Of a stretch of 64,000 nt of DNA, positions 1 through 64,000 are shown piece by piece. The notes under the pieces are model-generated. The model ran no database searches. It saw only the letters and a list, made by a program, of their open reading frames with translations, and was not told where the DNA came from. The translations under genes and the position numbers were made by a program. This DNA comes from a bacterium (GTDB taxonomy: Bacteria > RBG-13-66-14): contig DATKYS010000072.1 of assembly GCA_035528375.1 (NCBI GenBank), forward strand, positions 1 through 64,000, written 5' to 3'. Numbering within the stretch: position 1 is the first letter of the stretch; each line of letters starts with the position of its first letter.

Positions 1-17
1 ATTATCTGGGACAATTT

Positions 18-314
18 TTAAAGAGATGTGAGATACGCGACCAGACGGGTCCGCTCGGCGTCGTCTAACTTGGCCCCGTAGCCGACCATGTCGTCCAGGA
101 CGGCGTTCCAGCCCGCCTCGTTCCTCTTCTCGGAAAAAACCCGGTCCAGGGTGTGGCAAACCGTGCAGCGTTCTTCGAGAAGCGCCTTCTCGCCGGTCGA
201 GGTCTCGACGGCGACGGTTCCCCCGGCGGAGGCGTCGTCAGCGGTATTATCCCCCCCGCCGTCACAGGCTATGAGAAGAAGAGCTAAGAATAGGCAGCAT
301 AGCAAGATACGCAT
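18..314 (-). CDS. small monoheme cytochrome c-like lipoprotein
   Basis: A 98-residue protein with a lipoprotein signal (lipobox LLIAC, Cys17) and one heme-binding motif CTVCH (Cys50, Cys53, His54). Met76 is a plausible sixth heme ligand. It would sit as a small electron carrier on the outer face of the inner membrane or in the periplasm. The start is taken at 314 because AGAGGTG lies 6 nt upstream; an in-frame ATG at 347 has no such site and would bury the signal peptide. It follows the PilB-like gene by 57 nt on the same strand, with no terminator seen between them. The electron donor and acceptor cannot be told. Confidence 0.8.
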   Translation of the reverse strand: MRILLCCLFLALLLIACDGGGDNTADDASAGGTVAVETSTGEKALLEERCTVCHTLDRVFSEKRNEAGWNAVLDDMVGYGAKLDDAERTRLVAYLTSL

Positions 315-371
315 TATTTCACCTCTAAGCGGTCTTATACTCGTCATAAATGAGCGGGGTCGTGCATTGGG

Positions 372-1997
372 TCAGCCACCCAGCACACGCTCGATTTCCT
401 CCAGTGTGGTCAGGCCGCGCTTGAACTTCTGTACCGCCGAATGGCGCAGCGTCTGCATCCCCTGCTCCACGGCGTACTCGCGCATGGCCCGCTCGCCGGC
501 CTGCTCGCCGATCATCGTCCGGAGTGCATCGTCAATCATGAGTATCTCGAAGATGCCCACCTGCCCCGCGTAGCCCAGTCCGAGGCAGTTCTCGCAGCCC
601 GAGCCGACGAAGCTGGCCACCCCCTCCATCTCCGAAGGTTTCAGGCCGAATTTTGCCAAAAGCTCCGGCGGGTAGGTTATCGGCTCCTTGCAGTTGGGGC
701 AGATGCGCCTGAGCAGGCGCTGGGCGATGACCGTGTTGAGGCTGGCGGCCAGCATGAACGGCTCCACGCCCATGTTGACCAGACGGTTGATGGTGCTGAC
801 GGCGTCGTTGGTGTGGACGGTGGAGAAGACCAGGTGGCCGGTCAAGGCGGCCTGGATGCAGATGTTGGCCGTCTCGATGTCGCGGACCTCGCCGACCAGA
901 ATAACGTTGGGGTCCTGGCGCAGGAAACCCCGCAGCGCCCGGGCGAAGCTCAACCCTATCTCCGCGTTGGCGTTGACCTGGTTCACCCCGTCCAGCTCGT
1001 ACTCGACCGGGTCCTCCACGGTCATGATGTTGCGGGAGGGGTCGTTCAAAACCTTGACGGCGGCGTAGAGGGTGGTGGTCTTGCCGGAGCCGGTGGGGCC
1101 GGTGACGAGGATGACGCCGTTCTGCACGCCGATGGCATGCTCGAAAACGACCAGCTGCTCCTTGGTGAAGCCCAGCTCCTCCAGGGGGATGTTTATGGTG
1201 GACTTGCGCAAGAGACGCAGGGCCACCTTCTCGCCGGTGATGGTGGGGGCGGTGGAGACGCGGATGTCTATCGGCTCGTCCCGGGCGTCGAAGCGGATGG
1301 CCCCGTCCTGGGGCATGCGCCGCTCGGCGATGTCCAGGTTGGCCATGATTTTCAGGCGGCTGACGATGGCGTCGCGGTACTTGGCCTCGGGGGAGAGGAC
1401 CTCGTGGAGGATGCCGTCCACGCGGTAGCGGATACGGAAGCGGTCGGCGTAGCTCTCCAGGTGGATGTCCGAGGACTTGTGGGCGAGGGCGTCGGCGATG
1501 AGGTCGTTGACGAAGTTGACGATGGGCGCCTCGTCGGTGGAGGTGGGCGCGGCGACGGTCGTCTTCGGCGGTTCGGGGGCCTCGACGATTGGCTCCTCCT
1601 TCTCGGGGGCGGGCCTGGGTTTCGCCTTTTTCTTCTTCGGCGGCTCGAGGCCGTAGAAACGCTCGATGGCGGCCAGCAACTGCTCCCGCGACGCCAACAC
1701 GGGCTGGACGTCGTAGTCGGTGGCGAAACGGGCGGCGTCAATGGCCACCATGTCCCCCGGGTCCACCATGGCCAGCGCCAGGCGGTTCCCCCGGCGTTGG
1801 AGGGGGAGGATGGTGTGCTGTCGGGCGATTTCGGCGGGGACCTTCTTCAGGAGCCCCGCCTCGATCTCGACGTCGGTCAAGTCCACGTAGGGCAGGCCGA
1901 GGTGGCGCGATACGGCCGCCGCCAGCTCGCGGTCGTCCATCAGTCCGCTTTCCAGTGCCGCGGCGATGAAGCTGACGCCCTCCCGGGTCTGAATCAC
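372..1997 (-). CDS. pilB: type II secretion / type IV pilus assembly ATPase (PilB/GspE family)
   Basis: Hexameric ATPase of the PilB/GspE family, which powers pilus or pseudopilus assembly from the cytoplasm. Seen: N-terminal MshEN-type region (about 1-115), a Pro/Lys-rich linker (120-158), Walker A GPTGSGKT (300-307), Asp box near 327-332, Walker B ILVGEVRD, a His box STVHT, and the zinc tetracysteine CPNC...CENC. GTG at 1997 is the first usual start codon, but family-like sequence (LEQTLVESGALSQQDLEQ) continues in frame upstream to about 2066 without a standard start. Removing one C near 2068 would join it to a GTG at 2073. So either a rare start or a one-base error or frameshift lies there. 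No pilin or other pilus gene is in the window. Confidence 0.9.
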   Translation of the reverse strand: MIQTREGVSFIAAALESGLMDDRELAAAVSRHLGLPYVDLTDVEIEAGLLKKVPAEIARQHTILPLQRRGNRLALAMVDPGDMVAIDAARFATDYDVQPVLASREQLLAAIERFYGLEPPKKKKAKPRPAPEKEEPIVEAPEPPKTTVAAPTSTDEAPIVNFVNDLIADALAHKSSDIHLESYADRFRIRYRVDGILHEVLSPEAKYRDAIVSRLKIMANLDIAERRMPQDGAIRFDARDEPIDIRVSTAPTITGEKVALRLLRKSTINIPLEELGFTKEQLVVFEHAIGVQNGVILVTGPTGSGKTTTLYAAVKVLNDPSRNIMTVEDPVEYELDGVNQVNANAEIGLSFARALRGFLRQDPNVILVGEVRDIETANICIQAALTGHLVFSTVHTNDAVSTINRLVNMGVEPFMLAASLNTVIAQRLLRRICPNCKEPITYPPELLAKFGLKPSEMEGVASFVGSGCENCLGLGYAGQVGIFEILMIDDALRTMIGEQAGERAMREYAVEQGMQTLRHSAVQKFKRGLTTLEEIERVLGG

Positions 1998-2098
1998 GAC
2001 GATCTGCTCCAGGTCCTGTTGGGAGAGCGCGCCGGACTCGACCAGGGTCTGTTCCAGGCTGCGGATGGTTCACCCCCGTTCACGTGGGCTTTCAGCCC

Positions 2099-2551
2099 CT
2101 ACACGTGGGTTCGCAGGATGTCGTACACCTCGTGGGCGTTCTCGGCGCCCTTGAGCCACTCACGGAGCGCCGGGGCGTGGAGGAGCCGCGAGATTTCGCC
2201 GAGGAGGATGACCACCTCGGCGGGGTTCCCCGCAGAACCGGCGATGGCGAAGACGAGTCTCACCGGCTGTTCGTCCATGCTCTGCCAGTCCACGTTCACC
2301 GAGGTGACGCCGACGGCCAGCCGCGATTTTGCGAGTTCTCCCAGCCGGCAGTGGGGGAGGGCGACCCCGTGGCCGATTCCGGTGCTTATCAACTCCTCGC
2401 GGGCTCCGATGGCCTCCGCTATGGTCGCGGCGTCGTGGAGCTCGTCCCGGAGGAGCTCCGCCATCTCGGCGATTATCCCCTCCTTCGTATCCGCCGCCAG
2501 GGGGACACGGATGCGCTCGAGGGTGAGGTAATTCAACAGAAGCTCGGACAC
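2099..2551 (-). CDS. PTS EIIA domain protein, PtsN-like (fructose/mannitol-type EIIA)
   Basis: A stand-alone 150-residue EIIA domain of the fructose/mannitol class. The phosphorylation site is His67 in the motif ALPHCR, matching the usual ALPHAR of PtsN and FruA. No EIIB, EIIC, HPr or EI gene is nearby, so a regulatory role like PtsN (nitrogen PTS) is more likely than sugar uptake; this is inference. GTG start at 2551 with GAAGAG upstream. The gene begins 2 nt after the MerR-like stop codon and ends about 30 nt before the PilB coding frame, so the three are probably co-transcribed. Confidence 0.82.
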   Translation of the reverse strand: MSELLLNYLTLERIRVPLAADTKEGIIAEMAELLRDELHDAATIAEAIGAREELISTGIGHGVALPHCRLGELAKSRLAVGVTSVNVDWQSMDEQPVRLVFAIAGSAGNPAEVVILLGEISRLLHAPALREWLKGAENAHEVYDILRTHV

Positions 2552-2553
2552 TG

Positions 2554-2871
2554 CTACTCTTCCAGAATCTGCCTGACCTGTGAGAGCTCATCGCGTACGT
2601 GCCGGAGCCTCTCCGTGAGCTTCGCCCCGTCGGGCGTTCCCGCTTTGTCCAGGGCGAGCTGACGGCGCGCACCGGCGATGGTGAGCCCCACCTCGTCCAA
2701 CAGGAGCTCCAGGCGCAGGACGAGCCCCAGGGCCTCGTAGGTGAGGAAGACCTCGTCCTCCTCCTCGAGGGCCAGCTCCCGCAGCTCGGGGAATTCCGAG
2801 AGCCAGTAGGAGACTTTGGTCACCGGCACGCCGGTCATCCGTTCGACCTGACCCAGACTGAAGCGTTCCAA
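2554..2871 (-). CDS. MerR-like winged-helix regulator
   Basis: A 105-residue protein whose first 70 residues fit a MerR-type winged helix-turn-helix: FSLGQVERMTGV..VSYWLSEFPEL. A helical tail (LTERLRHVRDELSQVRQIL) could form the antiparallel dimer coiled coil. There is no separate ligand domain and no metal-binding cysteine, so the inducer is unknown. This size and tail resemble the short MerR-like regulators common next to housekeeping genes in uncultivated bacteria. It is 9 nt downstream of plsY and 2 nt upstream of the EIIA gene, inside a continuous minus-strand operon. DNA targets cannot be deduced. Confidence 0.75.
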   Translation of the reverse strand: MERFSLGQVERMTGVPVTKVSYWLSEFPELRELALEEEDEVFLTYEALGLVLRLELLLDEVGLTIAGARRQLALDKAGTPDGAKLTERLRHVRDELSQVRQILEE

Positions 2872-2880
2872 GGGGGCTCC

Positions 2881-3519
2881 TTACGGTTTCGGGGATTTCC
2901 CCCCACCGGACGAAGGGGCGTTCTCCCGACCCTCGCGCAGCCTCTTCAGGTTGCTCCTGTGCATGAATATTACCAGAGCCGCCGCCAGAACGCCAAACCC
3001 GAACAGAATCCAGTTCATCCCGTTCCCGGTGAGGCCGAAGACCGTTATGACCGCCGGGTAGGCCACCGAGGCGGAGATGGTGGCCACGGAGACGATGCGG
3101 GTGGCGAAGGCCACGATTAAAAAGAGGCCCAGGGTGACGAGGCCGATCCAGGGGTCAAGGGCCACCGCCGCGCCGACGCCGGCCATCGCACCCTTGCCGC
3201 CCCGGAAGCCCAGGAAGGGTGTGAAGATGTGCCCCAGCATGACGGCCAGCATCAGCGCGCAGCCGTAGAGGGTGGGGTCGAGCCAGGTTACGGGGAAGAG
3301 TTGGGGGAGGAAATAGACACCGACAAAACCCTTGGCGCCGTCCAGAATGTAGGCCAGAACCCCGGGGACTTTTCCGCAGGTGCGCAGGACGTTGGTGGCT
3401 CCGACGTTCTTCGACCCCTCTTCGCGCAGGTCAATGCCCCGCCAGAGCCTGGCGACGAGCCAGCTCCAGGGGACGGAGCCCCAGACGACGGCGACGAGAA
3501 GGCCCAGGGTGAAGGTCAA
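2881..3519 (-). CDS. plsY: acyl-phosphate:glycerol-3-phosphate acyltransferase PlsY
   Basis: Integral membrane enzyme that transfers an acyl group from acyl-phosphate to glycerol-3-phosphate, the first step of phospholipid synthesis. Seen: several hydrophobic helices, the signature GSKNVGATNVLR near residue 35 and GFRGGKG, both diagnostic of PlsY. Length 212 residues is normal. The start is TTG at 3519, overlapping the der stop codon as TTGA, with GGGGA 5 nt upstream; the longer open frame upstream lies antiphase inside der and is not coding. Its acyl-phosphate supplier PlsX is not in the window. fabG (17113-17847) and cdsA (54450-55292) act in the same lipid pathway. Confidence 0.95.
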   Translation of the reverse strand: MTFTLGLLVAVVWGSVPWSWLVARLWRGIDLREEGSKNVGATNVLRTCGKVPGVLAYILDGAKGFVGVYFLPQLFPVTWLDPTLYGCALMLAVMLGHIFTPFLGFRGGKGAMAGVGAAVALDPWIGLVTLGLFLIVAFATRIVSVATISASVAYPAVITVFGLTGNGMNWILFGFGVLAAALVIFMHRSNLKRLREGRENAPSSGGGKSPKP

Positions 3520-4904
3520 CGGCGTCCCCGCTTGTTCGACGCGCCGCCGGAAACGCTCCGGACGGCGTCGGTAGCCCCCTTCCGCCGGCGGGGCCCCTTC
3601 TCCGTTTTGTACTCGACGAAGAGCGGCACACCCGCCCAGCCGCCGGCCTCGCGCAGCCGGTTCTCCAGGAAGCGCCGCCAGGAGAAATGAAGCTCCGCCG
3701 CGCGGTTGGTGAAGACGGTGAAACCGGGCGGCCCGGCGTTGGTCTGCACGGCGTAGAGCAGATTCACCTCTTTTCCCCGATAAAGGGGCGGCGGGTGGTC
3801 CTCCTGGGCTTTCTGTACGACGCGGTTCAGCTCCGGCGTGGGCATCTTCCGCCCGAAGGACTCCGCCACCCGGCCGATTTCGTCCATCAGGAGCTTGAGG
3901 CCGAGCCCTTCGGTGGCGCTGGTGAAGGCCACCGGGATGTGGGCGGCGAAGCCCAGGAGCCCGTGGGCGTCCTCGGTCAGCCGTCGCCTTTCCGTGCGGT
4001 TCAGCTCCACCAGGTCGCACTTGTTGAAGACCAGAATCGCCGCCCGGCCCTCTTCCAACGCGTAGCCCAGAATCTTCGCGTCCTGGGTCACCAATCCCTG
4101 CACGGCGTCCACCAGCATGAGCACGAGGCGGCTGCGGCGGATGTGCTCCAGGGCGCGCACCACGGTGAGCCGTTCGAGGAGCTCACCGCGGACCTTCTTC
4201 TTTTTTCGCAGCCCGGCGGTGTCCACCAGGAGGTAGTCCTGTCCGCCGTATTTAAAAGGCACCCCCACGGCGTCGCGGGTGGTCCCCGGGACCTCCGAGG
4301 TTATCAGGCGGTTATCCCCGACCAGGGCGTTGACCAGTGAGCTCTTGCCCGAGTTGGGCCGCCCGACGATGGCGATGGGGAAAGGCCCGGCGTCCGGCTC
4401 TTCCCGAAAACCGCCCACGCGGCCCTCGATGGCTTCCAGAAGTTTTTTAAAGTTCCGCTTGCCCTTTGCCGAGAGCGGGATGACATCGGCGTCGAGCCCC
4501 AGTGAATAGAAATCGGCGGCGGCGGTCTCCAGCCGTTCGTTGTCGGCTTTGTTGGCCACGACGACGAGCGGTGCGCCCAGCCGGCGGAGTGCGTCGGCTA
4601 TCTCGGAATCTTCGGGCAACAGGCCGTCTATGACGTCCACCACGAAGAGGACGAGATCGGCTTCGGCGAGGGCGATGCGACGCTGCTCGTCCACGAGCTG
4701 GCGCATCTCGGGGTCGGACTGGTCCCAGCCGCCGGTATCCACGACCCCGAACCGGCCGAAGGGCCAGTGCGCCTCGGCGTACATCCGGTCCCGCGTCACG
4801 CCGGGTATGGCGTCCACGATGGCCAGCCGCCGCCCGATGAGGCGGTTGAACAGGGTGGACTTCCCCACGTTGGTCCGGCCGACGATGACGACGGTGGGCG
4901 GCAT
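3516..4904 (-). CDS. der: ribosome-assembly GTPase Der (EngA)
   Basis: Double-GTPase required for 50S ribosomal subunit maturation. Two GTPase domains are visible: the first with GRTNVGKST, DTGGW and NKAD, the second with GRPNSGKSS, DTAGLR and NKCD, followed by the C-terminal KH-like domain. Length 462 residues is typical, with a short basic tail (SNKRGRR). It starts on the ATGA that also ends the nucleotidyltransferase gene and ends in the TTGA that starts plsY. Such tight coupling to lipid and cell-wall genes is frequent for der-plsY pairs. Confidence 0.97.
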   Translation of the reverse strand: MPPTVVIVGRTNVGKSTLFNRLIGRRLAIVDAIPGVTRDRMYAEAHWPFGRFGVVDTGGWDQSDPEMRQLVDEQRRIALAEADLVLFVVDVIDGLLPEDSEIADALRRLGAPLVVVANKADNERLETAAADFYSLGLDADVIPLSAKGKRNFKKLLEAIEGRVGGFREEPDAGPFPIAIVGRPNSGKSSLVNALVGDNRLITSEVPGTTRDAVGVPFKYGGQDYLLVDTAGLRKKKKVRGELLERLTVVRALEHIRRSRLVLMLVDAVQGLVTQDAKILGYALEEGRAAILVFNKCDLVELNRTERRRLTEDAHGLLGFAAHIPVAFTSATEGLGLKLLMDEIGRVAESFGRKMPTPELNRVVQKAQEDHPPPLYRGKEVNLLYAVQTNAGPPGFTVFTNRAAELHFSWRRFLENRLREAGGWAGVPLFVEYKTEKGPRRRKGATDAVRSVSGGASNKRGRR

Positions 4905-5662
4905 CAGAGGAGCTCGTCCAGCTCGGCGGGATCGGTGAAATCCCGGGGCAGTAGGCCCTGGTCGTCCAGCAGGGCGAGGTAGGCGTCGAAAAGTTTTTCG
5001 GCCAGTGTCACGACGGTTTCAAAATCTTGAGCGCGCCACAGGGCGGGCGCCGTCTCCGCGTACCCCGCGGGCAGGAGCGGGAAGCCGGCGGCGTCGGCCA
5101 GCCCCCGGGAGTAGTCGTGGGTCACCCAGCGGCGGTTCAAGAGGCACAGGACGAGGTTCATCTCCAGGAGAAATTCGCAGATCGCGGGGTGGAGGTCGTC
5201 GGGGGCCTCCCGCACGGCGCAGGAGCGGATGCGGCCGTAGGACTCGAAGACCAGTTCGGGCAGCTTTTTTACCAGATAATCGCGGAAGCTTTCCGGAGGG
5301 ACCGATTCGCCCAGCTCGAGCCACTTCGGCACCCAGTCGCCGTCGCCGGCCAGCGGCTCCAGCACGGAGAGAATCCCCATCACGACCGGCCACTCGCTGG
5401 ACGGCTCGGTGAGAAGCCGTTCCAGCACTTCCAGCCTCTTCACCGTCACGACCACGTGGATGCCGTGGTAGCGGAAGATTACCGTTTCCAGCGGGCAGAG
5501 GTCGTCCACCACGCAGAAGAGCTCGAGGTCGCTCCACGGGGTGTCGGTTCCGCGCATGGTCGAACCGTAGAGGCCGCACAGGAGGAGGTCCTCCCCGAGC
5601 CGCTCGGAGAGCGACTGGGCCAGGCGCAGCGCCAGGTAGTAACGGTTGTCCTGGTCAAGCAT
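4904..5662 (-). CDS. nucleotidyltransferase-fold protein of unknown substrate
   Basis: A 252-residue protein with a polymerase-beta-type nucleotidyltransferase signature: GS (residues 33-34), ten residues, then DxE (Asp45, Glu47). The third acidic residue could be one of several in the following strand. The C-terminal half is helical and recalls kanamycin-nucleotidyltransferase-type proteins, but no antibiotic substrate can be claimed. It starts inside the last codons of murE (8 nt overlap) and ends on the ATG of der, so it is translated with housekeeping genes. That argues for a core role rather than acquired resistance. The substrate is not recognised. Confidence 0.7.
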   Translation of the reverse strand: MLDQDNRYYLALRLAQSLSERLGEDLLLCGLYGSTMRGTDTPWSDLELFCVVDDLCPLETVIFRYHGIHVVVTVKRLEVLERLLTEPSSEWPVVMGILSVLEPLAGDGDWVPKWLELGESVPPESFRDYLVKKLPELVFESYGRIRSCAVREAPDDLHPAICEFLLEMNLVLCLLNRRWVTHDYSRGLADAAGFPLLPAGYAETAPALWRAQDFETVVTLAEKLFDAYLALLDDQGLLPRDFTDPAELDELL

Positions 5663-7145
5663 CGTCGGGACGGGGGCCCTTCACCCCGGCTTGCTCGCGA
5701 GTGAGGCTGAAATACTCCAGGCAGAGGTCTATGTCGTTGGAGATCTCCACGTGGTCGGCGAATTTCAGCCGGTACTCGTCGCCCTTTCCGGCGACGATGA
5801 CGAGGTCGCCCTTCCGCGCCAGGGCGAGGGCCCGGTGTATCGCCTCCCGGCGGTCGAGGACGATCGAGAGCTCGCAGGAGCCGTCAATGACGCCGGAGGC
5901 TATGCTTTCCGCGATTTTCGCCGGATCCTCGCGGCGCGGATCCTCGGTGGTCAGGATGACCACGTCGGCCAGCTCCCCGGCGACGCGGCCCATGTCCGGT
6001 CGTTTGGCGGCGTCCCGTTCCCCGGCGGAGCCGATGACGATTATCACCCGGCCCGCGGCGATGCGCCGGGCGGCGGTGAGCGCCTTGGCGATGCCGTCGG
6101 GCGTGTGGGCGTAGTCCACCACGACGTCGTAGTCCGACCCCACCTCGAGGAAGTGGAAGCGTCCCGGAATCTGGGGCAGCGTTTTAAGGCCCCCGGCGAT
6201 GGCCGCGTCGTCCACCCCGAGCCCCCGGGCCAACCCGACGGCCAGGAGCGCGTTGTAAACGTCGTACTCGCCGACCAGCGGGGTTTCTATGGGCAATTTC
6301 CAAAAATCCTGGACCGCGGTGAAGGCCAGGGAGCGGCGGCCGTAGCGTATCCCCTCGGCGCGCAGCTCCGCGGTTTCCCCGAGCCCGTACAGAACGCGCC
6401 GGCCGCCGGGGACGGGCGTCCCGGCCACCAGCGGGTCGTCGGCGTTCAACAGGGCGACGGCCCCGGGCTCCAGTTGAGTGAACAGACGACACTTGGTGGC
6501 GTAGTAGCCCTCCAGCCGCCGGTGGTAGTCCAGGTGCTCCCGGGTGACGTTGGTGAAGCCCGCCGCGGCGAACACCAGGCCGTCAGTCCGCCTCTGGTCC
6601 AGAGCGTGGCTGGTCACCTCCATCACCACGTCCCGGAATCCCGAATCCACCGCCTCCCGCAAGAGGCCGTGGAGCTTGAGCGGCTCCGGCGTCGTCCAGT
6701 CCGCTTCCTCCCAACGGTCGCCGAGCCAGTAGCCCGTCGTCCCCAGCAGGGCCGCTTTCCGCCCCGCCGATCCCAGGATGCTCGCGATGATGTGGGCGCT
6801 GGTGGTCTTGCCGTTGGTTCCGGTGACGCCGACCAGGCGCAGTTTTTCCGCCGGGCGGCCGAACCAGTGGGCGGCGATCTGAGCCAGGGCCAGTCGCGGG
6901 TCCTCGCTCGTCGCCCAGGGCACGATCACCCCGGCCGGGGGTGGCGCAGGTGCTAAAACCGCCGCGGCGCGGCGTTCCAAGGCGTTGCCCAGGTAGGCCA
7001 GGGCGTCGTGACCCACACCGCCCATGGCGACGAAGAGGGTCCCCGGCTCGACCCGGCGGGAGTCGTAGGCGATTTTTTTTATTTCCGTGTCGCCCCGGAC
7101 GAGCACCGCCGCCGGTACGTTTGAGATGAGGGCGCTGAAGCGCAT
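5655..7145 (-). CDS. murE: UDP-N-acetylmuramoyl-L-alanyl-D-glutamate ligase MurE (probably meso-DAP adding)
   Basis: Cytoplasmic Mur ligase that adds the third amino acid to the peptidoglycan stem peptide using ATP. Seen: N-terminal MurE domain (KKIAYDSRRVEPGTLFVAMGG), ATP loop GVTGTNGKTTSAHI, the central substrate region, and the C-terminal motif EDPRREDP. That motif corresponds to DNPR of diaminopimelate-adding enzymes; the Arg is kept, Asn is Asp. Length 496 residues is normal. GGGGGAG precedes the ATG, and a promoter lies at 7172-7201. It heads the minus-strand operon running to at least 2099. murF, mraY and other dcw genes are absent here, so murE is outside the usual cluster. Confidence 0.96.
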   Translation of the reverse strand: MRFSALISNVPAAVLVRGDTEIKKIAYDSRRVEPGTLFVAMGGVGHDALAYLGNALERRAAAVLAPAPPPAGVIVPWATSEDPRLALAQIAAHWFGRPAEKLRLVGVTGTNGKTTSAHIIASILGSAGRKAALLGTTGYWLGDRWEEADWTTPEPLKLHGLLREAVDSGFRDVVMEVTSHALDQRRTDGLVFAAAGFTNVTREHLDYHRRLEGYYATKCRLFTQLEPGAVALLNADDPLVAGTPVPGGRRVLYGLGETAELRAEGIRYGRRSLAFTAVQDFWKLPIETPLVGEYDVYNALLAVGLARGLGVDDAAIAGGLKTLPQIPGRFHFLEVGSDYDVVVDYAHTPDGIAKALTAARRIAAGRVIIVIGSAGERDAAKRPDMGRVAGELADVVILTTEDPRREDPAKIAESIASGVIDGSCELSIVLDRREAIHRALALARKGDLVIVAGKGDEYRLKFADHVEISNDIDLCLEYFSLTREQAGVKGPRPDDA

Positions 7146-7171
7146 GGGGCTCCCCCATTCGTTTGAATGTC

Positions 7172-7201
7172 ATGGTATCACCGGGAGCGTCGGGCTGGCA
7201 A
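7172..7201 (-). promoter_or_regulatory. sigma70-type promoter for the murE operon
   Basis: On the minus strand TTGCCA and TACCAT are separated by 18 nt, about 26 nt upstream of the murE ATG. The form matches the other promoters in this window. Confidence 0.5.
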
Positions 7202-7229
7202 GCCCGGTCGTGGGGCGAAACGGTTTCCA

Positions 7230-7470
7230 TCTCCCCGTGGGAGAAGGATTGCCTTACGGGGATGGGAGTGAGGGTTGCCTTAGAAAGAAACGGGAGGGTC
7301 AGGAGACCCTCCCCTACGGGTAAGGTGTGAATCGTGCATCACTCTCGTAGGGGCCGACCTTTAGGTAGGCCAATTTCCTCTCCCTTCTGGGGAGAGGTTT
7401 AGGGTGAAGGGCGGGATTTGCAACGGAAGAGGCGGCCCGCAGAGGGGCCGCCCTACATCCGGGTGAAAAG
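7230..7470. repeat. intergenic cluster of REP-like GC-rich hairpins (cluster 1)
   Basis: The 478-base gap between divergent murE and dCMP deaminase has no gene. It holds several short palindromes: GGGAGGGTC/GACCCTCCC ending in CTAC (7292-7317), GTAGGGGCCGACC with its partner arm (7347-7371), a CTCTCCC/GGGAGAG unit (7378-7396) and GGCGGCCC/GGGGCCGCC ending in CCCTAC (7431-7455). The same families recur at 11242-11700, 16894-17085, 34138-34700, 38540-38770 and 58403-58570. Most have GTAG (or its complement CTAC) flanking the hairpin, as REP elements do. Confidence 0.75.
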
Positions 7471-7574
7471 CGGTCAATATTGCAGCGTGTATATGTGAAA
7501 ATCCGCCACTAAGCATGTCCGTCGCGCATCGTACCTGCGGTCACGCGCACCGCGACCGGGCGGACAAGAACGCC

Positions 7575-7603
7575 TTGCCCGCGCCCCGGTCCTCTGGTAC
7601 AAT
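7575..7603 (+). promoter_or_regulatory. sigma70-type promoter for dCMP deaminase
   Basis: TTGCCC, 17-nt spacer, TACAAT, with TGG just before the -10 (extended -10). The start codon is 20 nt downstream. Confidence 0.7.
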
Positions 7604-7623
7604 GCGCCTTCCGAGGGAGCACG

Positions 7624-8085
7624 ATGGGCAGGCCGTCCTGGGACGAGTACTTCATGCAGATCGCCGGGCTGGTGTCCACGCGCTCGACCTGCCTGCGGCG
7701 CAGGGTCGGGGCGGTGCTGGTCCGCGACAGGACCATACTGGCGACGGGCTACAACGGCGCTCCCCGGGGGTTGAAGCACTGCGCGGAGTTGGGCGGCTGC
7801 TACCGGGAACAACTGGGTGTGCCGTCCGGCGAGCGCCACGAAATCTGCCGGGGGACGCACGCCGAGCAGAACGCCATCGCCCAGGCCGCCCTGGTCGGTG
7901 TATCCACCAAGGATTCCACCATCTACGTGACGATCCACCCCTGCAGCATCTGCACGAAAATCCTGTTGAACGCGGGCGTGAGGAGGGTGGTCTACGCCGA
8001 GGGCTACCCCGACGAACTGGCCCGTTACCTGATCGAGGAGGCCCGGAACCTGGGTTTGTTGGAGGTCATCTGCCTGGGGGAGTAG
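7624..8085 (+). CDS. deoxycytidylate (dCMP) deaminase
   Basis: Zinc enzyme converting dCMP to dUMP for thymidylate synthesis. The zinc site is clear: HAEQNAI (His ligand plus catalytic Glu) and PCSICTK (two Cys ligands). The protein starts with a typical dCMP-deaminase N-terminus ([15 protein letters not shown]) and is 153 residues long, the normal size. GAGGGAG precedes the ATG, and a strong promoter lies at 7575-7603. A long hairpin (8121-8151) separates it from the next gene, so it is probably transcribed alone or with reduced read-through. Confidence 0.95.
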
Positions 8086-8120
8086 AGCGATCGGCGGCGC
8101 ACTTTGGGATAACGCTGTTG

Positions 8121-8151
8121 AGAGGACGAGGGGTTTAAACCCCTTGCCTCT
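8121..8151. terminator. hairpin between dCMP deaminase and the dehydrogenase-like gene
   Basis: AGAGG..AGGGGTTTAAACCCCT..CCTCT forms a nested inverted repeat. It lacks a clear T-run, so termination is uncertain. Related AAGGGG/CCCCTT hairpins occur at 51055-51076 and 56979-57001. Confidence 0.4.
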
Positions 8152-8175
8152 GACACGGGATGAGGAGGGCCTGGG

Positions 8176-9234
8176 GTGGGGATTTTCGAAAAACTGGTCG
8201 AGGGCGGCCACGAGCAGCTCATCTTCTGCCAGCACCGCCCGACCAAGCTGCGCGCCCTGATCGCCATCCACAACACGACTTTGGGGCCGGCGCTGGGCGG
8301 ATGCCGAATCCGGAATTACCCCACCGAGGACGACGCCGTGGCCGACACGCTCCGTCTGGCGGAGAGTATGACCTATCAGGCGGCGCTGGCCAACTACGAC
8401 GCCGGCGGGGGGATGACCGTCATCTGGGGAGAGCCGGAGATAAAAGAGGACGAGGCTGTTCTGCGCGCCTTCGGTCGCTTCCTGAACGGCATCGGCGGCC
8501 GCATCGTCACCTTCTCCGACCTGGGCACCGACGACGACGACATGCGCTCGGTGGGCATCGAGACGCCCCACGTCATCGCCAGTTCCCCCCACGAGGTCCC
8601 CTCGGATGTGGGGGCGGCCTGGGGGGTGTTCTACGGCATCACCGCCTGCCTGAACACCGTTTTCAACAGCTCCAGCGTGCAGGACCGGACCGTCGTCATC
8701 CAGGGCGTGGGGGGCGTGGGCAGCGCCCTGGCTTCGATCCTCGTCCAGATGGGCGCAAAGCTCTACATTTCCGACCTGAAGTACGACCCCCTGAAGGCGA
8801 TTCAGGACCTCCACCCCGACGTGGAGATGGTCCGGACGGACGAGATTTACGACTTGCCGTGCGACATCTTCAGCCCCTGCGCCGTTGGGGGAGTGATAGA
8901 CGCCGACACGGTGGAGCGCCTGCGGTGCAAGATCGTGGCCGGCGCCGCCTTCAACGTCCTCTCCGACGCCTCCTTGGCGCTGCGTCTCGAGGAGCGGGGA
9001 ATCCTCCTCGCGCCGGAATTCGTGATAAACGCCGGCGACGTCCTGATGATGAACCGCCCGGGCGGCATGGCCGACCTCGAGGAGGTCAAACGGGCGACGC
9101 GCCAGATATACCTGAACCTTTCCAAGGTCTTCGCCCGCGCCAGACAGATGGGCGTTCCACCGCTCTTCGCCGCCCAGGAGATGGCGCGCGAGAAGATAGC
9201 CCGCATCGGAAAGACCAAGTCAATCATGTGCTAG
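8176..9234 (+). CDS. leucine/phenylalanine dehydrogenase-like protein lacking both active-site lysines
   Basis: The whole 352-residue chain follows leucine dehydrogenase of the Glu/Leu/Phe/Val family, residue for residue over the first 120: EQLIFCQ, TTLGPALGG, LAESMTY, GGG, SDLGT, then the Rossmann motif GVGGVGSA and CDIFSPCAVGGVI. The two lysines used for substrate binding and catalysis (68 and 80 in Bacillus enzymes) are Gln68 and Met80 here; Asp115 is kept. Normal oxidative deamination is therefore doubtful. It may be a binding or regulatory paralogue, or act on another substrate. GTG start at 8176 with GGAGG 8 nt upstream. The next gene, enolase, starts 27 nt after its stop. Confidence 0.85.
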   Translation: MGIFEKLVEGGHEQLIFCQHRPTKLRALIAIHNTTLGPALGGCRIRNYPTEDDAVADTLRLAESMTYQAALANYDAGGGMTVIWGEPEIKEDEAVLRAFGRFLNGIGGRIVTFSDLGTDDDDMRSVGIETPHVIASSPHEVPSDVGAAWGVFYGITACLNTVFNSSSVQDRTVVIQGVGGVGSALASILVQMGAKLYISDLKYDPLKAIQDLHPDVEMVRTDEIYDLPCDIFSPCAVGGVIDADTVERLRCKIVAGAAFNVLSDASLALRLEERGILLAPEFVINAGDVLMMNRPGGMADLEEVKRATRQIYLNLSKVFARARQMGVPPLFAAQEMAREKIARIGKTKSIMC

Positions 9235-9261
9235 GGCACAAACAACGGGGAGAATCACCAG

Positions 9262-10557
9262 ATGTGTAAGATAGCTGCGGTCGTTGGCCGCGAAGTTCTC
9301 GACTCCCGGAGCAACCCCACCGTGGAAGTCGAGGTCCTGACCAACGGGGAGAAGATCGGTCGGGCCACGGTCCCCTCGGGGGCCAGCACCGGCGAGCACG
9401 AGGCCGTCGAGCTGCGCGACGGAGACAAGTCGCGCTACCGCGGCCTGGGCGTTCTCAACGCCGTGAAGAATGTGAACACGGAGATACGCGAGCTCCTGGT
9501 GGGGATGAACCCCCTGGACCAGGAGAACATAGACCGGGCGCTGATCGAGCTGGACGGCACTCCGAACAAGGGCCGCCTGGGGGCCAACGCCATCCTGGGG
9601 GCCAGCATCGCCGTGGCCAAGGCGGCGGCCCAGCACTACGACATACCGTTGTACCGCTACCTGGGCGGTGCCGCGGCCCACGTCATGCCCGTGCCCATGT
9701 TCAACATCCTCAACGGGGGTGTCCACGCCGACAACAATGTGGACATACAGGAGTTCATGATCTGCCCCACGGGCTTCCCCAGCTTCCGCGAGGCGCTGCG
9801 GGCCGGCTCGGAAATTTTCCACGCCCTGGCCCGGGTGCTCAAGAAGCAGGGGCACACCACGGACGTGGGCAACGAGGGCGGCTACGCCCCCAACCTCAAG
9901 TCCAACGCCGAGGCCTTCGAAAAGCTCATCGAGGCCATAGATCTCGCCGGATATAAACCGGGGGGCGACGTATGGATTGCCATAGACGCCGCCGCCAACA
10001 GCTTCTATAAGGACGGTAATTACCGTCTGGAGGCCGTGGGCAAGACCTTCGACTCCGCCGGCCTCATCAAAATCTACTGCGAGTGGGCCGACATCTACCC
10101 GCTCATCTGCATCGAGGACGGCCTGGCCGAGAACGACTGGGAGGGCTTCATCGAGCTCACACGCCTGCTGGGCGACCGTATCCAGATCGTGGGCGACGAC
10201 ATCTACGTCACCGACGTGGACAAATTGCGGGAGGGGATCAGGCGCAAGGCCTCCAACTCGATACTTATCAAGTTCAACCAGATAGGCACGGTGAGCGAAA
10301 CGCTCCTCACGATGCGCACCGCCTTCCGCTCAGAGATGACCTGCGTCGTCAGCCACCGCTCCGGGGAAACGGAGGACTCCGCCATCGCCCACCTGGCCGT
10401 GGCCACCAACTGCGGCATGATCAAGGCCGGGGCCCCCAACCGCGGCGAGCGCCTGGTCAAGTACAACGAGCTCCTGCGGATAGAGGAGGCGCTGGAGACC
10501 TCGGAGTACGCCGGCATGGATGCGTTCAACGCCGACGTCGGCAAGAACGGAGGGTGA
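9262..10557 (+). CDS. eno: enolase (phosphopyruvate hydratase)
   Basis: Glycolytic enzyme converting 2-phosphoglycerate to phosphoenolpyruvate. Seen: N-terminus with [32 protein letters not shown], the metal-binding region [24 protein letters not shown], and the signature [15 protein letters not shown] followed by [17 protein letters not shown]. Length 431 residues is standard. GGGGAG precedes the ATG. Its stop overlaps the ATG of the next lipoprotein gene (TGATG), so the two are translated together. Confidence 0.98.
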
Positions 10558-11174
10558 TGAACACGGTACTGGACGCAATCTACGCGGTTCCACTGCTGGT
10601 CGTGCTACTCCTGGCCGGTTGCGCCAGCGGCTCCGAGGAGGCCGGGTGGACGCCCATGCCCGACCTGGAACGACTCCCCCCGTCGGCCGTCGGGGGTTTC
10701 GGGACGCGGGAGGGCGGGGAGGTCATGCGCTTCGACGGGAAGGACTTCCTCGTCGCGCGTGTGTGGAGCGCCGAGGAGCTCAACGCACCCCTGACGCAGA
10801 AGCCCTGCGCCTACTGGTGGTACGAGGCGGCCTGGGAGGAGCCCGACGTCAGCCACCACATCACGACCCAGATTTCAAAAAACACGCTCTACGTGGAAAT
10901 GGGCGGCAAGCTGATCGAGGTGGGGCAGGCCAAGCGGGGCTTCGCCCCCCAGTACGTAAAAACCTTCGCCCGGGGCGAAGAGCCCGAGCACATGCGCTTC
11001 GTGGACTGGAATTTCTACGATTTCCCCGAGGCGACCTACGAGGAGTGGACCCTCGTGCAGGGCGGCGAGTACAGAATCCGCGTCGAGGTCTTCGGCTCGG
11101 CCTACGAGGACGATTCGGGCGACATCGTTTACGAGACGTACTACCACTACACCTTCCTCGAATTGCTCGATTGA
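10557..11174 (+). CDS. lipoprotein of unknown function
   Basis: A 205-residue protein with a lipoprotein signal (LLLAGCASG) and no domain I recognise. The mature part is rich in Trp, Tyr and acidic residues and looks like a single beta-rich domain. The ATG overlaps the enolase stop codon (TGATG), so translation depends on the enolase message. A terminator-like hairpin follows 37 nt after the stop. The link with enolase may be simply positional. Confidence 0.75.
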   Translation: MNTVLDAIYAVPLLVVLLLAGCASGSEEAGWTPMPDLERLPPSAVGGFGTREGGEVMRFDGKDFLVARVWSAEELNAPLTQKPCAYWWYEAAWEEPDVSHHITTQISKNTLYVEMGGKLIEVGQAKRGFAPQYVKTFARGEEPEHMRFVDWNFYDFPEATYEEWTLVQGGEYRIRVEVFGSAYEDDSGDIVYETYYHYTFLELLD

Positions 11175-11211
11175 AGGGATGATTGGGTAGTCGGCCTTTG
11201 TGGATGTGTAA

Positions 11212-11240
11212 GGCGGGGGCTCTGCACCCCGCCCGTTTTT
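11212..11240 (+). terminator. rho-independent terminator after the enolase-lipoprotein unit
   Basis: GGCGGGG and CCCCGCC with an 8-nt loop, followed by CGTTTTTC. The stem sequence is also related to the REP-like families next to it. Confidence 0.6.
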
Positions 11241-11241
11241 C

Positions 11242-11700
11242 GGGCCGACCTAAAGATCGGCCCCTACGAGGTTAACGCACGATTAACGCCTTGCCCGTAG
11301 GGGCGGGTGTCTACACCCGCCCGCGGTCATTCACCGTTATGGGCTACGAATGTAGAGCGGGGATTCCTATTCCCGCTGTTTTTGCTTCGACCCTCACCCC
11401 AACCCTCTCCCTATGAGGGAGAGGGTGGATAAGGCGGCCCTCACCCCAGCCCGCGTCTCGCGGGTTGTGATGACGTAGGGGCCGACCGACGGCGCGCCGT
11501 TCAGGTCGGCCAGCGGGCGACCGTGGACGGTCGCCCCTACGGTCGGGATTCGCTGGGTATGTACGTAGGGGCGGGTGTCCACACCCGCCCGTTTTCAATC
11601 GAATCCTAAATGTTGGGCGGGGACTTTAATCCCCGCCGCTTTTTCAAATGCAGCCCTCACCCTCGGTCCCTCTCCCACAGGGAGAGGGAGGCCGTGGCGA
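11242..11700. repeat. intergenic cluster of REP-like hairpins (cluster 2)
   Basis: No gene is visible in this gap between convergent genes. It carries GGGCCGACC/GATCGGCCC followed by CTACG (11242-11268), GTAGGGGCGGGTGT/ACACCCGCCC (11297-11323), AGCGGGGA/TCCCGCT with a T-run (11355-11385), a CCTCTCCC/GGGAGAGG unit (11402-11426), GTAGGGGCCGACC/GGTCGGCC (11475-11510), GGGCGACC/GGTCGCCCCTAC (11515-11541), a second GTAGGGGCGGG unit (11565-11591) and GGGCGGGG/CCCCGCC (11615-11637). It is the richest cluster in the window. Confidence 0.8.
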
Positions 11701-11704
11701 TCCG

Positions 11705-13756
11705 TTACCCCCCGTTGCCCAGACGGCTCAGGGAGACCAGCGCTCGGGCCCACACAGCCCAGTCGCCCTCCTCCGCCGCGGTCGGGGCGGCCTCTCTCAA
11801 AAACCCATCATCGCCCAAAAACTCACCGGCGAATAGCAGCAAGGCGGCTTTGTAAATACAGCGCTCCAGCCCCGCGTTTATGCTCTCCATCGCCACGGAG
11901 GGGTTGGTCTCGGCCCGCGCCAGGGCCAGGTAGCCGTCGGGCAGCTCGGGGGAGAGCACGACGGCCTGCTGCGCCGCCTTCCGGGCGTGGTAAACGTCGC
12001 CCAGGTCTAAGTACACCCGCGACAGGTCGGCGAGGATCGAGCCTTCGGCGAAGGGCGCTTCGGCCGCCCGCTGGAGGGTGGCCAGCGCCGCCAGGTCGTC
12101 GCCCCGCCCCCGCTGGGCCCGGGCTATTGAAAGCTCCAGCCGGGCGGGATCCAGGGCGCTCCCCCGCAGTTCGAGAAATTCCTCCTCGGCGCGTTGGTAG
12201 TCCCCGGCGGCGAGGAGCGCCTGTCCCAGGTTGAGCCTCGCCGGGAGCATCCCGGAATTTTGGTCGAGGGCCAGTTCCTGGTAGCGCACCGCCCCGGCGT
12301 AGTCGCCCCGGGCGTAGGCCTCGGTGCCCAGGTTGTTGTAGCCCACGGCGAGGTTGTCGTAGGCCCGCGTGACCTCCGGCTTGTAGGCCGTGGCGGCGAC
12401 GAAGGGTATCAGAATTGCCGCGGTGAAAACCGCGCTCAGCCTGAACTTTTTGCTGAATTTCCACCGCCTCCGGAGGCGGATGAGCCGAATGACGCGCTCG
12501 ACGAACAGACCCGCGCCGATTATCACCAGCGGAATCACCGGGAAGCGGAACCGGGCGGTGACGAAGAATGGGAGTAGCACGACGGCGTAGGCCAGGGCGA
12601 TGACGCCCAGGACCCGCGCCCCCCGGCGTCGGCCGAGGACCAGCCCCGCCGCGCCCAGGGGCAGAAGAACGTACAGGCTCAACCAGGGCCACTTCAGCAG
12701 CGGGACGAACTCACCCTCGAAGTAGAAGTTTTCCACCTGGGGGTACTCGAAGCCGTTGAGCACGAGGAGCGCCCGCTTCCCGAAAAGGCCCGCGATGCGC
12801 CAGGGGTCCTTCTCCAACTCCTCGACGAACCGTTGGGTCCAGTAGGCGGATACCCCCGAGTCGGAGGGCGGCGGGTCGCCCCTCTCGGCCGCCTCGCGCT
12901 CCGCCGGCCAGCGGGCGGTGAAGTCCAGGCTGTAGGCGGCCGTTGAGTAGGGCCGATAGAGCCCCACGGCGCCGGGCTGGTTGCCCAGGTAGAGGTTGAG
13001 GCCGCCGTTGGTGGACAGGGGCACGAAATGCCCGTCGGCCAGGCTGTTGGCGAGGGTAACCGGAGCGACGACGACGACCGCCGCGGCGACGAGAAGCCCC
13101 AGCTCCTTGAATGCCGACCTTTTATCCCGTTTCAGCCGCCGGAGGAAGAGATAGATTCCCACCGCGGCCGCCGGAACCGCTAAAAGGCCGTGGGCCAGCG
13201 TCGCCAGGGCGAAGGCGACTCCGATTCCCACGGCGGTCCACCGCCCCGGTCGTTGAAGATGTCGCACGGCGAGGTAAGTCCCCAGAACCGCGAGGAACGT
13301 CGTCAGGGTCGTGGGCAACAGGAGGGTTTCGGTGAAGAAGAACTGGGAGTAGAGCACCGCCGCGCCGAGAATGCCCAGAGCCCACCAGCGGCCCGTCAGC
13401 CGCCGCGCCGTCCGCCAGATGAAAAAGAGCGCCACCAGGCCGAGGAGCGCCTGTAGCACCCGCACCGTCCACCAGCTCCCGCCCGCCAGCGCGTACACGC
13501 CGCCCAGCGTCATCTGGTAGAGGGGGCTCATGAAGAACGGCAGCTCGGGCCCTTCGCCGGCGGCGATCCCCAGCGCCTGGGTGTGGTAGTACCGCTCGTC
13601 TATGCCGAGGTAATCCCCGAAGGGGCTGTCGGCGAGCTGTAGAAGCAGGACCAGCCGGATGACCGCGGCGACGAGGAGCGCCACGGCGAACCAGAAGCGG
13701 TCGTCGCGCCAGGGATGCCGCCGATCCAGTGGCTTAGCTGGCGGGTAGAGTTTCAC
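11705..13756 (-). CDS. PMT/ArnT-like membrane glycosyltransferase with C-terminal TPR repeats
   Basis: A 683-residue fusion. The first 430 residues hold about ten hydrophobic helices of the GT39/GT83 (PMT/ArnT) fold, with the acidic loop motif IDERYYH after the first helix, as in enzymes that use polyprenyl-phosphate sugars. The C-terminal 230 residues are TPR-like helical pairs (AVGYNNLGTEAYARGDYAGAV, ARLNLGQALLAAGDYQ), facing the periplasm by the usual topology. The target is unknown. It starts 23 nt inside the end of the deacetylase-like gene and closes a three-gene operon. A relative with the same architecture lies at 18520-20442. Confidence 0.8.
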   Translation of the reverse strand: MKLYPPAKPLDRRHPWRDDRFWFAVALLVAAVIRLVLLLQLADSPFGDYLGIDERYYHTQALGIAAGEGPELPFFMSPLYQMTLGGVYALAGGSWWTVRVLQALLGLVALFFIWRTARRLTGRWWALGILGAAVLYSQFFFTETLLLPTTLTTFLAVLGTYLAVRHLQRPGRWTAVGIGVAFALATLAHGLLAVPAAAVGIYLFLRRLKRDKRSAFKELGLLVAAAVVVVAPVTLANSLADGHFVPLSTNGGLNLYLGNQPGAVGLYRPYSTAAYSLDFTARWPAEREAAERGDPPPSDSGVSAYWTQRFVEELEKDPWRIAGLFGKRALLVLNGFEYPQVENFYFEGEFVPLLKWPWLSLYVLLPLGAAGLVLGRRRGARVLGVIALAYAVVLLPFFVTARFRFPVIPLVIIGAGLFVERVIRLIRLRRRWKFSKKFRLSAVFTAAILIPFVAATAYKPEVTRAYDNLAVGYNNLGTEAYARGDYAGAVRYQELALDQNSGMLPARLNLGQALLAAGDYQRAEEEFLELRGSALDPARLELSIARAQRGRGDDLAALATLQRAAEAPFAEGSILADLSRVYLDLGDVYHARKAAQQAVVLSPELPDGYLALARAETNPSVAMESINAGLERCIYKAALLLFAGEFLGDDGFLREAAPTAAEEGDWAVWARALVSLSRLGNGG

Positions 13757-15254
13757 CGGGGTGGAGCTCGGCGGTTTTTTCGGGGTCGTTCGAGATTGAT
13801 AATTTTATGATTTTACTGGAGTTGTTGGCGATTCCACCCTCCCCGGCGAACAGTCGTTCGGCGGCCTTTGTGTGCTCGATGAATTCCCCCGCCGGGCCGC
13901 ACCAGGCGCCGTTCTCCCGGGCGTGGGCCAGGATTTTTCGAAAAACTTCGCCCCAGCCGGGGTAGGCCGGACCGAAGACCCGCTGGTGCCAGAGGATGCA
14001 ACAGGCGGCGCCCGCCTCACGCGCGGCGTCGAGATACGGTAGGACGCGGCTCCAGGCGTCCTCCACGTCCACCTCGCCATCGCCGTATTTTTTAAAGAGC
14101 GCGCCGTCCATCACCACGAGAGGAAGCTCAAACAGGACAGAATCGAAGACCCGGTACGGCCCGCCGGTGCCGACGCGGTAGCCGGGGCCGTCGGGGAAAC
14201 CGAGGCTGGAATCGTAAGCCGGCCCGGCCTGCGCGATTAGGCCGAGGTCGTCGGGACCGCGCAGGTGGAGGTAGTGCGCCCGACCGCCGGTGGGGGGGAA
14301 GCCGGTCGCCCGCTCGAAGGCGGCCAGCTCCGCGCCGAGTTTTTCAAAGTCGCCGGCGGTCTCGTAGCCGTAGTGGACGCCGATTTCCTGACCGGTCCGT
14401 TTAAGAAAAGCCAGCTCAAGCTTGAGCCTGTTGAATTTGTACTCCGGGTCCCAGCGCCCCCGGCGCCCGGCGTGGAAGAGATACGTCGCCCGGTTCGGAG
14501 CGTCGGCCGCGACGCAATCGTCCAGGCACCGGTGGCGGTCGGGTTCGCGCAGCAGACGGAACATCCGCCCCGCGGCCCGCAGGTGCGTTTTCGAGAATTT
14601 GATCAGCCCCGCGGCCAGGAGGCGCAGGGCCCGCCGGAAGCTCCGCTCGCTCAGCGAGTCCACGTCGTGGGTCAGGACGACCGACCAGTCCGCCCCTTCG
14701 GGATGGCGCCCGTACCTGACGACGGTGTTCCTGACGGCGAGTGCGCCGGCGAAGAAACGGCCCCATTCCTCGAGCCGGGGGCGCTCGAAGGTTTCCGGCG
14801 GGAGGGCGCTCGTACCCAGACAGAGGCGGCCGTGGGCGTCGCGCCGCTCGGGGAAACGCCGCTCTTCCTCCTGCGTTAAGAGATACCACGCCGTCGCCAG
14901 GGGGTCCGCCGCGAGGTGAACGCGGTCCCCGTCGAGTGTGACGAGGTTTTTCCCGGATTTATCCGCATACAGCGTTTTGCCCGGAAGCCGGGCCTCGGCG
15001 TCGCCGAAGAGGGCGAATAGCTCCCTGGGCCAATCGAAGGGGCCCGGCGGTTCGCCCTGGAGTCTGAGAAGCACGCCGGTCGGCTCGGTCGCCCTCGCAG
15101 GGTGGATGGTGATGTCCCCCTCCACCCCGTAGCCCACCGACGCTCCCTCCACGGGGACGAGGACGCCGCCCAGGCGCAGGATTTCGCCAAAAGCGTACTC
15201 CAGCCGCCGGCGGCGCGTCGGCTCTACGTCATCGCTGAAGAGGAGCCTAACCAC
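13734..15254 (-). CDS. polysaccharide-deacetylase-like protein with DUF7033-type N-terminus
   Basis: A 506-residue protein. The N-terminal 180 residues resemble the DUF7033 region often fused to NodB-like domains. The NodB part begins with VVLTHDVDSL, giving the two aspartates, and has EIGVHYGYET, giving one metal His. The usual second His of the HxxxH motif is not obvious, so hydrolase activity is likely but not assured. It probably trims acetyl groups from a surface or peptidoglycan sugar. It overlaps the FemAB-like gene by 8 nt and the glycosyltransferase gene by 23 nt, so all three belong to one message. Confidence 0.7.
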   Translation of the reverse strand: MVRLLFSDDVEPTRRRRLEYAFGEILRLGGVLVPVEGASVGYGVEGDITIHPARATEPTGVLLRLQGEPPGPFDWPRELFALFGDAEARLPGKTLYADKSGKNLVTLDGDRVHLAADPLATAWYLLTQEEERRFPERRDAHGRLCLGTSALPPETFERPRLEEWGRFFAGALAVRNTVVRYGRHPEGADWSVVLTHDVDSLSERSFRRALRLLAAGLIKFSKTHLRAAGRMFRLLREPDRHRCLDDCVAADAPNRATYLFHAGRRGRWDPEYKFNRLKLELAFLKRTGQEIGVHYGYETAGDFEKLGAELAAFERATGFPPTGGRAHYLHLRGPDDLGLIAQAGPAYDSSLGFPDGPGYRVGTGGPYRVFDSVLFELPLVVMDGALFKKYGDGEVDVEDAWSRVLPYLDAAREAGAACCILWHQRVFGPAYPGWGEVFRKILAHARENGAWCGPAGEFIEHTKAAERLFAGEGGIANNSSKIIKLSISNDPEKTAELHPGETLPAS

Positions 15255-16161
15255 CCCGCAGCACCCTTCGCAGACCCTTCATGAATCGGCGGGTCTTGGC
15301 GAACACGACCCGGGTCTGGAAGTAGGGGACCAGGTCCCCGCCGAAACCACGCTTGAAGCGGCAGAGATGCTCCGTGTTGGCGCCCACGAAATCCAGGTTT
15401 TTGCCGTCCTTTGCCGACTCCTCCAGGACACGGGCGACGAGGGCGGTGGGCGATCCGTCGCCGTGCCCCGCCGCGTCGCTGGCCGCGAGGGTGTAGTACC
15501 CGGCGGATGCGTCCCGGCCCAGGAGGACGGCGGCCGTATCCGTCTCGAAAATCGTCCCCCGACCCGCAAGTCCCCGGACAAGCGCCTCCGGGGCATGGGG
15601 CAGGCGCTGGCGGTCCATGCCTTCCCGGTGCAGCCGGTAAAGCGTTTCCCACGTATCGGCGACGCGGACGACGATGCCCGACTCGCGGGATTTTTTCAAC
15701 TGGCGGCGGGTGGCCGAATCCCAGGCGTCTTCGTCTGCCGGGGGGACGAGGTAGGTGTAACGCGGAATAACCTCCCATCCCAGGCGCAGGAAGGGCCGCG
15801 CGTCGGTCACGTGGGGCGGGTGGATGAAGGCGGCCTCGACGAGCCCCAGGCCGCGCATATACTCGTCCACCGCGCGCACCGTTTTCTCCCAGACCGACTC
15901 GCCCCTCCCCGGCGCCGGGTCCGCGATCGGTACTTCCCAGATACCCCAGTACTGGCCCAGGGGCGGCAGGACGCCGGTTTTTCCCTCCCGCAGGAGGGGG
16001 AAGAGGGCCCGCGTCTCCCCGCCGGAGCTCACCTCGAAGAGCTCGACGGCGTCGCGAAAAACCTCCCGGACGGCGTCCAGGTAATCGGTGAGGTAGTACG
16101 CGCCGAGGCCCATGAGTGTCGGCCTATCGCCCCTGAGAGCCCTGACTTCGAAATCGGCCAT
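15247..16161 (-). CDS. FemAB/GNAT-like acyl or aminoacyl transferase
   Basis: A 304-residue protein with the features of the FemAB/BioF2-like double-GNAT fold: the central RRQLKKSRESGIVVR segment, a region with GYYTLAASDAAGHGDGSPTA and the tail LDFVGANTEHLCRFKRGFGG, close to the typical D..G....G...FK..FG. Such proteins modify peptidoglycan stems, lipids or exopolysaccharides using acyl-CoA or aminoacyl-tRNA. The substrate is unknown; its neighbours point to a cell-surface polymer. ATG at 16161 is chosen; an in-frame TTG at 16182 lies inside the -10 element. First gene of the three-gene operon. Confidence 0.72.
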   Translation of the reverse strand: MADFEVRALRGDRPTLMGLGAYYLTDYLDAVREVFRDAVELFEVSSGGETRALFPLLREGKTGVLPPLGQYWGIWEVPIADPAPGRGESVWEKTVRAVDEYMRGLGLVEAAFIHPPHVTDARPFLRLGWEVIPRYTYLVPPADEDAWDSATRRQLKKSRESGIVVRVADTWETLYRLHREGMDRQRLPHAPEALVRGLAGRGTIFETDTAAVLLGRDASAGYYTLAASDAAGHGDGSPTALVARVLEESAKDGKNLDFVGANTEHLCRFKRGFGGDLVPYFQTRVVFAKTRRFMKGLRRVLRGG

Positions 16162-16181
16162 GCCCCCGCCTTTCGACCTCA

Positions 16182-16190
16182 ATTATAGCA
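16182..16190 (-). promoter_or_regulatory. extended -10 promoter of the surface-polysaccharide operon
   Basis: On the minus strand TGCTATAAT, a perfect -10 with the TGn extension, 20 nt upstream of the ATG at 16161. No good -35 is needed for this class or seen. Confidence 0.65.
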
Positions 16191-16275
16191 TTAAGGCGCG
16201 GGCACGCGCCCGATTGACCCAGGGCCGCCGGGATGCTAGGCTTTACCCGTCGGTCAACCGTGGAGGAAAGACGCC

Positions 16276-16863
16276 GTGCGTCTCTTCGTGGCGGCGGAGA
16301 TACCACCCGGGGTGCAGGAAAAACTTGCCGCGGTGCGGAGCGCCTCGCGCGACTCCGCCTGGCGGTGGGTGGCGGCGGGGAACGTCCACCTGACGCTGAA
16401 ATTCCTGGGGGAGACGGACGAGGGGCTGGTTCCACGGATAAAAGAAGCCCTGGCCGCGGTCTGTCGTCCTCTCACTCCCTTCGAGCTCGGCCTGACCGGT
16501 CTGGGAACGCTCCCCCCCTCGCACCCCCCGGCGGAGGGGGACCGAAGGCCGCCGAGACCGCCGAGGGTCCTCTACGCCGGTCTGGACCGGGGGACGGTCG
16601 AGCTGCGGAGGCTGTCGCTGGGCGTCGAGGATGTTATGGTCGCTCTCGGTTTTCAAAAGGAGAGGCGCCTCTTTACGCCCCACGCCACCCTGGCCCGGGT
16701 GCGCAAGGAGCAGCGCCCCCGGGACGCGGCGGAGCTTTTAGGGCGGTTCGAGGGTAAAAGTTTCGGCGCCTGGCGCTGCGGGGGGGCGGTGCTCTTTTTG
16801 AGCGAGTTGGGCCCCGGCGGGGCGCGTTACACGGCGCTGGGAGAGTTTCCCTTCGGCGTATAA
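16276..16863 (+). CDS. thpR: RNA 2',3'-cyclic phosphodiesterase (ThpR/LigT)
   Basis: 2H phosphoesterase that opens 2',3'-cyclic phosphate ends of RNA, often seen in tRNA repair. The two His-x-Thr-Leu motifs that define the family are HLTL (His38) and HATL in FTPHATLARV. Length 195 residues is typical. GTG start at 16276 with GGAGG 10 nt upstream. It stands alone between the divergent polysaccharide operon and a terminator; no RNA ligase gene accompanies it. Confidence 0.92.
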   Translation: MRLFVAAEIPPGVQEKLAAVRSASRDSAWRWVAAGNVHLTLKFLGETDEGLVPRIKEALAAVCRPLTPFELGLTGLGTLPPSHPPAEGDRRPPRPPRVLYAGLDRGTVELRRLSLGVEDVMVALGFQKERRLFTPHATLARVRKEQRPRDAAELLGRFEGKSFGAWRCGGAVLFLSELGPGGARYTALGEFPFGV

Positions 16864-16866
16864 ATT

Positions 16867-16893
16867 TAGCGGCCATCGCGGACCGCTTTTTCA
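16867..16893 (+). terminator. terminator after thpR
   Basis: AGCGG...CCGCT hairpin followed by TTTTTC, 4 nt after the thpR stop. Confidence 0.6.
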
Positions 16894-17085
16894 CCCCTCA
16901 CCCCGGCTCGTTAAATGACCCGTCCCCTCTCCCTTTCAGTGGAGAGGCTCGCCTACGGGACGGGGTGAGGGTCGGGGTCAGGAACGTGAAAACGGCGGCC
17001 CGCAGAGGGGCCGCCCTACGTTTGGTATTCGATGGTCATTGGCTTTTACTGCCGTAGGGGCGGGTGTCCACACCCGCCCGTAATA
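16894..17085. repeat. intergenic cluster of REP-like hairpins (cluster 3)
   Basis: Between convergent thpR and fabG. It contains CCCTCACCC/GGGTGAGGG-type pieces (16895-16975), GGCGGCCC/GGGCCGCC ending in CCCTACG (16994-17020) and GTAGGGGCGGGTGT/ACACCCGCCC (17054-17080). No gene is seen. Confidence 0.75.
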
Positions 17086-17112
17086 ATTCACCGTCAATGC
17101 CAACGAAACGGT

Positions 17113-17847
17113 TTACATGACCATCCCGCCGTCTATGTTGATTATCTGTCCGGTGACGTAATCCGCCGCGGGGGAGCAGAGGAAGGCGATAACCGCCGCC
17201 ACGTCCTCGGGCGTCCCGGGCCGCCCCAGGGGGACGGCGGTCAGGAAGGCCTTCTTCACCTCTTCGGGCAGGCCGGCGGTCATCTCGGTCTCGATGAAAC
17301 CCGGGGCCACGGCGTTGACGGTGATCCCGCGCCCGCCCAGCTCCTTGGCCAGGCTCTTGGTCAGTCCCAGGAGCCCCGACTTGCTGGCGGCGTAGTTGGC
17401 CTGCCCCACGTTGCCGGTGAGGCCCACCACGCTGGTGACGTTGACGATGCGGCCCCTGCGCGCCTTCTGCATCGGGCGGACCACGGCCTTGCAGCAGTTA
17501 TAGGCCCCGGTGAGGTTGACCCGCAGGACCAGGTCCCAGTCCTCGGGCCGCATGCGCATGAGGAGGCCGTCGCGGGTTACGCCGGCGTTGTTGACCAAAA
17601 CCTCGACGGTGCCGAAGGCCTTCGTCACTTCCTCGGCCGCGGCCTGGACGGCGTCGAAGTTTCCCACGTCCACGCCCCAGCCCTTCGCCCGTCCGCCCCC
17701 GGCGGTGATTTCCCCTGCGGTTCTCTCCGCCCCCGGGGCGTCGAGGTCCCAGACGGCGACGGGGAACTCCCGCGCCAGCGCCCGGGCCACGGCTGCACCG
17801 ATGCCGCGGGCCCCGCCGGTCACGATCGCCGCGCCTCTCTCTCCCAT
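17113..17847 (-). CDS. fabG: 3-oxoacyl-[acyl-carrier-protein] reductase FabG
   Basis: Short-chain dehydrogenase that reduces 3-oxoacyl-ACP with NADPH in fatty acid elongation. Seen: cofactor loop GGARGIGAAVAR, NNAG, catalytic Ser in NVTSVVG, YAASK with the Tyr and Lys, and GFIETEMT. Length is 244 residues. The start at 17847 is set by a perfect AGGAGG 6 nt upstream; the open frame continues 63 nt further without support. It is the last gene of a six-gene minus operon, 8 nt behind the two-TM gene. No other fab genes are adjacent, so a different SDR substrate is possible. Confidence 0.88.
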   Translation of the reverse strand: MGERGAAIVTGGARGIGAAVARALAREFPVAVWDLDAPGAERTAGEITAGGGRAKGWGVDVGNFDAVQAAAEEVTKAFGTVEVLVNNAGVTRDGLLMRMRPEDWDLVLRVNLTGAYNCCKAVVRPMQKARRGRIVNVTSVVGLTGNVGQANYAASKSGLLGLTKSLAKELGGRGITVNAVAPGFIETEMTAGLPEEVKKAFLTAVPLGRPGTPEDVAAVIAFLCSPAADYVTGQIINIDGGMVM

Positions 17848-17855
17848 GATTCCTC

Positions 17856-18518
17856 CTAAAGTCCCGACTCGTCCAACTCTACCTTGGCCTCGGCGAGGGA
17901 CTTGCCCCAAAGGGCCAGCTCCTCCGCGGCCCGGGTCATGCGTTCCGACGCCTCCTCGCGGCTCAAGAGCAGAACTTCGGCGGCGGTGACGGCGGTCTGG
18001 TTGAGCATTTCCGCGAACCGCTCCACCTCGTCCAGGGCGGCGGCGACCATCTCCTCGGCCCGGTCGCTCGTTTTCCCGATGCGCCGGGCGTCGCGGTTGA
18101 CACGGTCGGCGAGCCCCACGGCCCGCAGCCGCGAAGAAAGGGCGATCAGAGCCCGCAGCGCCTCCCGCCGGGCTTCCCCGATGAGCTCCTCGTCCAGGGT
18201 TTCCGTCTTTTCCCAGAAGTTGACGAACACCCGCTCGATGACGGCCAGGCGCGACCGGAAGCGGTGCGACAGGCCGCTGAAACCGGACAGCTCGCGCAGG
18301 ACGGAGCGCGCGATGTGGACCGGGCGCCCCGTGGTCGCCGCGGACCAGACCACGTAGCCTATCACGGCGATGGCGAGGAGGCCGACGGAGGGCCAGAACC
18401 AGGCGAGGACGAGGCTGAAGATGACCGCCGTCCCCAGAAGAACGACCAGGAGCGTAAGCCGCGACGCACTCAGAAAAGCGCGTCGGAAAACCGCCTTCTT
18501 CTGCCAGGGCTCGAGCAT
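17856..18518 (-). CDS. two-TM protein with long helical cytoplasmic part
   Basis: A 220-residue protein with two hydrophobic segments near residues 20-58 and then about 150 residues of charged helix, probably coiled coil. I do not recognise the family. Its last 22 residues align with the end of the 41619-42383 protein at several positions (Leu, Trp, Leu, Glu, Asp, terminal Leu). That protein has the same layout, so the two are probably paralogues. It begins 1 nt after the glycosyltransferase-TPR gene ends and is followed by fabG. Function unknown. Confidence 0.7.
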   Translation of the reverse strand: MLEPWQKKAVFRRAFLSASRLTLLVVLLGTAVIFSLVLAWFWPSVGLLAIAVIGYVVWSAATTGRPVHIARSVLRELSGFSGLSHRFRSRLAVIERVFVNFWEKTETLDEELIGEARREALRALIALSSRLRAVGLADRVNRDARRIGKTSDRAEEMVAAALDEVERFAEMLNQTAVTAAEVLLLSREEASERMTRAAEELALWGKSLAEAKVELDESGL

Positions 18519-18519
18519 T

Positions 18520-20442
18520 TTAAAAACTCCAGATTTCGCCGCCGAAATAGTCGGCCAGGAAAAACTCCCGCGCCGCCTCCGGCAGCCGCCCCTGCGCCTC
18601 GTACACCTTTCCCAGAAGACGATGCGCGGCGGAAAAGCGGGGCCGCCGGTTCACCGCCTCCTCGAACTGCCCGGCCGCATCATCGTACCGGCCGAGCGCC
18701 CGGAGCGCCATCCCGTAGGCCATCCGCGCGGGGATGAAGTCGGGGTCGGCCTCGACGGCCCGCGAGTAGAGCGAAAGGTACTCCTCCGGGGGGGAGGTCC
18801 CCGTCCTCTGGAGGAGCGCCGCCAGGTCGTAGAGGGCGTCGGCGTAGTCGGGGGCAATCTCCACCGCTCGCCTAAAGTCCTCGAGCCGCCCTTCGGCGTC
18901 GCCCAGGCGGCCCCGCACCGCGCCCCGGCGTTGGTAGGTCTCGGCGTCGTCGGGGTGGATCTCCAGGGCCCGATTGTACAGGACGAGCGCCTCGGTGGAA
19001 AGCCCCCGCTTCTCGAGGGCCAGCCCGGCGTAGAATTCTCCCGAGAAGCCGTCTTCCGCCGGCACCACGGGCGCCAGGGTCAGCCCCAGACAGACCAGGA
19101 GCAGGACCCAGGGCAGGATGCTAAGCCGGGCCTTTTTGTCCCTGACCATGCGGATCAGATGGGCGACGAAACCGGCGCCGAGGAGCGCCATGACCGGCAA
19201 AAGCGGCATCCTGTACCGGCTGGTGACGAAGAAGGCGACGACCCCGACGATGTAGGTGACGGCGAAGGCGACGAGGATGGTGAGCCCGCGCCCCGCGCCG
19301 GGATTTGCCAGCATCCGCCCGCGGTCGCGGCCCAGGGCGGTCACGAGCCCGGCCAGGCCGAAGGGCGCCGCCAGCCACCAGCGCAGCGGGTTGAACCGGA
19401 GCCACAGGCTCTGACCCCGCGCCCAGCCGATGTTCACGTTGCTGGAGACGTCCGCCGCGTTGAAGAACCCCAGGGCCTTCTTGAAGAACAACCCGATTGC
19501 CCGTCCGGGGGACGCAAAGACGGCGTCCAGGCCCCGGGCGTACCAGTAAGAACCGTCGGCCAGCCCCCCCGCGCCGCCGAGGTCCGAATCGCCCGCGAGC
19601 CGACGCCAGGCCATCCCCGGAGGCACGGACGAGAAGCCGTCCGCCTCCGGGCCGTTGCCGATGAAGAAGTTCACCCCCCCGTTGGCGCTCACCAGAACGA
19701 ATTTCCCCGACTCGAAGAGGTTGTGGAGGGTGGCCGGGAGGATGACCGCCAGCGCCAGGCCCAGTGGGATGAGCGCGGCGGCCAGGGCCCGCTTCCACGA
19801 ATAATTTTCGTCGCGCAGGCCGTAAAATAACCCCAGCGCAGCCGCCACCGGCAGGAACAGGAGCAGATTGGGCCGGGCCAGCGCGCCGAATCCCAGGGCG
19901 ATTCCGGCCCAGATGAGCCTCCCCCTCCGCGCCTCCCAGTCGAGACCCTCCTCCCAGGCGTTGACGAAGAGTGCCAGGGAGACCAGGTACGTCAGGGTCT
20001 CCAGCGTGACGGAGAGGGCCTGCTCCTCGAAGAAGGGGCCGAGGTCGTAGAGGGCGACGAAGAGCGCGGCGGCGAAGGCCGGTGTGCGGCCGAATAATTT
20101 CTTCCCCCACAGGAAGGTCAGCGCGACGATTCCCAGACCCAGAAGGGTGTTGAAAATGTGCGCGGCGACGAGGGACTTGCCGCCCGCCGAGGAGTAGAGG
20201 TCGGTCAGGAACCAGACGTAGAGCGGCGGTTTGAAGTATGGACCGCCGGGCAGCGCGGCCCCCTCGGACCCCAGCCGCGCCAGAAAGCTGTGGTAGCCGG
20301 CGTCTATTATCGGGAAGTGGTAGAGCGGCGAGCCCGAGTAATCGAAGGCGTAGAGAACCCGCGCCGCCAGGGCGACCAGGATGAGCGCCAACAACAGCTT
20401 GGCGTCCCGCCTGAAATCGCTGCTGACGAGCCGCTCGGTCAT
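18520..20442 (-). CDS. membrane glycosyltransferase (GT39/GT83-like) with C-terminal TPR repeats
   Basis: A 640-residue protein with about ten transmembrane helices (residues 12-470) and then TPR units (ALVLYNRALEIHPDDAETYQ, RLEDFRRAVEIAPDYADALYD). The layout matches the 11705-13756 protein. In the first loop the acidic motif is IIDAGYH, with a single Asp where the paralogue has DE. ATG at 20442 overlaps the NicO stop as ATGA; the frame upstream of this ATG is only the antiphase of NicO. It probably transfers a sugar from a polyprenyl carrier on the outer face of the inner membrane. The acceptor is unknown. Confidence 0.78.
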   Translation of the reverse strand: MTERLVSSDFRRDAKLLLALILVALAARVLYAFDYSGSPLYHFPIIDAGYHSFLARLGSEGAALPGGPYFKPPLYVWFLTDLYSSAGGKSLVAAHIFNTLLGLGIVALTFLWGKKLFGRTPAFAAALFVALYDLGPFFEEQALSVTLETLTYLVSLALFVNAWEEGLDWEARRGRLIWAGIALGFGALARPNLLLFLPVAAALGLFYGLRDENYSWKRALAAALIPLGLALAVILPATLHNLFESGKFVLVSANGGVNFFIGNGPEADGFSSVPPGMAWRRLAGDSDLGGAGGLADGSYWYARGLDAVFASPGRAIGLFFKKALGFFNAADVSSNVNIGWARGQSLWLRFNPLRWWLAAPFGLAGLVTALGRDRGRMLANPGAGRGLTILVAFAVTYIVGVVAFFVTSRYRMPLLPVMALLGAGFVAHLIRMVRDKKARLSILPWVLLLVCLGLTLAPVVPAEDGFSGEFYAGLALEKRGLSTEALVLYNRALEIHPDDAETYQRRGAVRGRLGDAEGRLEDFRRAVEIAPDYADALYDLAALLQRTGTSPPEEYLSLYSRAVEADPDFIPARMAYGMALRALGRYDDAAGQFEEAVNRRPRFSAAHRLLGKVYEAQGRLPEAAREFFLADYFGGEIWSF

Positions 20443-21215
20443 CAGAGGTAGTTGAAGGAGTACAGGAGTAGGTAGCCGCCCACGCCCAGGACCACCACCG
20501 GCCCGGCCCACCAGAGGAAGCGGTACAGCCTCCCCCAGAACGTTTCGCCCCGGAAGCGGCCCGACAGGCGCTCCACGGTTTTTGAGAAGAAGACCGCCAG
20601 GAGGGCCACCGCGATCATCGTCACGGCGATGCCCAGGCTGTAGAAGGCCAGGGCGACCAGGGGGTCGGCCAGCTCGTCGAAAAGCTCGGTCGCCGCCGAG
20701 TTGCCGAAGTAGATCAGCAAGGCCCCCCGGCACGGCACGATTCCGCCGGAAACGCCCAGGGCGACCAGGCGCTTGATCGAGCGGGGATCGTCGTCCCCCG
20801 CGGCCCAGGCGGGGAGGTGGACGTGGTCATGCCCGTGATGGTGGTCCGATTCCACCGCATCGCCGTGGTGGTCCACCACCCCGTGTCGCCGGGCGTGCTG
20901 CCGAATCCGCTCCCGGAGCATCCACACGCCGACCCCGATGACCAGCGAGGCGCCGACGACGGAGGTGATGCCCTGCAGGAGGGTGTCGTCCACGAGGTTC
21001 CCGGCGAGCTTCACCGCCAGGGCGATGGCGTAGACGACGACGGTGTGCGTGGCGGCGGCGACGAGCCCCAGGATGACCGCGTCGAGGGCGGCGCGGGCGG
21101 GCTTCCGGCCCGGGGTGCTCCCGACCATGTAGGCGGAGATGATCGCCTTGCCGTGACCGGGCTGGAGGGCGTGGCCGGCGCCCCAGCCGAAATAGAAGAG
21201 GAGTTGGAGGAACAT
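20442..21215 (-). CDS. NicO/RcnA-type nickel-cobalt transporter
   Basis: A 257-residue membrane protein of the NicO family. The first helix carries HALQPGHGKAI, close to the family motif HALEPGHGK, and the middle cytoplasmic loop is His/Asp-rich (DHHGDAVESDHHHGHDHVH), as in metal-exporting RcnA-like proteins. Later helices include SGGIVPCRGALLI. Export or import of Ni2+ or Co2+ cannot be separated from sequence. The N-terminus is short for the family but keeps the motif helix. It overlaps cinA upstream and the glycosyltransferase gene downstream by ATGA-type junctions. Confidence 0.82.
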   Translation of the reverse strand: MFLQLLFYFGWGAGHALQPGHGKAIISAYMVGSTPGRKPARAALDAVILGLVAAATHTVVVYAIALAVKLAGNLVDDTLLQGITSVVGASLVIGVGVWMLRERIRQHARRHGVVDHHGDAVESDHHHGHDHVHLPAWAAGDDDPRSIKRLVALGVSGGIVPCRGALLIYFGNSAATELFDELADPLVALAFYSLGIAVTMIAVALLAVFFSKTVERLSGRFRGETFWGRLYRFLWWAGPVVVLGVGGYLLLYSFNYL

Positions 21216-22549
21216 CAGTCGGCAAGCCTTCGGCGTAGGGTGTCCAGGGCGTGAATGACCGTCCGGCGGCGGACGAGGTCCCGGTCACCGGTGAGCTTTA
21301 GCTGTCGCGTAAAGAGGAAGTGCGGACCCTCGTGGGTTTGGGTCCGCTGCAGGTCACCCAGGAGCCTGCCCCGCTCGGGCGGCCAGTCGTCCAGGGTGCG
21401 CGGGTGCTGGGCCAGGCCGACGAACACCGTCCCGACCGGCTTTTCAGCCGAACCGCCTCCCGGTCCGGCCACGCCGGTGGTGGAGAGGGCGACGTCGCAC
21501 CCCAGGGCGTCGAGGGCGCCCAGGGCCATGGCCGCCGCCGTCTCGCGGCTCACCGCCCCGTGCCTTTCCAAAATTGCGTTCGGGACGCAGAGGAGCTTGA
21601 TTTTAATCGCGTTGGAGTAGGCGATGACGCCGCCGACGTAGTAGTCCGAGCTGCCGGGGACGTCGGTGAGCCAGTCCCCGATGCCGCCGCCGGTGCAGCT
21701 CTCGGCGGTGCCCAGGGAGAGGCCCAGCTCCCGCAGCCTCGCGCCCACCGCTCCCGACAATGTGTCCGAGTCGCGACCGTACACGCAGCCGCCGACCGCC
21801 GCCTCGATCCCCTTCACCAGTTGCGCGAACCGCTCTTCGGCCGACGGGTTCTCGCCGGTCAAAAAGCGTGTCAGGCGCAGGTCCACCAGGCCGTGGCGCG
21901 GGAGGAAGGCCAGGGCGATGCCGGCCTCGTCCAGCTTCCCGGGCATCCCGGCGTCCTCCAGGCGCTGCGACAGGACGCTTTCGGAGACGCCCACGGTGCG
22001 GACGGTTCGCTTCAGCCGGGCGAGGGGTGTATCCGTGAGCGCACGGACGGCCTCGCGGATGCCCGCCCCCCAGAGCTCGCGGACCTCCCGGGGCACGCCG
22101 GGGAGGAGGCAGACGTGACCGCCGCCGACGGCGACGAGCTGTCCCGGAGCCGTGCCCGAGGGATTGTAAACGATTACCGCGCCTTCCATGCGGCGGAACT
22201 GGCTCTCGTTGATGGCGGGCATCTCGATGGCGCGCCGGGCGAAAACCTCCCGCACCCGCCGGGCCTGCTCGGGGTCCACGACAAGATTTTGGGAAAATTC
22301 CGCGGCCACCGCGTCCAGGGTGATGTCGTCCCGGGTGGGCCCCAGGCCGCCGGTGGTGATTACCAGTCCGGCCTCCCCGAGCCCGAGACGAATTGCCCCC
22401 GCGATGGCGGCCGCGTCGTCGGGGACGGTGTGCCGCGCGCTGACACGGACCCCGAGCGCGTTCAACTCCTGAGCCAGGAAGGCCGAGTTGGTGTCCAGCG
22501 TGTCGCCGGAAAGAATCTCGTTGCCGATGGTGACTATCACCGCGCGCAC
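21215..22549 (-). CDS. cinA: CinA: MocF-like domain plus NMN deamidase domain
   Basis: A two-domain protein. The N-terminal molybdopterin-binding-like (COG1058) domain has TIGNEILSGDTLDTNS and TTGGLGPTRDD. The C-terminal NMN amidohydrolase domain has AESCTGGGIG with the catalytic Ser and STTGVAGPGGGS. Together they fit CinA, which removes the amide from nicotinamide mononucleotide in NAD recycling. GTG at 22549 is chosen because GAAGGAG sits 5 nt upstream; an in-frame ATG at 22570 overlapping the upstream stop is also possible. It is the second gene of the operon that starts at 23388. Confidence 0.93.
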   Translation of the reverse strand: MRAVIVTIGNEILSGDTLDTNSAFLAQELNALGVRVSARHTVPDDAAAIAGAIRLGLGEAGLVITTGGLGPTRDDITLDAVAAEFSQNLVVDPEQARRVREVFARRAIEMPAINESQFRRMEGAVIVYNPSGTAPGQLVAVGGGHVCLLPGVPREVRELWGAGIREAVRALTDTPLARLKRTVRTVGVSESVLSQRLEDAGMPGKLDEAGIALAFLPRHGLVDLRLTRFLTGENPSAEERFAQLVKGIEAAVGGCVYGRDSDTLSGAVGARLRELGLSLGTAESCTGGGIGDWLTDVPGSSDYYVGGVIAYSNAIKIKLLCVPNAILERHGAVSRETAAAMALGALDALGCDVALSTTGVAGPGGGSAEKPVGTVFVGLAQHPRTLDDWPPERGRLLGDLQRTQTHEGPHFLFTRQLKLTGDRDLVRRRTVIHALDTLRRRLAD

Positions 22550-22566
22550 GGGGTCTCCTTCTCTTT

Positions 22567-23388
22567 TCATGCACCGGCCTCGGCGTCTTCGGGGGCAGGT
22601 TCCTCGGTTTCGGTTTCAGTCGGAGCCGGCTCGTCCTCGGCGGCGTCATCCTCCGGCATCTCAACAACGACCGCTTTCCGGGCGGGGCGTCCATACTCGG
22701 CCCGCTCCGCAAAGCCACCGGGCCAGCGGACGGACCAGGGCCAACCGGTATCGTCCAGGTAAAAGGCGAACCCCTGTGGCTCGACCAAAACTTCGAGGCA
22801 CGGGCGCACGCCCCAGGCCGTCTCCACGTCTTTCCGGCCCCCGACGGTGATTTCCAGGTCGTAATCGGTGCCCTGGCGCAGATCCCGGGCGGGTAGCCGG
22901 TACTCTTCCCCGTCCGCGAGCGCGCAGCCGGCGAGAATCATGGCGATGACGCCCACCGACGGCCCGTCGGTGAGCACGTCGGCGCGGCGGGTCAGGCCCG
23001 GACGACCCACGGCCCGCTCCTCGACCCCCGGGGACGGGTGAACGGTCAGGGTCACCAGGCCGGGGAGGAGGAGGCCCTCGCTCCAGCCCGCGCCGGTTTC
23101 GAGCCAAAAATCCGTCCGCCACCGACCCGAGCGGCAGGTAAGTGTCTCGCGGCCCAGGTAGTACGGGTCCGCGTCGCCGAACGGCTCGCCGAACGGCTCG
23201 CCGAAGCATTCCAGGACGATCGGCTCGACCGTGTCCGGCGGGAGGCGGTGCTGCGGTTCGTGATTCACCGCCGGGACGCTCGTACACAGATTGACCGGCG
23301 CCTCACCGGGCACGGGCGACGGTCCGTCGCAGCCGGTTATGAGCGTAGCGGCGAAGCCCAGAACGACCGATGTCTTTATGGTCCGCAC
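22567..23388 (-). CDS. lipoprotein of unknown function with acidic C-terminal tail
   Basis: About 273 residues with a lipoprotein signal (GFAATLITGC), a central part with four Cys, and a Pro/Glu/Asp/Thr-rich tail near the end. A short repeat ECFGEPFGEPFGDAD is seen. I do not recognise the family. The start is taken at the GTG at 23388, because a strong promoter ends only 8 nt before it; that would make the transcript nearly leaderless. The frame continues upstream past the promoter but without support. It opens the operon leading to cinA and fabG. Confidence 0.62.
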   Translation of the reverse strand: MRTIKTSVVLGFAATLITGCDGPSPVPGEAPVNLCTSVPAVNHEPQHRLPPDTVEPIVLECFGEPFGEPFGDADPYYLGRETLTCRSGRWRTDFWLETGAGWSEGLLLPGLVTLTVHPSPGVEERAVGRPGLTRRADVLTDGPSVGVIAMILAGCALADGEEYRLPARDLRQGTDYDLEITVGGRKDVETAWGVRPCLEVLVEPQGFAFYLDDTGWPWSVRWPGGFAERAEYGRPARKAVVVEMPEDDAAEDEPAPTETETEEPAPEDAEAGA

Positions 23389-23396
23389 GACTGCGG

Positions 23397-23425
23397 ATTC
23401 TAGCACAGCTCCCCGGGGCGGACAA
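23397..23425 (-). promoter_or_regulatory. sigma70 promoter for the lipoprotein-cinA-fabG operon
   Basis: TTGTCC, 17-nt spacer, TAGAAT on the minus strand. The -10 ends 8 nt before GTG 23388, so the message would have almost no leader. Confidence 0.65.
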
Positions 23426-23447
23426 GGCGACGTGGACGCGCGGGTTG

Positions 23448-23456
23448 TGGTAAACT
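23448..23456 (+). promoter_or_regulatory. extended -10 promoter for metG
   Basis: TGGTAAACT, an extended -10, 41 nt before the metG ATG and divergent from the 23397-23425 promoter. No convincing -35. Confidence 0.4.
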
Positions 23457-23497
23457 TTGCGTTTGCACTGCACCGTGGAGTACCTACGGGGAATTTC

Positions 23498-25573
23498 ATG
23501 GAAAAAATTCTCGTCACCAGCGCCCTTCCCTACGCCAACGGCCCGCTCCACGTGGGGCAGCTCGCCGGCGCCTACCTCCCCGCCGACATCTTCGTCCGCT
23601 ACCACCGCCGGCTGGGGAACGACGTAGTCTACGTCTGCGGCTCCGACGAGCACGGCGTGGCCATCACCCTGGCCGCCGACGCCCAGGGTACCACGCCCCG
23701 GGCCATCGTGGACTACCACCACCCGCGCCTGAAGCGCACCTTCGAGAGGCTCGACTTCTCACTGGACTGCTACGGGCGCACATCCTCGCCCATCCACCAC
23801 GACACGGCGCAGAAGTTCTTCACCGTCCTTCACGACGCCGGTTTCCTCTACACCAAGACCGTGGAGCAGTTCTACGACGCGAGTGTGGATCGCTGGCTGC
23901 CGGACCGTTACGTGGAGGGCACCTGCCCCCACTGCGGCGCGGAGAACGCCCGGGGGGACGAGTGCGAGAGCTGCGGGCGGTGGATCGAGGCCCGGACCCT
24001 CGTCGAGCCTCGGAGCAAGCTGACCGGCAGCGCCCCCGAGCTTCGAGAGACGACCCACTGGTACTTCCGGCTCTCCGGCCTCGAGGAGGAGGTCCGGCAC
24101 TGGATCGAGGCGCGGGACGCCGCGGTGGGCTGGAAGGACAACGTGCTCAACTACTGCCGCTCCTGGTTCAAGGAGGGGCTGAAGGACCGCCCGGTGACCC
24201 GCGACCTGAACTGGGGCGTCCCGGTCCCCCTACCGGGGGCGGAGGGCAAGGTCATCTACGTCTGGTTCGAGAACGTCCTGGGCTACGTCTCCAACGCCAA
24301 GGAATGGGCGGCGGAGCACGGGAGACCCGAGGCCTGGCGCGCGTTCTGGCTCAACCCCGACTGCCGCCTGTTCCACTTCATCGGCAAGGACAACATCGTC
24401 TTCCACGCCATTCTCTTCCCCGCGATGATTTTCGCCTACAACCGGTCCGTGCCCGAGACCGAGCGTTTCGTCCTGCCCGAGAACGTGCCGGCCAACGAGT
24501 TCCTGAACATCGAGGGCAAGAAGCTCTCCACCAGCCGCAACTGGGCCGTGTGGGTGGACGACGTGCTGGACGCCTTCCCCGTTTGCTACCTACGCTATTA
24601 CATGACCTTCTGCCTGCCCGAGACCCGGGACACCGATTTCAGCTGGGACGAGTTCGGTGAGCGGGTGAACTCCGAACTGGCCGATATCTACGGCAATCTG
24701 GTCCACCGGACGCTGGTGTTCATCCACCGTTACTTCTCGGGTGTCGTTCCCGATCCGGGAAAGCCCGATGACGCGGCGCGGGCGCTGGAAAGCGAGGTGG
24801 CCCGCCTGGTGGGCGAGGTGGCCCGCAGCATCGAGGGGTTCCGCTTCCGGGAGGCGGCCAAGCTGATGATGGACGTGGCCCGGGCCGGCAACAAGTACTT
24901 CGACGACGAGCGTCCCTGGGTCACCCGCAAGGATGACCTCCCGGCCTGCGCCCGGACGATGTACCATCTTTACCAGACCCTGGCGTCCCTGGCCATCGTG
25001 AGCAGTCCCTTCATCCCGGCGTCGGCGGCCCGGCTGGCCGGGCAGCTCGGCGTCGCCCCGGCCTTCGAAGGCTGGGGATGGGACGACGCCGCGCGCGGAG
25101 ACCTCGTTCCCGCGGGAACGAAGCTCGGCGAAATCGCCGTCCTCTTCGTAAAAATCGAGCCGGAGGAGATAGAAAAGCAGCGGGCAAAGCTGGGACGCCC
25201 GCTGGACGTTTCGGAGGAAAATGTGAACGTTCTGCCCCTGTCGGACGCGCTTTTGGAGTACGCCGATTTCGAGCGGCTGGACCTGCGCGTGGGAAAGGTG
25301 CTCGCGGCCGAACGGGTGCCCAAGACGGACAAGCTCCTCCGCCTGGAGGTGGACCTCGGGGCGGAGAAGCGGACCATCGTGGCCGGCATCGCCCTGCACT
25401 ACGCGCCCGAGGAACTCCCCGGTCGGCTCATCGTCGTCCTGGTGAACCTGAAGCCGGTAACGCTCCGGGGCGTGGAGAGCCGGGGGATGCTCCTGGCCGC
25501 CACGGAAGACGGCGGCGGGCTGCGTCTTTTGACCCTGGACGGCGACATCCCCCCGGGTTCCAAGGTGTCGTGA
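23498..25573 (+). CDS. metG: methionyl-tRNA synthetase
   Basis: Class I aminoacyl-tRNA synthetase that charges tRNA-Met. Seen: HIGH-region sequence ALPYANGPLHVGQ, a zinc knuckle with Cys143, Cys146, Cys156 and Cys159, the KMSKS loop as KLSTS (Lys342 to Ser346), an anticodon-binding domain, and a C-terminal tRNA-binding OB domain (DFERLDLRVGKV..EVDLG). It is 691 residues, the long form with the Trbp111-like dimer domain. GGGGAA precedes the ATG at 23498. It leads an eight-gene plus-strand run that ends at the terminator at 31570. Confidence 0.97.
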   Translation: MEKILVTSALPYANGPLHVGQLAGAYLPADIFVRYHRRLGNDVVYVCGSDEHGVAITLAADAQGTTPRAIVDYHHPRLKRTFERLDFSLDCYGRTSSPIHHDTAQKFFTVLHDAGFLYTKTVEQFYDASVDRWLPDRYVEGTCPHCGAENARGDECESCGRWIEARTLVEPRSKLTGSAPELRETTHWYFRLSGLEEEVRHWIEARDAAVGWKDNVLNYCRSWFKEGLKDRPVTRDLNWGVPVPLPGAEGKVIYVWFENVLGYVSNAKEWAAEHGRPEAWRAFWLNPDCRLFHFIGKDNIVFHAILFPAMIFAYNRSVPETERFVLPENVPANEFLNIEGKKLSTSRNWAVWVDDVLDAFPVCYLRYYMTFCLPETRDTDFSWDEFGERVNSELADIYGNLVHRTLVFIHRYFSGVVPDPGKPDDAARALESEVARLVGEVARSIEGFRFREAAKLMMDVARAGNKYFDDERPWVTRKDDLPACARTMYHLYQTLASLAIVSSPFIPASAARLAGQLGVAPAFEGWGWDDAARGDLVPAGTKLGEIAVLFVKIEPEEIEKQRAKLGRPLDVSEENVNVLPLSDALLEYADFERLDLRVGKVLAAERVPKTDKLLRLEVDLGAEKRTIVAGIALHYAPEELPGRLIVVLVNLKPVTLRGVESRGMLLAATEDGGGLRLLTLDGDIPPGSKVS

Positions 25574-25593
25574 AGCGTTGAACGTGGTGCGGC

Positions 25594-26241
25594 GTGACGA
25601 TCGAAACCGTCGAATCGGTGGTGCGATGGATCGGCGCGGCGGCGGCGCTGGTGTTCTTGACGGTCGCAGTGGTCGGATTGGTCGTGACGAGGAACCGGCC
25701 CTCGGGGCGGACCGTCGGAAAGGTCCGACGTTGGTCGCCGCTATTTGCGCTGGTTTTTCTCGTTTTCATCGGCGCGTGCGTCTTTTTGTGGAAACCGATT
25801 CCGTTGAAGCTCACGTCCGGCTTCAGCGCGGCGGCTCTGGCCTTGGGTGCGCTCCTTTTTTTCCCGGGGTTGGCCCTGTACGTCCGGGGTCGGTTCGCAA
25901 TCGGAGATATGTTCGGCACCTCGAGCACTTCCGGTGCCGAGCTGTACGGCGATCACAGGCTGGTGACCCGCGGACCCTTCGCCCTGGTGCGTCATCCCAT
26001 GTATCTGGGGCTGATCCTCGCCGTCATCGGAGGATTGCTCGTCTACCGAACCTGGACGTTCGCGCTGTTACTCGTCTTTATCGTTGTGCTTCCCCTTCGT
26101 GCCCGCCGCGAGGAGCAGGTTTTGGCCGCCGAATTCGGCGGCGATTGGGAGGAGTACCGACGGGGGGTTCCGGCTTTCATCCCCTTTCGCTTTAAAGGGC
26201 GTGATTCGACCTTGAACAAGGGTGACCATGAAGGGGGTTGA
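25594..26241 (+). CDS. isoprenylcysteine carboxyl methyltransferase (ICMT)-family membrane protein
   Basis: A 215-residue protein with about five membrane segments and the ICMT/phospholipid-methyltransferase C-terminal pattern: TRGPFALVRHPMYLGLIL, then REEQVLAAEFGGDWEEYRR. In known members this region binds AdoMet; related proteins in the same superfamily include steroid 5-alpha-reductase-like enzymes. The substrate here is unknown; bacteria lack prenylated CaaX proteins. GTG start at 25594, 20 nt behind metG. It overlaps the KARI-like gene by 20 nt, which suggests the two work together. Confidence 0.75.
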   Translation: MTIETVESVVRWIGAAAALVFLTVAVVGLVVTRNRPSGRTVGKVRRWSPLFALVFLVFIGACVFLWKPIPLKLTSGFSAAALALGALLFFPGLALYVRGRFAIGDMFGTSSTSGAELYGDHRLVTRGPFALVRHPMYLGLILAVIGGLLVYRTWTFALLLVFIVVLPLRARREEQVLAAEFGGDWEEYRRGVPAFIPFRFKGRDSTLNKGDHEGG

Positions 26242-27235
26242 AAGGCGCGAGGTCCTCTTCGAGCAGGATTGCCCCGCTCTGGACCTGGGCCGGGTGGCCG
26301 TTCTCGGCTTCGGCAACCAGGGCCGGGCCCACGCCCTGAACCTGCGCGACGCGGGCGCGGACGTGGCGGTCGCCCTGCGCGCGGGCTCACCGAGCGCCGA
26401 GGTCGCCCGCGGGGAGCGTTTACACGTCTGTTCTCCGGGAGAGGCCGTCGGAGCCGACGTGCTGGTCTGGGCGATTCCCGACGAGGCCGTCCCCGACGCC
26501 GCTTCGTCTTTCAAGAAAATAAAAGACGGTCAGCTCTGGCTCTTCCTCCACGGCCTGGCCGTGACCTGGGGCTGGGTCGTCCCTCCGGGAAACGCGGATG
26601 TCGCCCTCCTCGCCCCCCAGGGTCCCGGCGCGGCGTTGAGGGGGCTCTTCCTGGCGGGGAAGGGCCTGCCGGGGGCCCTGGCCGTCGAGCGGGATTCCAC
26701 CGGGACGGCGGAAGAGCGGCTGCTGGCCTACGCCCGGGCGGTGGGGTGCGCCAGGGGCGGTCTCCTCTGGACCACCTTCCGCGAGGAGACCGTGGTGGAC
26801 CACTTCGGGGAGCAGGCCGTGCTGTGCGGCGGCGTCCCGACGCTGGTCCGGGCGGCCTGGGACACCTTAGTCGGGGCCGGGCACGACCCGCGCCTGGCCT
26901 ACATCGAGTGCATGATGCAACTCAAGCTCCTGGCCGATCTGATGTACGAGCGCGGAACGGCGGGGATGCGGGGCGCGATATCGGGTACGGCGCTCTTCGG
27001 CGCGGCGACCGGCGGCGATGATGTGATCGGGGCGGAGACCAAAAAACGGCTCAGGGCGCTTTTAGAAAAAATCGAATCGGGCGCCTTTGCCGACCGCTGG
27101 CTCGCCGAATCCGGGAAACCGGACTGGCCCCGGGAAAGGGAACGCATCCTCGGCGGTGCGGACCCCTTCGAGGAGGCCGGCCGCTGGGTGCGCGAGAATC
27201 TTCGCTGGCCCGGTCTGGGCGGGGAGAACAGATGA
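26222..27235 (+). CDS. ketol-acid reductoisomerase-like protein with altered active site
   Basis: A 337-residue protein with the full class I KARI layout: Rossmann motif GFGNQGRAHALNLRDAG and the knotted helical domain (FGEQAVLCGG, AYIECMMQLKLLADLMYE, ISGT). Key positions differ from active enzymes: APKGPG is APQGPG (Gln133 for the catalytic Lys), one metal Glu is Gln233, and TAEYG is TALFG. Asp193, Glu197, Glu229, Ser254 and the LHG histidine (His110) are kept. Ordinary KARI activity in valine/leucine synthesis is therefore unlikely, and no ilv genes are near. GTG at 26222 or ATG at 26228 could be the start. It may be an NADPH-dependent enzyme for another substrate. Confidence 0.82.
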   Translation: MTMKGVERREVLFEQDCPALDLGRVAVLGFGNQGRAHALNLRDAGADVAVALRAGSPSAEVARGERLHVCSPGEAVGADVLVWAIPDEAVPDAASSFKKIKDGQLWLFLHGLAVTWGWVVPPGNADVALLAPQGPGAALRGLFLAGKGLPGALAVERDSTGTAEERLLAYARAVGCARGGLLWTTFREETVVDHFGEQAVLCGGVPTLVRAAWDTLVGAGHDPRLAYIECMMQLKLLADLMYERGTAGMRGAISGTALFGAATGGDDVIGAETKKRLRALLEKIESGAFADRWLAESGKPDWPRERERILGGADPFEEAGRWVRENLRWPGLGGENR

Positions 27236-27936
27236 CCGTACAACTGCCCGTCACGCCGCCGATTCCCCAGATATACTCCATCGCGTACATAATCGCCTAC
27301 GTGTTCCTGGTGGTGGGCGTCGTCGAGCAGTTCCGCTCCAGGGGCGTCATCTCCGACCTCTCGTCGCGGAACATCGTGGGTCTGGGCGTGGTCCCCTGCA
27401 CCCTGGCCGCTCCCTGGCTCTTCACCGACTGGTACTGGGTGCTGGCGGCGTCGGTGCTCTTCCTCGTGTTGAGCGCCCTCTCGATGAAGTTCGGCCTGCT
27501 CTCGAGCGTGGACGCGGAGAAGGGGCGGTTCGGCGGCGTGGCGATGGCCATCGTGCTGTGCGTCTCGGTTTTCATCGGCTGGTTCTTCACCGACCCGGGG
27601 CGGGGTATCGAGCTTCGACCCCTCGCCGCCTTCTGCGTCTTCCCCTCCTCCGTGGCCGACAGCCTCGCCGCCATGGTGGGCCGGCGATACGGCAAGGGAG
27701 AGCTCCGGCGCAATCGCTCGAAGATAGGCACCGCGGCCGGGATGCTGGGGGGCGTCGCGGCCTTCGTAATCGTGAACGTTATCTTCGGGTTCACCGGTTG
27801 GCTTTCCTACATCCTCGCCGTGGGCTTCGGGGCGCTCGTCGGTCTAGCCGAGCTGATAAGCCCGGTTCAGCTCGACAACCTCGTTACGGGCGTCGTGGCC
27901 GGCGTGGGCGGTTACCTCATCCTCACCCTGGGGTAA
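27232..27936 (+). CDS. polyprenol/phytol/dolichol kinase-like membrane protein (first of a tandem pair)
   Basis: A 234-residue protein with about seven hydrophobic helices and the kinase/cytidylyltransferase-type pattern of the dolichol/phytol kinase family: SSRNIVGLGVV after the first helices, then SVADSLAAMVGRRYGKGEL and RSKIGTAAG. Members use CTP to phosphorylate long-chain prenols. The motif His of RKxxHI is missing here but present in its tandem neighbour, so the pair may be a heteromer or one may be degenerate. It overlaps the KARI-like stop as ATGA. The prenol substrate is unknown. Confidence 0.68.
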   Translation: MTVQLPVTPPIPQIYSIAYIIAYVFLVVGVVEQFRSRGVISDLSSRNIVGLGVVPCTLAAPWLFTDWYWVLAASVLFLVLSALSMKFGLLSSVDAEKGRFGGVAMAIVLCVSVFIGWFFTDPGRGIELRPLAAFCVFPSSVADSLAAMVGRRYGKGELRRNRSKIGTAAGMLGGVAAFVIVNVIFGFTGWLSYILAVGFGALVGLAELISPVQLDNLVTGVVAGVGGYLILTLG

Positions 27937-27948
27937 GAAGGAGGCTCC

Positions 27949-28647
27949 ATGAACCAGTGGGTTTCCCTGGCCGTCTCCTACGCGGCCGTCTTCGCGGTCA
28001 TCGGCACGGCGGGCGTCCTGGCCAGGAAGGAAAAAATCTCCGGCGAGGCGGCGCGGAAAGTCATCCACATCGGGGTGAGCAACTGGATCATCCTCGCCCT
28101 GTTCATCTTCCGCGACTGGTACTTCGCGATAGCAGGCCCGCTCTCCTTCATCGTCATCAACTACGTCTCCTGGAAGCTCGACCTCTTCAAGGGGATGGAA
28201 TCGGGGGACAAGAGCCCGGGCACGGTGTTCTTCTCCGTCAGCCTCTCGATTCTCACCTGGCACTTCTGGTGGCTGGCGAACATCGGCGCCGGCGATTTCC
28301 GCTACGCGGCCGTCATGGGGATACTCGTCCTGGGGTGGGGCGACGGGCTCGCGGCGGTTTTCGGCCACAAGTGGGGGAAGACGAAGCTTTTCGGCCAGAA
28401 AAGCCTCGTCGGTACGCTGACGATGTTCGTCACGAGCGCCGTCGTGGTTTTTTTGGTTCTGACCCTCGTCGGGGCGCACGACCTTTTGACCAACGTCCTG
28501 TTGGCCCTCGGCCTGGGCGCCCTGGGGACGCTGACGGAGCTCTTCCTCCCCGGGGGCTGGGACAATCTCCTGATCCCCCTGGTCGTGTCATACGCCTACT
28601 ACGGCTGGTTTTGGCTGTGCAATCTCGCCGCGGGCGGCGTTTTCTGA
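27949..28647 (+). CDS. polyprenol/phytol/dolichol kinase-like membrane protein (second of a tandem pair)
   Basis: A 232-residue membrane protein of the phytol/dolichol kinase family. It keeps the hallmark motifs RKVIHIGVSN, GWGDGLAAVFGHKWGK and GQKSLVGT, so it is the better candidate for activity of the tandem pair. About seven hydrophobic helices are seen. AGGAGG precedes the ATG at 27949, 12 nt behind its paralogue. The four genes from 25594 to 28647 form a tight unit of three membrane proteins plus one NADPH-fold protein, suggesting prenol or lipid chemistry. Confidence 0.75.
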   Translation: MNQWVSLAVSYAAVFAVIGTAGVLARKEKISGEAARKVIHIGVSNWIILALFIFRDWYFAIAGPLSFIVINYVSWKLDLFKGMESGDKSPGTVFFSVSLSILTWHFWWLANIGAGDFRYAAVMGILVLGWGDGLAAVFGHKWGKTKLFGQKSLVGTLTMFVTSAVVVFLVLTLVGAHDLLTNVLLALGLGALGTLTELFLPGGWDNLLIPLVVSYAYYGWFWLCNLAAGGVF

Positions 28648-28654
28648 TAGAATT
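28646..28654 (+). promoter_or_regulatory. possible extended -10 promoter before the phosphoesterase
   Basis: TGATAGAAT, an extended -10, 33 nt upstream of the TTG start at 28688. It could give independent expression of the last three genes of the run. Confidence 0.45.
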
Positions 28655-28687
28655 GGTTGACTGATACGTTTCGTCCCGGAGTGACCC

Positions 28688-29569
28688 TTGATCGTAGGCT
28701 TCTTCTCCGACATACACGCCAACCTCGACGCCCTGGCGATGGTGCTGGACCACCTCCGGCGCCTGGAGGTGAACGCCCTCTACTGCGGCGGCGACATCGT
28801 CGGTTACGGCGCCTGCCCAAACGAGTGCCTGAACATCGTCCGCTACGCCGAGGGGGACAAGCGGGTTTCCAAAAAGCAGGTCCTCGAGCACCTCGCCTCC
28901 ACCGATGTGAGCGACCCCGAGCGCCTGGTCTCCTTCCTGACCCAGACCACCACCGTGACGGTGAAGGGGAACCACGACCACGTCGCCATAACCCCCGGCG
29001 CCGAGTACCTCTTCAACTCCTTCGCCGCGAGGGCGATTCTTTGGACCCGCGAGGTGATTTCCCGCGAGAACGTGGACTACATTTCCGCGCTCCCCATGGG
29101 CATGGACGCGGGCGAGGACGGTCAGCCCATACGGCACAAAAAGTCGAAGACCGTCCTTTTCCGGATGGTCCACGCCAGCCCACACGAACCGGAGCGCTGG
29201 CACTACCTGTTGAACCGGCGCGAGATAGAGCGGGCCTTCAACGCCCTGGAAGTGGGTTTCTGCTTCATCGGGCACAGCCACCAGCCGGTCATCTTCGAGC
29301 AGCACGAGGACGGCTACGTGGAGGTCATCACCGAGGAGGAGCACGTCCCGAGCATCTTCCGCCGCTACATCATCAACATGGGGAGCGTGGGCCAGTCCCG
29401 GGACGGAAACCCGAAGAGCTGCTGCGCCACCCTGGAGTTCACCCCCGGCTTCCGCAACCTGATGATTCGCCTGCACCGCGTGTCCTACGACATACCGCGG
29501 GCCGCGGAGCGTATCATCTCCGCCGGGCTGCCCGAGGAGCTGGGCGGCCGGCTCCTGCACGGCATTTGA
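28688..29569 (+). CDS. calcineurin-like metallophosphoesterase
   Basis: A 293-residue phosphoesterase with every metal motif: SDIHAN, GGDIVGYG, GNHD, VHASPHEP and GHSHQP. The GSVGQSRDGNPKS motif near the C-terminus is typical of the YfcE/serine-threonine-phosphatase-like bacterial subgroup. The substrate is unknown; such enzymes act on nucleotides, phosphodiesters or phosphoproteins. TTG start at 28688 with GGAG upstream. Its stop overlaps the start of the CoA-binding gene (TTGA). Confidence 0.85.
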   Translation: MIVGFFSDIHANLDALAMVLDHLRRLEVNALYCGGDIVGYGACPNECLNIVRYAEGDKRVSKKQVLEHLASTDVSDPERLVSFLTQTTTVTVKGNHDHVAITPGAEYLFNSFAARAILWTREVISRENVDYISALPMGMDAGEDGQPIRHKKSKTVLFRMVHASPHEPERWHYLLNRREIERAFNALEVGFCFIGHSHQPVIFEQHEDGYVEVITEEEHVPSIFRRYIINMGSVGQSRDGNPKSCCATLEFTPGFRNLMIRLHRVSYDIPRAAERIISAGLPEELGGRLLHGI

Positions 29570-29970
29570 GCCGGGAAGCCATAGCCGCGTTCTTCCGCTC
29601 GAAGGTCATCGCCGTGGCCGGGGCCAGCCGCGACGAACGGAAATACGGTTACAGGGTCTACCGTAGGTTGAATGGGTCCGGAAGGTACACGGTCTACCCG
29701 GTGAACCCGCGGACCGACGAGATTGACGGCGACCGGTGCTATCCGACGCTGGCCGCGCTCCCGGAAAGGCCCGACGCGGTGATATTCATCACCCCGCCCC
29801 CGAGGACCGCCGCGTTGATGCGGGAGGCACTGGGGCTGGGGGTAAGAATTTTCTGGATGCAGCCGGGCGCCGACGGCCCCGAAGCGGTCCGCATGGCCGA
29901 GGAGGCCGGGGCCCACTTGGTCCGCGGTCGTTGCGTCCTGGTGACCGATCCCGAGGAGTATTTGACGTAA
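29566..29970 (+). CDS. CoA-binding domain protein (YccU-like)
   Basis: A 134-residue Rossmann-fold protein of the YccU type: VIAVAGASRDERKYGYRVY, VYPVNPRTDEIDG, DAVIFITPPPRTAALM, RIFWMQPGADGPEAV and a C-terminal CVLVTDPEEY. In this family the domain binds CoA or a related nucleotide, but the function is not known. TTG start overlapping the phosphoesterase stop; its TAA overlaps the ATG of the radical SAM gene (TAATG). The three genes are thus translationally chained. Confidence 0.82.
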   Translation: MSREAIAAFFRSKVIAVAGASRDERKYGYRVYRRLNGSGRYTVYPVNPRTDEIDGDRCYPTLAALPERPDAVIFITPPPRTAALMREALGLGVRIFWMQPGADGPEAVRMAEEAGAHLVRGRCVLVTDPEEYLT

Positions 29971-31571
29971 TGAAAAAGGGCTCGCTGGACTTCGTCCTGG
30001 TGGGAGCGGCGGCGGCGGTCGGCCTCGCCCTGCTCCTCGTCGGCCTGTTCGTACCCTTCGGCCCCGAGGAGGGCCGGATGGTCGCCGAGAGCGGACCGGG
30101 GGGCGTCGTCAACTGGCTCTTCATCGGCTTCGGCGTCGCGGGGCTCGGCGCTTCAATCGTCCTTCTGCTCCTGGCGCTGCGCCGTCGGCGACAGGTGGCC
30201 GATCCCGACCACCCCGCCCGGCACCACCTCGTCGAATCCTTCCTCAAGAGGCCCGAGCCGCTCAAGCCCGGCATCTACCACCTGCGCTCCGGCGACGCAA
30301 TGGAGGGCTACCGGGTCCACCTGCGCATCGAACCCAACGGCAACGGCACCCTGGTGGTCAACGCCGCGAAAATCATCCACCTGAACCAGACCGCCGCCGA
30401 GTACGCCAAGCTCATCGTCGAGGAACGCACGCCCCGGGACGCCGTCCGGGAGATAACCGCCCGGTACAACGTCCCCAAAAAGATCGCCCTCGCCGATTAC
30501 CGGGAAATCCAGGGAATCATCACCGAGCTGGCACGCGGCGGTGACGTCTGCCCCGTGACCTACCTCGACCTCGACCGCTACGAGCCGTTCAGCGTGGAGA
30601 CATTCGCCCCCTACCGGGTGGACCTCGTTCTCACTTACGCCTGCAACGCGGACTGCGGCCACTGCTACGTGGCCCCCGAGCGCCGGAACAAACCATCGTT
30701 GGTCAAGGAGGACTGGCGCCGGGTCATGGAAAAACTCTGGGCGGTCGGGGTGCCCCACGTGACCTTCACCGGCGGCGAGGCCACTCTTTACCCCCACCTG
30801 CGCGAGCTGATCGAGTACGCCGAGGACATCGGCCTGGTGACGGGTCTTTTAACCAACGGGCGGAAGCTGGCCGATAAGGACTACCTGGCCGGGCTGGTGG
30901 AGGTGGGGCTGGACCACGCACAGATAACGCTGGAGAGCTGCGACGAGGCGGTGCACGACGCCATGGTGGGGGCTCCCGGGGCCTGGAGGGAAACGGTGCA
31001 GGGCATCAAAAACGCCCTGGCGCAGCCGCTCTACGTCCTGACCAACACGACGATCACCCGGCGCAACGCCGACCACGTCCGCCGGACGGTGGAGTTCCTG
31101 GCCGACCTGGGACTCTCCCAGGTGGCGGCCAACGGGATGATCCACTCCGGGAAGGGGAAGGGAAATCCCGACGCCCTGACCGAGGCCGAGCTTGCGCCGT
31201 ACGTGGAGGAGTTTTTCAACGCCGCCGTCTCGCGCGGCCTGAACTTCCTCTGGTACACCCCGACGCGCTACGAGGAGCTCAACCCGCTCGAGCTGGGCGT
31301 GGGTATAAAGACCTGCTCCGCCGCGAGGTACAACCTGGCCGTGGAGCCCGACGGCGACGTGCTGCCCTGCCAGAGCTACTTCGAGGTTATGGGCAACATC
31401 CTCACCGACGACTGGGCGAAAATCTGGAACAGCCCCCTGGCGGTGAGCCTGCGCAACAGGGAGTGGGTCCCCGACGAGTGCCGCGGGTGCGCCGAATTCC
31501 CCCTGTGCGGCGGCGGCTGTCCACTGCTCCTGCAGGAGGACGGGAACGTCATATGCAGCGCGCCGGCGTAA
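29970..31571 (+). CDS. membrane-anchored radical SAM protein with PqqD-like and SPASM domains
   Basis: A 533-residue protein in four parts: two transmembrane helices (about 8-30 and 47-71), a PqqD-like peptide-binding domain (about 110-190, with VVNAAKIIHLNQTAAEYAKLI), a radical SAM core with Cys225, Cys229 and Cys232 (CNADCGHC) and GGEATLYPHL, and a C-terminal SPASM region rich in Cys (TCSAARYNLAVEPDGDVLPC, CRGCAEFPLCGGGCP). Enzymes with PqqD and SPASM domains usually modify ribosomal peptides. The membrane anchor is unusual, and no precursor peptide is evident nearby. Last gene of the run, ending at a strong terminator. Confidence 0.87.
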   Translation: MKKGSLDFVLVGAAAAVGLALLLVGLFVPFGPEEGRMVAESGPGGVVNWLFIGFGVAGLGASIVLLLLALRRRRQVADPDHPARHHLVESFLKRPEPLKPGIYHLRSGDAMEGYRVHLRIEPNGNGTLVVNAAKIIHLNQTAAEYAKLIVEERTPRDAVREITARYNVPKKIALADYREIQGIITELARGGDVCPVTYLDLDRYEPFSVETFAPYRVDLVLTYACNADCGHCYVAPERRNKPSLVKEDWRRVMEKLWAVGVPHVTFTGGEATLYPHLRELIEYAEDIGLVTGLLTNGRKLADKDYLAGLVEVGLDHAQITLESCDEAVHDAMVGAPGAWRETVQGIKNALAQPLYVLTNTTITRRNADHVRRTVEFLADLGLSQVAANGMIHSGKGKGNPDALTEAELAPYVEEFFNAAVSRGLNFLWYTPTRYEELNPLELGVGIKTCSAARYNLAVEPDGDVLPCQSYFEVMGNILTDDWAKIWNSPLAVSLRNREWVPDECRGCAEFPLCGGGCPLLLQEDGNVICSAPA

Positions 31572-31598
31572 AAAAGGTGGGATGGCCCCACCTTTTTT
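31570..31598. terminator. bidirectional terminator
   Basis: AAAAAAGGTGGG and its complement with a 5-nt loop, T-runs on both strands, lying between convergent genes. It begins in the radical SAM stop codon. Confidence 0.85.
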
Positions 31599-31622
31599 TA
31601 TCATCCGATGGACCGACACGCG

Positions 31623-32153
31623 TCACGCACCACCGTGTTCCCCGATGGTGGCGAGGGCGTCGAGAACCACCTCCCGGAAGGCCTCGGCTTTATCCTCGTG
31701 ACAGTAGCAGTCCACGTGGACGAGGTTTTTCCCGACGAGGAGCAGGCTGTCCAGGTTGTAGTACCCGAAGTTGAAGTAGTCGGCGGAGGCGATGGGAACA
31801 CCCTTGGCGCTCGTCCGGTTGTATCCGCCCCAGCGGAAGGCGGGCCCCCGGTCGCCCGCGGTTATGGCCCGGCGGAGATCTGCGAGCATGTCCCCCAGGA
31901 AGGCGTTGGCGTCGCCGTCGTAGAAGGACGTTATCTCCTCGATGCTGTGCCCGGGCTCCCCCACGGGGTAGATGTAAATGACGCCCAGCGCCTCGCCTTC
32001 GGGCCTGAGCAGCAGGACGTGACCCGCCTGGTAGGCGTAGAGCTCCGTTCCATCGGGCTCGTCGAGGTCCACCTTCAGCCCGTCCAGGTCAAGCGTCAGG
32101 GCCGAGACGGGGAGGGACGCCAGGAGCAGCAGGTAGAGCGAGCGGTGGAGCAT
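31623..32153 (-). CDS. secreted protein of unknown function
   Basis: A 176-residue protein with a signal peptide (hydrophobic residues 5-18, likely cut after VSA). The mature part is a mixed alpha/beta domain with VLLLRPEGEALGVIYIYPVG and LVHVDCYCHEDKAEAFREVV. The pattern recalls small domains that bind or process hydrophobic molecules, but I recognise no family. Own promoter at 32186-32214 and GGAGG upstream of the ATG. Transcribed alone, ending at the shared terminator. Confidence 0.72.
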   Translation of the reverse strand: MLHRSLYLLLLASLPVSALTLDLDGLKVDLDEPDGTELYAYQAGHVLLLRPEGEALGVIYIYPVGEPGHSIEEITSFYDGDANAFLGDMLADLRRAITAGDRGPAFRWGGYNRTSAKGVPIASADYFNFGYYNLDSLLLVGKNLVHVDCYCHEDKAEAFREVVLDALATIGEHGGA

Positions 32154-32185
32154 CTTTTAAAAACCTCCGGTGGGATTTTCTTCGT

Positions 32186-32214
32186 ATTATAATCCGCCGG
32201 CGGCGCGAAACCAA
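32186..32214 (-). promoter_or_regulatory. sigma70 promoter of the 31623-32153 gene
   Basis: TTGGTT, 17-nt spacer, perfect TATAAT on the minus strand, 32 nt upstream of the ATG. Confidence 0.7.
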
Positions 32215-32249
32215 GACGTCAAATCGAGCGGGAAAATCAAGGAGAGGCT

Positions 32250-33650
32250 TTGCGAATTTCTCTGGATAACATCCGCGAGCACATAGTCGGATGGGATAAA
32301 AAGGTCCCCCTGGCCACGGGCGGCACGCGGCGCTACGTCTATCTGGACAACGCCGCCAGCACACCGGCCCTGGCCCCGGTGCGGGACAAGGTGAACGAGC
32401 TCATCGGCTGGTACTCCTCGATCCACCGCGGCACCGGCTTCAAGAGCGCCGTGGCCACCCACGCCTACGAGCGGGCCCGGCAGGTGATACTCGACCTCGT
32501 CGGCGCCGGGGAAAACGACTACATCGCCGTCTTCAGCTCCAACACCACCGAGGCGCTCAACAAGCTGGCCTGCTCTCTGGGCTATCCCGAGGACCCAGTG
32601 GTTCTGGTGAGCCCGCTGGAGCACCACTCCAACGATCTGCCCTGGCGGCGGTACGCCGAACTGGCGTACCTCCCCATTTCCGCGGGAGGCGTCGTTGACC
32701 TGGCCGCCACCCGCAGACTCGTGGAGAGCCTCGCCGACCGTCTGGCTCTGATTGCGGTCACCGGGGCGAGCAACGTGACGGGCCTGCTGGTCCCGGTTCA
32801 CGAGCTGGCGAAGATAGCCCACGCGAACGGGGTGAGGATTCTGGTGGACGGCGCCCAGCTCGCTCCGCACCTGCCACTCAGCGTGGACCCGGGCGAGCCG
32901 GGGGCGCATCTCGACTACGTCGTCATCGCCGGGCACAAGATGTACGCCCCCTACGGCGGCGCGGCGCTCATCGGTCGGAGGGACGCCCTCGAGGCCTGCG
33001 GTCCGGCCTGCCGGGGCGGCGGCACGGTGAAGCTCGTCACCCGCGACGACGTCGTGTGGGCCGACATGCCCGACCGGCTGGAGCCGGGCACGCCCAACTT
33101 CGTCGGCGCGGTCGCCATGGCGGTGGCGGCTAAAACGCTCGAGACGCTGGGTTACGACGCGATTCGACGTCGAGAGAACGAGATGACGAAACGGCTGCTG
33201 GAAGGTTTGCTCGCGGTGCCCGGCATTACAATCTACGGCTCGTCCGACACGACCGCGCTCGACGGGCGGTTGGGGGTGGTCAGCTTCAACCTCGACGGGA
33301 TACCGCACCAGCTCGTCGCCGCCGTTCTGGCCTTCGAGGGCGGCATCGGGGTCCGCAACGGCTGCTTCTGCGCCCAGCCCTACGTCGCGGAGCTTCTGGG
33401 GTTGGGAAGGGAGGAATTCGCCCGGCTGGCGGGGGAGATGCTGACCGACGGCGACCGACGCCGGATACCCGGCATGGTGCGGGCCAGCCTTGGTATCTAC
33501 AATGATGAAGAGGATGTAGACCACTTCCTCGCCGAGCTCGCGCGCCTGGCGGAAAAAGGCCCACGGCTCGACTACACGCAGGACACGGCCACCGGCGCCT
33601 TCCACCCCGAGGGCTACGCACCCGATCTCGATCGCCACTTCGTCCTCTGA
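32250..33650 (+). CDS. class V aminotransferase, cysteine-desulfurase-like
   Basis: A 466-residue PLP enzyme of the NifS/SufS superfamily. Seen: YLDNAASTP, SPLEHHSNDLPW, the PLP-binding Lys230 in AGHKMYAPYG, and the catalytic-Cys loop RNGCFCAQP (Cys372 and Cys374). SufS normally has GHHCAQP; here both residues before the usual Cys are changed and a second Cys appears. It could be a cysteine desulfurase or another sulfur or amino-group transferase. No SufBCD, IscU or thiouridylase gene is adjacent. TTG start at 32250 with AGGAGAGG upstream. Confidence 0.8.
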   Translation: MRISLDNIREHIVGWDKKVPLATGGTRRYVYLDNAASTPALAPVRDKVNELIGWYSSIHRGTGFKSAVATHAYERARQVILDLVGAGENDYIAVFSSNTTEALNKLACSLGYPEDPVVLVSPLEHHSNDLPWRRYAELAYLPISAGGVVDLAATRRLVESLADRLALIAVTGASNVTGLLVPVHELAKIAHANGVRILVDGAQLAPHLPLSVDPGEPGAHLDYVVIAGHKMYAPYGGAALIGRRDALEACGPACRGGGTVKLVTRDDVVWADMPDRLEPGTPNFVGAVAMAVAAKTLETLGYDAIRRRENEMTKRLLEGLLAVPGITIYGSSDTTALDGRLGVVSFNLDGIPHQLVAAVLAFEGGIGVRNGCFCAQPYVAELLGLGREEFARLAGEMLTDGDRRRIPGMVRASLGIYNDEEDVDHFLAELARLAEKGPRLDYTQDTATGAFHPEGYAPDLDRHFVL

Positions 33651-33675
33651 CGCCGCCGCGTCCGGTAAACTATTG

Positions 33676-33703
33676 GGGGTGCGCGATGGGCGCACCCCTT
33701 TCC
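33676..33703 (+). terminator. terminator after the class V aminotransferase
   Basis: Nine-bp stem GGGGTGCGC/GCGCACCCC with a 5-nt loop followed by TTTCC. Confidence 0.65.
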
Positions 33704-33713
33704 GCGACTGCGG

Positions 33714-33743
33714 TTGACGTTCCCCTCAAGGTTCGTATATTAT
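33714..33743 (+). promoter_or_regulatory. sigma70 promoter
   Basis: TTGACG followed by TATATT (16-nt spacer) or TATTAT (18 nt). Upstream of the secreted protein gene at 33790. Confidence 0.65.
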
Positions 33744-33789
33744 GTATCAATCACTGAAACGGGAGAGAAACCGGAGGAAGGGAGGGACG

Positions 33790-34119
33790 ATGTACGTTGT
33801 GCGAAAGTGGGCTGTTCTGCTGCTGCTCCTTACCCTCGTCCTGGGCGCCTGGGCCGAGGTGAAGCAGTACGAGGTGACACTCACCCTGACCAGCGAACAG
33901 ATCAAGTCCGTAAAGGGGGGCTACGGGCGGACCGTCGCCGTCAAATTCACCGCGGCCCAGCTCACCGCCATCCGGGATGTCCTGCCTGAGTTCGACTTGA
34001 CCGAGATGACGCTGACCTCCTCGCTCCTGGGGCGGAGCAACCAGATTCTGCTCGTCATCAAGGCTTTCGACGACCCGCGCGGACGGTTATTCGAGGCCAA
34101 CCCGCAGCCGTCGCCGTAG
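33790..34119 (+). CDS. small secreted protein of unknown function
   Basis: A 109-residue protein with a signal peptide (LLLLLTLVLGAWA) and a short mature part of about 86 residues with no Cys and no motif I know. The start at 33790 is preceded by GGAGGG. Own promoter at 33714-33743. Followed by a repeat cluster without a clear terminator. It stands alone, so context gives no hint of function. Confidence 0.7.
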   Translation: MYVVRKWAVLLLLLTLVLGAWAEVKQYEVTLTLTSEQIKSVKGGYGRTVAVKFTAAQLTAIRDVLPEFDLTEMTLTSSLLGRSNQILLVIKAFDDPRGRLFEANPQPSP

Positions 34120-34137
34120 GCATTCGGGCTGCTTTAT

Positions 34138-34700
34138 AATGGTGTAGGGCGGCCCCTCTGCGGGCCGCCGCGAATAACCCCCCTCCCTGGACAATTCCTA
34201 GTTGCGATGATGTAGGGGCCGACCGACGGCGCGCCGTTTAGGTCGGTTGAGCGGGCGACCGTGGAGGACTCGTCCTACCAGTCGCCCCTACGGATAGGAT
34301 TCGCGACTTGCCGACGTAGGGGCGGGTCTCCTTACCCGCCCGCCTGCCACCGAACACCAAATGAAGGGCGGGGATTTTAACCGAGCGAAGCGAGCTATGC
34401 CCCTGGTAAATCCCCGCCGTTTTTTACCCCTCTACCCGACCCGTAGGCGCGCCTTCCCCCAAAGGGGGGAGGGAGAATAAAGCAGCCCTCACCCCCGGTC
34501 CACGCCTCGCAGACCTTTGTAGGAGTAGCGAAAATTGCGGGCCGACCTGAAGGTCGGCCCCTACGAAGGCTTCGCAGACGGGCTGTGGTGTTAAATGAAG
34601 GGCGGGGATTTTAACCGAGCGAAGCGAGCTATGCCCCTGGCAAATCCCCGCCGCGCTTTACCCCTCACCCTCACCCCCGACCACTCCTCACAGGCCCCTT
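34138..34700. repeat. intergenic cluster of REP-like hairpins, some with loop insertions (cluster 4)
   Basis: A 595-base gap between convergent genes with no credible gene. It holds GTAGGGCGGCCCC/GGGCCGCC (34144-34169), GTAGGGGCCGACC/GGTCGG (34212-34246), a GCGGGCGACC/GTCGCCCCTAC unit with extra loop sequence (34251-34291), GTAGGGGCGGGT/ACCCGCCC (34316-34342), two nearly identical copies of a GGCGGGGATTT...AAATCCCCGCC hairpin with a 30-nt loop containing GAGCGAAGCGAGC (34367-34418 and 34600-34652; one base differs), and GGGCCGACC/GGTCGGCCCCTACG (34540-34565). Confidence 0.8.
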
Positions 34701-34714
34701 CCTGGGGCAGACGC

Positions 34715-35338
34715 TCACAGGGCGATGCCGAAGAGGAGGGAAAATCCGCCGACCTGGGCCAACTCGCCGCTCCAGGCCAGCTCCAGCCGCAGCTCGGCGT
34801 TCAGGCGGAAGTTTTTCTCGCGGAAGAAGTCCAGTCCGGCGGCCAGGTGGGGCATGAATAAAAGCTCGGTGAATCCGTCCTCGCGGCCGCCCCCGGCCAG
34901 CAGCCGCTCACCCATGTTGAAGATGGTGAAACCCACGCCGCCGCCCACGTAGGGGCTGAAATTTTCCCCAAACTCATAGTACGCGCCCAGGGAGAAGGGC
35001 ACGACGAGGAAGCTCGGTGTGTTGTCGAAATCCGGGTTGTTATCCACCTCGCCCAGGTAGAGGCCCAGCGTGGCCATGGCCTTCCAGTCGCCGCCCTCGA
35101 GGTTGACGAGGCCTTCGAAGCGCCAGGCCAGCGAATCGAAGTGGAGGTAGTTTTCCTGGGAGAAGGGGAGGAAGAAGCCGAAGCGACCGCCGTAGTAAAT
35201 CCCCGTGGCGACGTCGGTCACGCCGGTCACCCCGGCGGGGATGACGATGTGCCCGGGCGTTCCGGGCAGGACCTCGTCTTCGGCCGCGAGGGCGACGAGC
35301 GCCGACAGCAGGAGGACTGCACAGACGAGGCGGGACAT
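34715..35338 (-). CDS. outer-membrane beta-barrel-like protein
   Basis: A 207-residue protein with a signal peptide (LLLSALVALA) and alternating hydrophobic/polar strands rich in Gly, Tyr and Phe, ending in FSLLFGIAL. It looks like an eight-stranded barrel of the OmpW/OmpA-barrel size class, but no family signature is clear. AAGGAGAG precedes the ATG, and a promoter lies at 35366-35394. It is downstream of the PgiPmi terminator and probably transcribed alone. Confidence 0.72.
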   Translation of the reverse strand: MSRLVCAVLLLSALVALAAEDEVLPGTPGHIVIPAGVTGVTDVATGIYYGGRFGFFLPFSQENYLHFDSLAWRFEGLVNLEGGDWKAMATLGLYLGEVDNNPDFDNTPSFLVVPFSLGAYYEFGENFSPYVGGGVGFTIFNMGERLLAGGGREDGFTELLFMPHLAAGLDFFREKNFRLNAELRLELAWSGELAQVGGFSLLFGIAL

Positions 35339-35365
35339 GGCTCTCCTTGTGAGCGAATCGTCACA

Positions 35366-35394
35366 AGTGTAGCCGGGGACGGGCCCTTTCGCAA
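35366..35394 (-). promoter_or_regulatory. sigma70 promoter of the beta-barrel gene
   Basis: TTGCGA, 17-nt spacer, TACACT on the minus strand, 27 nt before the ATG. Confidence 0.65.
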
Positions 35395-35395
35395 G

Positions 35396-35417
35396 AAAAA
35401 AGCGGGCTCAGGCCCGC
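35396..35417 (-). terminator. terminator of the PgiPmi gene, containing its stop codon
   Basis: On the minus strand GCGGGC, loop CTGA, GCCCGC, then TTTTTTC. The loop holds the TGA stop of the isomerase gene. Confidence 0.75.
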
Positions 35418-36373
35418 CTCTTGAACTCCTCGATCCGGGTGACGGGACCCGGTTCCACATTCCGCTCCCGCGCCAGGGCCAGGGAGAGGAGGTCTCCACG
35501 GAGGACCAGCCCCAGGGCGGCGGTCAGCGGTTCGGGACCCTCTCCTTTGAGAAAGATGGTTTGAACGCCGTCACGGAGGACCTCGTCCAGCGGCGGTGCG
35601 TCGGTCAGTGTCAGGCAGAGGCGTCGAGGCGGCTCGCCCGGTCCGGCGCCCTCTATCTCGTTGTGGGCCAGCTCGGGCAGCGTGCCGGACCAGGCGTACA
35701 TCTTGGCGTTCTCGTTCAACTGTTGCTTCAGGCGCACCGCGGCGGCGGCGGTTAGCGGGCAGGTGCCGTAGACGACCAGGGGGCGGTCCTTCAACTTCCG
35801 GGCCAGCTCCTCGATGTCGGTGTAACCGCCGGCGGAGAGCCCGTCGCGCAGACGCTTCAGCGCCGCGACGACTTTCCCCGACTCCCAAAGTTTTTCGCCG
35901 GTCAGCCGCTCCACGGCGTGCAGGCCGGTGCCCAGGAGGAAGCCGAAGGCGGCCCGGGGCGGCATTCCGCCGGGCACGGTGAGGAGGGGCAGACCCTTTT
36001 CCGTTAAAAACGCGCCGAGCTTCCCGCCGGTGGAAATGCCGACCACCGCGGCGCCGCTATCCATCCCCTCCCGGAGCGTGGCCAGAGTTTCCGCAGTCTC
36101 GCCGGAATGGGAAATCGCCAGCAGGGCGTCGTCACGGGAGAGCCAACTCGGGACCCCCGACCAGGGCCAGGGGATGACGGGGGTGCTGTTTTTATGGGAC
36201 AGTGCTTCGAGGAATTTGGCGGAAACGCCGCTGCCGCCCATTCCGGCGACGAGGACGCGCCCGGGCGGGCGTTTCGGAGCACGGAGGCCGTCCAGCCCCG
36301 GAGCCTCGTAGGCGAGCTGTTCGGGCAGGCTTTCGGCCCACCGCCGCATCTGCGCCGCCGTCGCCCCGACCAT
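35408..36373 (-). CDS. bifunctional phosphoglucose/phosphomannose isomerase (PgiPmi family)
   Basis: SIS-domain sugar isomerase interconverting glucose-6-P or mannose-6-P with fructose-6-P. Seen: GMGGSGVSAKFLE and SHSGETAETLATL in the first SIS domain, GKLGAFLTEKG, and ELAHNEIEG with the catalytic Glu and His in the second. About 321 residues, the size of the archaeal/bacterial PgiPmi proteins. The start at 36373 is preferred (GGGGAA upstream); an in-frame GTG at 36400 lies in the upstream gene's terminator hairpin. It probably supplies sugar phosphates for glycolysis or surface sugars. Confidence 0.88.
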   Translation of the reverse strand: MVGATAAQMRRWAESLPEQLAYEAPGLDGLRAPKRPPGRVLVAGMGGSGVSAKFLEALSHKNSTPVIPWPWSGVPSWLSRDDALLAISHSGETAETLATLREGMDSGAAVVGISTGGKLGAFLTEKGLPLLTVPGGMPPRAAFGFLLGTGLHAVERLTGEKLWESGKVVAALKRLRDGLSAGGYTDIEELARKLKDRPLVVYGTCPLTAAAAVRLKQQLNENAKMYAWSGTLPELAHNEIEGAGPGEPPRRLCLTLTDAPPLDEVLRDGVQTIFLKGEGPEPLTAALGLVLRGDLLSLALARERNVEPGPVTRIEEFKRRA

Positions 36374-36394
36374 GCCGTTCCCCGGTAGTTTTAA

Positions 36395-36413
36395 GGGCAC
36401 CCGGCGGGTGCCC
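36395..36413 (-). terminator. hairpin between butyrate kinase and PgiPmi genes
   Basis: GGGCACCC, loop GCC, GGGTGCCC then TTAAAA on the minus strand. The tail is weak, so read-through to PgiPmi is possible. Confidence 0.5.
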
Positions 36414-36431
36414 CGTGGGATTCAATAAAAG

Positions 36432-37502
36432 CTACTTGTAGACCTTCGACTTCTCCTCGCCGCGCAGGACACGGAGAGTTCCACGCGCCAGGGCTCCCAT
36501 CTCGTCCTCGCCCGGATAGACGATAACTTCGCCCAGCCATTTTATCCGCGGCAGGAGCAGATCCGCAAAGGGTTTGCTCTTGGCGATCCCGCCGGTGATG
36601 ACCACGGCGTCGGGCTTGCCTCCCAGGGCGGCGGCCATGGCGCCGCACTCCTTGGCCACCTGGTACGCCATGGCGTCGAGCACGCGCTTGGAGTTCTTGT
36701 CGCCCGCCTCCACCCGGCGGTCTATCTCGAACATGTCGTCGGTGCCCAGGTAAGCCACGAGCCCGCCCTGGCCCACGACCCGGTTCTTGAGCTCGGCGGC
36801 TGAGTATTTGCCGGAGAAGCAGAGCTTGATCAGGCCGGTTGTGGGCAGGCCGCCCGCGCGCTGGGGGGAGAAGGGTCCACCGTCGTTGGCGTTGTTCACG
36901 TCAATCATCTTCCCCCGGCGATGCGCGGAGACACTGATGCCGGTACCCAGGTGGGCGATTACCAGGTTCAGCTTATCGTAGGGCTTCTTCAGCTTTTCGG
37001 CCGCCCGGCGGGCGACGGCCTTGAGGTTCAGGGCGTGGGAGAGGGACTTGCGCTCCAGCTCCGGCAGGCCGCTCAGCCGCGCCACGTCGTCGAACTCGTC
37101 CACGCTCACCGGGTCAACGATGAAGGCCGGGATGCCGTGGGGCTTGGCTATCTCGAAAGCCAGAAGGCTGCCGAGGTTGCTGGCGTGCTCGGCGGCCACT
37201 TTGCCCGTGAGCACGTCCGAGACCATCGCCTTGTTGACCTTGTACGTGCCCGAGACCATGGGCTTGAAAGCCCCGCCCCGGCCCACCGTCGCGTCGAGGT
37301 CCTTCGGGGAGAGGCCGATTTTGCCCAAAACCTCGAGGATGAGGTTCTTGCGGTACTCGAGCTGGTCCAGGATGCTCGAAAAAGACGAGAGTTGGTCGTC
37401 GTGGTGCCTGACCACCTCGCTGAAGCTCATCTTCTCGCCGTCGTATACGGCGATCTTGGTCGAGGTGGCACCGGGGTTGATCACGAGTATCTTTTCAGCC
37501 AT
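36432..37502 (-). CDS. buk: butyrate kinase (acetokinase family)
   Basis: Kinase interconverting butyryl-phosphate plus ADP with butyrate plus ATP, a substrate-level ATP step in fermentation. Seen: INPGATSTKIAVYDGE, VGRGGAFKPM, AHLGTGISVSAHR with the GKMIDVNNANDGGPFS region, and AVVITGGIAKS. Length 356 residues is typical. The start at 37502 is preceded by GAGGAAGGG. Branched-chain acyl or isobutyrate specificity cannot be excluded. No phosphotransbutyrylase (ptb) gene is adjacent. It follows yajC on the same strand. Confidence 0.9.
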   Translation of the reverse strand: MAEKILVINPGATSTKIAVYDGEKMSFSEVVRHHDDQLSSFSSILDQLEYRKNLILEVLGKIGLSPKDLDATVGRGGAFKPMVSGTYKVNKAMVSDVLTGKVAAEHASNLGSLLAFEIAKPHGIPAFIVDPVSVDEFDDVARLSGLPELERKSLSHALNLKAVARRAAEKLKKPYDKLNLVIAHLGTGISVSAHRRGKMIDVNNANDGGPFSPQRAGGLPTTGLIKLCFSGKYSAAELKNRVVGQGGLVAYLGTDDMFEIDRRVEAGDKNSKRVLDAMAYQVAKECGAMAAALGGKPDAVVITGGIAKSKPFADLLLPRIKWLGEVIVYPGEDEMGALARGTLRVLRGEEKSKVYK

Positions 37503-37550
37503 CTCACGCCCTTCCTCAGTTGCCGGTCGGTCACCGGTCAAAGGTGGGAG

Positions 37551-37898
37551 CTACTCGGCCGAACGGTCCTTGGAAATCACCTGGGCGATGGAGCTCTTCA
37601 GAAACTCGAGCTTCACGTCGCCCGAGACGCGGATGGTCACCGAGTCCTCCCGGTCGTCCACCCCCACGACGGTGCCCTTCAGGCCGCCGATGGTCACCAC
37701 GCGGTCGCCTTTGGTGACGGCGCTGAGCATGGCCTGTTTCTGTTTCTCCTTCTTGCGCTGGGGCATGATGATCAGGAAGTAGAAGATGGCGATGACGATG
37801 ACGAAGGGGAGGATGAGGCCGAGGATTCCCCCGCCGCCGTCGCCACCCTCTCCGCCGCCTCCGCCTCCCGAGAGCGCGTAAACCAGATGTGTGAACAA
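37551..37898 (-). CDS. yajC: Sec translocon accessory subunit YajC
   Basis: Single-pass membrane protein of the SecDF-YajC complex. Seen: one TM helix (ILPFVIVIAIFYFLIIMPQRKKEK) and the small C-terminal domain GDRVVTIGGLKGTVVGVDD. The N-terminus is unusually Gly-rich (GGGGGGEGGDGGGGG-like). TTG start at 37898 with AGAGGAGAG upstream and a good promoter at 37951-37979. Usually next to tgt or secD; here it precedes buk. Confidence 0.93.
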   Translation of the reverse strand: MFTHLVYALSGGGGGGEGGDGGGGILGLILPFVIVIAIFYFLIIMPQRKKEKQKQAMLSAVTKGDRVVTIGGLKGTVVGVDDREDSVTIRVSGDVKLEFLKSSIAQVISKDRSAE

Positions 37899-37950
37899 GG
37901 GTTACTCTCCTCTGACCGGTGGGCTTGAGACGTTAACTCGCAACCGCCGA

Positions 37951-37979
37951 AGTGTAGCAAACCCTCAACTTACGGTCAA
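37951..37979 (-). promoter_or_regulatory. sigma70 promoter of yajC-buk
   Basis: TTGACC, 17-nt spacer, TACACT on the minus strand, back to back with the 37990-38018 promoter (10 bp between the -35 boxes). Confidence 0.7.
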
Positions 37980-37989
37980 CTCCCCAAGC

Positions 37990-38018
37990 TTGTCAGCCGG
38001 CGGGGGGGTGTGTAAGAT
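37990..38018 (+). promoter_or_regulatory. sigma70 promoter of the 38070 gene
   Basis: TTGTCA, 17-nt spacer, TAAGAT, divergent from the yajC promoter. Confidence 0.65.
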
Positions 38019-38069
38019 AACGGCAATTATCATGTCCTCCCGCCTCCACCGACGGAGGAGCCGGCCGAT

Positions 38070-38525
38070 ATGTGCAGACTGCCCGCGGTTCTGCTAATGC
38101 TGCTCCTGGCCGTCGTCTACGCCGATCCCCTGCCGGTTCCCGAGGTGTACGGCGAAACCGAGGAAATGCCGGCTCCCGAGCGCTACTCGTGGGAGGCGGG
38201 CCTTTTAGGCAACCTCGTCCCCGGGCTGGGTTACTTCCTCATCGAGGAACCGATCTGGGGCGTCGTGGAGATCGGCCTAGTGGGAGGCGGAGTAGCCCTG
38301 ATGATCATCGGGGCGAACCAAACCGGATCACTGGCCGGGTTCGACGAGATATTATTCGGCGCGTGTATCATGAACACCGCTTACCTGGGCGGCCTGATCC
38401 ACGCCCCGCTCCTGGCATTGGAAAAGAACGAGCGGCTGGAATACGCCCTCTATCTCTCCCCGGGTCTGGGCGTCTCCGGCGACGGCGAGTTCTATCCCAC
38501 GCTGAGCCTGGCGCTGCGTTTTTAA
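38070..38525 (+). CDS. small secreted/membrane protein of unknown function
   Basis: A 151-residue protein with a signal peptide (LLMLLLAVVYA) and two further hydrophobic stretches (LLGNLVPGLGYFL and GLVGGGVALMIIG, plus FGACIMNTAYLGGLI), ending in a beta-strand-like LSLALRF. The LVPGLGYF motif is shared with DUF5683-type proteins, which hints at that family, but this is weak. GGAGGAG precedes the ATG. Followed by a repeat cluster. Confidence 0.68.
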   Translation: MCRLPAVLLMLLLAVVYADPLPVPEVYGETEEMPAPERYSWEAGLLGNLVPGLGYFLIEEPIWGVVEIGLVGGGVALMIIGANQTGSLAGFDEILFGACIMNTAYLGGLIHAPLLALEKNERLEYALYLSPGLGVSGDGEFYPTLSLALRF

Positions 38526-38539
38526 GGCTCACCGGGCTT

Positions 38540-38770
38540 ACCTAAGGGGCGACAGTTTCCCTCTCCCCGTCGGAGAGGGACCTAAGGTGAGGGCTGCCTT
38601 ATAAAACGGCGGGGATTACAATCCCCTCCCTACATCTTAGGCAAGGCGGTGGGATTGAATCGCCCGCGGGTGTGGACACCCGCCCCTACGTTTTTCAAAC
38701 GACGGCGATCAACGAGGGCCGACGTAGGGGCCGACCGACGGCGCGCCGTTTAGATCGGACCGAGGCGGCG
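38540..38770. repeat. intergenic cluster of REP-like hairpins (cluster 5)
   Basis: Within the 414-base gap before fhs. It contains CCTCTCCC/GGAGAGG (38559-38581), a GGCGGGGATT/AATCCCCTCCCTAC unit (38608-38634), CGGGTGTGGACACCCGCCCCTACG (38667-38690, the reverse of the GTAGGGGCGGG family) and GTAGGGGCCGACC/GATCGG (38724-38758). The remaining 180 bases before fhs show nothing I can name. Confidence 0.72.
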
Positions 38771-38939
38771 CTAAACAGACTGAATTCCCAAATTGCAGCG
38801 GGGAGCCTCCCCCCTCAGTGCCGTTGAAATGGCATGGCCCTCGGTCGGCCCCGGAGAGCGCCCTTGTTTTTTAACCCGAATCTATACCATGATTACGGGC
38901 GTATCGGCCGCACGCGGTCGTCTTAAATGCAGGTGTCTC

Positions 38940-40613
38940 ATGCCCTTCCCGCCCGACATAGAAATCGCCCAGGCGGCGAAGCCGCGGCCCATCGCCGAGG
39001 TCGCGGCCGGACTGGGCCTCGGGCCCGACGACCTCGACCTCTACGGTCGGGGCAAGGCCAAGGTCCACAACCACGCCCTCCGCAGATTCCAGGGTAGTAT
39101 CGGCAAGCTCGTCCTGGTCTCCGCCATCACCCCCACCCCGGCGGGCGAGGGCAAGACCACGGTGACCATCGGCCTGGCCCAGGGACTGGCCAAGCTGGGC
39201 GAGAAGGCGGCCTGCGCCCTGCGCGAGCCCTCCCTGGGGCCGATATTCGGCGTGAAAGGCGGCGCCGCCGGCGGCGGATACTCCCAGGTCATCCCCATGG
39301 AGGACATCAACCTCCACTTCACCGGCGACATCCACGCGGTCACCTCGGCGCACAACCTGTTGGCCGCGGCCCTGGACAACCATCTCTTTCGGGGCGACGC
39401 GAGCGGGCTGGACCCCCGCACCGTGACCTACCGCCGCGTGGTGGACATGAACGACCGCGAGCTGCGGGACATCGTCATCGGCCTCGGCGGCCGGACCCAG
39501 GGCGTGCCGCGGGAGTCCGGCTTCGACATCACCGCCGCCAGCGAGGTCATGGCCATCCTCTGCCTGGCGGAGGATTTCGAGGACCTGAAACGCCGCCTGG
39601 GGAGCATCCTCCTCGGCATGACTTACGACGGCAAGCCGGTGCTGGCCAAGGAGATAGGTGTTGCGGGCGCCATGACGATGCTGTTGAAGCACGCCATTCG
39701 GCCCAACCTGGTGCAGACCCTCGAGGGCGTTCCCGCCTTCATCCACGGCGGCCCCTTCGCCAACATCGCCCACGGCTGCAATTCGGTCCTCGCCACCCGC
39801 ATGGCCCTGGCCTTCAGCGACTGGGGGATCACCGAGGCCGGCTTCGGCTTCGATTTGGGCGCGGAGAAGTTCTTCGACATCAAGTGCGTCTCCGGCAAAT
39901 TCTGCCCCAGCCTGGTGGTCCTGGTGGCCACCTGCCGGGCGCTGAAGATGCACGGCGGAGTGAAGAAGCGGGACCTGGCCGAGCCCAACCCCGAAGCCCT
40001 GGCCCGCGGCCTGCCCAACCTGGAGAAGCACCTGGAGAATATAAAGAAGTTCGGGCTGCCGTCCGTGGTCTGTGTAAACCGCTTCTTCTCCGACACCGAG
40101 GAGGAGATGCGCGTCGTCCTGGACCGTTGCCGGGAGCTGGGGGTCCCCGCCGCCGTGGGCGAGGGCTTTGCCAAGGGCGGCGACGGGATGCTCGAGTTGG
40201 CCGAGCTGGTCCGGGAAAGCGCCCGGGATTGCACGGGTGACTTCAAGCCGCTCTACGACTGGAGCTGGCCCGTCGAGAAGAAAATCTACACCGTGGCCCA
40301 CGAAATCTACGGCGCCGAGCACGTGGACTACACGTCCAAGGCGAAGCGCGACCTGAAAACCATCGAGGACTTCGGCTACTCCGGGCTGCCGGTCTGCATC
40401 GCCAAGACGCAGAATTCCCTCTCGGACAACCCGGTGCTCCTGGGGCGCCCCAAGGACTTCGTGGTGACGGTGCGGGAGATTCAGATCGCCGCGGGGGCCG
40501 GGTTCGTCGTCCCGCTCACCGGGGACATCCTGCGCATGCCGGGCCTGCCCAAGGATCCGGCGGCAGTGCACATGGACATTGACCTGGACGGCAACATCAC
40601 CGGGCTGTTTTAG
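38940..40613 (+). CDS. fhs: formate-tetrahydrofolate ligase
   Basis: ATP-dependent enzyme making 10-formyl-THF from formate and THF; central to C1 metabolism and the methyl branch of the Wood-Ljungdahl pathway. Seen: N-terminal DIEIAQ, P-loop TPTPAGEGKTT, REPSLGPIFGVKGGAAGGGY, GGPFANIAHGCNS, GAEKFFDIKC and SDNPVLLGRP. Length 557 residues is standard. ATG at 38940 follows AGGTG; an in-frame ATG 51 nt upstream lacks support. No folD, metF or CO dehydrogenase genes are in the window, so the pathway direction is open. Confidence 0.97.
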   Translation: MPFPPDIEIAQAAKPRPIAEVAAGLGLGPDDLDLYGRGKAKVHNHALRRFQGSIGKLVLVSAITPTPAGEGKTTVTIGLAQGLAKLGEKAACALREPSLGPIFGVKGGAAGGGYSQVIPMEDINLHFTGDIHAVTSAHNLLAAALDNHLFRGDASGLDPRTVTYRRVVDMNDRELRDIVIGLGGRTQGVPRESGFDITAASEVMAILCLAEDFEDLKRRLGSILLGMTYDGKPVLAKEIGVAGAMTMLLKHAIRPNLVQTLEGVPAFIHGGPFANIAHGCNSVLATRMALAFSDWGITEAGFGFDLGAEKFFDIKCVSGKFCPSLVVLVATCRALKMHGGVKKRDLAEPNPEALARGLPNLEKHLENIKKFGLPSVVCVNRFFSDTEEEMRVVLDRCRELGVPAAVGEGFAKGGDGMLELAELVRESARDCTGDFKPLYDWSWPVEKKIYTVAHEIYGAEHVDYTSKAKRDLKTIEDFGYSGLPVCIAKTQNSLSDNPVLLGRPKDFVVTVREIQIAAGAGFVVPLTGDILRMPGLPKDPAAVHMDIDLDGNITGLF

Positions 40614-40614
40614 C

Positions 40615-41514
40615 GTGGACCGCGCCGACCATGTCACCTACTCCCCCCGGTTCGTCAACCGCATCCGTGAGCTCCACCGGGGGATGGAAGGCTGGCCCCG
40701 TTATGCGCGGTACATCGAGGAGCACCTGGAAGGTCCGGACAGCCGCGTGGTCCGCTTCACCGAACGGCTCCTGCCCGAGATAGAGTTCTTCTGCGGGCCG
40801 CTAGACTCCAAACGTGTGTTGGACTTCGGCTGCGGCACGGGAGCCAGCACGGTCGCCCTGGCCTGCCGGGCCGGAGAGGTCCACGCTTACGACATTGACC
40901 GCGAGGCCCTGGACATCTGCAGGCTACGCCTGAGTGAGCACGGCCTCGCCGACCGGGTGGCGATCCTGGACGACCCCGAGGACGCCGGAGGGAGGTACGA
41001 CCTGATCCTTCTCTCCGGGGTCGTCGAGCACATCCCCTCGAGCGAGACCGGTCTGCGGAGGGACGTCCTGCGGCGGGTCTTCGGGCTCCTCGCGCCTGGC
41101 GGCTTCCTTTACGTCAACGAGACCCCCAACCGGCTGTGGCCCATTGACTTCCACACGACCGGGCTCGCGGGGATTCCCTGGACGCGGCCGGGCTCGCCCT
41201 GGGCGCACCGCCGGGCCGTGAGGCGCGGGCGTTATTCCCCGACGGAGCGGCTGAGCCCGGGGCCGCGCGGGTTGGAGGAAGCCGGAGCCTGGGGGTCCAC
41301 CTGGTGGGAAATCAAAGGTTGCCTGCGCGGGCTGCCCTGGCGGTCGGTCAACCTCCTGCCCGGTTGGGATTCCCACGTCCACCACCCGCCCGGGGGCCCG
41401 CTGAGACGGGTGGTCGAAGCGCTGCTGTACTTCGCCGTGGCGCGGCCGGCGCGCGTACCGCTGACCGCCTTCACCCCGTTCATCAGCAACCTGGTTATGC
41501 AACGGTCGGGATGA
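40615..41514 (+). CDS. class I SAM-dependent methyltransferase
   Basis: A 299-residue methyltransferase with motif I VLDFGCGTGASTVALA, an acidic residue at the end of the next strand (HAYDIDREALDI) and the motif LLSGVVEHI before a C-terminal extension of about 110 residues. The extension has RLWPIDFHTTGL, common in methyltransferases of polysaccharide loci, so a sugar or lipid acceptor is plausible. GTG start at 40615, one base after the fhs stop. AdoMet use is inferred from the family. Confidence 0.8.
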   Translation: MDRADHVTYSPRFVNRIRELHRGMEGWPRYARYIEEHLEGPDSRVVRFTERLLPEIEFFCGPLDSKRVLDFGCGTGASTVALACRAGEVHAYDIDREALDICRLRLSEHGLADRVAILDDPEDAGGRYDLILLSGVVEHIPSSETGLRRDVLRRVFGLLAPGGFLYVNETPNRLWPIDFHTTGLAGIPWTRPGSPWAHRRAVRRGRYSPTERLSPGPRGLEEAGAWGSTWWEIKGCLRGLPWRSVNLLPGWDSHVHHPPGGPLRRVVEALLYFAVARPARVPLTAFTPFISNLVMQRSG

Positions 41515-41618
41515 ACCGGAACGGAAAGTGTCCGCGGCTGACCGGGAGAACACCGTCCCGGCCGCCGTCGTCAACGGCCGGGCTCAAACGATTGTGACCC
41601 CAAGATAACGGAGGCACC

Positions 41619-42383
41619 TTGGTCCGACTCACCGCCCGCCTGCGTAGGGTCATCCGGCGCCGGTTTTTCAAGGACGAGGAGAAACGCAAGCGGGTCACCA
41701 CCGCGTTGTCCCTTCTCCCCGCGGCCTTATTCATCGGATACATGGGTTTAATCTTGCTGGAAACTTTATGGGTCGCAGTGGGGACGATCGGTGCCGGGAT
41801 ACTCGTCGTCATCTTCGTCTACGCGAAGGTTTTTTCGGATCGCGTCCTGCGGGTGAGCCTGCTCTTCGTGGAAATCGAGGAGCACTGGCTTGCCTTCAAC
41901 GAGAGGATAGACAAGAATCCCGCCGGACCGCGATTCAAGGAGATAAGTTCGGGGTACGAGACGATAGTCAAACGGTTCAAGGAGATAGATACGAAACCCG
42001 TGGAGCTCGAGCCGCTGGTGGACGAGGTTTATACGGGCGCCGTCGCCCTGGCCGGAGAATGGCTGCGCCAGGACAAGGTGTACAAGTTCTACGAGCGCTC
42101 CAGGGACATAGACTCGAAGCCCTTGGCAGAAAAGGCCTGGCGTCTGTTGACCAATCTGGTCGAGCGCACCAACGACTTCGCCGGGCTGGTGGACCGACTT
42201 TCCGAGGCGTCGAACCGCCTGGAGGCCTTCGAGCTGGAGAGCGAGGTGGCGCAGGAGTTCGGCACCGCGGGCTCCGGCACCGCCGTGGATTTCTCCCCCA
42301 TCACCGCCCTGGTGGACGACCTGCGCGATTGGAGCAGGTGCCTGACCGCGACCCAGGAGGAGTTCGACGGGGAAGAGCTTTAA
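41619..42383 (+). CDS. two-TM protein with helical cytoplasmic part (first gene of unknown operon)
   Basis: A 254-residue protein with a basic N-terminus (RLRRVIRRRFF), two hydrophobic helices (about 27-48 and 50-68) and a long helical cytoplasmic region. No family is recognised. Its C-terminus aligns with that of the 17856-18518 protein, which has the same layout. TTG start at 41619 with CGGAGG 6 nt upstream. A hairpin CCCGGCCG/CGGCCGGG (41557-41583) lies just upstream and may end the previous unit. Followed 36 nt later by 42420. Confidence 0.7.
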   Translation: MVRLTARLRRVIRRRFFKDEEKRKRVTTALSLLPAALFIGYMGLILLETLWVAVGTIGAGILVVIFVYAKVFSDRVLRVSLLFVEIEEHWLAFNERIDKNPAGPRFKEISSGYETIVKRFKEIDTKPVELEPLVDEVYTGAVALAGEWLRQDKVYKFYERSRDIDSKPLAEKAWRLLTNLVERTNDFAGLVDRLSEASNRLEAFELESEVAQEFGTAGSGTAVDFSPITALVDDLRDWSRCLTATQEEFDGEEL

Positions 42384-42419
42384 CCGTTCGGGTCGTGAAA
42401 AAGCGACGAGAGGAGAGGC

Positions 42420-43070
42420 ATGGGCAGTTACGACGCGAAGGCGCACGCGGACACCATCGAATACTACCGCCTGACGCTGGAGGCCCGGAAGCGGGACCCC
42501 CACGCGGTGGAGGCGGCGAAGGCGGACGCCGAAACCCTCGAGATGGTCAAGAAGACCCCGGACCTCATCGAGATGAACCGGCAGTTCATGGAGGGCGGTC
42601 TTTCCTTCCGGCTCGGCCGGGCCATGGCGGTGGACGGCGCCCGCTTCCAGGCGGAAGTGTACGCCGAGATGAAGTTGGACGAGCTGGCCGGGATCTGGAA
42701 CGCTCGGGCCGACGCTATTTCCAAGGCCGCCGATTTCAACGAGATAGACTCCGTCTCCGCCCGGTTCGCCGGAGACGAGTCGAAGATTTTAGAAAAAATC
42801 AGCCGCACCAAGACACTGATGGACGAGATCGCGGAGAGCACGTTCTTCGTCAGCGCCGCCAAGCCGGGCTCCGAGCTCTCCGAGAGCACCCAGACCAAGC
42901 TGGAGGCCGGTCTGAAGGAGCTCGCCGAGCGCAACCCCGGCGGGCGCTTCCCCGACCTGTTGAAGCTCCCCTGGATTCGCAACCGCTTCACCTACACCGA
43001 CGCGCAGATCGAGCGGCTGGTGGAAATCTTCGCTCATGTCAACGCCGAATGTCTCGGGGGGAGGTTTTAA
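42420..43070 (+). CDS. all-helical cytoplasmic protein of unknown function (second gene of unknown operon)
   Basis: A 216-residue protein with no signal peptide, no TM segment and no Cys except one near the end. It looks helical throughout, with clusters of Lys, Glu and Ala. I do not recognise it. AGAGGAGAGG precedes the ATG. Its stop abuts the ATG of the next gene (TAAATG), so the pair is translated together. Confidence 0.7.
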   Translation: MGSYDAKAHADTIEYYRLTLEARKRDPHAVEAAKADAETLEMVKKTPDLIEMNRQFMEGGLSFRLGRAMAVDGARFQAEVYAEMKLDELAGIWNARADAISKAADFNEIDSVSARFAGDESKILEKISRTKTLMDEIAESTFFVSAAKPGSELSESTQTKLEAGLKELAERNPGGRFPDLLKLPWIRNRFTYTDAQIERLVEIFAHVNAECLGGRF

Positions 43071-44588
43071 ATGGACGCCGCCGTCAAACAGATGGTAGAC
43101 GGGATGAAGATGGGCCTGGACGCACAGTCGTCCATGATTTCCGACAAGAAGCTCCTCGAGCCGGTGCGCGAGGTCGTCGCCCGCATGGAGGCCATCGGAA
43201 ACGAGCCCGGGATGGACATCATCAAGTTCCAGGACCGGATGCAGTCCGAGGGCCTCATGGAGAAGTACGGCAACGCCATGGTCAAGCTCTCCGAGGTCCA
43301 GACGGCCGGTATGGACCAGAAAATAAACGAGATGGAACAGGCGGAGAAGGTTTTAGGGCCGGTGGACCTGGCCACCCTCGACATCACCGACCTGGAAATC
43401 GTCCTCAAGCCGCACCGCATGGTTTACGACACCTCGGTCAGGGACAACGCACAGCTTCCCCACCAGAAGAAGGCCTACGAGGCGCTCTTCGCCCTGGCCG
43501 GGGAGTGCACGACGATTCCCGAGTTCAACCGCCGCTCGCTCGCCGAGGGGCATCAAGACCATCTGGGGCAGGCGGCCACCTGGGACGCCAACATGGGCTC
43601 CTTCAACGTCGAGATTACCCACCATCAGCCCGACATGATCACCTGGGCCTTGAACGCCCTTGAGATCACCCGGGACTACCCCTTCCCGATGAACCTGGTC
43701 TACGCCCTGAACAAGAACTCGTACGAGAACGAGCTGACCCTGGCCCGGCGCGAGAACGCGCTGCGGCCCTTCACCTGCTTCACCGACGCCCTGGGCGAGT
43801 ACATGCTGTGGGCCCACCTCCACACCGAGGAGCAGCGGCGGAAGATACACGTCCTCCTGGGTTATTCCGGAGAGTTCAACGGCTGGGAGATGGACGAGGC
43901 TTTCTACCGGCCCTACGTCCGCCGGCGGATGGAGATGGGCCAGGAGCACATCGCCAAGGAGCAGGGACCGGACTACCTCGGCCTGACCGCCATGCTGCGC
44001 GCCGGCTGGCACATGGACGCCAGGTACACCCCCGAGGAGAAGAAGGCGTTCGGCGATTTCAAGAACTTTCCCAAGCCCGATCCCCTGCCGTACCCCTACC
44101 GCACCGGCCCGGTGGGCGGGGTGGAGCTCGTCCTTCCCGAGCCGGCCTTCGCCACTCCCTTCGATTCACCGTATCAGGTCAAGGTCATCCTGACCAACCA
44201 CGGCGCCGAGCCGCGCACCCTGGATACGACCAAGGGCCTGCGCTGCTGGGTCTTCCGCGGCGAGGGGAAGCCCGTCGTCATGAAGACCGACGTCAACCTG
44301 CCCGGTCAACTGGCGCCCGGCCAGAGCGTGACCTTCGAGGGCGATCTCTTCGCCTGGGGCCTGCCCAAGGTGGAGGAGCTGATGCTGGTCGCCTTCGATG
44401 TCGGCGTAGGCGGGGATTTCGCCTGCGACCTGGCACAGAAGCACTCCGACCCCAACTCGCTCACCCCCTTTACCTTCGCCGATTACCTTCTGGAGCCGTT
44501 CCAGGGCGGGACGGCTGCGGCGCCGGTCTTCGTCATGCCCCACCGCCCCGTGCCGGCGTATCCGTTCCCCATTCCGCTTACCGGGTAA
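43071..44588 (+). CDS. large protein of unknown function with C-terminal beta-sandwich-like domain (third gene of unknown operon)
   Basis: A 505-residue soluble protein, no signal peptide. The first 110 residues are helical and resemble the previous protein in composition. Residues 110-340 form a His/Trp/Tyr-rich domain (ITHHQPDMITWALNALEI, GEYMLWAHLHTEEQRR, SGEFNGWEMDEAFYRPY). From about 350 a beta-rich domain follows (YQVKVILTNHGAEPRTLD, GQLAPGQSVTFEGDLF), like an Ig-type fold. No catalytic motif is certain. It ends the operon. Confidence 0.7.
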   Translation: MDAAVKQMVDGMKMGLDAQSSMISDKKLLEPVREVVARMEAIGNEPGMDIIKFQDRMQSEGLMEKYGNAMVKLSEVQTAGMDQKINEMEQAEKVLGPVDLATLDITDLEIVLKPHRMVYDTSVRDNAQLPHQKKAYEALFALAGECTTIPEFNRRSLAEGHQDHLGQAATWDANMGSFNVEITHHQPDMITWALNALEITRDYPFPMNLVYALNKNSYENELTLARRENALRPFTCFTDALGEYMLWAHLHTEEQRRKIHVLLGYSGEFNGWEMDEAFYRPYVRRRMEMGQEHIAKEQGPDYLGLTAMLRAGWHMDARYTPEEKKAFGDFKNFPKPDPLPYPYRTGPVGGVELVLPEPAFATPFDSPYQVKVILTNHGAEPRTLDTTKGLRCWVFRGEGKPVVMKTDVNLPGQLAPGQSVTFEGDLFAWGLPKVEELMLVAFDVGVGGDFACDLAQKHSDPNSLTPFTFADYLLEPFQGGTAAAPVFVMPHRPVPAYPFPIPLTG

Positions 44589-44635
44589 ATTGCGTTTGCC
44601 GATGGACATACCAGGCGGAGGTCCGGCCTCCGCCA

Positions 44636-44664
44636 TTGATTACCGCACCCGGCTGGGGTAAAAT
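44636..44664 (+). promoter_or_regulatory. sigma70 promoter of mntA-hepT
   Basis: TTGATT, 17-nt spacer, TAAAAT; the mntA ATG follows after 18 nt with GGAGGCGGAG in between. Confidence 0.7.
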
Positions 44665-44682
44665 GGGCTTCAGGAGGCGGAG

Positions 44683-44997
44683 ATGGACGGCATAACTGTA
44701 GACCAGCGTCGGCTCGATGCCCTGTGCCGCCGGTGGAGAATCGTTGAGTTGGCGCTCTTTGGCTCTTTTCTACGCGGCGACGATACTAAAGAGAGCGACG
44801 TGGACCTGTTGGTGACCTTCGATCCCGAAGCCGGTTGGTCGCTTTTCGATTTCGTCGAACTGCAGGACGAACTCTCCAGTCTGCTTGGGCGAAAGGTGGA
44901 CCTGGTGAGCCGCCGGGGTTTAGAACGCAGCCTAAACCCCATCCGGCCGAAGGAAATCTTGTCAACGGCGAGGGTAATCTATGCCTGCGAGGGATAG
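44683..44997 (+). CDS. mntA: MntA-type nucleotidyltransferase antitoxin
   Basis: A 104-residue minimal nucleotidyltransferase with a perfect GSx10DxD motif (Gly27, Ser28, Asp39, Asp41). In the HepT-MntA toxin-antitoxin family MntA adds AMP units to a Tyr of HepT and so silences it. Its end overlaps the hepT start by 17 nt, the usual arrangement. A good promoter precedes it. Confidence 0.88.
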   Translation: MDGITVDQRRLDALCRRWRIVELALFGSFLRGDDTKESDVDLLVTFDPEAGWSLFDFVELQDELSSLLGRKVDLVSRRGLERSLNPIRPKEILSTARVIYACEG

Positions 44998-45349
44998 AAG
45001 TCATCTGTTCGACATTCTCGGGGCCCTGAATTCCATCCGGGCCTTTATTGCCGGCGTGGACCACGATTCCTTCGTGAAGAACGACATGTTGCTGTCGGCG
45101 GTCATCCGCAAGCTGGAAATCCTCGGCGAAGCGACAAAGCGCCTATCGCCTGAGTTTCGCTCCGCCCACCCCGGTGTACCCTGGACGATGATGTCAGGTA
45201 TGAAGGACGTCTTAATCCACGATTACGACCAGGTGGATGTGGAGCTCGTTTGGAAAACGGTATCGTACGAGGCGGACGAGACGAGGCGGATGGTAGAGAA
45301 ACTTATCGGCGAAGGGGACCCGGACTCCGGTAGCATGCCAAATGATTAA
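44981..45349 (+). CDS. hepT: HepT-like (DUF86) toxin with Arg-to-Lys change in the RNase motif
   Basis: A 122-residue helical HEPN protein of the DUF86/HepT family. The catalytic motif in known toxins is Rx4HxY; here it is Lys75, His80, Tyr82 (KDVLIHDY). The Tyr that MntA modifies is present. The Lys may weaken or abolish RNase activity, so this could be a tamed module. ATG at 44981 lies inside mntA. Its stop lies 8 nt inside the following ABC ATPase gene. Confidence 0.85.
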   Translation: MPARDRSHLFDILGALNSIRAFIAGVDHDSFVKNDMLLSAVIRKLEILGEATKRLSPEFRSAHPGVPWTMMSGMKDVLIHDYDQVDVELVWKTVSYEADETRRMVEKLIGEGDPDSGSMPND

Positions 45350-46442
45350 CGACGACACGGCCCCCGTCATCGAATCCGAGGGGCTGACCAAGGTTTTTCG
45401 CGTATTCCGGCGCCGGTCCGGCATCGGGGGCGCCATCGTCAACCTCTTCAAGCGCGAGTATGAAGAGATCCGGGCCGTGGACGGGGTGAGCTTCGCCATC
45501 CAGCCCGGGGAGATTCTCGGCTACATCGGCCCCAACGGCGCGGGCAAATCCACCACCATCAAGATGCTCTGCGGCATCATCCGCCCCACCGAGGGAAGCT
45601 GCCGCGTCCTGGGCCGTGACCCCCACCGCCAGCGCGTGGCCAACGCCCGGGAAATCGGCGTCATGTTCGGCCAGCGCTCCCAGCTCTGGTGGGACATCGC
45701 CGTTCAGGAGAGCTTCCGGCTGCTGGAGAAAATCTACGAGGTTCCGCGTGACGAGTTCAAAAAGAACCTGGACTTCTTCATCGAGGTGCTGGAGCTGGGA
45801 GACCTGTTACGCCTGCCGGTGCGCAAGCTCTCCCTGGGCCAGCGGGTGCGGTGCGAGCTGGCCGGGACCCTTCTGCACAACCCCCGGGTCGTGTACCTGG
45901 ACGAGCCCACCATCGGCCTCGACGTCTCGGTGAAGCAGCGCATCCGGGAGTTCCTCTCCCACGTGGCCACCGAGCGCCGGACCACCGTCATGCTCACCAC
46001 CCACGACCTGGCGGACATCGAGCGGCTGGCGAAGCGTATAATGATAATTGACCGGGGGAGGATCATCTACGACGGGCCGCTGACGGAGTTCAAGCGGACA
46101 TTCGGTCGCCGGCGGGTCGTGTACCTGGATACGGAAGGTCCGGCGTCGCTGGATGCCGCGGAGCTGGCGGCCGCCCTCGCCATCCCCCGCGAGGCTTTGG
46201 AGGTGCGGCTGGGGGAGCGCAACGGGCTGTCGGTGGGGTTCGACCCGAAGGAGACGACGGCCAAGGAGGTCATCGCCGCCTGCCTCACCCGCCTGACCGT
46301 CCGCGACCTGACGATCAGCGAGCCGAAGATAGAGAGCATCGTCCGGCACATTTACGACGACCGCATGGACAACTACCCCCACGATGCCGATCCGATGGCC
46401 CGGACCGCCGGGCGGCGCGCGGGACGGCGGCGACGGATATGA
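45342..46442 (+). CDS. ABC-2 type transporter ATP-binding protein
   Basis: A 366-residue ATPase subunit. Seen: Walker A GPNGAGKST, Q-loop, signature LSLGQRVRCELA, Walker B VVYLDEPT, and the H-loop TTHD. The N-terminal extension and C-terminal 100 residues fit the ABC-2/YadG-type exporters that pair with two membrane proteins. No permease gene is next to it; the following gene has two TM segments but does not look like an ABC-2 permease. It overlaps hepT by 8 nt, so its expression may be tied to the toxin-antitoxin message. Confidence 0.9.
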   Translation: MINDDTAPVIESEGLTKVFRVFRRRSGIGGAIVNLFKREYEEIRAVDGVSFAIQPGEILGYIGPNGAGKSTTIKMLCGIIRPTEGSCRVLGRDPHRQRVANAREIGVMFGQRSQLWWDIAVQESFRLLEKIYEVPRDEFKKNLDFFIEVLELGDLLRLPVRKLSLGQRVRCELAGTLLHNPRVVYLDEPTIGLDVSVKQRIREFLSHVATERRTTVMLTTHDLADIERLAKRIMIIDRGRIIYDGPLTEFKRTFGRRRVVYLDTEGPASLDAAELAAALAIPREALEVRLGERNGLSVGFDPKETTAKEVIAACLTRLTVRDLTISEPKIESIVRHIYDDRMDNYPHDADPMARTAGRRAGRRRRI

Positions 46443-46490
46443 ACGGAAGCCAGCTCGGACGATAGTCCATTCCAAAATCTAAGGAGCACG

Positions 46491-47219
46491 ATGCGCAAAG
46501 CTCTCTGCGTATGGCTGGCGGCGGCGGGCGCCGCGTCGGCCCTGCCCGTCCCCGGCGCGCAGACGACGGGCATGGACCCCTTCGTCCGCCTGATAGTCAC
46601 CGTGGGGGTCATCCTGGTTTTTGCGCTCCTGACCTGGTTCATCCTCGGGCGGCTGGTGAAGCTGCGCAACGAGATGGCCGAGGAGAAGGCCTGCGGCCAC
46701 GCGGCCAAGCTGGTGGCGGAGATGCTCATCGCCGGGGCGCCGCTGGGCTACGAGGTGGTCGAGGAGCTCATAGATTCCTGCCGACGGGAGTACAAGGTCC
46801 CGCTGACGCGCCTGACCGTGGCCGACCTGTTGGAGGACGTGCAGGCGCGGGTGCTGATGGACGAGCTGCTCACGCCGCGGCTGAAGGGGGAGTACCTCGA
46901 GGAGCTGCGGCGGCATCTGGACGAGGCCCAGAAGCGCGACGCCCGGCCGGCCAAGAAGACGGAGACCGTGAAGGGCAAGCTCAAGGAGTCGCTCTCCGAG
47001 ATGAAAGCCGCCCTGGAGGCGGGGGACGTGGAGAAGGCCAAGGTGATTTTCGTGAACATAAAAAAGGCGGCCTTCGAGGTGTACCGCTTCGGCGCGGCCT
47101 TCAACCCGCTCTACGACGCCCTGGCCCTGGCCCGCAAGCACCCGCGGGTGGCGCTCTTCGGCGCCGTCATCTACTTCGGCCTCTTCCTGTTCACCCTGTT
47201 GACGGTCTGGAGCATGTGA
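46491..47219 (+). CDS. membrane protein of unknown function
   Basis: A 242-residue protein with an N-terminal signal-like helix, a second helix (LIVTVGVILVFALLTWFILGRLV), a charged helical middle of about 130 residues and a C-terminal helix (VALFGAVIYFGLFLFTLL). I do not recognise the family. AGGAG precedes the ATG. It lies 48 nt behind the ABC ATPase gene on the same strand and could be its partner, though it is too small for a normal permease. Confidence 0.65.
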   Translation: MRKALCVWLAAAGAASALPVPGAQTTGMDPFVRLIVTVGVILVFALLTWFILGRLVKLRNEMAEEKACGHAAKLVAEMLIAGAPLGYEVVEELIDSCRREYKVPLTRLTVADLLEDVQARVLMDELLTPRLKGEYLEELRRHLDEAQKRDARPAKKTETVKGKLKESLSEMKAALEAGDVEKAKVIFVNIKKAAFEVYRFGAAFNPLYDALALARKHPRVALFGAVIYFGLFLFTLLTVWSM

Positions 47220-47280
47220 GGCTGCTGTTCAGCGGGAGGTGCGTCATCCAGGCGCGTAGAACGGGTCATTGGAGTGCGGA

Positions 47281-47400
47281 GGATAAACTTATCTTTAGAG
47301 ATTATTCAGCACAGCGGATGAGGGGGGCTGTAGCCCTAAAAGGAATGCCCCTCCCGGGGCACTCCTCCGCTAACCCATTCGGGTTATCCACCTCTAGCCG
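47281..47400. ncRNA. possible structured RNA or hairpin-rich element
   Basis: Several consistent stems occur within 120 nt: an outer TAGAG/CTCTA (47296-47300 with 47392-47396), AGCGGA/TCCGCT (47313-47318 with 47366-47371) enclosing two hairpins (GGGC-TGTA-GCCC at 47325-47336 and GGA.TGCCCC/GGGGCA.TCC at 47342-47365), and TAACCC-ATTC-GGGTTA (47371-47386). It matches no RNA class I know and lies between a membrane-protein gene and a nitroreductase gene. It could be a leader element, a small RNA or a mobile repeat; strand is not settled. Confidence 0.35.
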
Positions 47401-47445
47401 ACTGGATTGTCCGTATACTACCATAACCCCAAAGGCTAAAGCGGG

Positions 47446-48015
47446 ATGGATTTCAGTAGGTTAGTAGACAGTAGGCATTCCTGCCGCGCCTTCGACCCGG
47501 ACCGCCCGGTGCCGGAGGATTTGATTACCCGGTGTCTCCGGGCGGCGCAACTGGCACCCAGCGCCTGCAACGCCCAGCCCTGGCGATTCGTCGTGGTCAC
47601 CGAGGCGGATAAACGGCGACTGATTTGCGACGAGGCCCTGGGCGGCATGGTGCCGAACAGATGGGCCGCGGACGCCCCGGTCCTCGTGGTCCTGGCGGCG
47701 GTCAGAAAGCTCGGCATCGCGCGCCTCGGCGAGGGCATCAAGGACATCCCCTATCATTTGATGGACTGCGGCGCGGCGGGCGAGCACCTCGTCCTGGAGG
47801 CCACGGAGCTGGGGCTGGCCACCTGCTGGCTCGGTTGGTTCAAGGAGAAACCGCTCAGAAAACTCATCCACGCGCCGGGGTCCTGGAAGCTCCTGGCCAT
47901 CATCGCCCTCGGCTGGCCCGCGGAAAGTTGGGAGCCCGCGAAGCGTAGCCGGGTGGAACTCGGAGAGGCGGCCTTCCGCGGAGACGCCGGTACGCCGTGG
48001 AGCGTGGAGGGGTAG
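47446..48015 (+). CDS. nitroreductase-family FMN protein
   Basis: A 189-residue nitroreductase fold: SRHSCRAFDPDRPVPEDL with the FMN-phosphate Arg residues, AAQLAPSACNAQPWRFVVV, a dimer region, and ATELGLATCWLGWF. It would be an NAD(P)H-dependent flavoprotein; the acceptor is unknown. The gene stops 3 nt before the next ATG, so both are probably one unit. A structured element lies upstream. Confidence 0.88.
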   Translation: MDFSRLVDSRHSCRAFDPDRPVPEDLITRCLRAAQLAPSACNAQPWRFVVVTEADKRRLICDEALGGMVPNRWAADAPVLVVLAAVRKLGIARLGEGIKDIPYHLMDCGAAGEHLVLEATELGLATCWLGWFKEKPLRKLIHAPGSWKLLAIIALGWPAESWEPAKRSRVELGEAAFRGDAGTPWSVEG

Positions 48016-48018
48016 CTT

Positions 48019-48507
48019 ATGAATATGGACGGCGTAATCACCCGATGGGTGGAGAGGATACAGGTCAAACTCGACGAGCTTTTACCGAAAAAACCCAACG
48101 AGGAGGAGTTCCGCCAGGCGATTCACCCGCTCCTGGCGGCTTTCTGCGCCGAATTCGGGGTCCGCGCCGAGATTTCCGACGGGTACACCCTGTCCACCGG
48201 CCGGAACGATTCCGCCTTCAACCGCGTCGTCGTCGGATACCCACATCCGGGATATCTCAGCCTGAACTTCACCCGGGCGACGGATTACGCCATCGGAGAC
48301 TTTCTGGGATACCTCCACCGGCTGGCCGAGGACGAAACGAGCGGGATTCGGCGTCTGGCCGGAGCGCTCTTCGACGGTCGCTGCATCGTATTCGTCCAGT
48401 GCATAGACGGGGATTGGCGGGAGGATTACATCGCCGAGGTAGACCGGGGCACCCTGGAGCGGCTGCTGATTATGCTTTTGGGGACCGCGCCGGGCGGCGA
48501 CCGTTAG
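48019..48507 (+). CDS. small protein resembling an eroded restriction-type nuclease domain
   Basis: A 162-residue protein. The pattern TLSTGRNDSAFNRVVVGYPHPGYL followed by DFLGYLHRLAED and GRCIVFVQCIDGDW resembles the N-terminal nuclease-like domain of restriction-modification fusion proteins (TLATGRADxxYxxxVIEYK-type). Here the Glu and Lys of the PD-(D/E)xK core appear as Gly and His/Pro, so catalysis would be lost. The identification is tentative. It follows the nitroreductase gene by 3 nt and lies at the edge of an AT-richer segment. It could be a relic, a regulatory remnant or another family. Confidence 0.55.
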   Translation: MNMDGVITRWVERIQVKLDELLPKKPNEEEFRQAIHPLLAAFCAEFGVRAEISDGYTLSTGRNDSAFNRVVVGYPHPGYLSLNFTRATDYAIGDFLGYLHRLAEDETSGIRRLAGALFDGRCIVFVQCIDGDWREDYIAEVDRGTLERLLIMLLGTAPGGDR

Positions 48508-48571
48508 TCGTGGAAAGACCTGTTAATTAGTAGTGTTACAAAGAAGGCGAAAGTTTTTTTTGTATTTATAT

Positions 48572-48600
48572 TTGACAGAAAGCCCTTTTATCTCTAAACT
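48572..48600 (+). promoter_or_regulatory. strong sigma70 promoter of the CsgG-like gene
   Basis: TTGACA, 17-nt spacer, TAAACT, in an AT-rich stretch. The downstream GTG start at 48635 is set by ACGGAGGG. Confidence 0.75.
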
Positions 48601-48634
48601 TACTGTGATTTATAACTTTTCTTACGGAGGGTAT

Positions 48635-49876
48635 GTGCGCAGGGTACTGATTTTCGTGTTTCTACTCGCTGCCGGCTCACTGGGTGCGGAGAAGATAAAG
48701 CTCGCCTTCATCGGTCTGGATGCTGCGGGAGTCAGTGAGTCCGCGGCGGCGGGGATTGCGGATGCAATCCTGGATACCCTGATCAATACCCACCGTTTCG
48801 ACGTGGTCGAACGGGAAAAGCTTGCGGCCATACTCGAGGAGCAGGCCCTGACATTATCGGGGTGCACGTCAACCGAGTGCATCGTGGAGGTCGGCCAGTT
48901 GGCCGGTGCCGATAAAGTCCTCGTCGGAAAGGTTTCCCAGGTGGGAAGCATCTACACCTTAACCTTGCGTTTAGCGGACATAACAACCGGTAAATTAGAA
49001 TATTCGGACTCCGCCGATGCCATAAACGTGGAATATCTTGTTAACGAAGGGCGTTCGATCGTGCAACGGTTCGCCGACAGCATCCCGGTGACGGGTAAGG
49101 TTATCGGCGTGGATAAAGGCATAATAAAGGTGAATCTGGGTACGCAGGAAAACCTGAGCCCAGGCGATGAGCTCGAGGTTTACCGGATTGGCGAAGAATA
49201 CTACGACCCGGAAACGGGTTTACTCGTAGGGCATGACATTATCGAATTGGGTAAGGCGGTTGTCTCCCGCGTTATTGAAGCGGCCTTATCGGAAGCCAAG
49301 CTGAGGGGGGAATTCGAAGTCACGACCGGCGACAGGGTACGTTTAGCTGGAATCACCAGTACAAGCGGATATAGACGTGAAATTACATTAGATGAATTCC
49401 AAATCCATCTCGGCGGGGGATACCCCTTTATCGGAGATTTCTCCATCGCCTACTCCAGTCGGGGAGAAGGCTACTTCGGTCTGTCGGTGGCCACTATATT
49501 AATGGATAAGGGTATCGGCTTGGACCCTGACAAGTACGTCGCGCGGTCGGGATCACCGATGCTTACACTGGACTACGATTTCTATTTCGGCCGTATCTTT
49601 CGGGTGTATGCAGGTCTCGGAGCTGGAATATTCATCAGATTCGGCGAAGACGACTCCACGTTACTCTTCATAGGCAAGGCAAAGGCTGGTGTGGAGTACC
49701 GTTTCTCTTCCTGGTTGGGGGTAAGCATCGGTGCCGATTACTACCCATTCATCGGCAGCCCCGGGCAGCCACAGATAACCAGCCCGGGCGGCACGGGCAG
49801 CACGGACAATCAAAGTGGGATTATATGGTTCGGAAAGGCTCTTAACACGCGGATCGGCGTCGAGTTCTACCTCTAA
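48635..49876 (+). CDS. CsgG/TolB-like domain protein with C-terminal beta-barrel-like part
   Basis: A 413-residue protein with a signal peptide (VFLLAAGSLG). Residues 20-150 fit the CsgG/TolB-like N-terminal domain: IADAILDTLINTHRFDVVEREKL, ILEEQALTLSGC, GADKVLVGKV and LTLRLADITTGKLE. A middle region of beta strands (VIGVDKGIIKVNLGTQENLSPGDELEVY) follows, then a strand-rich C-terminus that reads like an outer-membrane barrel. It is periplasmic or outer-membrane. The start at 48635 is behind its promoter. More AT-rich than its neighbours. Confidence 0.75.
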   Translation: MRRVLIFVFLLAAGSLGAEKIKLAFIGLDAAGVSESAAAGIADAILDTLINTHRFDVVEREKLAAILEEQALTLSGCTSTECIVEVGQLAGADKVLVGKVSQVGSIYTLTLRLADITTGKLEYSDSADAINVEYLVNEGRSIVQRFADSIPVTGKVIGVDKGIIKVNLGTQENLSPGDELEVYRIGEEYYDPETGLLVGHDIIELGKAVVSRVIEAALSEAKLRGEFEVTTGDRVRLAGITSTSGYRREITLDEFQIHLGGGYPFIGDFSIAYSSRGEGYFGLSVATILMDKGIGLDPDKYVARSGSPMLTLDYDFYFGRIFRVYAGLGAGIFIRFGEDDSTLLFIGKAKAGVEYRFSSWLGVSIGADYYPFIGSPGQPQITSPGGTGSTDNQSGIIWFGKALNTRIGVEFYL

Positions 49877-49910
49877 CGGTTTGCACAGGCGTTATTCACA
49901 GGAGTACGGG

Positions 49911-51011
49911 ATGAAGAGGTACAGCGGACTCATCTTTATCATTATCTCCGCGGTCCTGGCTTTTTCGCTGGGTTGTGTCAGCGACCTTTTGGGTTTGCTC
50001 GGAGAACAAAAACTCTCGGAGTGGCAGATAGAGACCGTGGATTCGGGTGGCTTCACTTCTCTGGCGCTGGATTCTTTCGACAACCCCCACATTTCTTATT
50101 ACGACGACTACAACGGAAATCTCAAGTACGCCTGGTGGGACGGAACCGTCTGGCAGATCGAGACCGTGGACTCGGCGGATTACGTGGGTATGTACACCTC
50201 CCTGGCGCTGGATTCCTTGGACTACCCCCACATTACTTATTACGACGGCATCAACGGTAATCTCAAATACGCCTGGTGGGACGGAACCGTCTGGCAGATC
50301 GAGACCGTGGACTCGGCGGATTACGTGGGTATGTACACCTCCCTGGCGCTGGATTCCTCCGACAACCCCCACATTTCTTATTACGACGGATACAACGGTG
50401 ATCTCAAATACGCCCGCTGGAACGGTGCCGCCTGGCATATTGAGACCGTGGACTCGGTGGGATACAGTGGCGGTTACACCTCCCTGGCGTTGGATTCCTC
50501 CGACTATCCGTTCATATCATATTCTTATGAGGATGATTATGAAGGAAACTGTTATGTCAAATGCGCCCGCTGGGACGGCGCCGTCTGGCAGATTGAGACC
50601 GTGGATTCAGCGGGAATTGAAGGCGGTTACGCCTCCCTGGCGCTGGATTCCTTGGATTACCCCCACATTTCTTATTACGACAGCAACGATAATGTTCTCA
50701 AATACGCCCATTGGGACGGCGCCGGATGGCAGACCGAGATCGTGGGGTCATGGGGAGCGGAGTATCTTACCGGGACCAACACATCCCTGGCGCTGGATTC
50801 CTCCGACTACCCCCACATCTCTTATATTGCTGAGTACCAGGGTTACCTCAATTACGCCCGCTGGGACGGCGAAACCTGGCAAATTGAGACCGTGGACTCG
50901 GCGGGAAACAGCACCAGCTACACCTCACTGGCGCTGGATTCCTTGGACAACCCCCACATTTCTTATTACATCTACAACACCGGTGAGCTCAAATACGCTC
51001 ACGGGGAGTGA
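49911..51011 (+). CDS. lipoprotein of seven tandem repeats, probable beta-propeller
   Basis: A 366-residue lipoprotein (lipobox FSLGC, Cys22) followed by seven repeats of 43-50 residues. The consensus of each is W..IETVDS....Y.SLALDS.D.PHISYYD....LKYA.WDG. Seven blade-like units suggest a seven-bladed beta-propeller exposed on the cell surface or in the periplasm. Repeats 2 and 3 share an 86-nt block that is identical at DNA level, so duplication is recent. AGGAG precedes the ATG. It follows the CsgG-like gene by 34 nt. Confidence 0.8.
   Translation: MKRYSGLIFIIISAVLAFSLGCVSDLLGLLGEQKLSEWQIETVDSGGFTSLALDSFDNPHISYYDDYNGNLKYAWWDGTVWQIETVDSADYVGMYTSLALDSLDYPHITYYDGINGNLKYAWWDGTVWQIETVDSADYVGMYTSLALDSSDNPHISYYDGYNGDLKYARWNGAAWHIETVDSVGYSGGYTSLALDSSDYPFISYSYEDDYEGNCYVKCARWDGAVWQIETVDSAGIEGGYASLALDSLDYPHISYYDSNDNVLKYAHWDGAGWQTEIVGSWGAEYLTGTNTSLALDSSDYPHISYIAEYQGYLNYARWDGETWQIETVDSAGNSTSYTSLALDSLDNPHISYYIYNTGELKYAHGE
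50030..51000 (+). repeat. in-gene tandem repeat, seven units, about 130-150 nt each
   Basis: Repeats encode the seven blades of the lipoprotein. The period between units 2 and 3 is 141 nt; positions 50131-50216 and 50272-50357 are identical. Confidence 0.85.
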
Positions 51012-51054
51012 TGCGGATTCGGAGGGGATGTTTACAGAGGCCGGCGACGATAAG

Positions 51055-51076
51055 ACAAGGGGCTTGAGCCCCTTGT
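51055..51076 (+). terminator. terminator-like hairpin after the propeller gene
   Basis: ACAAGGGGC, loop TTGA, GCCCCTTGT followed by TCATT. Same family as hairpins at 8121-8151 and 56979-57001. Confidence 0.5.
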
Positions 51077-51124
51077 TCATTACTGAGAGCTGAAAGGTTT
51101 ACTCTGTGGGGCCATGTAATAAAA

Positions 51125-51150
51125 GCGGGAGCGCATCCCGCCTTCTTTAT
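51125..51150 (+). terminator. terminator
   Basis: GCGGGA, loop GCGCA, TCCCGC, then CTTCTTTATT. Confidence 0.55.
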
Positions 51151-51208
51151 TACCCCTCTCCCTAGCCCGTGCCTCGCAGGCCTCCCCAGAGGGGCGAGGG
51201 GATTAAAA

Positions 51209-51892
51209 CTACCGGGCCTGGACCAACACCCGGATGGCGGTGCCCGGGAAAACCACGTTCTCCACGTACTCGCCGTACTCGTCCAGGTAATCCGTCTCCA
51301 CCCAGCCGTTGTCTATCCCCTGCTGGGCCTGGTAGTCATCCCAGTCGGCGATGTCCACGTCGTCGTCCCACTCGTCGCCTCCCGGGTACTGCCAGTCGGT
51401 GAGGGACATGACGTTCCCGGAGGTTTTCTCCGCGTACCAGGCGAAGAAGAGGAAGTAAGTCCCCTCGTCCTCCGGGGCGTTGAGGTTCAGGGTCACATCG
51501 AAGGTGGCCTTCCCGGAGGGGATGTTTATGGTGATTTCCCAATAACTCGACTTGTGGTCGCCGAAGCTGGGGGTGGCGGCCAGGGGGGCGGTGCTGGATG
51601 AGGAGCCGGCGTTGTAGGTCTCCAGGGTGACCAGGCCGACGATGTTCTCGCCGGGGGCCACAGTCAGGACGGGATCGGACGGGTCGAGGTCCTGCTCGTT
51701 CACCAGGGCGGAGACCAGTGTGCAGGTGGAGGTTTCGGTCTCCGAGGGGCCGGTGGGGTCGTCGCAGCCGAAGTTGGGGAATGTGCAGCCTACGATGGGC
51801 GCTTCGTCCGAAGCCCCTCCCACCAGTTGGGGCCCCGCGAGGAGCAGCACGGTGAGGAGGAAGAGGTAGAAGGACGCAGGCCGGTTCTTCAA
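51209..51892 (-). CDS. secreted protein of unknown function
   Basis: A 227-residue protein with a signal peptide (FLLTVLLLAGPQLVGG) and three Cys in the first part of the mature region (GCTFPNFGCDD, TCTL). The middle is beta-rich (TFDVTLNLNAPEDEGTYFLFFAWY) and the C-terminus very acidic (DEWDDDVDIADWDDY). It looks like a surface-exposed Ig-like domain. TTG start at 51892 with CGGAG upstream and its own promoter. No family recognised. Confidence 0.7.
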   Translation of the reverse strand: MKNRPASFYLFLLTVLLLAGPQLVGGASDEAPIVGCTFPNFGCDDPTGPSETETSTCTLVSALVNEQDLDPSDPVLTVAPGENIVGLVTLETYNAGSSSSTAPLAATPSFGDHKSSYWEITINIPSGKATFDVTLNLNAPEDEGTYFLFFAWYAEKTSGNVMSLTDWQYPGGDEWDDDVDIADWDDYQAQQGIDNGWVETDYLDEYGEYVENVVFPGTAIRVLVQAR

Positions 51893-51919
51893 GATGACTC
51901 CGCGGACGTGTGCACCACT

Positions 51920-51948
51920 AGCTTATGAGCGACGGGGCGCATTGTCAA
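51920..51948 (-). promoter_or_regulatory. sigma70 promoter of the 51209-51892 gene
   Basis: TTGACA, 17-nt spacer, TAAGCT on the minus strand, 27 nt before the start codon. Confidence 0.7.
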
Positions 51949-51958
51949 GGCTCCGTCT

Positions 51959-53275
51959 TTAGAAGAAGACGCGCTTCAGATCGGAATAGAGGGCGTAAAG
52001 CAGGAGGAAGCCCAGCAGCACGATACCGATGTACTGTATCCTCTGACGCACCTTCAGTGACAGGGGCCGGCCGCGGACCGCCTCCACGACCAGGAGCGTG
52101 ACCATCCCCCCGTCCAGCATGGGAATCGGCAGGGTGTTCATGATGCCCAGCATGACCGAGAGGAGGGCGACGAAGCGCAGGAACACGCTGAGGCCCGCCT
52201 CGGCCATCTTACCCGAGACGGAGGCGATGGCGATGGGTCCCCCGATGGCTTCCGAGGCTGGTATGCGCTGGGCCAGGAGGAGGTAGAGGACGGTGTAGAA
52301 CTCGAGGGCCGCGGAGAAGGTTTCGTCCGCCGATTGCCCGAGGGCGCCGAAGAGCCCCGGGGCCATGTGTCGCACCTCGCCGCCAAGAGTGAACGCCCGT
52401 TCGTCGAGATGATCGAGAGGGACGTCCAGGGCGAAGCTTTTCCCGCCGCGCTGGAAGGCGACGGTAACTTCGACTGGCGGATTTTCCATCTTTTTCAGCT
52501 CGTCCAGGCGCGCCGTGTAATCGTCGGCGCTCGCCACCGGGGTGCCCGCCAGCGACTGTATCCGGTCTCCCACTCGGAAGCCCAGGTCCTCCCCCGGGGG
52601 GTAGAGGGCGCTCACCACCGGCTCGAGGTGGACCCGGACGCCGACCTGGGCGAAGCCGGTCTCGGGGTTCACCCAGGGGGTCAGGGTGAGCTCCCGTCTC
52701 GCGCCATCCCGCTCGACGTCGAAGGTCAACTCTTCCCCCGTGTGGAGGGTGATGCGGCGGCTGAGCTCGCTCCAGTCAGTGATGGGCTCGCCGTCCACGG
52801 CGACGACGAGGTCCCCGGGCAGGAGTCCGGCCCGCGAGGCGGGACTGGGCTTACCCTCGGGCAGTTCCCCGATGACCTCCCCGATTACCGGCTCGAGGTG
52901 GAGCTCGTCGTAACCGCCCAGGTTGACGGCGAAGTTTAAAAGGAGCGCCAGGACGACGTTGGCCAGCGGGCCCGAGAGGTAGACGATGATCCTCTTCCAG
53001 GCCGGGGTGGAGTTGATGTGGGTGGGCTCGGCGGACAACGGGTTCTCGGCGGCGTCTCCCGCCAGGCGGACGTAACCGCCGATCGGCACGAGGGAGAGAC
53101 AGTAGTCGGTCTCACCGCGCCGGATGCCGAAAAGGCGCTTGCCGATGCCGATGGAGAATCGCTGGACGCCGATACCGAGGATTTTCGCGGCGACGAGGTG
53201 CCCAAACTCGTGGACAGCCACCACCAGCCCGAAGGAGATTACGAACCCGAGGATGTCGAAGAAGATGCCTTGCAA
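51959..53275 (-). CDS. rseP: site-2 protease RseP (M50 zinc metalloprotease)
   Basis: Intramembrane protease that cuts anti-sigma factors and signal-peptide remnants. Seen: HEFGHLVAAK with the zinc ligands and catalytic Glu in the first TM helix, GGYVRLAGD, PDZ-type regions (ASRAGLLPGDLVVAVDGEPI, FRVGDRIQSLAGTPV), and LPIPMLDGG with the third ligand Asp in the C-terminal membrane part. Length 438 residues is normal. TTG start at 53275 after CCTAAGG. Last gene of the uppS-cdsA-dxr-rseP operon, the classic order. Confidence 0.94.
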   Translation of the reverse strand: MQGIFFDILGFVISFGLVVAVHEFGHLVAAKILGIGVQRFSIGIGKRLFGIRRGETDYCLSLVPIGGYVRLAGDAAENPLSAEPTHINSTPAWKRIIVYLSGPLANVVLALLLNFAVNLGGYDELHLEPVIGEVIGELPEGKPSPASRAGLLPGDLVVAVDGEPITDWSELSRRITLHTGEELTFDVERDGARRELTLTPWVNPETGFAQVGVRVHLEPVVSALYPPGEDLGFRVGDRIQSLAGTPVASADDYTARLDELKKMENPPVEVTVAFQRGGKSFALDVPLDHLDERAFTLGGEVRHMAPGLFGALGQSADETFSAALEFYTVLYLLLAQRIPASEAIGGPIAIASVSGKMAEAGLSVFLRFVALLSVMLGIMNTLPIPMLDGGMVTLLVVEAVRGRPLSLKVRQRIQYIGIVLLGFLLLYALYSDLKRVFF

Positions 53276-53297
53276 TGCCTTAGGGGGGTGGCGGTAT

Positions 53298-54443
53298 TTA
53301 CAATCCGCGATTCACGAGCGCGGCCGCCCGCTCCTTCGCGGCGTCCAGGGCGGAGCGAACCTCGCCCAGGGTGGTGTACCCCGGCGCGCCCAATTCGTCC
53401 AAAACGCGCTCCAGGACGCGCGGTATGTCGGTGAACCGGATTCTCTCCGTCAGAAAGGCCTCCACGGCGACCTCGTCGGCGGCGGAGAGGTGCGCCGGCG
53501 CCAGGCCGCCCGCGGAGAGCGCCCGCCGGGCCAGACCCAACGCCGGAAAACGGTTCTCGTCAACCGGGAAGAACTCGAGTCCGTCCGTCTGTGTCAGGTC
53601 GAGTCTCGGCGCGGGGCCCGCGACCCGGTCCGGGTGGGTCAGGGCGTACTGGATCGGCAGGAGCATGTCGGGCCGACCGAGCTGGCCCAGCACGGAGCCG
53701 TCGGCGAACTCCACCAGGCTGTGCACCACGGACTGGGGATGGACGAGCACCTCTACGTCGTGGATTCCGAAGAGCCAGTGGGCCTCGATGAGCTCCAGCC
53801 CCTTGTTGAAGAGGGTGGCCGAGTCCACGGTTATCTTGGCCCCCATGCTCCAGTTGGGGTGGCGGAGGGCCTCGCTGGGGGTTACGTCCGTCAGATCGGA
53901 TCGGTTCAGGAAGGGGCCGCCCGAGGCGGTGATGATGAGCCGGGCGACCTCGCTCCGGGGGCGGTCGCCCAGGCACTGCCAGATGGCCGAGTGCTCCGAA
54001 TCTATGGGGAGCAGCTCCACATCGTGCTCTTTGACGGCTTCGATGAAGAGCGACCCGGCGGCGACCAGAACTTCTTTGTTGGCCAGGGCCACGTCCATGC
54101 CGGAGCGGACGGCTTCGTAGGTCGCCTCGAGAGCCACGGAACCGGAGCTGGCGGCGACGAAAGTGTCCGCCCCGTCCACCCGGGCGAGCTTTAAGAGGCC
54201 CTCGGTCCCCGACGCGACCTCGGTTCCGAATCCAGCCGTCTTCTTCGCCAAAGCCTCCGCGGCGGGTTCGTCGAAGAGGAAGGCCAGACGCGGCCTGAAC
54301 TCCTCGATTTGGGCGAAAACCTCCTCGACCTCGTCCAGGGCCCCCAGGGCGACGACCGGAAACCCGAGGGACCGCGCGACGGTGAGCGTCTTGAGTCCGA
54401 TGGAGCCGGTCGAGCCGAGAATGGAGAGCGTCCGTTTACGCAT
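53298..54443 (-). CDS. dxr: 1-deoxy-D-xylulose 5-phosphate reductoisomerase
   Basis: MEP-pathway enzyme making 2-C-methyl-erythritol-4-phosphate with NADPH. Seen: ILGSTGSIGLKTL, ALANKEVLVAAG, LPIDSEHSAIWQCL, TASGGPFLN, HPNWSMGAKITVDSATLFNKGLE and VHPQSVVHSLVEF. Length 381 residues is normal. Shows that the organism makes isoprenoids by the MEP route; its product leads to the UppS substrate two genes upstream. 6 nt behind cdsA. Confidence 0.96.
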   Translation of the reverse strand: MRKRTLSILGSTGSIGLKTLTVARSLGFPVVALGALDEVEEVFAQIEEFRPRLAFLFDEPAAEALAKKTAGFGTEVASGTEGLLKLARVDGADTFVAASSGSVALEATYEAVRSGMDVALANKEVLVAAGSLFIEAVKEHDVELLPIDSEHSAIWQCLGDRPRSEVARLIITASGGPFLNRSDLTDVTPSEALRHPNWSMGAKITVDSATLFNKGLELIEAHWLFGIHDVEVLVHPQSVVHSLVEFADGSVLGQLGRPDMLLPIQYALTHPDRVAGPAPRLDLTQTDGLEFFPVDENRFPALGLARRALSAGGLAPAHLSAADEVAVEAFLTERIRFTDIPRVLERVLDELGAPGYTTLGEVRSALDAAKERAAALVNRGL

Positions 54444-54449
54444 GGAAAA

Positions 54450-55292
54450 TCAGCCCAGGGTGCCGTTCCAGAGTCCGATGTGTTGGAGACTTATCAGATA
54501 GAGGCATACTGCGGGCATGACCAGAAGGAAGCTGTCCAGCCGGTCCAGGAGGCCGCCGTGGCCGGGTACGATGCTGCCGGTGTCTTTCAGCCCCGCGTCG
54601 CGTTTGATCGCCGAGACGGCCAGATCGCCCAGGAGGGCCGCCAGCGCGACCACCACACCTAGAATGAGGATGTATCTCCCCCGGATACCGGCGTTCAAGA
54701 GGTAGGTTTCGAGGGTCAAGGCGCCGCCTGCGGCCAGAACGACGCCGGCGACGAGCCCCTCCACGGTCTTTTTCGGTGACAGATGCGGGGCGAGCTGATG
54801 CCTGCCGAAGAGTGAGCCGACGATGTAGGCCCCGGTGTCCGCGATCCAGAGCGCGGCCAGGGTAACCACCAGCAGCGGCCCACCCCGGGTCCCATGTCCC
54901 AGAAGCACCGCCGCCCCCGTCCCCAGGCCCAGGTAGAACGAGGTGAGGACACTGCGGGCGAAAATTTCCAGCGCGCCCTCGTACCGACGCCGCAGAACCG
55001 TCAGCGCGTTGACCAGCACCGCGGCCAGGGACCCGTAGGCCAGGCCCTCGACCCCGCGGAACCAGGCGCCGGCCAGAATGACCAGGGCGCCCAGGCCGCT
55101 CAGGAAGGGATCGGCCGCCTTTCCCTTCTCCCGGGTCAGGTTGCGCATTTCGTACACGCCGCCGATGACGCACAGACCCATCAGGATGACCCAGCGCCAG
55201 GTGGAGCCGTACCAGGCGCAGAAGAGAAAAACACCGGCCCAGACCAAGCCGGAAAGGGTTCGTAAAAGGAAATTCGGAGCTTTTTCTTCCAT
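54450..55292 (-). CDS. cdsA: phosphatidate cytidylyltransferase
   Basis: Membrane enzyme making CDP-diacylglycerol from phosphatidate and CTP. The signature SAIKRDAGLKDTGSIVPGHGG, LLDRLDS is complete, and about eight hydrophobic helices are seen. Length 280 residues is typical. It follows uppS by 71 nt and precedes dxr by 6 nt. Together with plsY (2881-3519) it covers phospholipid head-group activation. Confidence 0.95.
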   Translation of the reverse strand: MEEKAPNFLLRTLSGLVWAGVFLFCAWYGSTWRWVILMGLCVIGGVYEMRNLTREKGKAADPFLSGLGALVILAGAWFRGVEGLAYGSLAAVLVNALTVLRRRYEGALEIFARSVLTSFYLGLGTGAAVLLGHGTRGGPLLVVTLAALWIADTGAYIVGSLFGRHQLAPHLSPKKTVEGLVAGVVLAAGGALTLETYLLNAGIRGRYILILGVVVALAALLGDLAVSAIKRDAGLKDTGSIVPGHGGLLDRLDSFLLVMPAVCLYLISLQHIGLWNGTLG

Positions 55293-55363
55293 GACCGCGT
55301 ACCGCGCAGTTTAATCGAAGTTTACGTCAAAATCCACCACGCCCGGTTCCCTGACGGTGAGCG

Positions 55364-56143
55364 TCAGGTGGTAGGCGCCCGCCGCCCCTTATCCCCGCCG
55401 ACGCCGCCGAAGCGGCGTTCCCGCCCCTCGTAGTCCTTGAGCGCCAGGTAGAGCTCCTCCCGGGAAAAATCGGGCCAGAAGACCTCGGTGAGGTAGAGCT
55501 CGGCGTAGGCTATCTGCCAGAGCAGGAAATCGGACACGCGCAGCTCGCCCGAGGTCCGAATCAACAGGTCCACCTCGGGCTGACCGGCGGTGTAGAGCCT
55601 TTGGGCGAAGGCGTCCTCGTCCACGGGACCGGCGGGTAGCGTCCCCTGCCTCTCCTCCTCCAGGAGCCGGTTGACCGCGCCCAGAATCTCCTTCCGGCCG
55701 CCGTAGCTCACCGCCAGGTTGAGGTTGAGCCCGGTGTTCTTGGCCGTCATCTCTTCGTCCCCGCGGGCGGCCTCACGCACCGCCTCGGGGAGCATACCCC
55801 GCTCGCCGAGTGCCCGGAAGCGGATGTTGGAGTACATCATCTCCCCGAGCTCGCTCTTGAGGTACTTGACCAACAGGCGCATCAGGGCGTCCACCTCGAC
55901 CTTGGGGCGCTTCCAGTTGTCCAGGCTGAAGGCGTAGAGGGTAAGCGACTCGATTAACAAGTCGCCGCAGGCCCGGGTGATGTCCTTGGCCCGCTCCATG
56001 CCGCGGCGGTGGCCGAAGATGCGCGGCTTGCCCCGGGCGGCGGCCCAGCGGCCGTTACCGTCCATGATTATCGCCACGTGGCGCGGGAGCCGCGTGAAGC
56101 GCGGGACCTCGGGCTTCTGGCTCTGGGTGTCGAAACGGGGCAA
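55364..56143 (-). CDS. uppS: undecaprenyl diphosphate synthase
   Basis: cis-Prenyltransferase that makes the C55 carrier for peptidoglycan and surface sugars. Seen: HVAIIMDGNGRWA with the catalytic Asp, GHRRGME, YAFSLDNWKRP, LNLNLAVSYGGR, and the C-terminal LLIRTSGELRVSDFLLWQIAYAELY with WPDF. The open frame extends to 56242, but a promoter (56175-56204) sits inside that stretch. So a downstream start is needed: TTG at 56143 gives 259 residues, the usual size, though its ribosome site is weak. Opens the envelope operon. Confidence 0.92.
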   Translation of the reverse strand: MPRFDTQSQKPEVPRFTRLPRHVAIIMDGNGRWAAARGKPRIFGHRRGMERAKDITRACGDLLIESLTLYAFSLDNWKRPKVEVDALMRLLVKYLKSELGEMMYSNIRFRALGERGMLPEAVREAARGDEEMTAKNTGLNLNLAVSYGGRKEILGAVNRLLEEERQGTLPAGPVDEDAFAQRLYTAGQPEVDLLIRTSGELRVSDFLLWQIAYAELYLTEVFWPDFSREELYLALKDYEGRERRFGGVGGDKGRRAPTT

Positions 56144-56174
56144 GGGCTTTTTCGAAGGGTCGAGGGCGTAGGCA

Positions 56175-56204
56175 GTATATCGGTCGAAACGCTGGACTGT
56201 CAAG
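56175..56204 (-). promoter_or_regulatory. sigma70 promoter of the uppS-cdsA-dxr-rseP operon
   Basis: TTGACA, 18-nt spacer, TATACT on the minus strand, about 32 nt before TTG 56143. Confidence 0.7.
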
Positions 56205-56376
56205 GGAATGTCGGCCGCGGCTTTTCTCCCGGAACTGAACACGGTCCGCTTCTCATCGGCTGGGTGGAGTATGACGCCGACACGCCGGACATCCTCGAAA
56301 CGTCCTGGTGACGCCGTTTTTCTACGACCGAAGGGCGGCCCGACGACCGCCTTTTCATTTTGATGACTTCAGTCTG

Positions 56377-56404
56377 TTGACGCCTGAAAAACGGCCTGTA
56401 AAAT
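56377..56404 (+). promoter_or_regulatory. sigma70 promoter of the DUF3892 gene
   Basis: TTGACG, 16-nt spacer, TAAAAT, 39 nt before the ATG. Confidence 0.6.
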
Positions 56405-56443
56405 CATAATAGTCTGAGTGTGTATCACAGTAAAGGAGGAGAA

Positions 56444-56743
56444 ATGGCGAAGTGGGCGGATTACCTCATCTCCTGCTGCACCTACGAGGAGGGACACATC
56501 GAGAAGGTGGGGGTGCGGGAACACTCGAACGGGGGCGTGGGGTCCGCAACAACGCGGACCCGTTCATGGGTGCTGGGCAGAATGGACGCGGGATACTCCT
56601 TCTGCACGATAACGAAGGACAGTGATGGAGAGTGGCGTAAAGGTGCGCTGGTCCACATCGTGACGGTCAACGGGAAACGCTACCTGCGCACGGACGCCAA
56701 CTACAGAGAAAGCGATAATCTGGGCGAGCTGCCGGAATGCTGA
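56444..56743 (+). CDS. DUF3892-like small protein
   Basis: A 99-residue protein that fits the DUF3892 pattern: WADYLISCCTYEEGHIEKV, RSWVLGRMDAGYSFCTIT and KRYLRTDANYRESDNLGELPEC at the end. Members occur singly in many bacteria, and their role is unknown. AAAGGAGG gives a firm start at 56444. Own promoter. The protein has four Cys; whether they matter is not known. Confidence 0.75.
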   Translation: MAKWADYLISCCTYEEGHIEKVGVREHSNGGVGSATTRTRSWVLGRMDAGYSFCTITKDSDGEWRKGALVHIVTVNGKRYLRTDANYRESDNLGELPEC

Positions 56744-56768
56744 GACGTTTTTAGGGTCAGGCGTTCGG

Positions 56769-56797
56769 TTGACTTTGCCGGCACCCCGTGGTAAACA
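56769..56797 (+). promoter_or_regulatory. sigma70 promoter upstream of the GTPase gene
   Basis: TTGACT, 17-nt spacer, TAAACA with a TGG extension. Confidence 0.55.
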
Positions 56798-56825
56798 TGG
56801 GGTGTCATTTTAAAGGGACTCGCCC

Positions 56826-56927
56826 ATGTATCGCGTCTTCCACCACAACGCTCTGACCCCCCACGGCGCCCGGGCCCGCCGGTTGCGCCGCCTCGCCCGT
56901 TTCTCCGATTCCGAGCCCCCCGCATAG
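56826..56927 (+). CDS. possible 33-residue Arg-rich leader peptide
   Basis: An ATG-started frame downstream of a good promoter and AAGGGA. It encodes a basic peptide (MYRVFHHNALTPHG then RARRLRRLARF) and ends 103 nt before the GTPase ATG. A hairpin AAGGGG/CCCCTT (56979-57001) lies between. Coding status is unproven; it could be a leader in an attenuation-type control. Confidence 0.3.
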   Translation: MYRVFHHNALTPHGARARRLRRLARFSDSEPPA

Positions 56928-57030
56928 CTTCAAAAATTTCCACCCCACCCCTTTCAAAGATTGGGTCCGCATCCGGGGGCAAGGGGTAAACCCCTTGTCT
57001 CCACTGGACCGCATCCGCACGGAGCGAAGC

Positions 57031-58362
57031 ATGGACAGGAAAAAGGTCATCATCATGGGGGCCGCGGGGCGCGACTTTCACAACTTCAACACCTTCTTCC
57101 GCAAGAATCCCGCCTACGAGGTCGTGGCCTTCACCGCCGCCCAGATTCCCGACATCGAGGGCCGCCGTTACCCCCCGGAGCTCTCGGGGGAGCTTTACCC
57201 CGACGGCATCCCCATCCACGAGGAACAGGCGCTGCCCCGCCTGATCAAGGACCTGGGCGTGGACTTCGTCGTCTTCGCCTACTCGGACGTCTCCCATTCC
57301 TACGTCATGCACCGGGCCGGCCTGGTCAACGCCGCCGGGGCAAGCTTTTTACTACTGGGCGGCCCCGCGGTGACCCTGGAGAGTTCCAAGCCGGTCATCG
57401 CCGTCTGCGCGGTCCGGACCGGATGCGGCAAGAGCCAGACCAGCCGCCGGATAATAGACCTCCTCCAGGCCGCCGGAAAAAGGGTCGTCGCCGTCCGCCA
57501 CCCCATGCCCTACGGCGATTTGGCGAAACAGCGGGTGCAGCGCTACGCCGAGCTCGCCGACCTGGAGGCCCACGAGTGCACCATCGAGGAGATGGAGGAG
57601 TACGAGCCGCACATCGCCGCGGGCAACCTCATCTACGCCGGCGTGGATTACGAGGCGATTCTGCGCGAGGCGGAGAAGGAGGCCGACGTCATCATCTGGG
57701 ACGGCGGCAACAACGACACGTCGTTCTACCGAGCCGATCTGACCGTGGTGGTGACGGACCCCTTCCGGGCGGGGGACGAGCTCTCCTACTACCCCGGCGA
57801 GACGAACCTGCGCCTGGCCGACGTGATAGTCATCAACAAGCTGGGGGCCGTGCCCCCGGAGAAGCTGGCCCTCCTGCGGGAGAACATCCGCGCCACGAAT
57901 CCCGGGGCCGTGGTGGTCGAGGCGGCCAGCCCGATCTTCGTGGACGACCCGACGGTCATCACCGGGAAGCGGGTGCTGGTCATCGAGGACGGCCCGACGC
58001 TCACCCACGGTGGGATGAAGTTCGGGGCCGGGACGGCGGCGGCGGAGAGGTTCGGCGCGGCGGAGCTCATTGACCCGCGCCGGTGGGCCGTGGGCAGTAT
58101 CGCCGAAACCTTTGACAAGTACCCCGGAATCGGAGTACTCCTGCCCGCCATGGGTTACGGCTCGGCCCAGGTCGAGGACCTGGAGGCAACGATCAAAGGG
58201 ATGGTCAAGGACGAGGCCATAGACTCCGTGGTCGTCGGGACGCCGATAAACCTCGGGCGCCTCGTAAAAATCCCCTGCCCCTCGACGCGGGTGCGCTACG
58301 AGCTCCAGGAGATAGGGCGACCGACCCTGGAGGATGTTCTGCGGGAGCGGGCGTTCATCTGA
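57031..58362 (+). CDS. cyclic 2,3-diphosphoglycerate synthase-like P-loop protein
   Basis: A 443-residue protein of the COG2403-type GTPase/cyclic-2,3-diphosphoglycerate-synthase family: KVIIMGAAGRDFHNFNTFFR, VCAVRTGCGKSQTSRRI (P-loop), WDGGNNDTSFYRADLTVVV, GETNLRLADVIVINK and GKRVLVIEDGPTLTHGGM. In methanogens a relative cyclises 2,3-bisphosphoglycerate; the bacterial function is not established. The start at 57031 is set by GGAG and the family-like N-terminus. Enolase substrate metabolism is the only metabolic link in the window. Confidence 0.8.
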   Translation: MDRKKVIIMGAAGRDFHNFNTFFRKNPAYEVVAFTAAQIPDIEGRRYPPELSGELYPDGIPIHEEQALPRLIKDLGVDFVVFAYSDVSHSYVMHRAGLVNAAGASFLLLGGPAVTLESSKPVIAVCAVRTGCGKSQTSRRIIDLLQAAGKRVVAVRHPMPYGDLAKQRVQRYAELADLEAHECTIEEMEEYEPHIAAGNLIYAGVDYEAILREAEKEADVIIWDGGNNDTSFYRADLTVVVTDPFRAGDELSYYPGETNLRLADVIVINKLGAVPPEKLALLRENIRATNPGAVVVEAASPIFVDDPTVITGKRVLVIEDGPTLTHGGMKFGAGTAAAERFGAAELIDPRRWAVGSIAETFDKYPGIGVLLPAMGYGSAQVEDLEATIKGMVKDEAIDSVVVGTPINLGRLVKIPCPSTRVRYELQEIGRPTLEDVLRERAFI

Positions 58363-58402
58363 GACGAAAGAGACGGGCGACCCCGAGGTCATCGAACACC
58401 GG

Positions 58403-58570
58403 ATGTAGGGCGGCCCCGTACGACGAGTCCTCTGCGGGCCGCCGCATGGATTTCCCTCTCCCCGTGGGAGAGGGCCGGGGTGAGGGCTTCCGCTGGTCCC
58501 CTACCCCCTCTGGGGGGAGGGTCAGGGTGAGGGGTAAAAAAACGGGCGGGTGTGGACACCCGCCCCTACG
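58403..58570. repeat. intergenic cluster of REP-like hairpins (cluster 6)
   Basis: GTAGGGCGGCCCC...GGGCCGCC with a 13-nt loop insertion GTACGACGAGTCC (58405-58444), CCTCTCCCC/GGGAGAGG (58455-58474), CCCCCTC/GGGGGGAGGG (58504-58520) and CGGGCGGGTGT/ACACCCGCCCCTACG (58543-58570). The last ends inside the flavodoxin pseudogene. Confidence 0.78.
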
Positions 58571-58772
58571 TCACCTGCCGGTACTCACCCTCACCCGGCG
58601 AACCGAGGATGACGCCCCCCGATTCCAGAAAATCGTCCTGGACGATGGCGGATACGTCCTTCAACACACAGGCGACTTCCTCGACCTCGCGCACGCCCTC
58701 GGCCACGGCCTCGGCCAGGGCCCGGGTGTTTCCGGACTTCTAGAAATAGCCCACCGGAACCTGTATTTTCAC
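58566..58772 (-). pseudogene. truncated flavodoxin pseudogene
   Basis: Read on the minus strand from a GTG that overlaps the PAP2 stop as GTGA, the frame gives a flavodoxin N-terminus: VPVGYF, stop, KSGNTRALAEAVAEGV, VLKDVS, then GGVILGSP, where the FMN-binding loop normally continues with TYYG. A TAG (58740-58742) replaces the Ser/Tyr codon of the YSKSGNT motif, and the rest of the protein is gone: the frame runs into the GTAG of a REP-like hairpin. So the gene is broken twice. It was once the last gene of the DUF169-GT9-PAP2 operon. Confidence 0.7.
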
Positions 58773-59347
58773 TCCTTCTTCCTCTGCGTCTTAATCAGTT
58801 TTTCAATCCAGCCGGTCAAGAACCAGCAGCCGAGGGCGACCAGGCTCCCCCAGACCATCCCGGCCAGAACGTCCGTGGGCCAGTGCACCCCGAGGTACAC
58901 ACGGCTCAAGCCCACCAGGAGGGCCAGGGGGTAGGCGCCCCAGGCCAGCCTCTTATCACCTAATGTGGCCACCAGGGCCCAGGCGAAGAGGTTCGCCGCG
59001 TGGAGACTGGGCAGGGAGCCCACGTTCGCCGCGTGGACCACCCAGCCAAAACTCCCGGCGGGCAGGGCGTAGCAGGGTCGCATACGAGCGAAGAATGGCT
59101 TTAAAACGCGGTAGCCGATGAGATCGGAGAGTCCCACGGCCAGGATGAGGGCCGCGATCACGCGCAGGGCCCCCCACCTTTTTGTGTAGAGGAACCAGGC
59201 GCAGACGACGAGCCCCAGGGCGATGCCGAACCACCGGTTCGTCACAACGGTGAAGAGCCCGTCGAGGAATGGGTTCCCCGCCGAGTTGAGCGCCCGGAAG
59301 AGGGCCAGGTCGAATCGGTCGTAATAAGCGGTGAGCTTTTCCAGCAT
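58769..59347 (-). CDS. PAP2-family phosphatase
   Basis: A 192-residue membrane phosphatase with the three PAP2 motifs: KPFFARMRP, PSLHA (usual PSGH) and SRVYLGVHWPTDVLAG with the catalytic His. Six helices are likely. Members dephosphorylate undecaprenyl diphosphate, phosphatidylglycerol phosphate or lipid A. Next to a heptosyltransferase-like gene, a lipid-carrier or LPS role is plausible. 18 nt behind the GT9 gene; its stop overlaps the pseudogene start. Confidence 0.88.
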   Translation of the reverse strand: MLEKLTAYYDRFDLALFRALNSAGNPFLDGLFTVVTNRWFGIALGLVVCAWFLYTKRWGALRVIAALILAVGLSDLIGYRVLKPFFARMRPCYALPAGSFGWVVHAANVGSLPSLHAANLFAWALVATLGDKRLAWGAYPLALLVGLSRVYLGVHWPTDVLAGMVWGSLVALGCWFLTGWIEKLIKTQRKKE

Positions 59348-59365
59348 GGGCCGAACGACCGTTCT

Positions 59366-60361
59366 TTATGCGCCGATGAGCGTCCAGCAGGCTTCCATGA
59401 CGTTCTCGACGATAATCTCGGCGAGGCAGGCCAGGTCCCGGCGGCGGGGGCAACGCTCCAGGCCGTTCTTGGTGCAGGGTCGGCAATCCATCTCCCGCTC
59501 CAGGACCCGCACGTGCGCCCCGCGGGGAAAGTAGCCGAGTTGGCGGGTCGTCGGGCCGAAGAGGGCTACGGTGGGCGTCCCCACGGCCGTCGCCAGGTGC
59601 GTGAGCCCGGTATCGTTGCCCACGACGGCGGCGCAGCGTTGGAGTAAGGCGGCCGTATCCGTAAGCTCCCGCCGACCTGCGAACGACACGGCCCCGGGGC
59701 CGATCTCCGCGGCGATGGAGTCGCAGAGCCCGGCGTCGTCGGGGCCGCCGAAGAGGAGGCAGGTCCCGCCGAATCTTTTCGTCAACCGGCTCCCCAACTC
59801 GGCGAAGTGCGGCCAGCTTTTGTTCCAGGAGCTGGCCACCGGTATCAGCCCCCACAGGGGAGGGGTGATTTCCGCCAGCGGGGTGTCGGCTATATGCAGA
59901 GATTCTCCCGGCGGGTGAACGTCCGGCGGGTCGCCGTCGTCGGTCAGCCCCAGCCTGGCCCCGACCTCGATGCACACCGCGGGCTGGTCGCCCCGGTTCT
60001 TTAACAAATCCAGCTTGAAGACGATCAAAAGCCAGCGCCGCAGCGTCGCCTTGTGAATCCGAAGAACCCTGCCCGGTCGCGCCATCCGGGCCAGGGGAAT
60101 CGAGCGCAGGTTCTTGTGCAAATCGAAGACGGCGTCGTAGCGTTCCCCGCGCAGCCGCCGACCGGTTTCCAACAGGGGCGCCGATTCATCGAAGCGGAGA
60201 ACGCGGTCCACGGCGGGATGCGACGCGATGAGCCCGGCGTAGAGCGCCTTCGTCAGGAAGTGAACCTCGGCCTCGGGGAACCGCCGACGCAGGGCGCGCA
60301 GGAACGGCGTCGTCAGAATCACGTCGCCCATGGAGGACAGGCGGATGACCAGAAACTTCAT
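59366..60361 (-). CDS. glycosyltransferase family 9 (heptosyltransferase-like)
   Basis: A 331-residue GT9 enzyme: IRLSSMGDVILTTPFLRALRR at the start, DLHKNLRS, and VGNDTGLTHLATAVGTP, ALFGPT in the donor domain. A C-terminal Cys cluster (DCRPCTKNGLERCP..DLAC) is common in the family. It would add heptose or a similar sugar to an LPS-core-like lipid, which supports an outer membrane. ATG at 60361 overlaps the DUF169 stop (ATGA); the frame upstream is not coding. Confidence 0.9.
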   Translation of the reverse strand: MKFLVIRLSSMGDVILTTPFLRALRRRFPEAEVHFLTKALYAGLIASHPAVDRVLRFDESAPLLETGRRLRGERYDAVFDLHKNLRSIPLARMARPGRVLRIHKATLRRWLLIVFKLDLLKNRGDQPAVCIEVGARLGLTDDGDPPDVHPPGESLHIADTPLAEITPPLWGLIPVASSWNKSWPHFAELGSRLTKRFGGTCLLFGGPDDAGLCDSIAAEIGPGAVSFAGRRELTDTAALLQRCAAVVGNDTGLTHLATAVGTPTVALFGPTTRQLGYFPRGAHVRVLEREMDCRPCTKNGLERCPRRRDLACLAEIIVENVMEACWTLIGA

Positions 60362-61161
60362 CTCTTCCGTTTCCGCAGGGCGGTCAGTTTCCGCCAGGTG
60401 GTCCGCTCCAGGAAGCTCCCCGGGACGTCGCGGTCCATTTCCCAAAACATCCGCCAGGGAACGGAGAAGGTCAGGTAGCGGTCGCCTATCAGGGCGTTGA
60501 CGCACAACCTCGCGGAGAGGTCCGTCAGGCCGACGACGGCCCGCGGCGTTTCCCGCTCCGCCTCGCGGTAGACGTGGATGCCTATCTGGTGACAGCCGGC
60601 GCCCATCGGAATGATTACGTTGTCCGCGGTCCCCCGGCCGTAGTTGGCCAGAACGACCAGGGCGGAGAGCTGGTCCGGGTCGGCCAGGACGGTCACGGAT
60701 AGTGGCTCGTCGTCCGGCTGGACGGTGGAGAGCGGCCGGAGGACCACGTACCTTTGAAAAATCTCTACGGCCGGCAGCTCCTTGACGAAGAGCTTCACCA
60801 GCTCTGGGTTTTTGAGGTAACGCTCGCCGTCGAGGAAGTCATCGCTCATCCCGGCTTCCGACAGGCCCAACTCCTTCAAATGGGGGCGGTTGCCGGTGGA
60901 GAGGAAGCGGTAGAAACCCTCCTCGCCGCCGGGCATGTGTGAAACGCCTTTTGCGAATCCCAGGCCGATGAGCCCGCCCCGGCAGGACACCGTGTCACTT
61001 TCCAGGGCGACCGTTTCCCCCCGGGCCGCGTCCACCAGATAGCGCATCACGCAGGCCCTGCCTTTACTCGGCGTCCGGGCTCCGGGGGGCGCCTCGTCGG
61101 CGAGGGATAGCGCCACCGGCTGGTATTCCAACCCGAGCGCCCGGGCGAGCACGCTGTCCAT
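60358..61161 (-). CDS. DUF169 family protein
   Basis: A 267-residue protein with the DUF169 pattern: N-terminal YQPVALSLADEAP, GRACVMRYL, DTVSCRGGLIGLGF, VVLRPLS, PDQLSALVVLANYG and MGAGCHQIG. The three Cys positions are typical. In other species DUF169 proteins are found near C1 or anaerobic enzymes, but the function is not established. GGAGG precedes the ATG. First gene of the GT9-PAP2 operon. Confidence 0.85.
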   Translation of the reverse strand: MDSVLARALGLEYQPVALSLADEAPPGARTPSKGRACVMRYLVDAARGETVALESDTVSCRGGLIGLGFAKGVSHMPGGEEGFYRFLSTGNRPHLKELGLSEAGMSDDFLDGERYLKNPELVKLFVKELPAVEIFQRYVVLRPLSTVQPDDEPLSVTVLADPDQLSALVVLANYGRGTADNVIIPMGAGCHQIGIHVYREAERETPRAVVGLTDLSARLCVNALIGDRYLTFSVPWRMFWEMDRDVPGSFLERTTWRKLTALRKRKR

Positions 61162-61479
61162 ACCGTTTTACCTCCACCCTGAACGCGCACGGGGAAATAC
61201 AGACGAACATCAGTAAGAGGTTGGTAAGACCGATGTGGTAAAAAACTCCAAAATCCATTAGTTGCCCATGTCCAAGCCGAAGGGCTGAGCGACGAAGGAC
61301 GGTTAAAGGGTGCCGTAATCCCGCAGGGCGTAGATGGGAACGTAGGCTAGCCAGCGCAGAGCCATCAGCGGCAATCACAAGCCGTTGAGACGCTCGAGGG
61401 CCTCCCCGTTCCTGGCGACACCCCGGGGGTCGAACACGGCGCGGAACAAAAGGGCGACGGCGGCGGGGTGGCGCATCGT
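61162..61479. other. 318-base gap with possible gene remnants
   Basis: No complete gene. On the minus strand two short frames look protein-like: 61375-61476 (33 codons, ending FDPRGVARNGEALERLNGL) and 61303-61365 (20 codons, MALRWLAYVPIYALRDYGTL). They could be pieces of a decayed gene, but neither is recognised. No REP-like hairpin is seen. Confidence 0.3.
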
Positions 61480-62223
61480 TCAGCGGGCCGGACCGTCTTC
61501 ACCGGCTCGACCGGTGGTCTCACCCTTCAGCTTGACCAGCTCCTCCATCAGGTCCGTCTGGACCTCCTGGATTTCCAGGAGGCGCTGCCACTGGTGGTGG
61601 ATGATGTGGTCCAGCCGCTCGCCCAGGGAGCGAATCTCTATCTCGCTCTTGAGGTTGACCTCGTAGTCGCGCTGGGAGTGCAGTCGGTCCTTGGCGGCCT
61701 GGCGGTTCTGGCTCATCATGATTATCGGCGCCTGGATGGCCGCCAGGCAGGAGAGCACCAGGTTCAACAGGATGAAGGGGTAGGGATCGAAGGGGCGACT
61801 CATGAGCAGAAAGGCGTTCAGACCGATCCACCCCAGGAGAATCGTGAAGAAGATGATGATGAACCGCCAACTCCCGCCGAAGGAGGCGATTTTGTCCGCC
61901 GTCCGCTGGCCCAGGGTCAGCCTGCCCTCGAACTCCTCGTTGACGTCCTTGCTCAGGAGCTCCTGGTGGCTCAGGCTGCGCACGACGTTGGCCTCGAGGT
62001 CGGTGAGCTCGCCGAGGTCGCTCTGGATCAGGCGCTCCACGTAGAGCGCCCGGTAGCGGTTGAGGTCGTCGTTGCAGATGGGCTGGGACGGGTCCCAGTC
62101 GGGATGGTCTTTTTTAATGAGCTCCACCAGGCTGGGGCGCACCGCCTCCCCGGGCACCAACTCGGCGGCGGGAAGCCGTCGGCCGCAGACGGGGCAGACG
62201 TCGTCCGGTTTCACGGCGGGCAT
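61480..62223 (-). CDS. DUF1003 membrane protein with N-terminal zinc-ribbon-like part
   Basis: A 247-residue protein. An N-terminal CPVCGRRL motif starts a small metal-binding region. The DUF1003 core has two TM helices and a helical tail: RTADKIASFGGSWRFIII, LGWIGLNAFLL, FDPYPFILLNLVLSCLAAIQAPIIMMSQNRQ, KDRLHSQRDYEVNLKSE. DUF1003 proteins are cyclic-nucleotide or transport-linked in a few cases, otherwise unknown. It begins 15 nt after the DUF4159 gene ends. Confidence 0.85.
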   Translation of the reverse strand: MPAVKPDDVCPVCGRRLPAAELVPGEAVRPSLVELIKKDHPDWDPSQPICNDDLNRYRALYVERLIQSDLGELTDLEANVVRSLSHQELLSKDVNEEFEGRLTLGQRTADKIASFGGSWRFIIIFFTILLGWIGLNAFLLMSRPFDPYPFILLNLVLSCLAAIQAPIIMMSQNRQAAKDRLHSQRDYEVNLKSEIEIRSLGERLDHIIHHQWQRLLEIQEVQTDLMEELVKLKGETTGRAGEDGPAR

Positions 62224-62238
62224 GGCTTATCCTCCGTC

Positions 62239-62898
62239 TCAGTGGGTCAGGGCGTAGATGATGATGTTGACGCCCATCTCGAGGGCCGCCTCGCGGATTT
62301 CCCAGGGGTCCTTGTGCACCTCGGGGTCCTCCCAGCCGTCGCCCAGATCGCACTCGTGGGTGTAGAAGAGGACGAGCCGGCCGTTCCGAAAGATTCCGTA
62401 GCCCTGGGGCGGCTCGCCGTCGTGCTCGTGGACCTTGGGCAGACCTTCAACGAAATCGAAGAAGCAGTGGTAGATGGGGTGGTCGAAGGGGAGCAGGACG
62501 AGCTCCTCGTCGGGGTACAGGCGAAGAATCTCCCGGCGGATGTAGGGGTCCAGTCCGTAGTTGTCGTCTATGTGGAGAAAGCCGCCTCCGTCCAGGTAGC
62601 GGCGGAGCTGCTCCAGCTCCAGAGGGGTGAAGCTGACGTTGCCGTGGCCGGTGAGGTAAAGGTAGGGGTAGTCGAAGAGCTCGGGGGTCGCCGGCTCCAC
62701 CACGACCTCGTCGGGGGCGACCTCCAGCCCCGTCGAATCGTGGAGGAATTTCAACAGGTTGGGCAGGGAGCTGGGGTCGGAGTACCAGTCTCCGCCGCCG
62801 CCGTAGTGCAGCCGGGCGATGGTGAAGACCGCCGGGGGCTCGGCCGCCTGGACCGTCGCCGCGAAGAGGAGCAGAATGTAAAATGCCGCCTTTCTCAT
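62239..62898 (-). CDS. DUF4159 protein, secreted
   Basis: A 219-residue protein with a signal peptide (ILLLFAATVQA). The mature part is a DUF4159 domain: FTIARLHYGGGGDWYSDPSSLPNLL, YPYLYLTGHGNVSF, RYLDGGGFLHIDDNYGLD, FDHPIYHCFF and FRNGRLVLFYTHECDLGDGW. Members are usually found near MoxR/VWA or BatA-type operons; none is here. Start at 62898; a TATAAT lies just upstream. Followed by DUF1003. Confidence 0.85.
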   Translation of the reverse strand: MRKAAFYILLLFAATVQAAEPPAVFTIARLHYGGGGDWYSDPSSLPNLLKFLHDSTGLEVAPDEVVVEPATPELFDYPYLYLTGHGNVSFTPLELEQLRRYLDGGGFLHIDDNYGLDPYIRREILRLYPDEELVLLPFDHPIYHCFFDFVEGLPKVHEHDGEPPQGYGIFRNGRLVLFYTHECDLGDGWEDPEVHKDPWEIREAALEMGVNIIIYALTH

Positions 62899-62907
62899 CC
62901 GGGGGGA

Positions 62908-62913
62908 ATTATA
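62908..62913 (-). promoter_or_regulatory. -10 element upstream of the DUF4159 gene
   Basis: A perfect TATAAT 9 nt before the ATG, with no clear -35. If used, the message is almost leaderless. Confidence 0.35.
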
Positions 62914-63025
62914 CCCGAAGACCGGGGAAAATTTCGCGAATCCCGCCGTGGGCGGCCAGGCTTTACAAAGGTACCGCATTGTGATAGTTTTAGCCGGTCC
63001 ACTGCCATCTTTCCAAGGAGCATCC

Positions 63026-64000
63026 ATGTTGCGGTGTCTGTTTCTGGCGGCGTCTCTCGTTTTTCTATTCACGGGCTGCGGTGGACCCAGCCTGTCCGGC
63101 GCGGCGGCCGACCTGGAGGACAAGGGCAACGCCCCGGAAGTGCGCCTGGCGGCGGTGGACGACCTCATCGCCACCGGCGACGCGGAGGCGGTAGCCCATC
63201 TGCACCGCGTTCTGGAGGACGAGGGAGAGGACCCGCGGATCCGGGCCAAAGCCGCGGGCGGGCTCGGCTCCTTCCAGAATCCCGACTCGGTTGATATTCT
63301 GGTCAAGGCTCTCGACGATCCCGACCCCGAGGTGCGCCGCCAGGCGGGACGCAGCCTGGTTCAGTTCGGCGAGCGGGCGGTGCAGCCGCTGATCCGCACC
63401 CTCGGCTTCACGCCCGAGGAATTGGATGACACGGAGCTCTACAACGCGGCCGAGGAGAGGCGCATCGCCGCCAGCCGCGCCCTGGTGGCCATCGGCGAGC
63501 CGTCCGTCGGCCCCCTGAACGCCGCCCTCGCCGAGTACGAGCGGGAGAGCTTCTACAAGGCCATGCTCGCCTTCGCCAACCCGAAGATGCCCCTTTACAA
63601 AGAGGTTACCGCCGCCATTCAGGGATACACACCCAATCCCGCCGAGGACTTCGCCGACACGAAGATAGACGGCGTGGGGCGCTTTTTGAACCGCATCGGC
63701 AACGAGAACGCCATCCCGCGCAAGTACATCACCCTGAGCCTCCAGTCGCTCCAGAAGCCGCCCCCCACGTACCTGGAGACCCTTCGTGCCGATTCCGCCT
63801 CGAACACGGCGCTGGAAGTCACCCAACGGGTGTTCGGGCAGCTCAAGATGAACGCCATCAACGCCCTCATCACCAAGCGCGAGAGCGAGGACAGGGCCCT
63901 GCAGGTGATGTGCACCCACTATCTGGGCTACCTGGGCCTCACCGAGGCCACCACGGCCCTGGTGGACATCCTCGCCGACACCACCGAGTACGCCGGGCAG
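63026..64000 (+). CDS. HEAT-repeat lipoprotein (cut by the window edge)
   Basis: 325 codons are present and the frame is still open at the edge. Lipoprotein signal (VFLFTGCGG), then HEAT-type repeats: VRLAAVDDLIATGDAEAVAHLHRVL, IRAKAAGGLGSFQNPDSVDILVKAL, VRRQAGRSLVQFGERAVQPLIRTL and IAASRALVAIGEPSVGPLNAAL. HEAT lipoproteins are common scaffolds in the periplasm of such bacteria; partners are unknown. AAGGAG precedes the ATG. Divergent from DUF4159. Confidence 0.85.
   Translation, partial: MLRCLFLAASLVFLFTGCGGPSLSGAAADLEDKGNAPEVRLAAVDDLIATGDAEAVAHLHRVLEDEGEDPRIRAKAAGGLGSFQNPDSVDILVKALDDPDPEVRRQAGRSLVQFGERAVQPLIRTLGFTPEELDDTELYNAAEERRIAASRALVAIGEPSVGPLNAALAEYERESFYKAMLAFANPKMPLYKEVTAAIQGYTPNPAEDFADTKIDGVGRFLNRIGNENAIPRKYITLSLQSLQKPPPTYLETLRADSASNTALEVTQRVFGQLKMNAINALITKRESEDRALQVMCTHYLGYLGLTEATTALVDILADTTEYAGQ

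Follow-up and report, generated by a model that had tools for sequence, protein, structure and literature searches.

Class I ketol-acid reductoisomerase (KARI, or IlvC) couples two reactions: an alkyl shift that requires both Mg ions and a proton-accepting Glu, followed by reduction of the 2-oxo acid with NADPH. In the class I enzyme, D191 and E195 bind Mg(I), while D191, E227, and E231 bind Mg(II) (PMC5940873), and in spinach KARI the substrate proton is accepted by E496 (PMC11264209). The isomerase activity can be separated from the reductase activity, and the reduction of ketopantoate includes no isomerization step (PMC4353338). IlvC is the ketopantoate reductase of Corynebacterium glutamicum and takes the place of PanE in Buchnera (PMC4306246), backs up PanE in Salmonella (PMC5965847), and is one of three ketopantoate reductases in Bacillus subtilis (PMC11487621).

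Here we compare these systems with a KARI-like gene in the window, a 64,000-nucleotide stretch from a Coatesbacteria assembly of 2.63 Mb (100% complete, 0.28% contaminated). Our phylum sample comprises 14 genomes of the uncultured Coatesbacteria in five families (f1-f5), the window's family being f1. Sequence comparison leads us to propose that the gene is a former KARI, now probably a reductase only, whose most likely activity is that of ketopantoate (2-dehydropantoate) 2-reductase in pantothenate and coenzyme A synthesis. The protein shares its fold family, NADPH loop, Mg(I) ligands, and substrate Ser with class I KARI (IlvC; TIGR00465, KARI_N/KARI_C) but has Gln in place of the active-site Lys (Met in f2-f5), and in f1 the second-metal Glu is replaced as well. 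Its setting also differs from that of class I KARI, as the organism has a single KARI gene and no acetolactate synthase over the cut-off. Like the dual-function IlvC of C. glutamicum and Buchnera, it would be a KARI-fold ketopantoate reductase in a genome with no PanE. Those two enzymes are still branched-chain KARIs, whereas the window protein has lost isomerase-step residues in an organism whose pathway entry is missing, so that reduction would be its sole role. PanE/ApbA (TIGR00745) and PanG, which perform the reaction proposed here, have no match over the cut-off in these genomes; they form families distinct from KARI within the wider 6-phosphogluconate dehydrogenase superfamily.

A full-length KARI homolog with an altered active site

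The window ORF encodes a full-length class I KARI homolog (Table 1), whose translation could start equally well at the in-frame ATG at 26228. Pfam detects KARI_N (1.6e-39) and KARI_C (1.1e-36), both over their gathering scores, and the protein reaches 257 bits on TIGR00465 (ilvC) against a cut-off of 226. A PDB search retrieves class I KARIs with E values down to 3e-89, and the protein is about 37-46% identical to ordinary KARIs from other phyla. With only two relatives as input, AlphaFold2 returned a poor model (mean pLDDT 53). Omega values of 0.25 and 0.28 indicate that the gene is under purifying selection.

Table 1. Features of the KARI-like gene and its neighbors in the window
Feature	Position	Strand	Remarks	Basis
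metG (methionyl-tRNA synthetase)	23291-25573	+	true start probably 3' of the listed TTG	
PEMT/ICMT-type membrane methyltransferase	25594-26241	+	20-bp overlap with the KARI-like start	
KARI-like gene, Lys-less, proposed ketopantoate reductase	26222-27235	+	337 aa, GTG start as listed	
Rossmann NADP site	26306-26395	+	GFGNQG and ALR-x-GS-x-S (Arg53, Ser56; NADPH-type loop)	alignment
Gln133 (codon CAG)	26618-26620	+	active-site Lys position (APKGPG; here AP-Q-GPG)	alignment with 129 outside KARIs
D193 and E197 (DHFGE)	26798-26812	+	Mg(I) ligands, kept	invariant in 140 aligned sequences
Glu229	26906-26908	+	first Glu of the Mg(II) pair, kept	invariant in alignment
Gln233 (codon CAA)	26918-26920	+	in MMQLKLL; second-metal Glu position (class I E231)	alignment, PMC5940873
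Ser254	26981-26983	+	kept	invariant in alignment
Weak CTP_transf_1-type (dolichol/phytol kinase-like) membrane protein	27232-27936	+	4-bp overlap of its start with the KARI-like stop	
Relative of the 27232-27936 membrane protein	27949-28647	+	same sequence cluster; no convincing Pfam match	

The original prediction described a KARI-like protein with Gln133 for Lys and Gln233 for Glu, and both codons and alignment confirm it. The NADPH fold and first metal ligands were correctly said to be kept: D193, E197, and the GFGNQG loop are all present. As the ligand spacing matches the published class I set, Gln233 stands in for E231, the presumed counterpart of E496 in the spinach enzyme. Sequencing error as the source of the substitutions was ruled out, since the same residues occur in five genomes of f1, that is, in four besides the window's own. 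Of the features of a functional IlvC, the window protein thus has the domains and the Mg(I) ligands and lacks the complete Mg(II) Glu pair and the active-site Lys.

What has been retained? No variation occurs across the Lys-less clade in the Mg(I) ligands, Ser254, Cys202, or the NADPH loop. Ser254 is presumably the substrate-binding Ser of known KARIs, as seen in established KARI structures. Arg53 and Ser56 are found in all 11 Coatesbacteria KARI-like proteins, and the conserved nucleotide loop (GFGNQG, ALR-x-GS-x-S) fits the use of NADPH.

A third substitution, Leu for the Glu of TAEYG, had also been read as active-site damage. The change is real, but it is not a lesion by itself, since genuine KARIs may have E, K, Q, A, or R at this position. 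Leu is present in 13/13 Lys-less proteins and in 0/127 Lys-bearing ones; it is a correlated change and a marker of the Lys-less group.

Distribution of the Lys-less KARI homologs

Full-length KARI-like proteins were detected in 11 phylum genomes, one in each, including all nine of high quality; the remaining rows of the KARI search in the phylum are Rossmann matches of low score and short length. Only the three least complete genomes (70-78%) lack a full-length gene. The active-site Lys is absent from all 11 proteins and is replaced by Gln in f1 (five proteins) and by Met in f2-f5 (six). The second-metal Glu is Gln in 5/5 f1 proteins and remains Glu in 6/6 f2-f5 proteins. Outside the phylum, the Lys is present in 127 of the 129 sampled KARIs, and the metal ligands, second-metal Glu included, are complete in all 129. 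The two exceptions, L162 (G082 contig C8) and L192 (G352 contig C42), belong to one family, f74, and have Met for the active-site Lys. In both, the TAEYG Glu is replaced by Leu and the Lys of ELKLI by Asp.

Maximum-likelihood phylogenetic analysis places 39 ordinary KARIs (100/99 support) apart from all Lys-less ones, L162 among them; long branches leave the inner order of the tree unsure. When 386 genomes were searched with the profile of the Coatesbacteria proteins, these proteins themselves scored 494-541 bits and everything else at most 411. More tentatively than for the window gene itself, we suggest that these proteins may form a clade of Lys-less, Leu258 KARI-fold enzymes, dedicated ketopantoate reductases without the isomerase half-reaction, spanning Coatesbacteria and at least one outside family, with the two-metal center dismantled toward a one-metal center in f1.

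Branched-chain and pantothenate pathways in the phylum

Could these organisms use a KARI for valine and leucine? No acetolactate synthase was found over the model cut-off in 14/14 phylum genomes, while 14/14 control genomes were positive; the branched-chain pathway is therefore left without an entry. Three f3 genomes encode a distant acetolactate-synthase-like protein (about 275-293 bits versus a cut-off of 538). IlvD/Edd-family proteins are confined to f1 and f3, and in f2, f4, and f5 the KARI-like gene occurs without an IlvD-like or an acetolactate-synthase-like protein. In the window's own genome, L134 6588-8276 (G000 contig C10) is a divergent IlvD/Edd-family dehydratase that scores 437 bits on the ilvD model, whose cut-off is 618. 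These genome-wide absences are results of profile searches, and the incompleteness of metagenome-assembled genomes bears on single absences, not on phylum-wide ones.

The original prediction had suggested looking for a true ilvC elsewhere in the genome, and the search was negative: the window gene is the only KARI homolog there. The prediction had been held open to reversal should this prove to be the only KARI of a valine-making genome, a case not borne out by the 14 genomes, none of which has an acetolactate synthase over the cut-off.

The pantothenate pathway is present with a gap. Matches over the cut-off were obtained for panB in 13/14 phylum genomes and for panC in 10/14, or 11/14 when one genome with a split copy is counted, and folK-panB-panC-panD runs occur in f2 and f5. 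In 11 Coatesbacteria genomes searched with the PanE model (TIGR00745), no match exceeds 28 bits, compared to 211-280 bits in five outside genomes, and the weak matches inspected are glycerol-3-phosphate, UDP-glucose, and 3-hydroxybutyryl-CoA dehydrogenases. The KARI-like protein itself has no match to TIGR00745, and its locus is absent from the TIGR00745 matches in its genome. DUF2520, which we take to be the marker domain for PanG, is absent from the phylum genomes searched. At the genome level, then, PanB and PanC are present and a PanE- or PanG-type reductase is absent, as expected where another protein supplies ketopantoate reductase.

PanE is also absent by TIGR00745 from both f74 genomes with a Lys-less KARI, each of which shows a single KARI match. 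In total, 13/13 genomes with a Lys-less KARI are without PanE, versus 5/10 with an ordinary KARI (one-sided Fisher test, 0.007), an association that is suggestive and comes from two lineages only. Five genomes outside the phylum (G030, G032, G017, G036, and G345) combine an ordinary Lys-bearing KARI with no PanE over the cut-off; their KARIs are candidates for dual-function IlvC.

Several observations count against a role in pantoate synthesis. G001, 96% complete and carrying the KARI-like gene, has neither panB nor panC. The IlvD-like protein persists in two families, and the acetolactate-synthase-like protein in three f3 genomes. In no genome read does the KARI-like gene lie next to panB or panC; the genes are apart wherever both could be placed.

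Gene neighborhood

In f1, the gene order is metG, the ICMT-type methyltransferase (in the window), the KARI-like gene, two related membrane proteins, and a metallophosphatase. The surroundings are as first described, with no adjacent ilv genes and neighbors of membrane lipid type. A functional tie to these neighbors is not supported by the other families, where the order is rng, zinc-ribbon protein, KARI-like gene (f3 and f5) or CDP-alcohol phosphatidyltransferase (pgsA-type), KARI-like gene, rex (f2 and f4). An ICMT-type gene adjoins the KARI-like gene in f5 too. The pgsA-type/KARI-like/rex run is tight at L078 9132-11435 and L080 872-3123, in two Coatesbacteria families. Of the conserved clade with common substitutions and common neighbors that had been envisaged, the first part stands, as Lys loss defines a clade with Gln133 and Gln233 in f1; the neighbors are not shared across families. 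A lipid-operon role was down-weighted for the same reason. The lack of a constant partner across families can be expected of a housekeeping gene.

Proposed function and alternatives

Why would a KARI dispense with the residues of its first reaction? We infer that the substrate is ketopantoate, that the isomerase activity is lost, and that Lys and Glu were freed by the loss of the branched-chain pathway. PanB would produce ketopantoate, the KARI-like protein would reduce its C2 ketone to pantoate with NADPH, and PanC would join pantoate to beta-alanine; a likely source of the 2-oxoisovalerate for PanB is valine transamination. As a 2-oxo acid, ketopantoate would call on the reductase half of KARI and not on the isomerase half. 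Because its reduction needs that half only and ordinary IlvC performs it, a dedicated KARI-derived reductase is proposed. Mutagenesis of E. coli KARI, in FEBS J in 2005, reportedly yielded mutants that had lost the isomerase and kept the reductase activity.

After loss of the branched-chain pathway and PanE, IlvC would have been kept for pantoate, with its isomerase residues under relaxed selection. The Lys would have been freed first and the second-metal Glu then freed in f1, both presumably serving alkyl migration. Relaxed isomerase selection predicts the observed pattern, in which the Lys is gone everywhere, one Mg(II) ligand is gone in f1, and the Mg(I) and NADPH sites are untouched. Two possibilities count against the proposal: these genomes could encode some other, non-homologous ketopantoate reductase, and Gln233 might also weaken the reductase activity.

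The alternative that survives best, and one we consider unlikely, is a reductase of a different 2-oxo acid, such as a branched-chain or lipid-linked intermediate tied to the membrane-protein neighbors. The reductase activity of KARI is promiscuous (PMC4353338), the conserved f1 neighbors are membrane proteins of lipid-enzyme type, and a pgsA-type gene is adjacent in f2 and f4. However, the neighbors vary by family with no constant partner, and such a substrate would leave the gap in the pantothenate pathway unexplained.

Less probable still is a pseudoenzyme that binds NADP(H) without catalysis and acts as a redox sensor or scaffold. Loss of the Lys and Glu agrees with such a role, as does the position next to rex, the gene of a redox repressor, in two families, yet a dead protein would have no need for the invariant Mg(I) ligands, Ser254, Cys202, and NADPH loop, and the reaction missing from the pantothenate pathway is exactly what the KARI fold can do.

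It is very unlikely that the window protein is a working acetohydroxyacid isomeroreductase of the valine/leucine pathway, an ordinary KARI that tolerates its substitutions: the TIGR00465 ilvC equivalog cut-off is passed, the Mg(I) site and most of the fold are intact, and the window's genome has an IlvD-like protein, but the phylum has no acetolactate synthase over the cut-off, the Lys is missing from all its full-length members (and here the second-metal Glu too), and the IlvD-like protein, at 437 versus 618 bits, is missing from three families in which the KARI-like gene is present.

Returning to the proposed ketopantoate reductase, what would it change? The standard annotation, ilvC, derives from TIGR00465; it would credit the phylum with a branched-chain step that is probably absent and leave a hole in coenzyme A synthesis. 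If our proposal is true, these proteins are a natural example of a two-reaction enzyme reduced to one reaction after pathway loss. The roles of the Lys and the second Mg in isomerization versus reduction would then be directly testable by comparing proteins found in nature: those with Lys and two Mg, with Met and two Mg, and with Gln and one missing Mg(II) ligand.

A second altered dehydrogenase in the window

The KARI-like gene had been linked to another window gene, 8176-9234, as a second branched-chain amino acid enzyme with Lys-to-Gln type changes. A shared pathway was rejected, since the distributions differ: close relatives of 8176-9234 are confined to f1, are missing there from the 99% complete genome G004, and are absent from the other families with a Lys-less KARI. 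The protein belongs to the Glu/Leu/Phe/Val dehydrogenase family, its best NCBIfam match being ScyB, below the cut-off. Both family lysines are replaced (MTYQ for MTYK, GGGM for GGGK). It is conserved in five f1 genomes at 62-94% identity to the window's copy. Those genomes also encode a second paralog, in which the first Lys is retained and the second is Gln or Glu.
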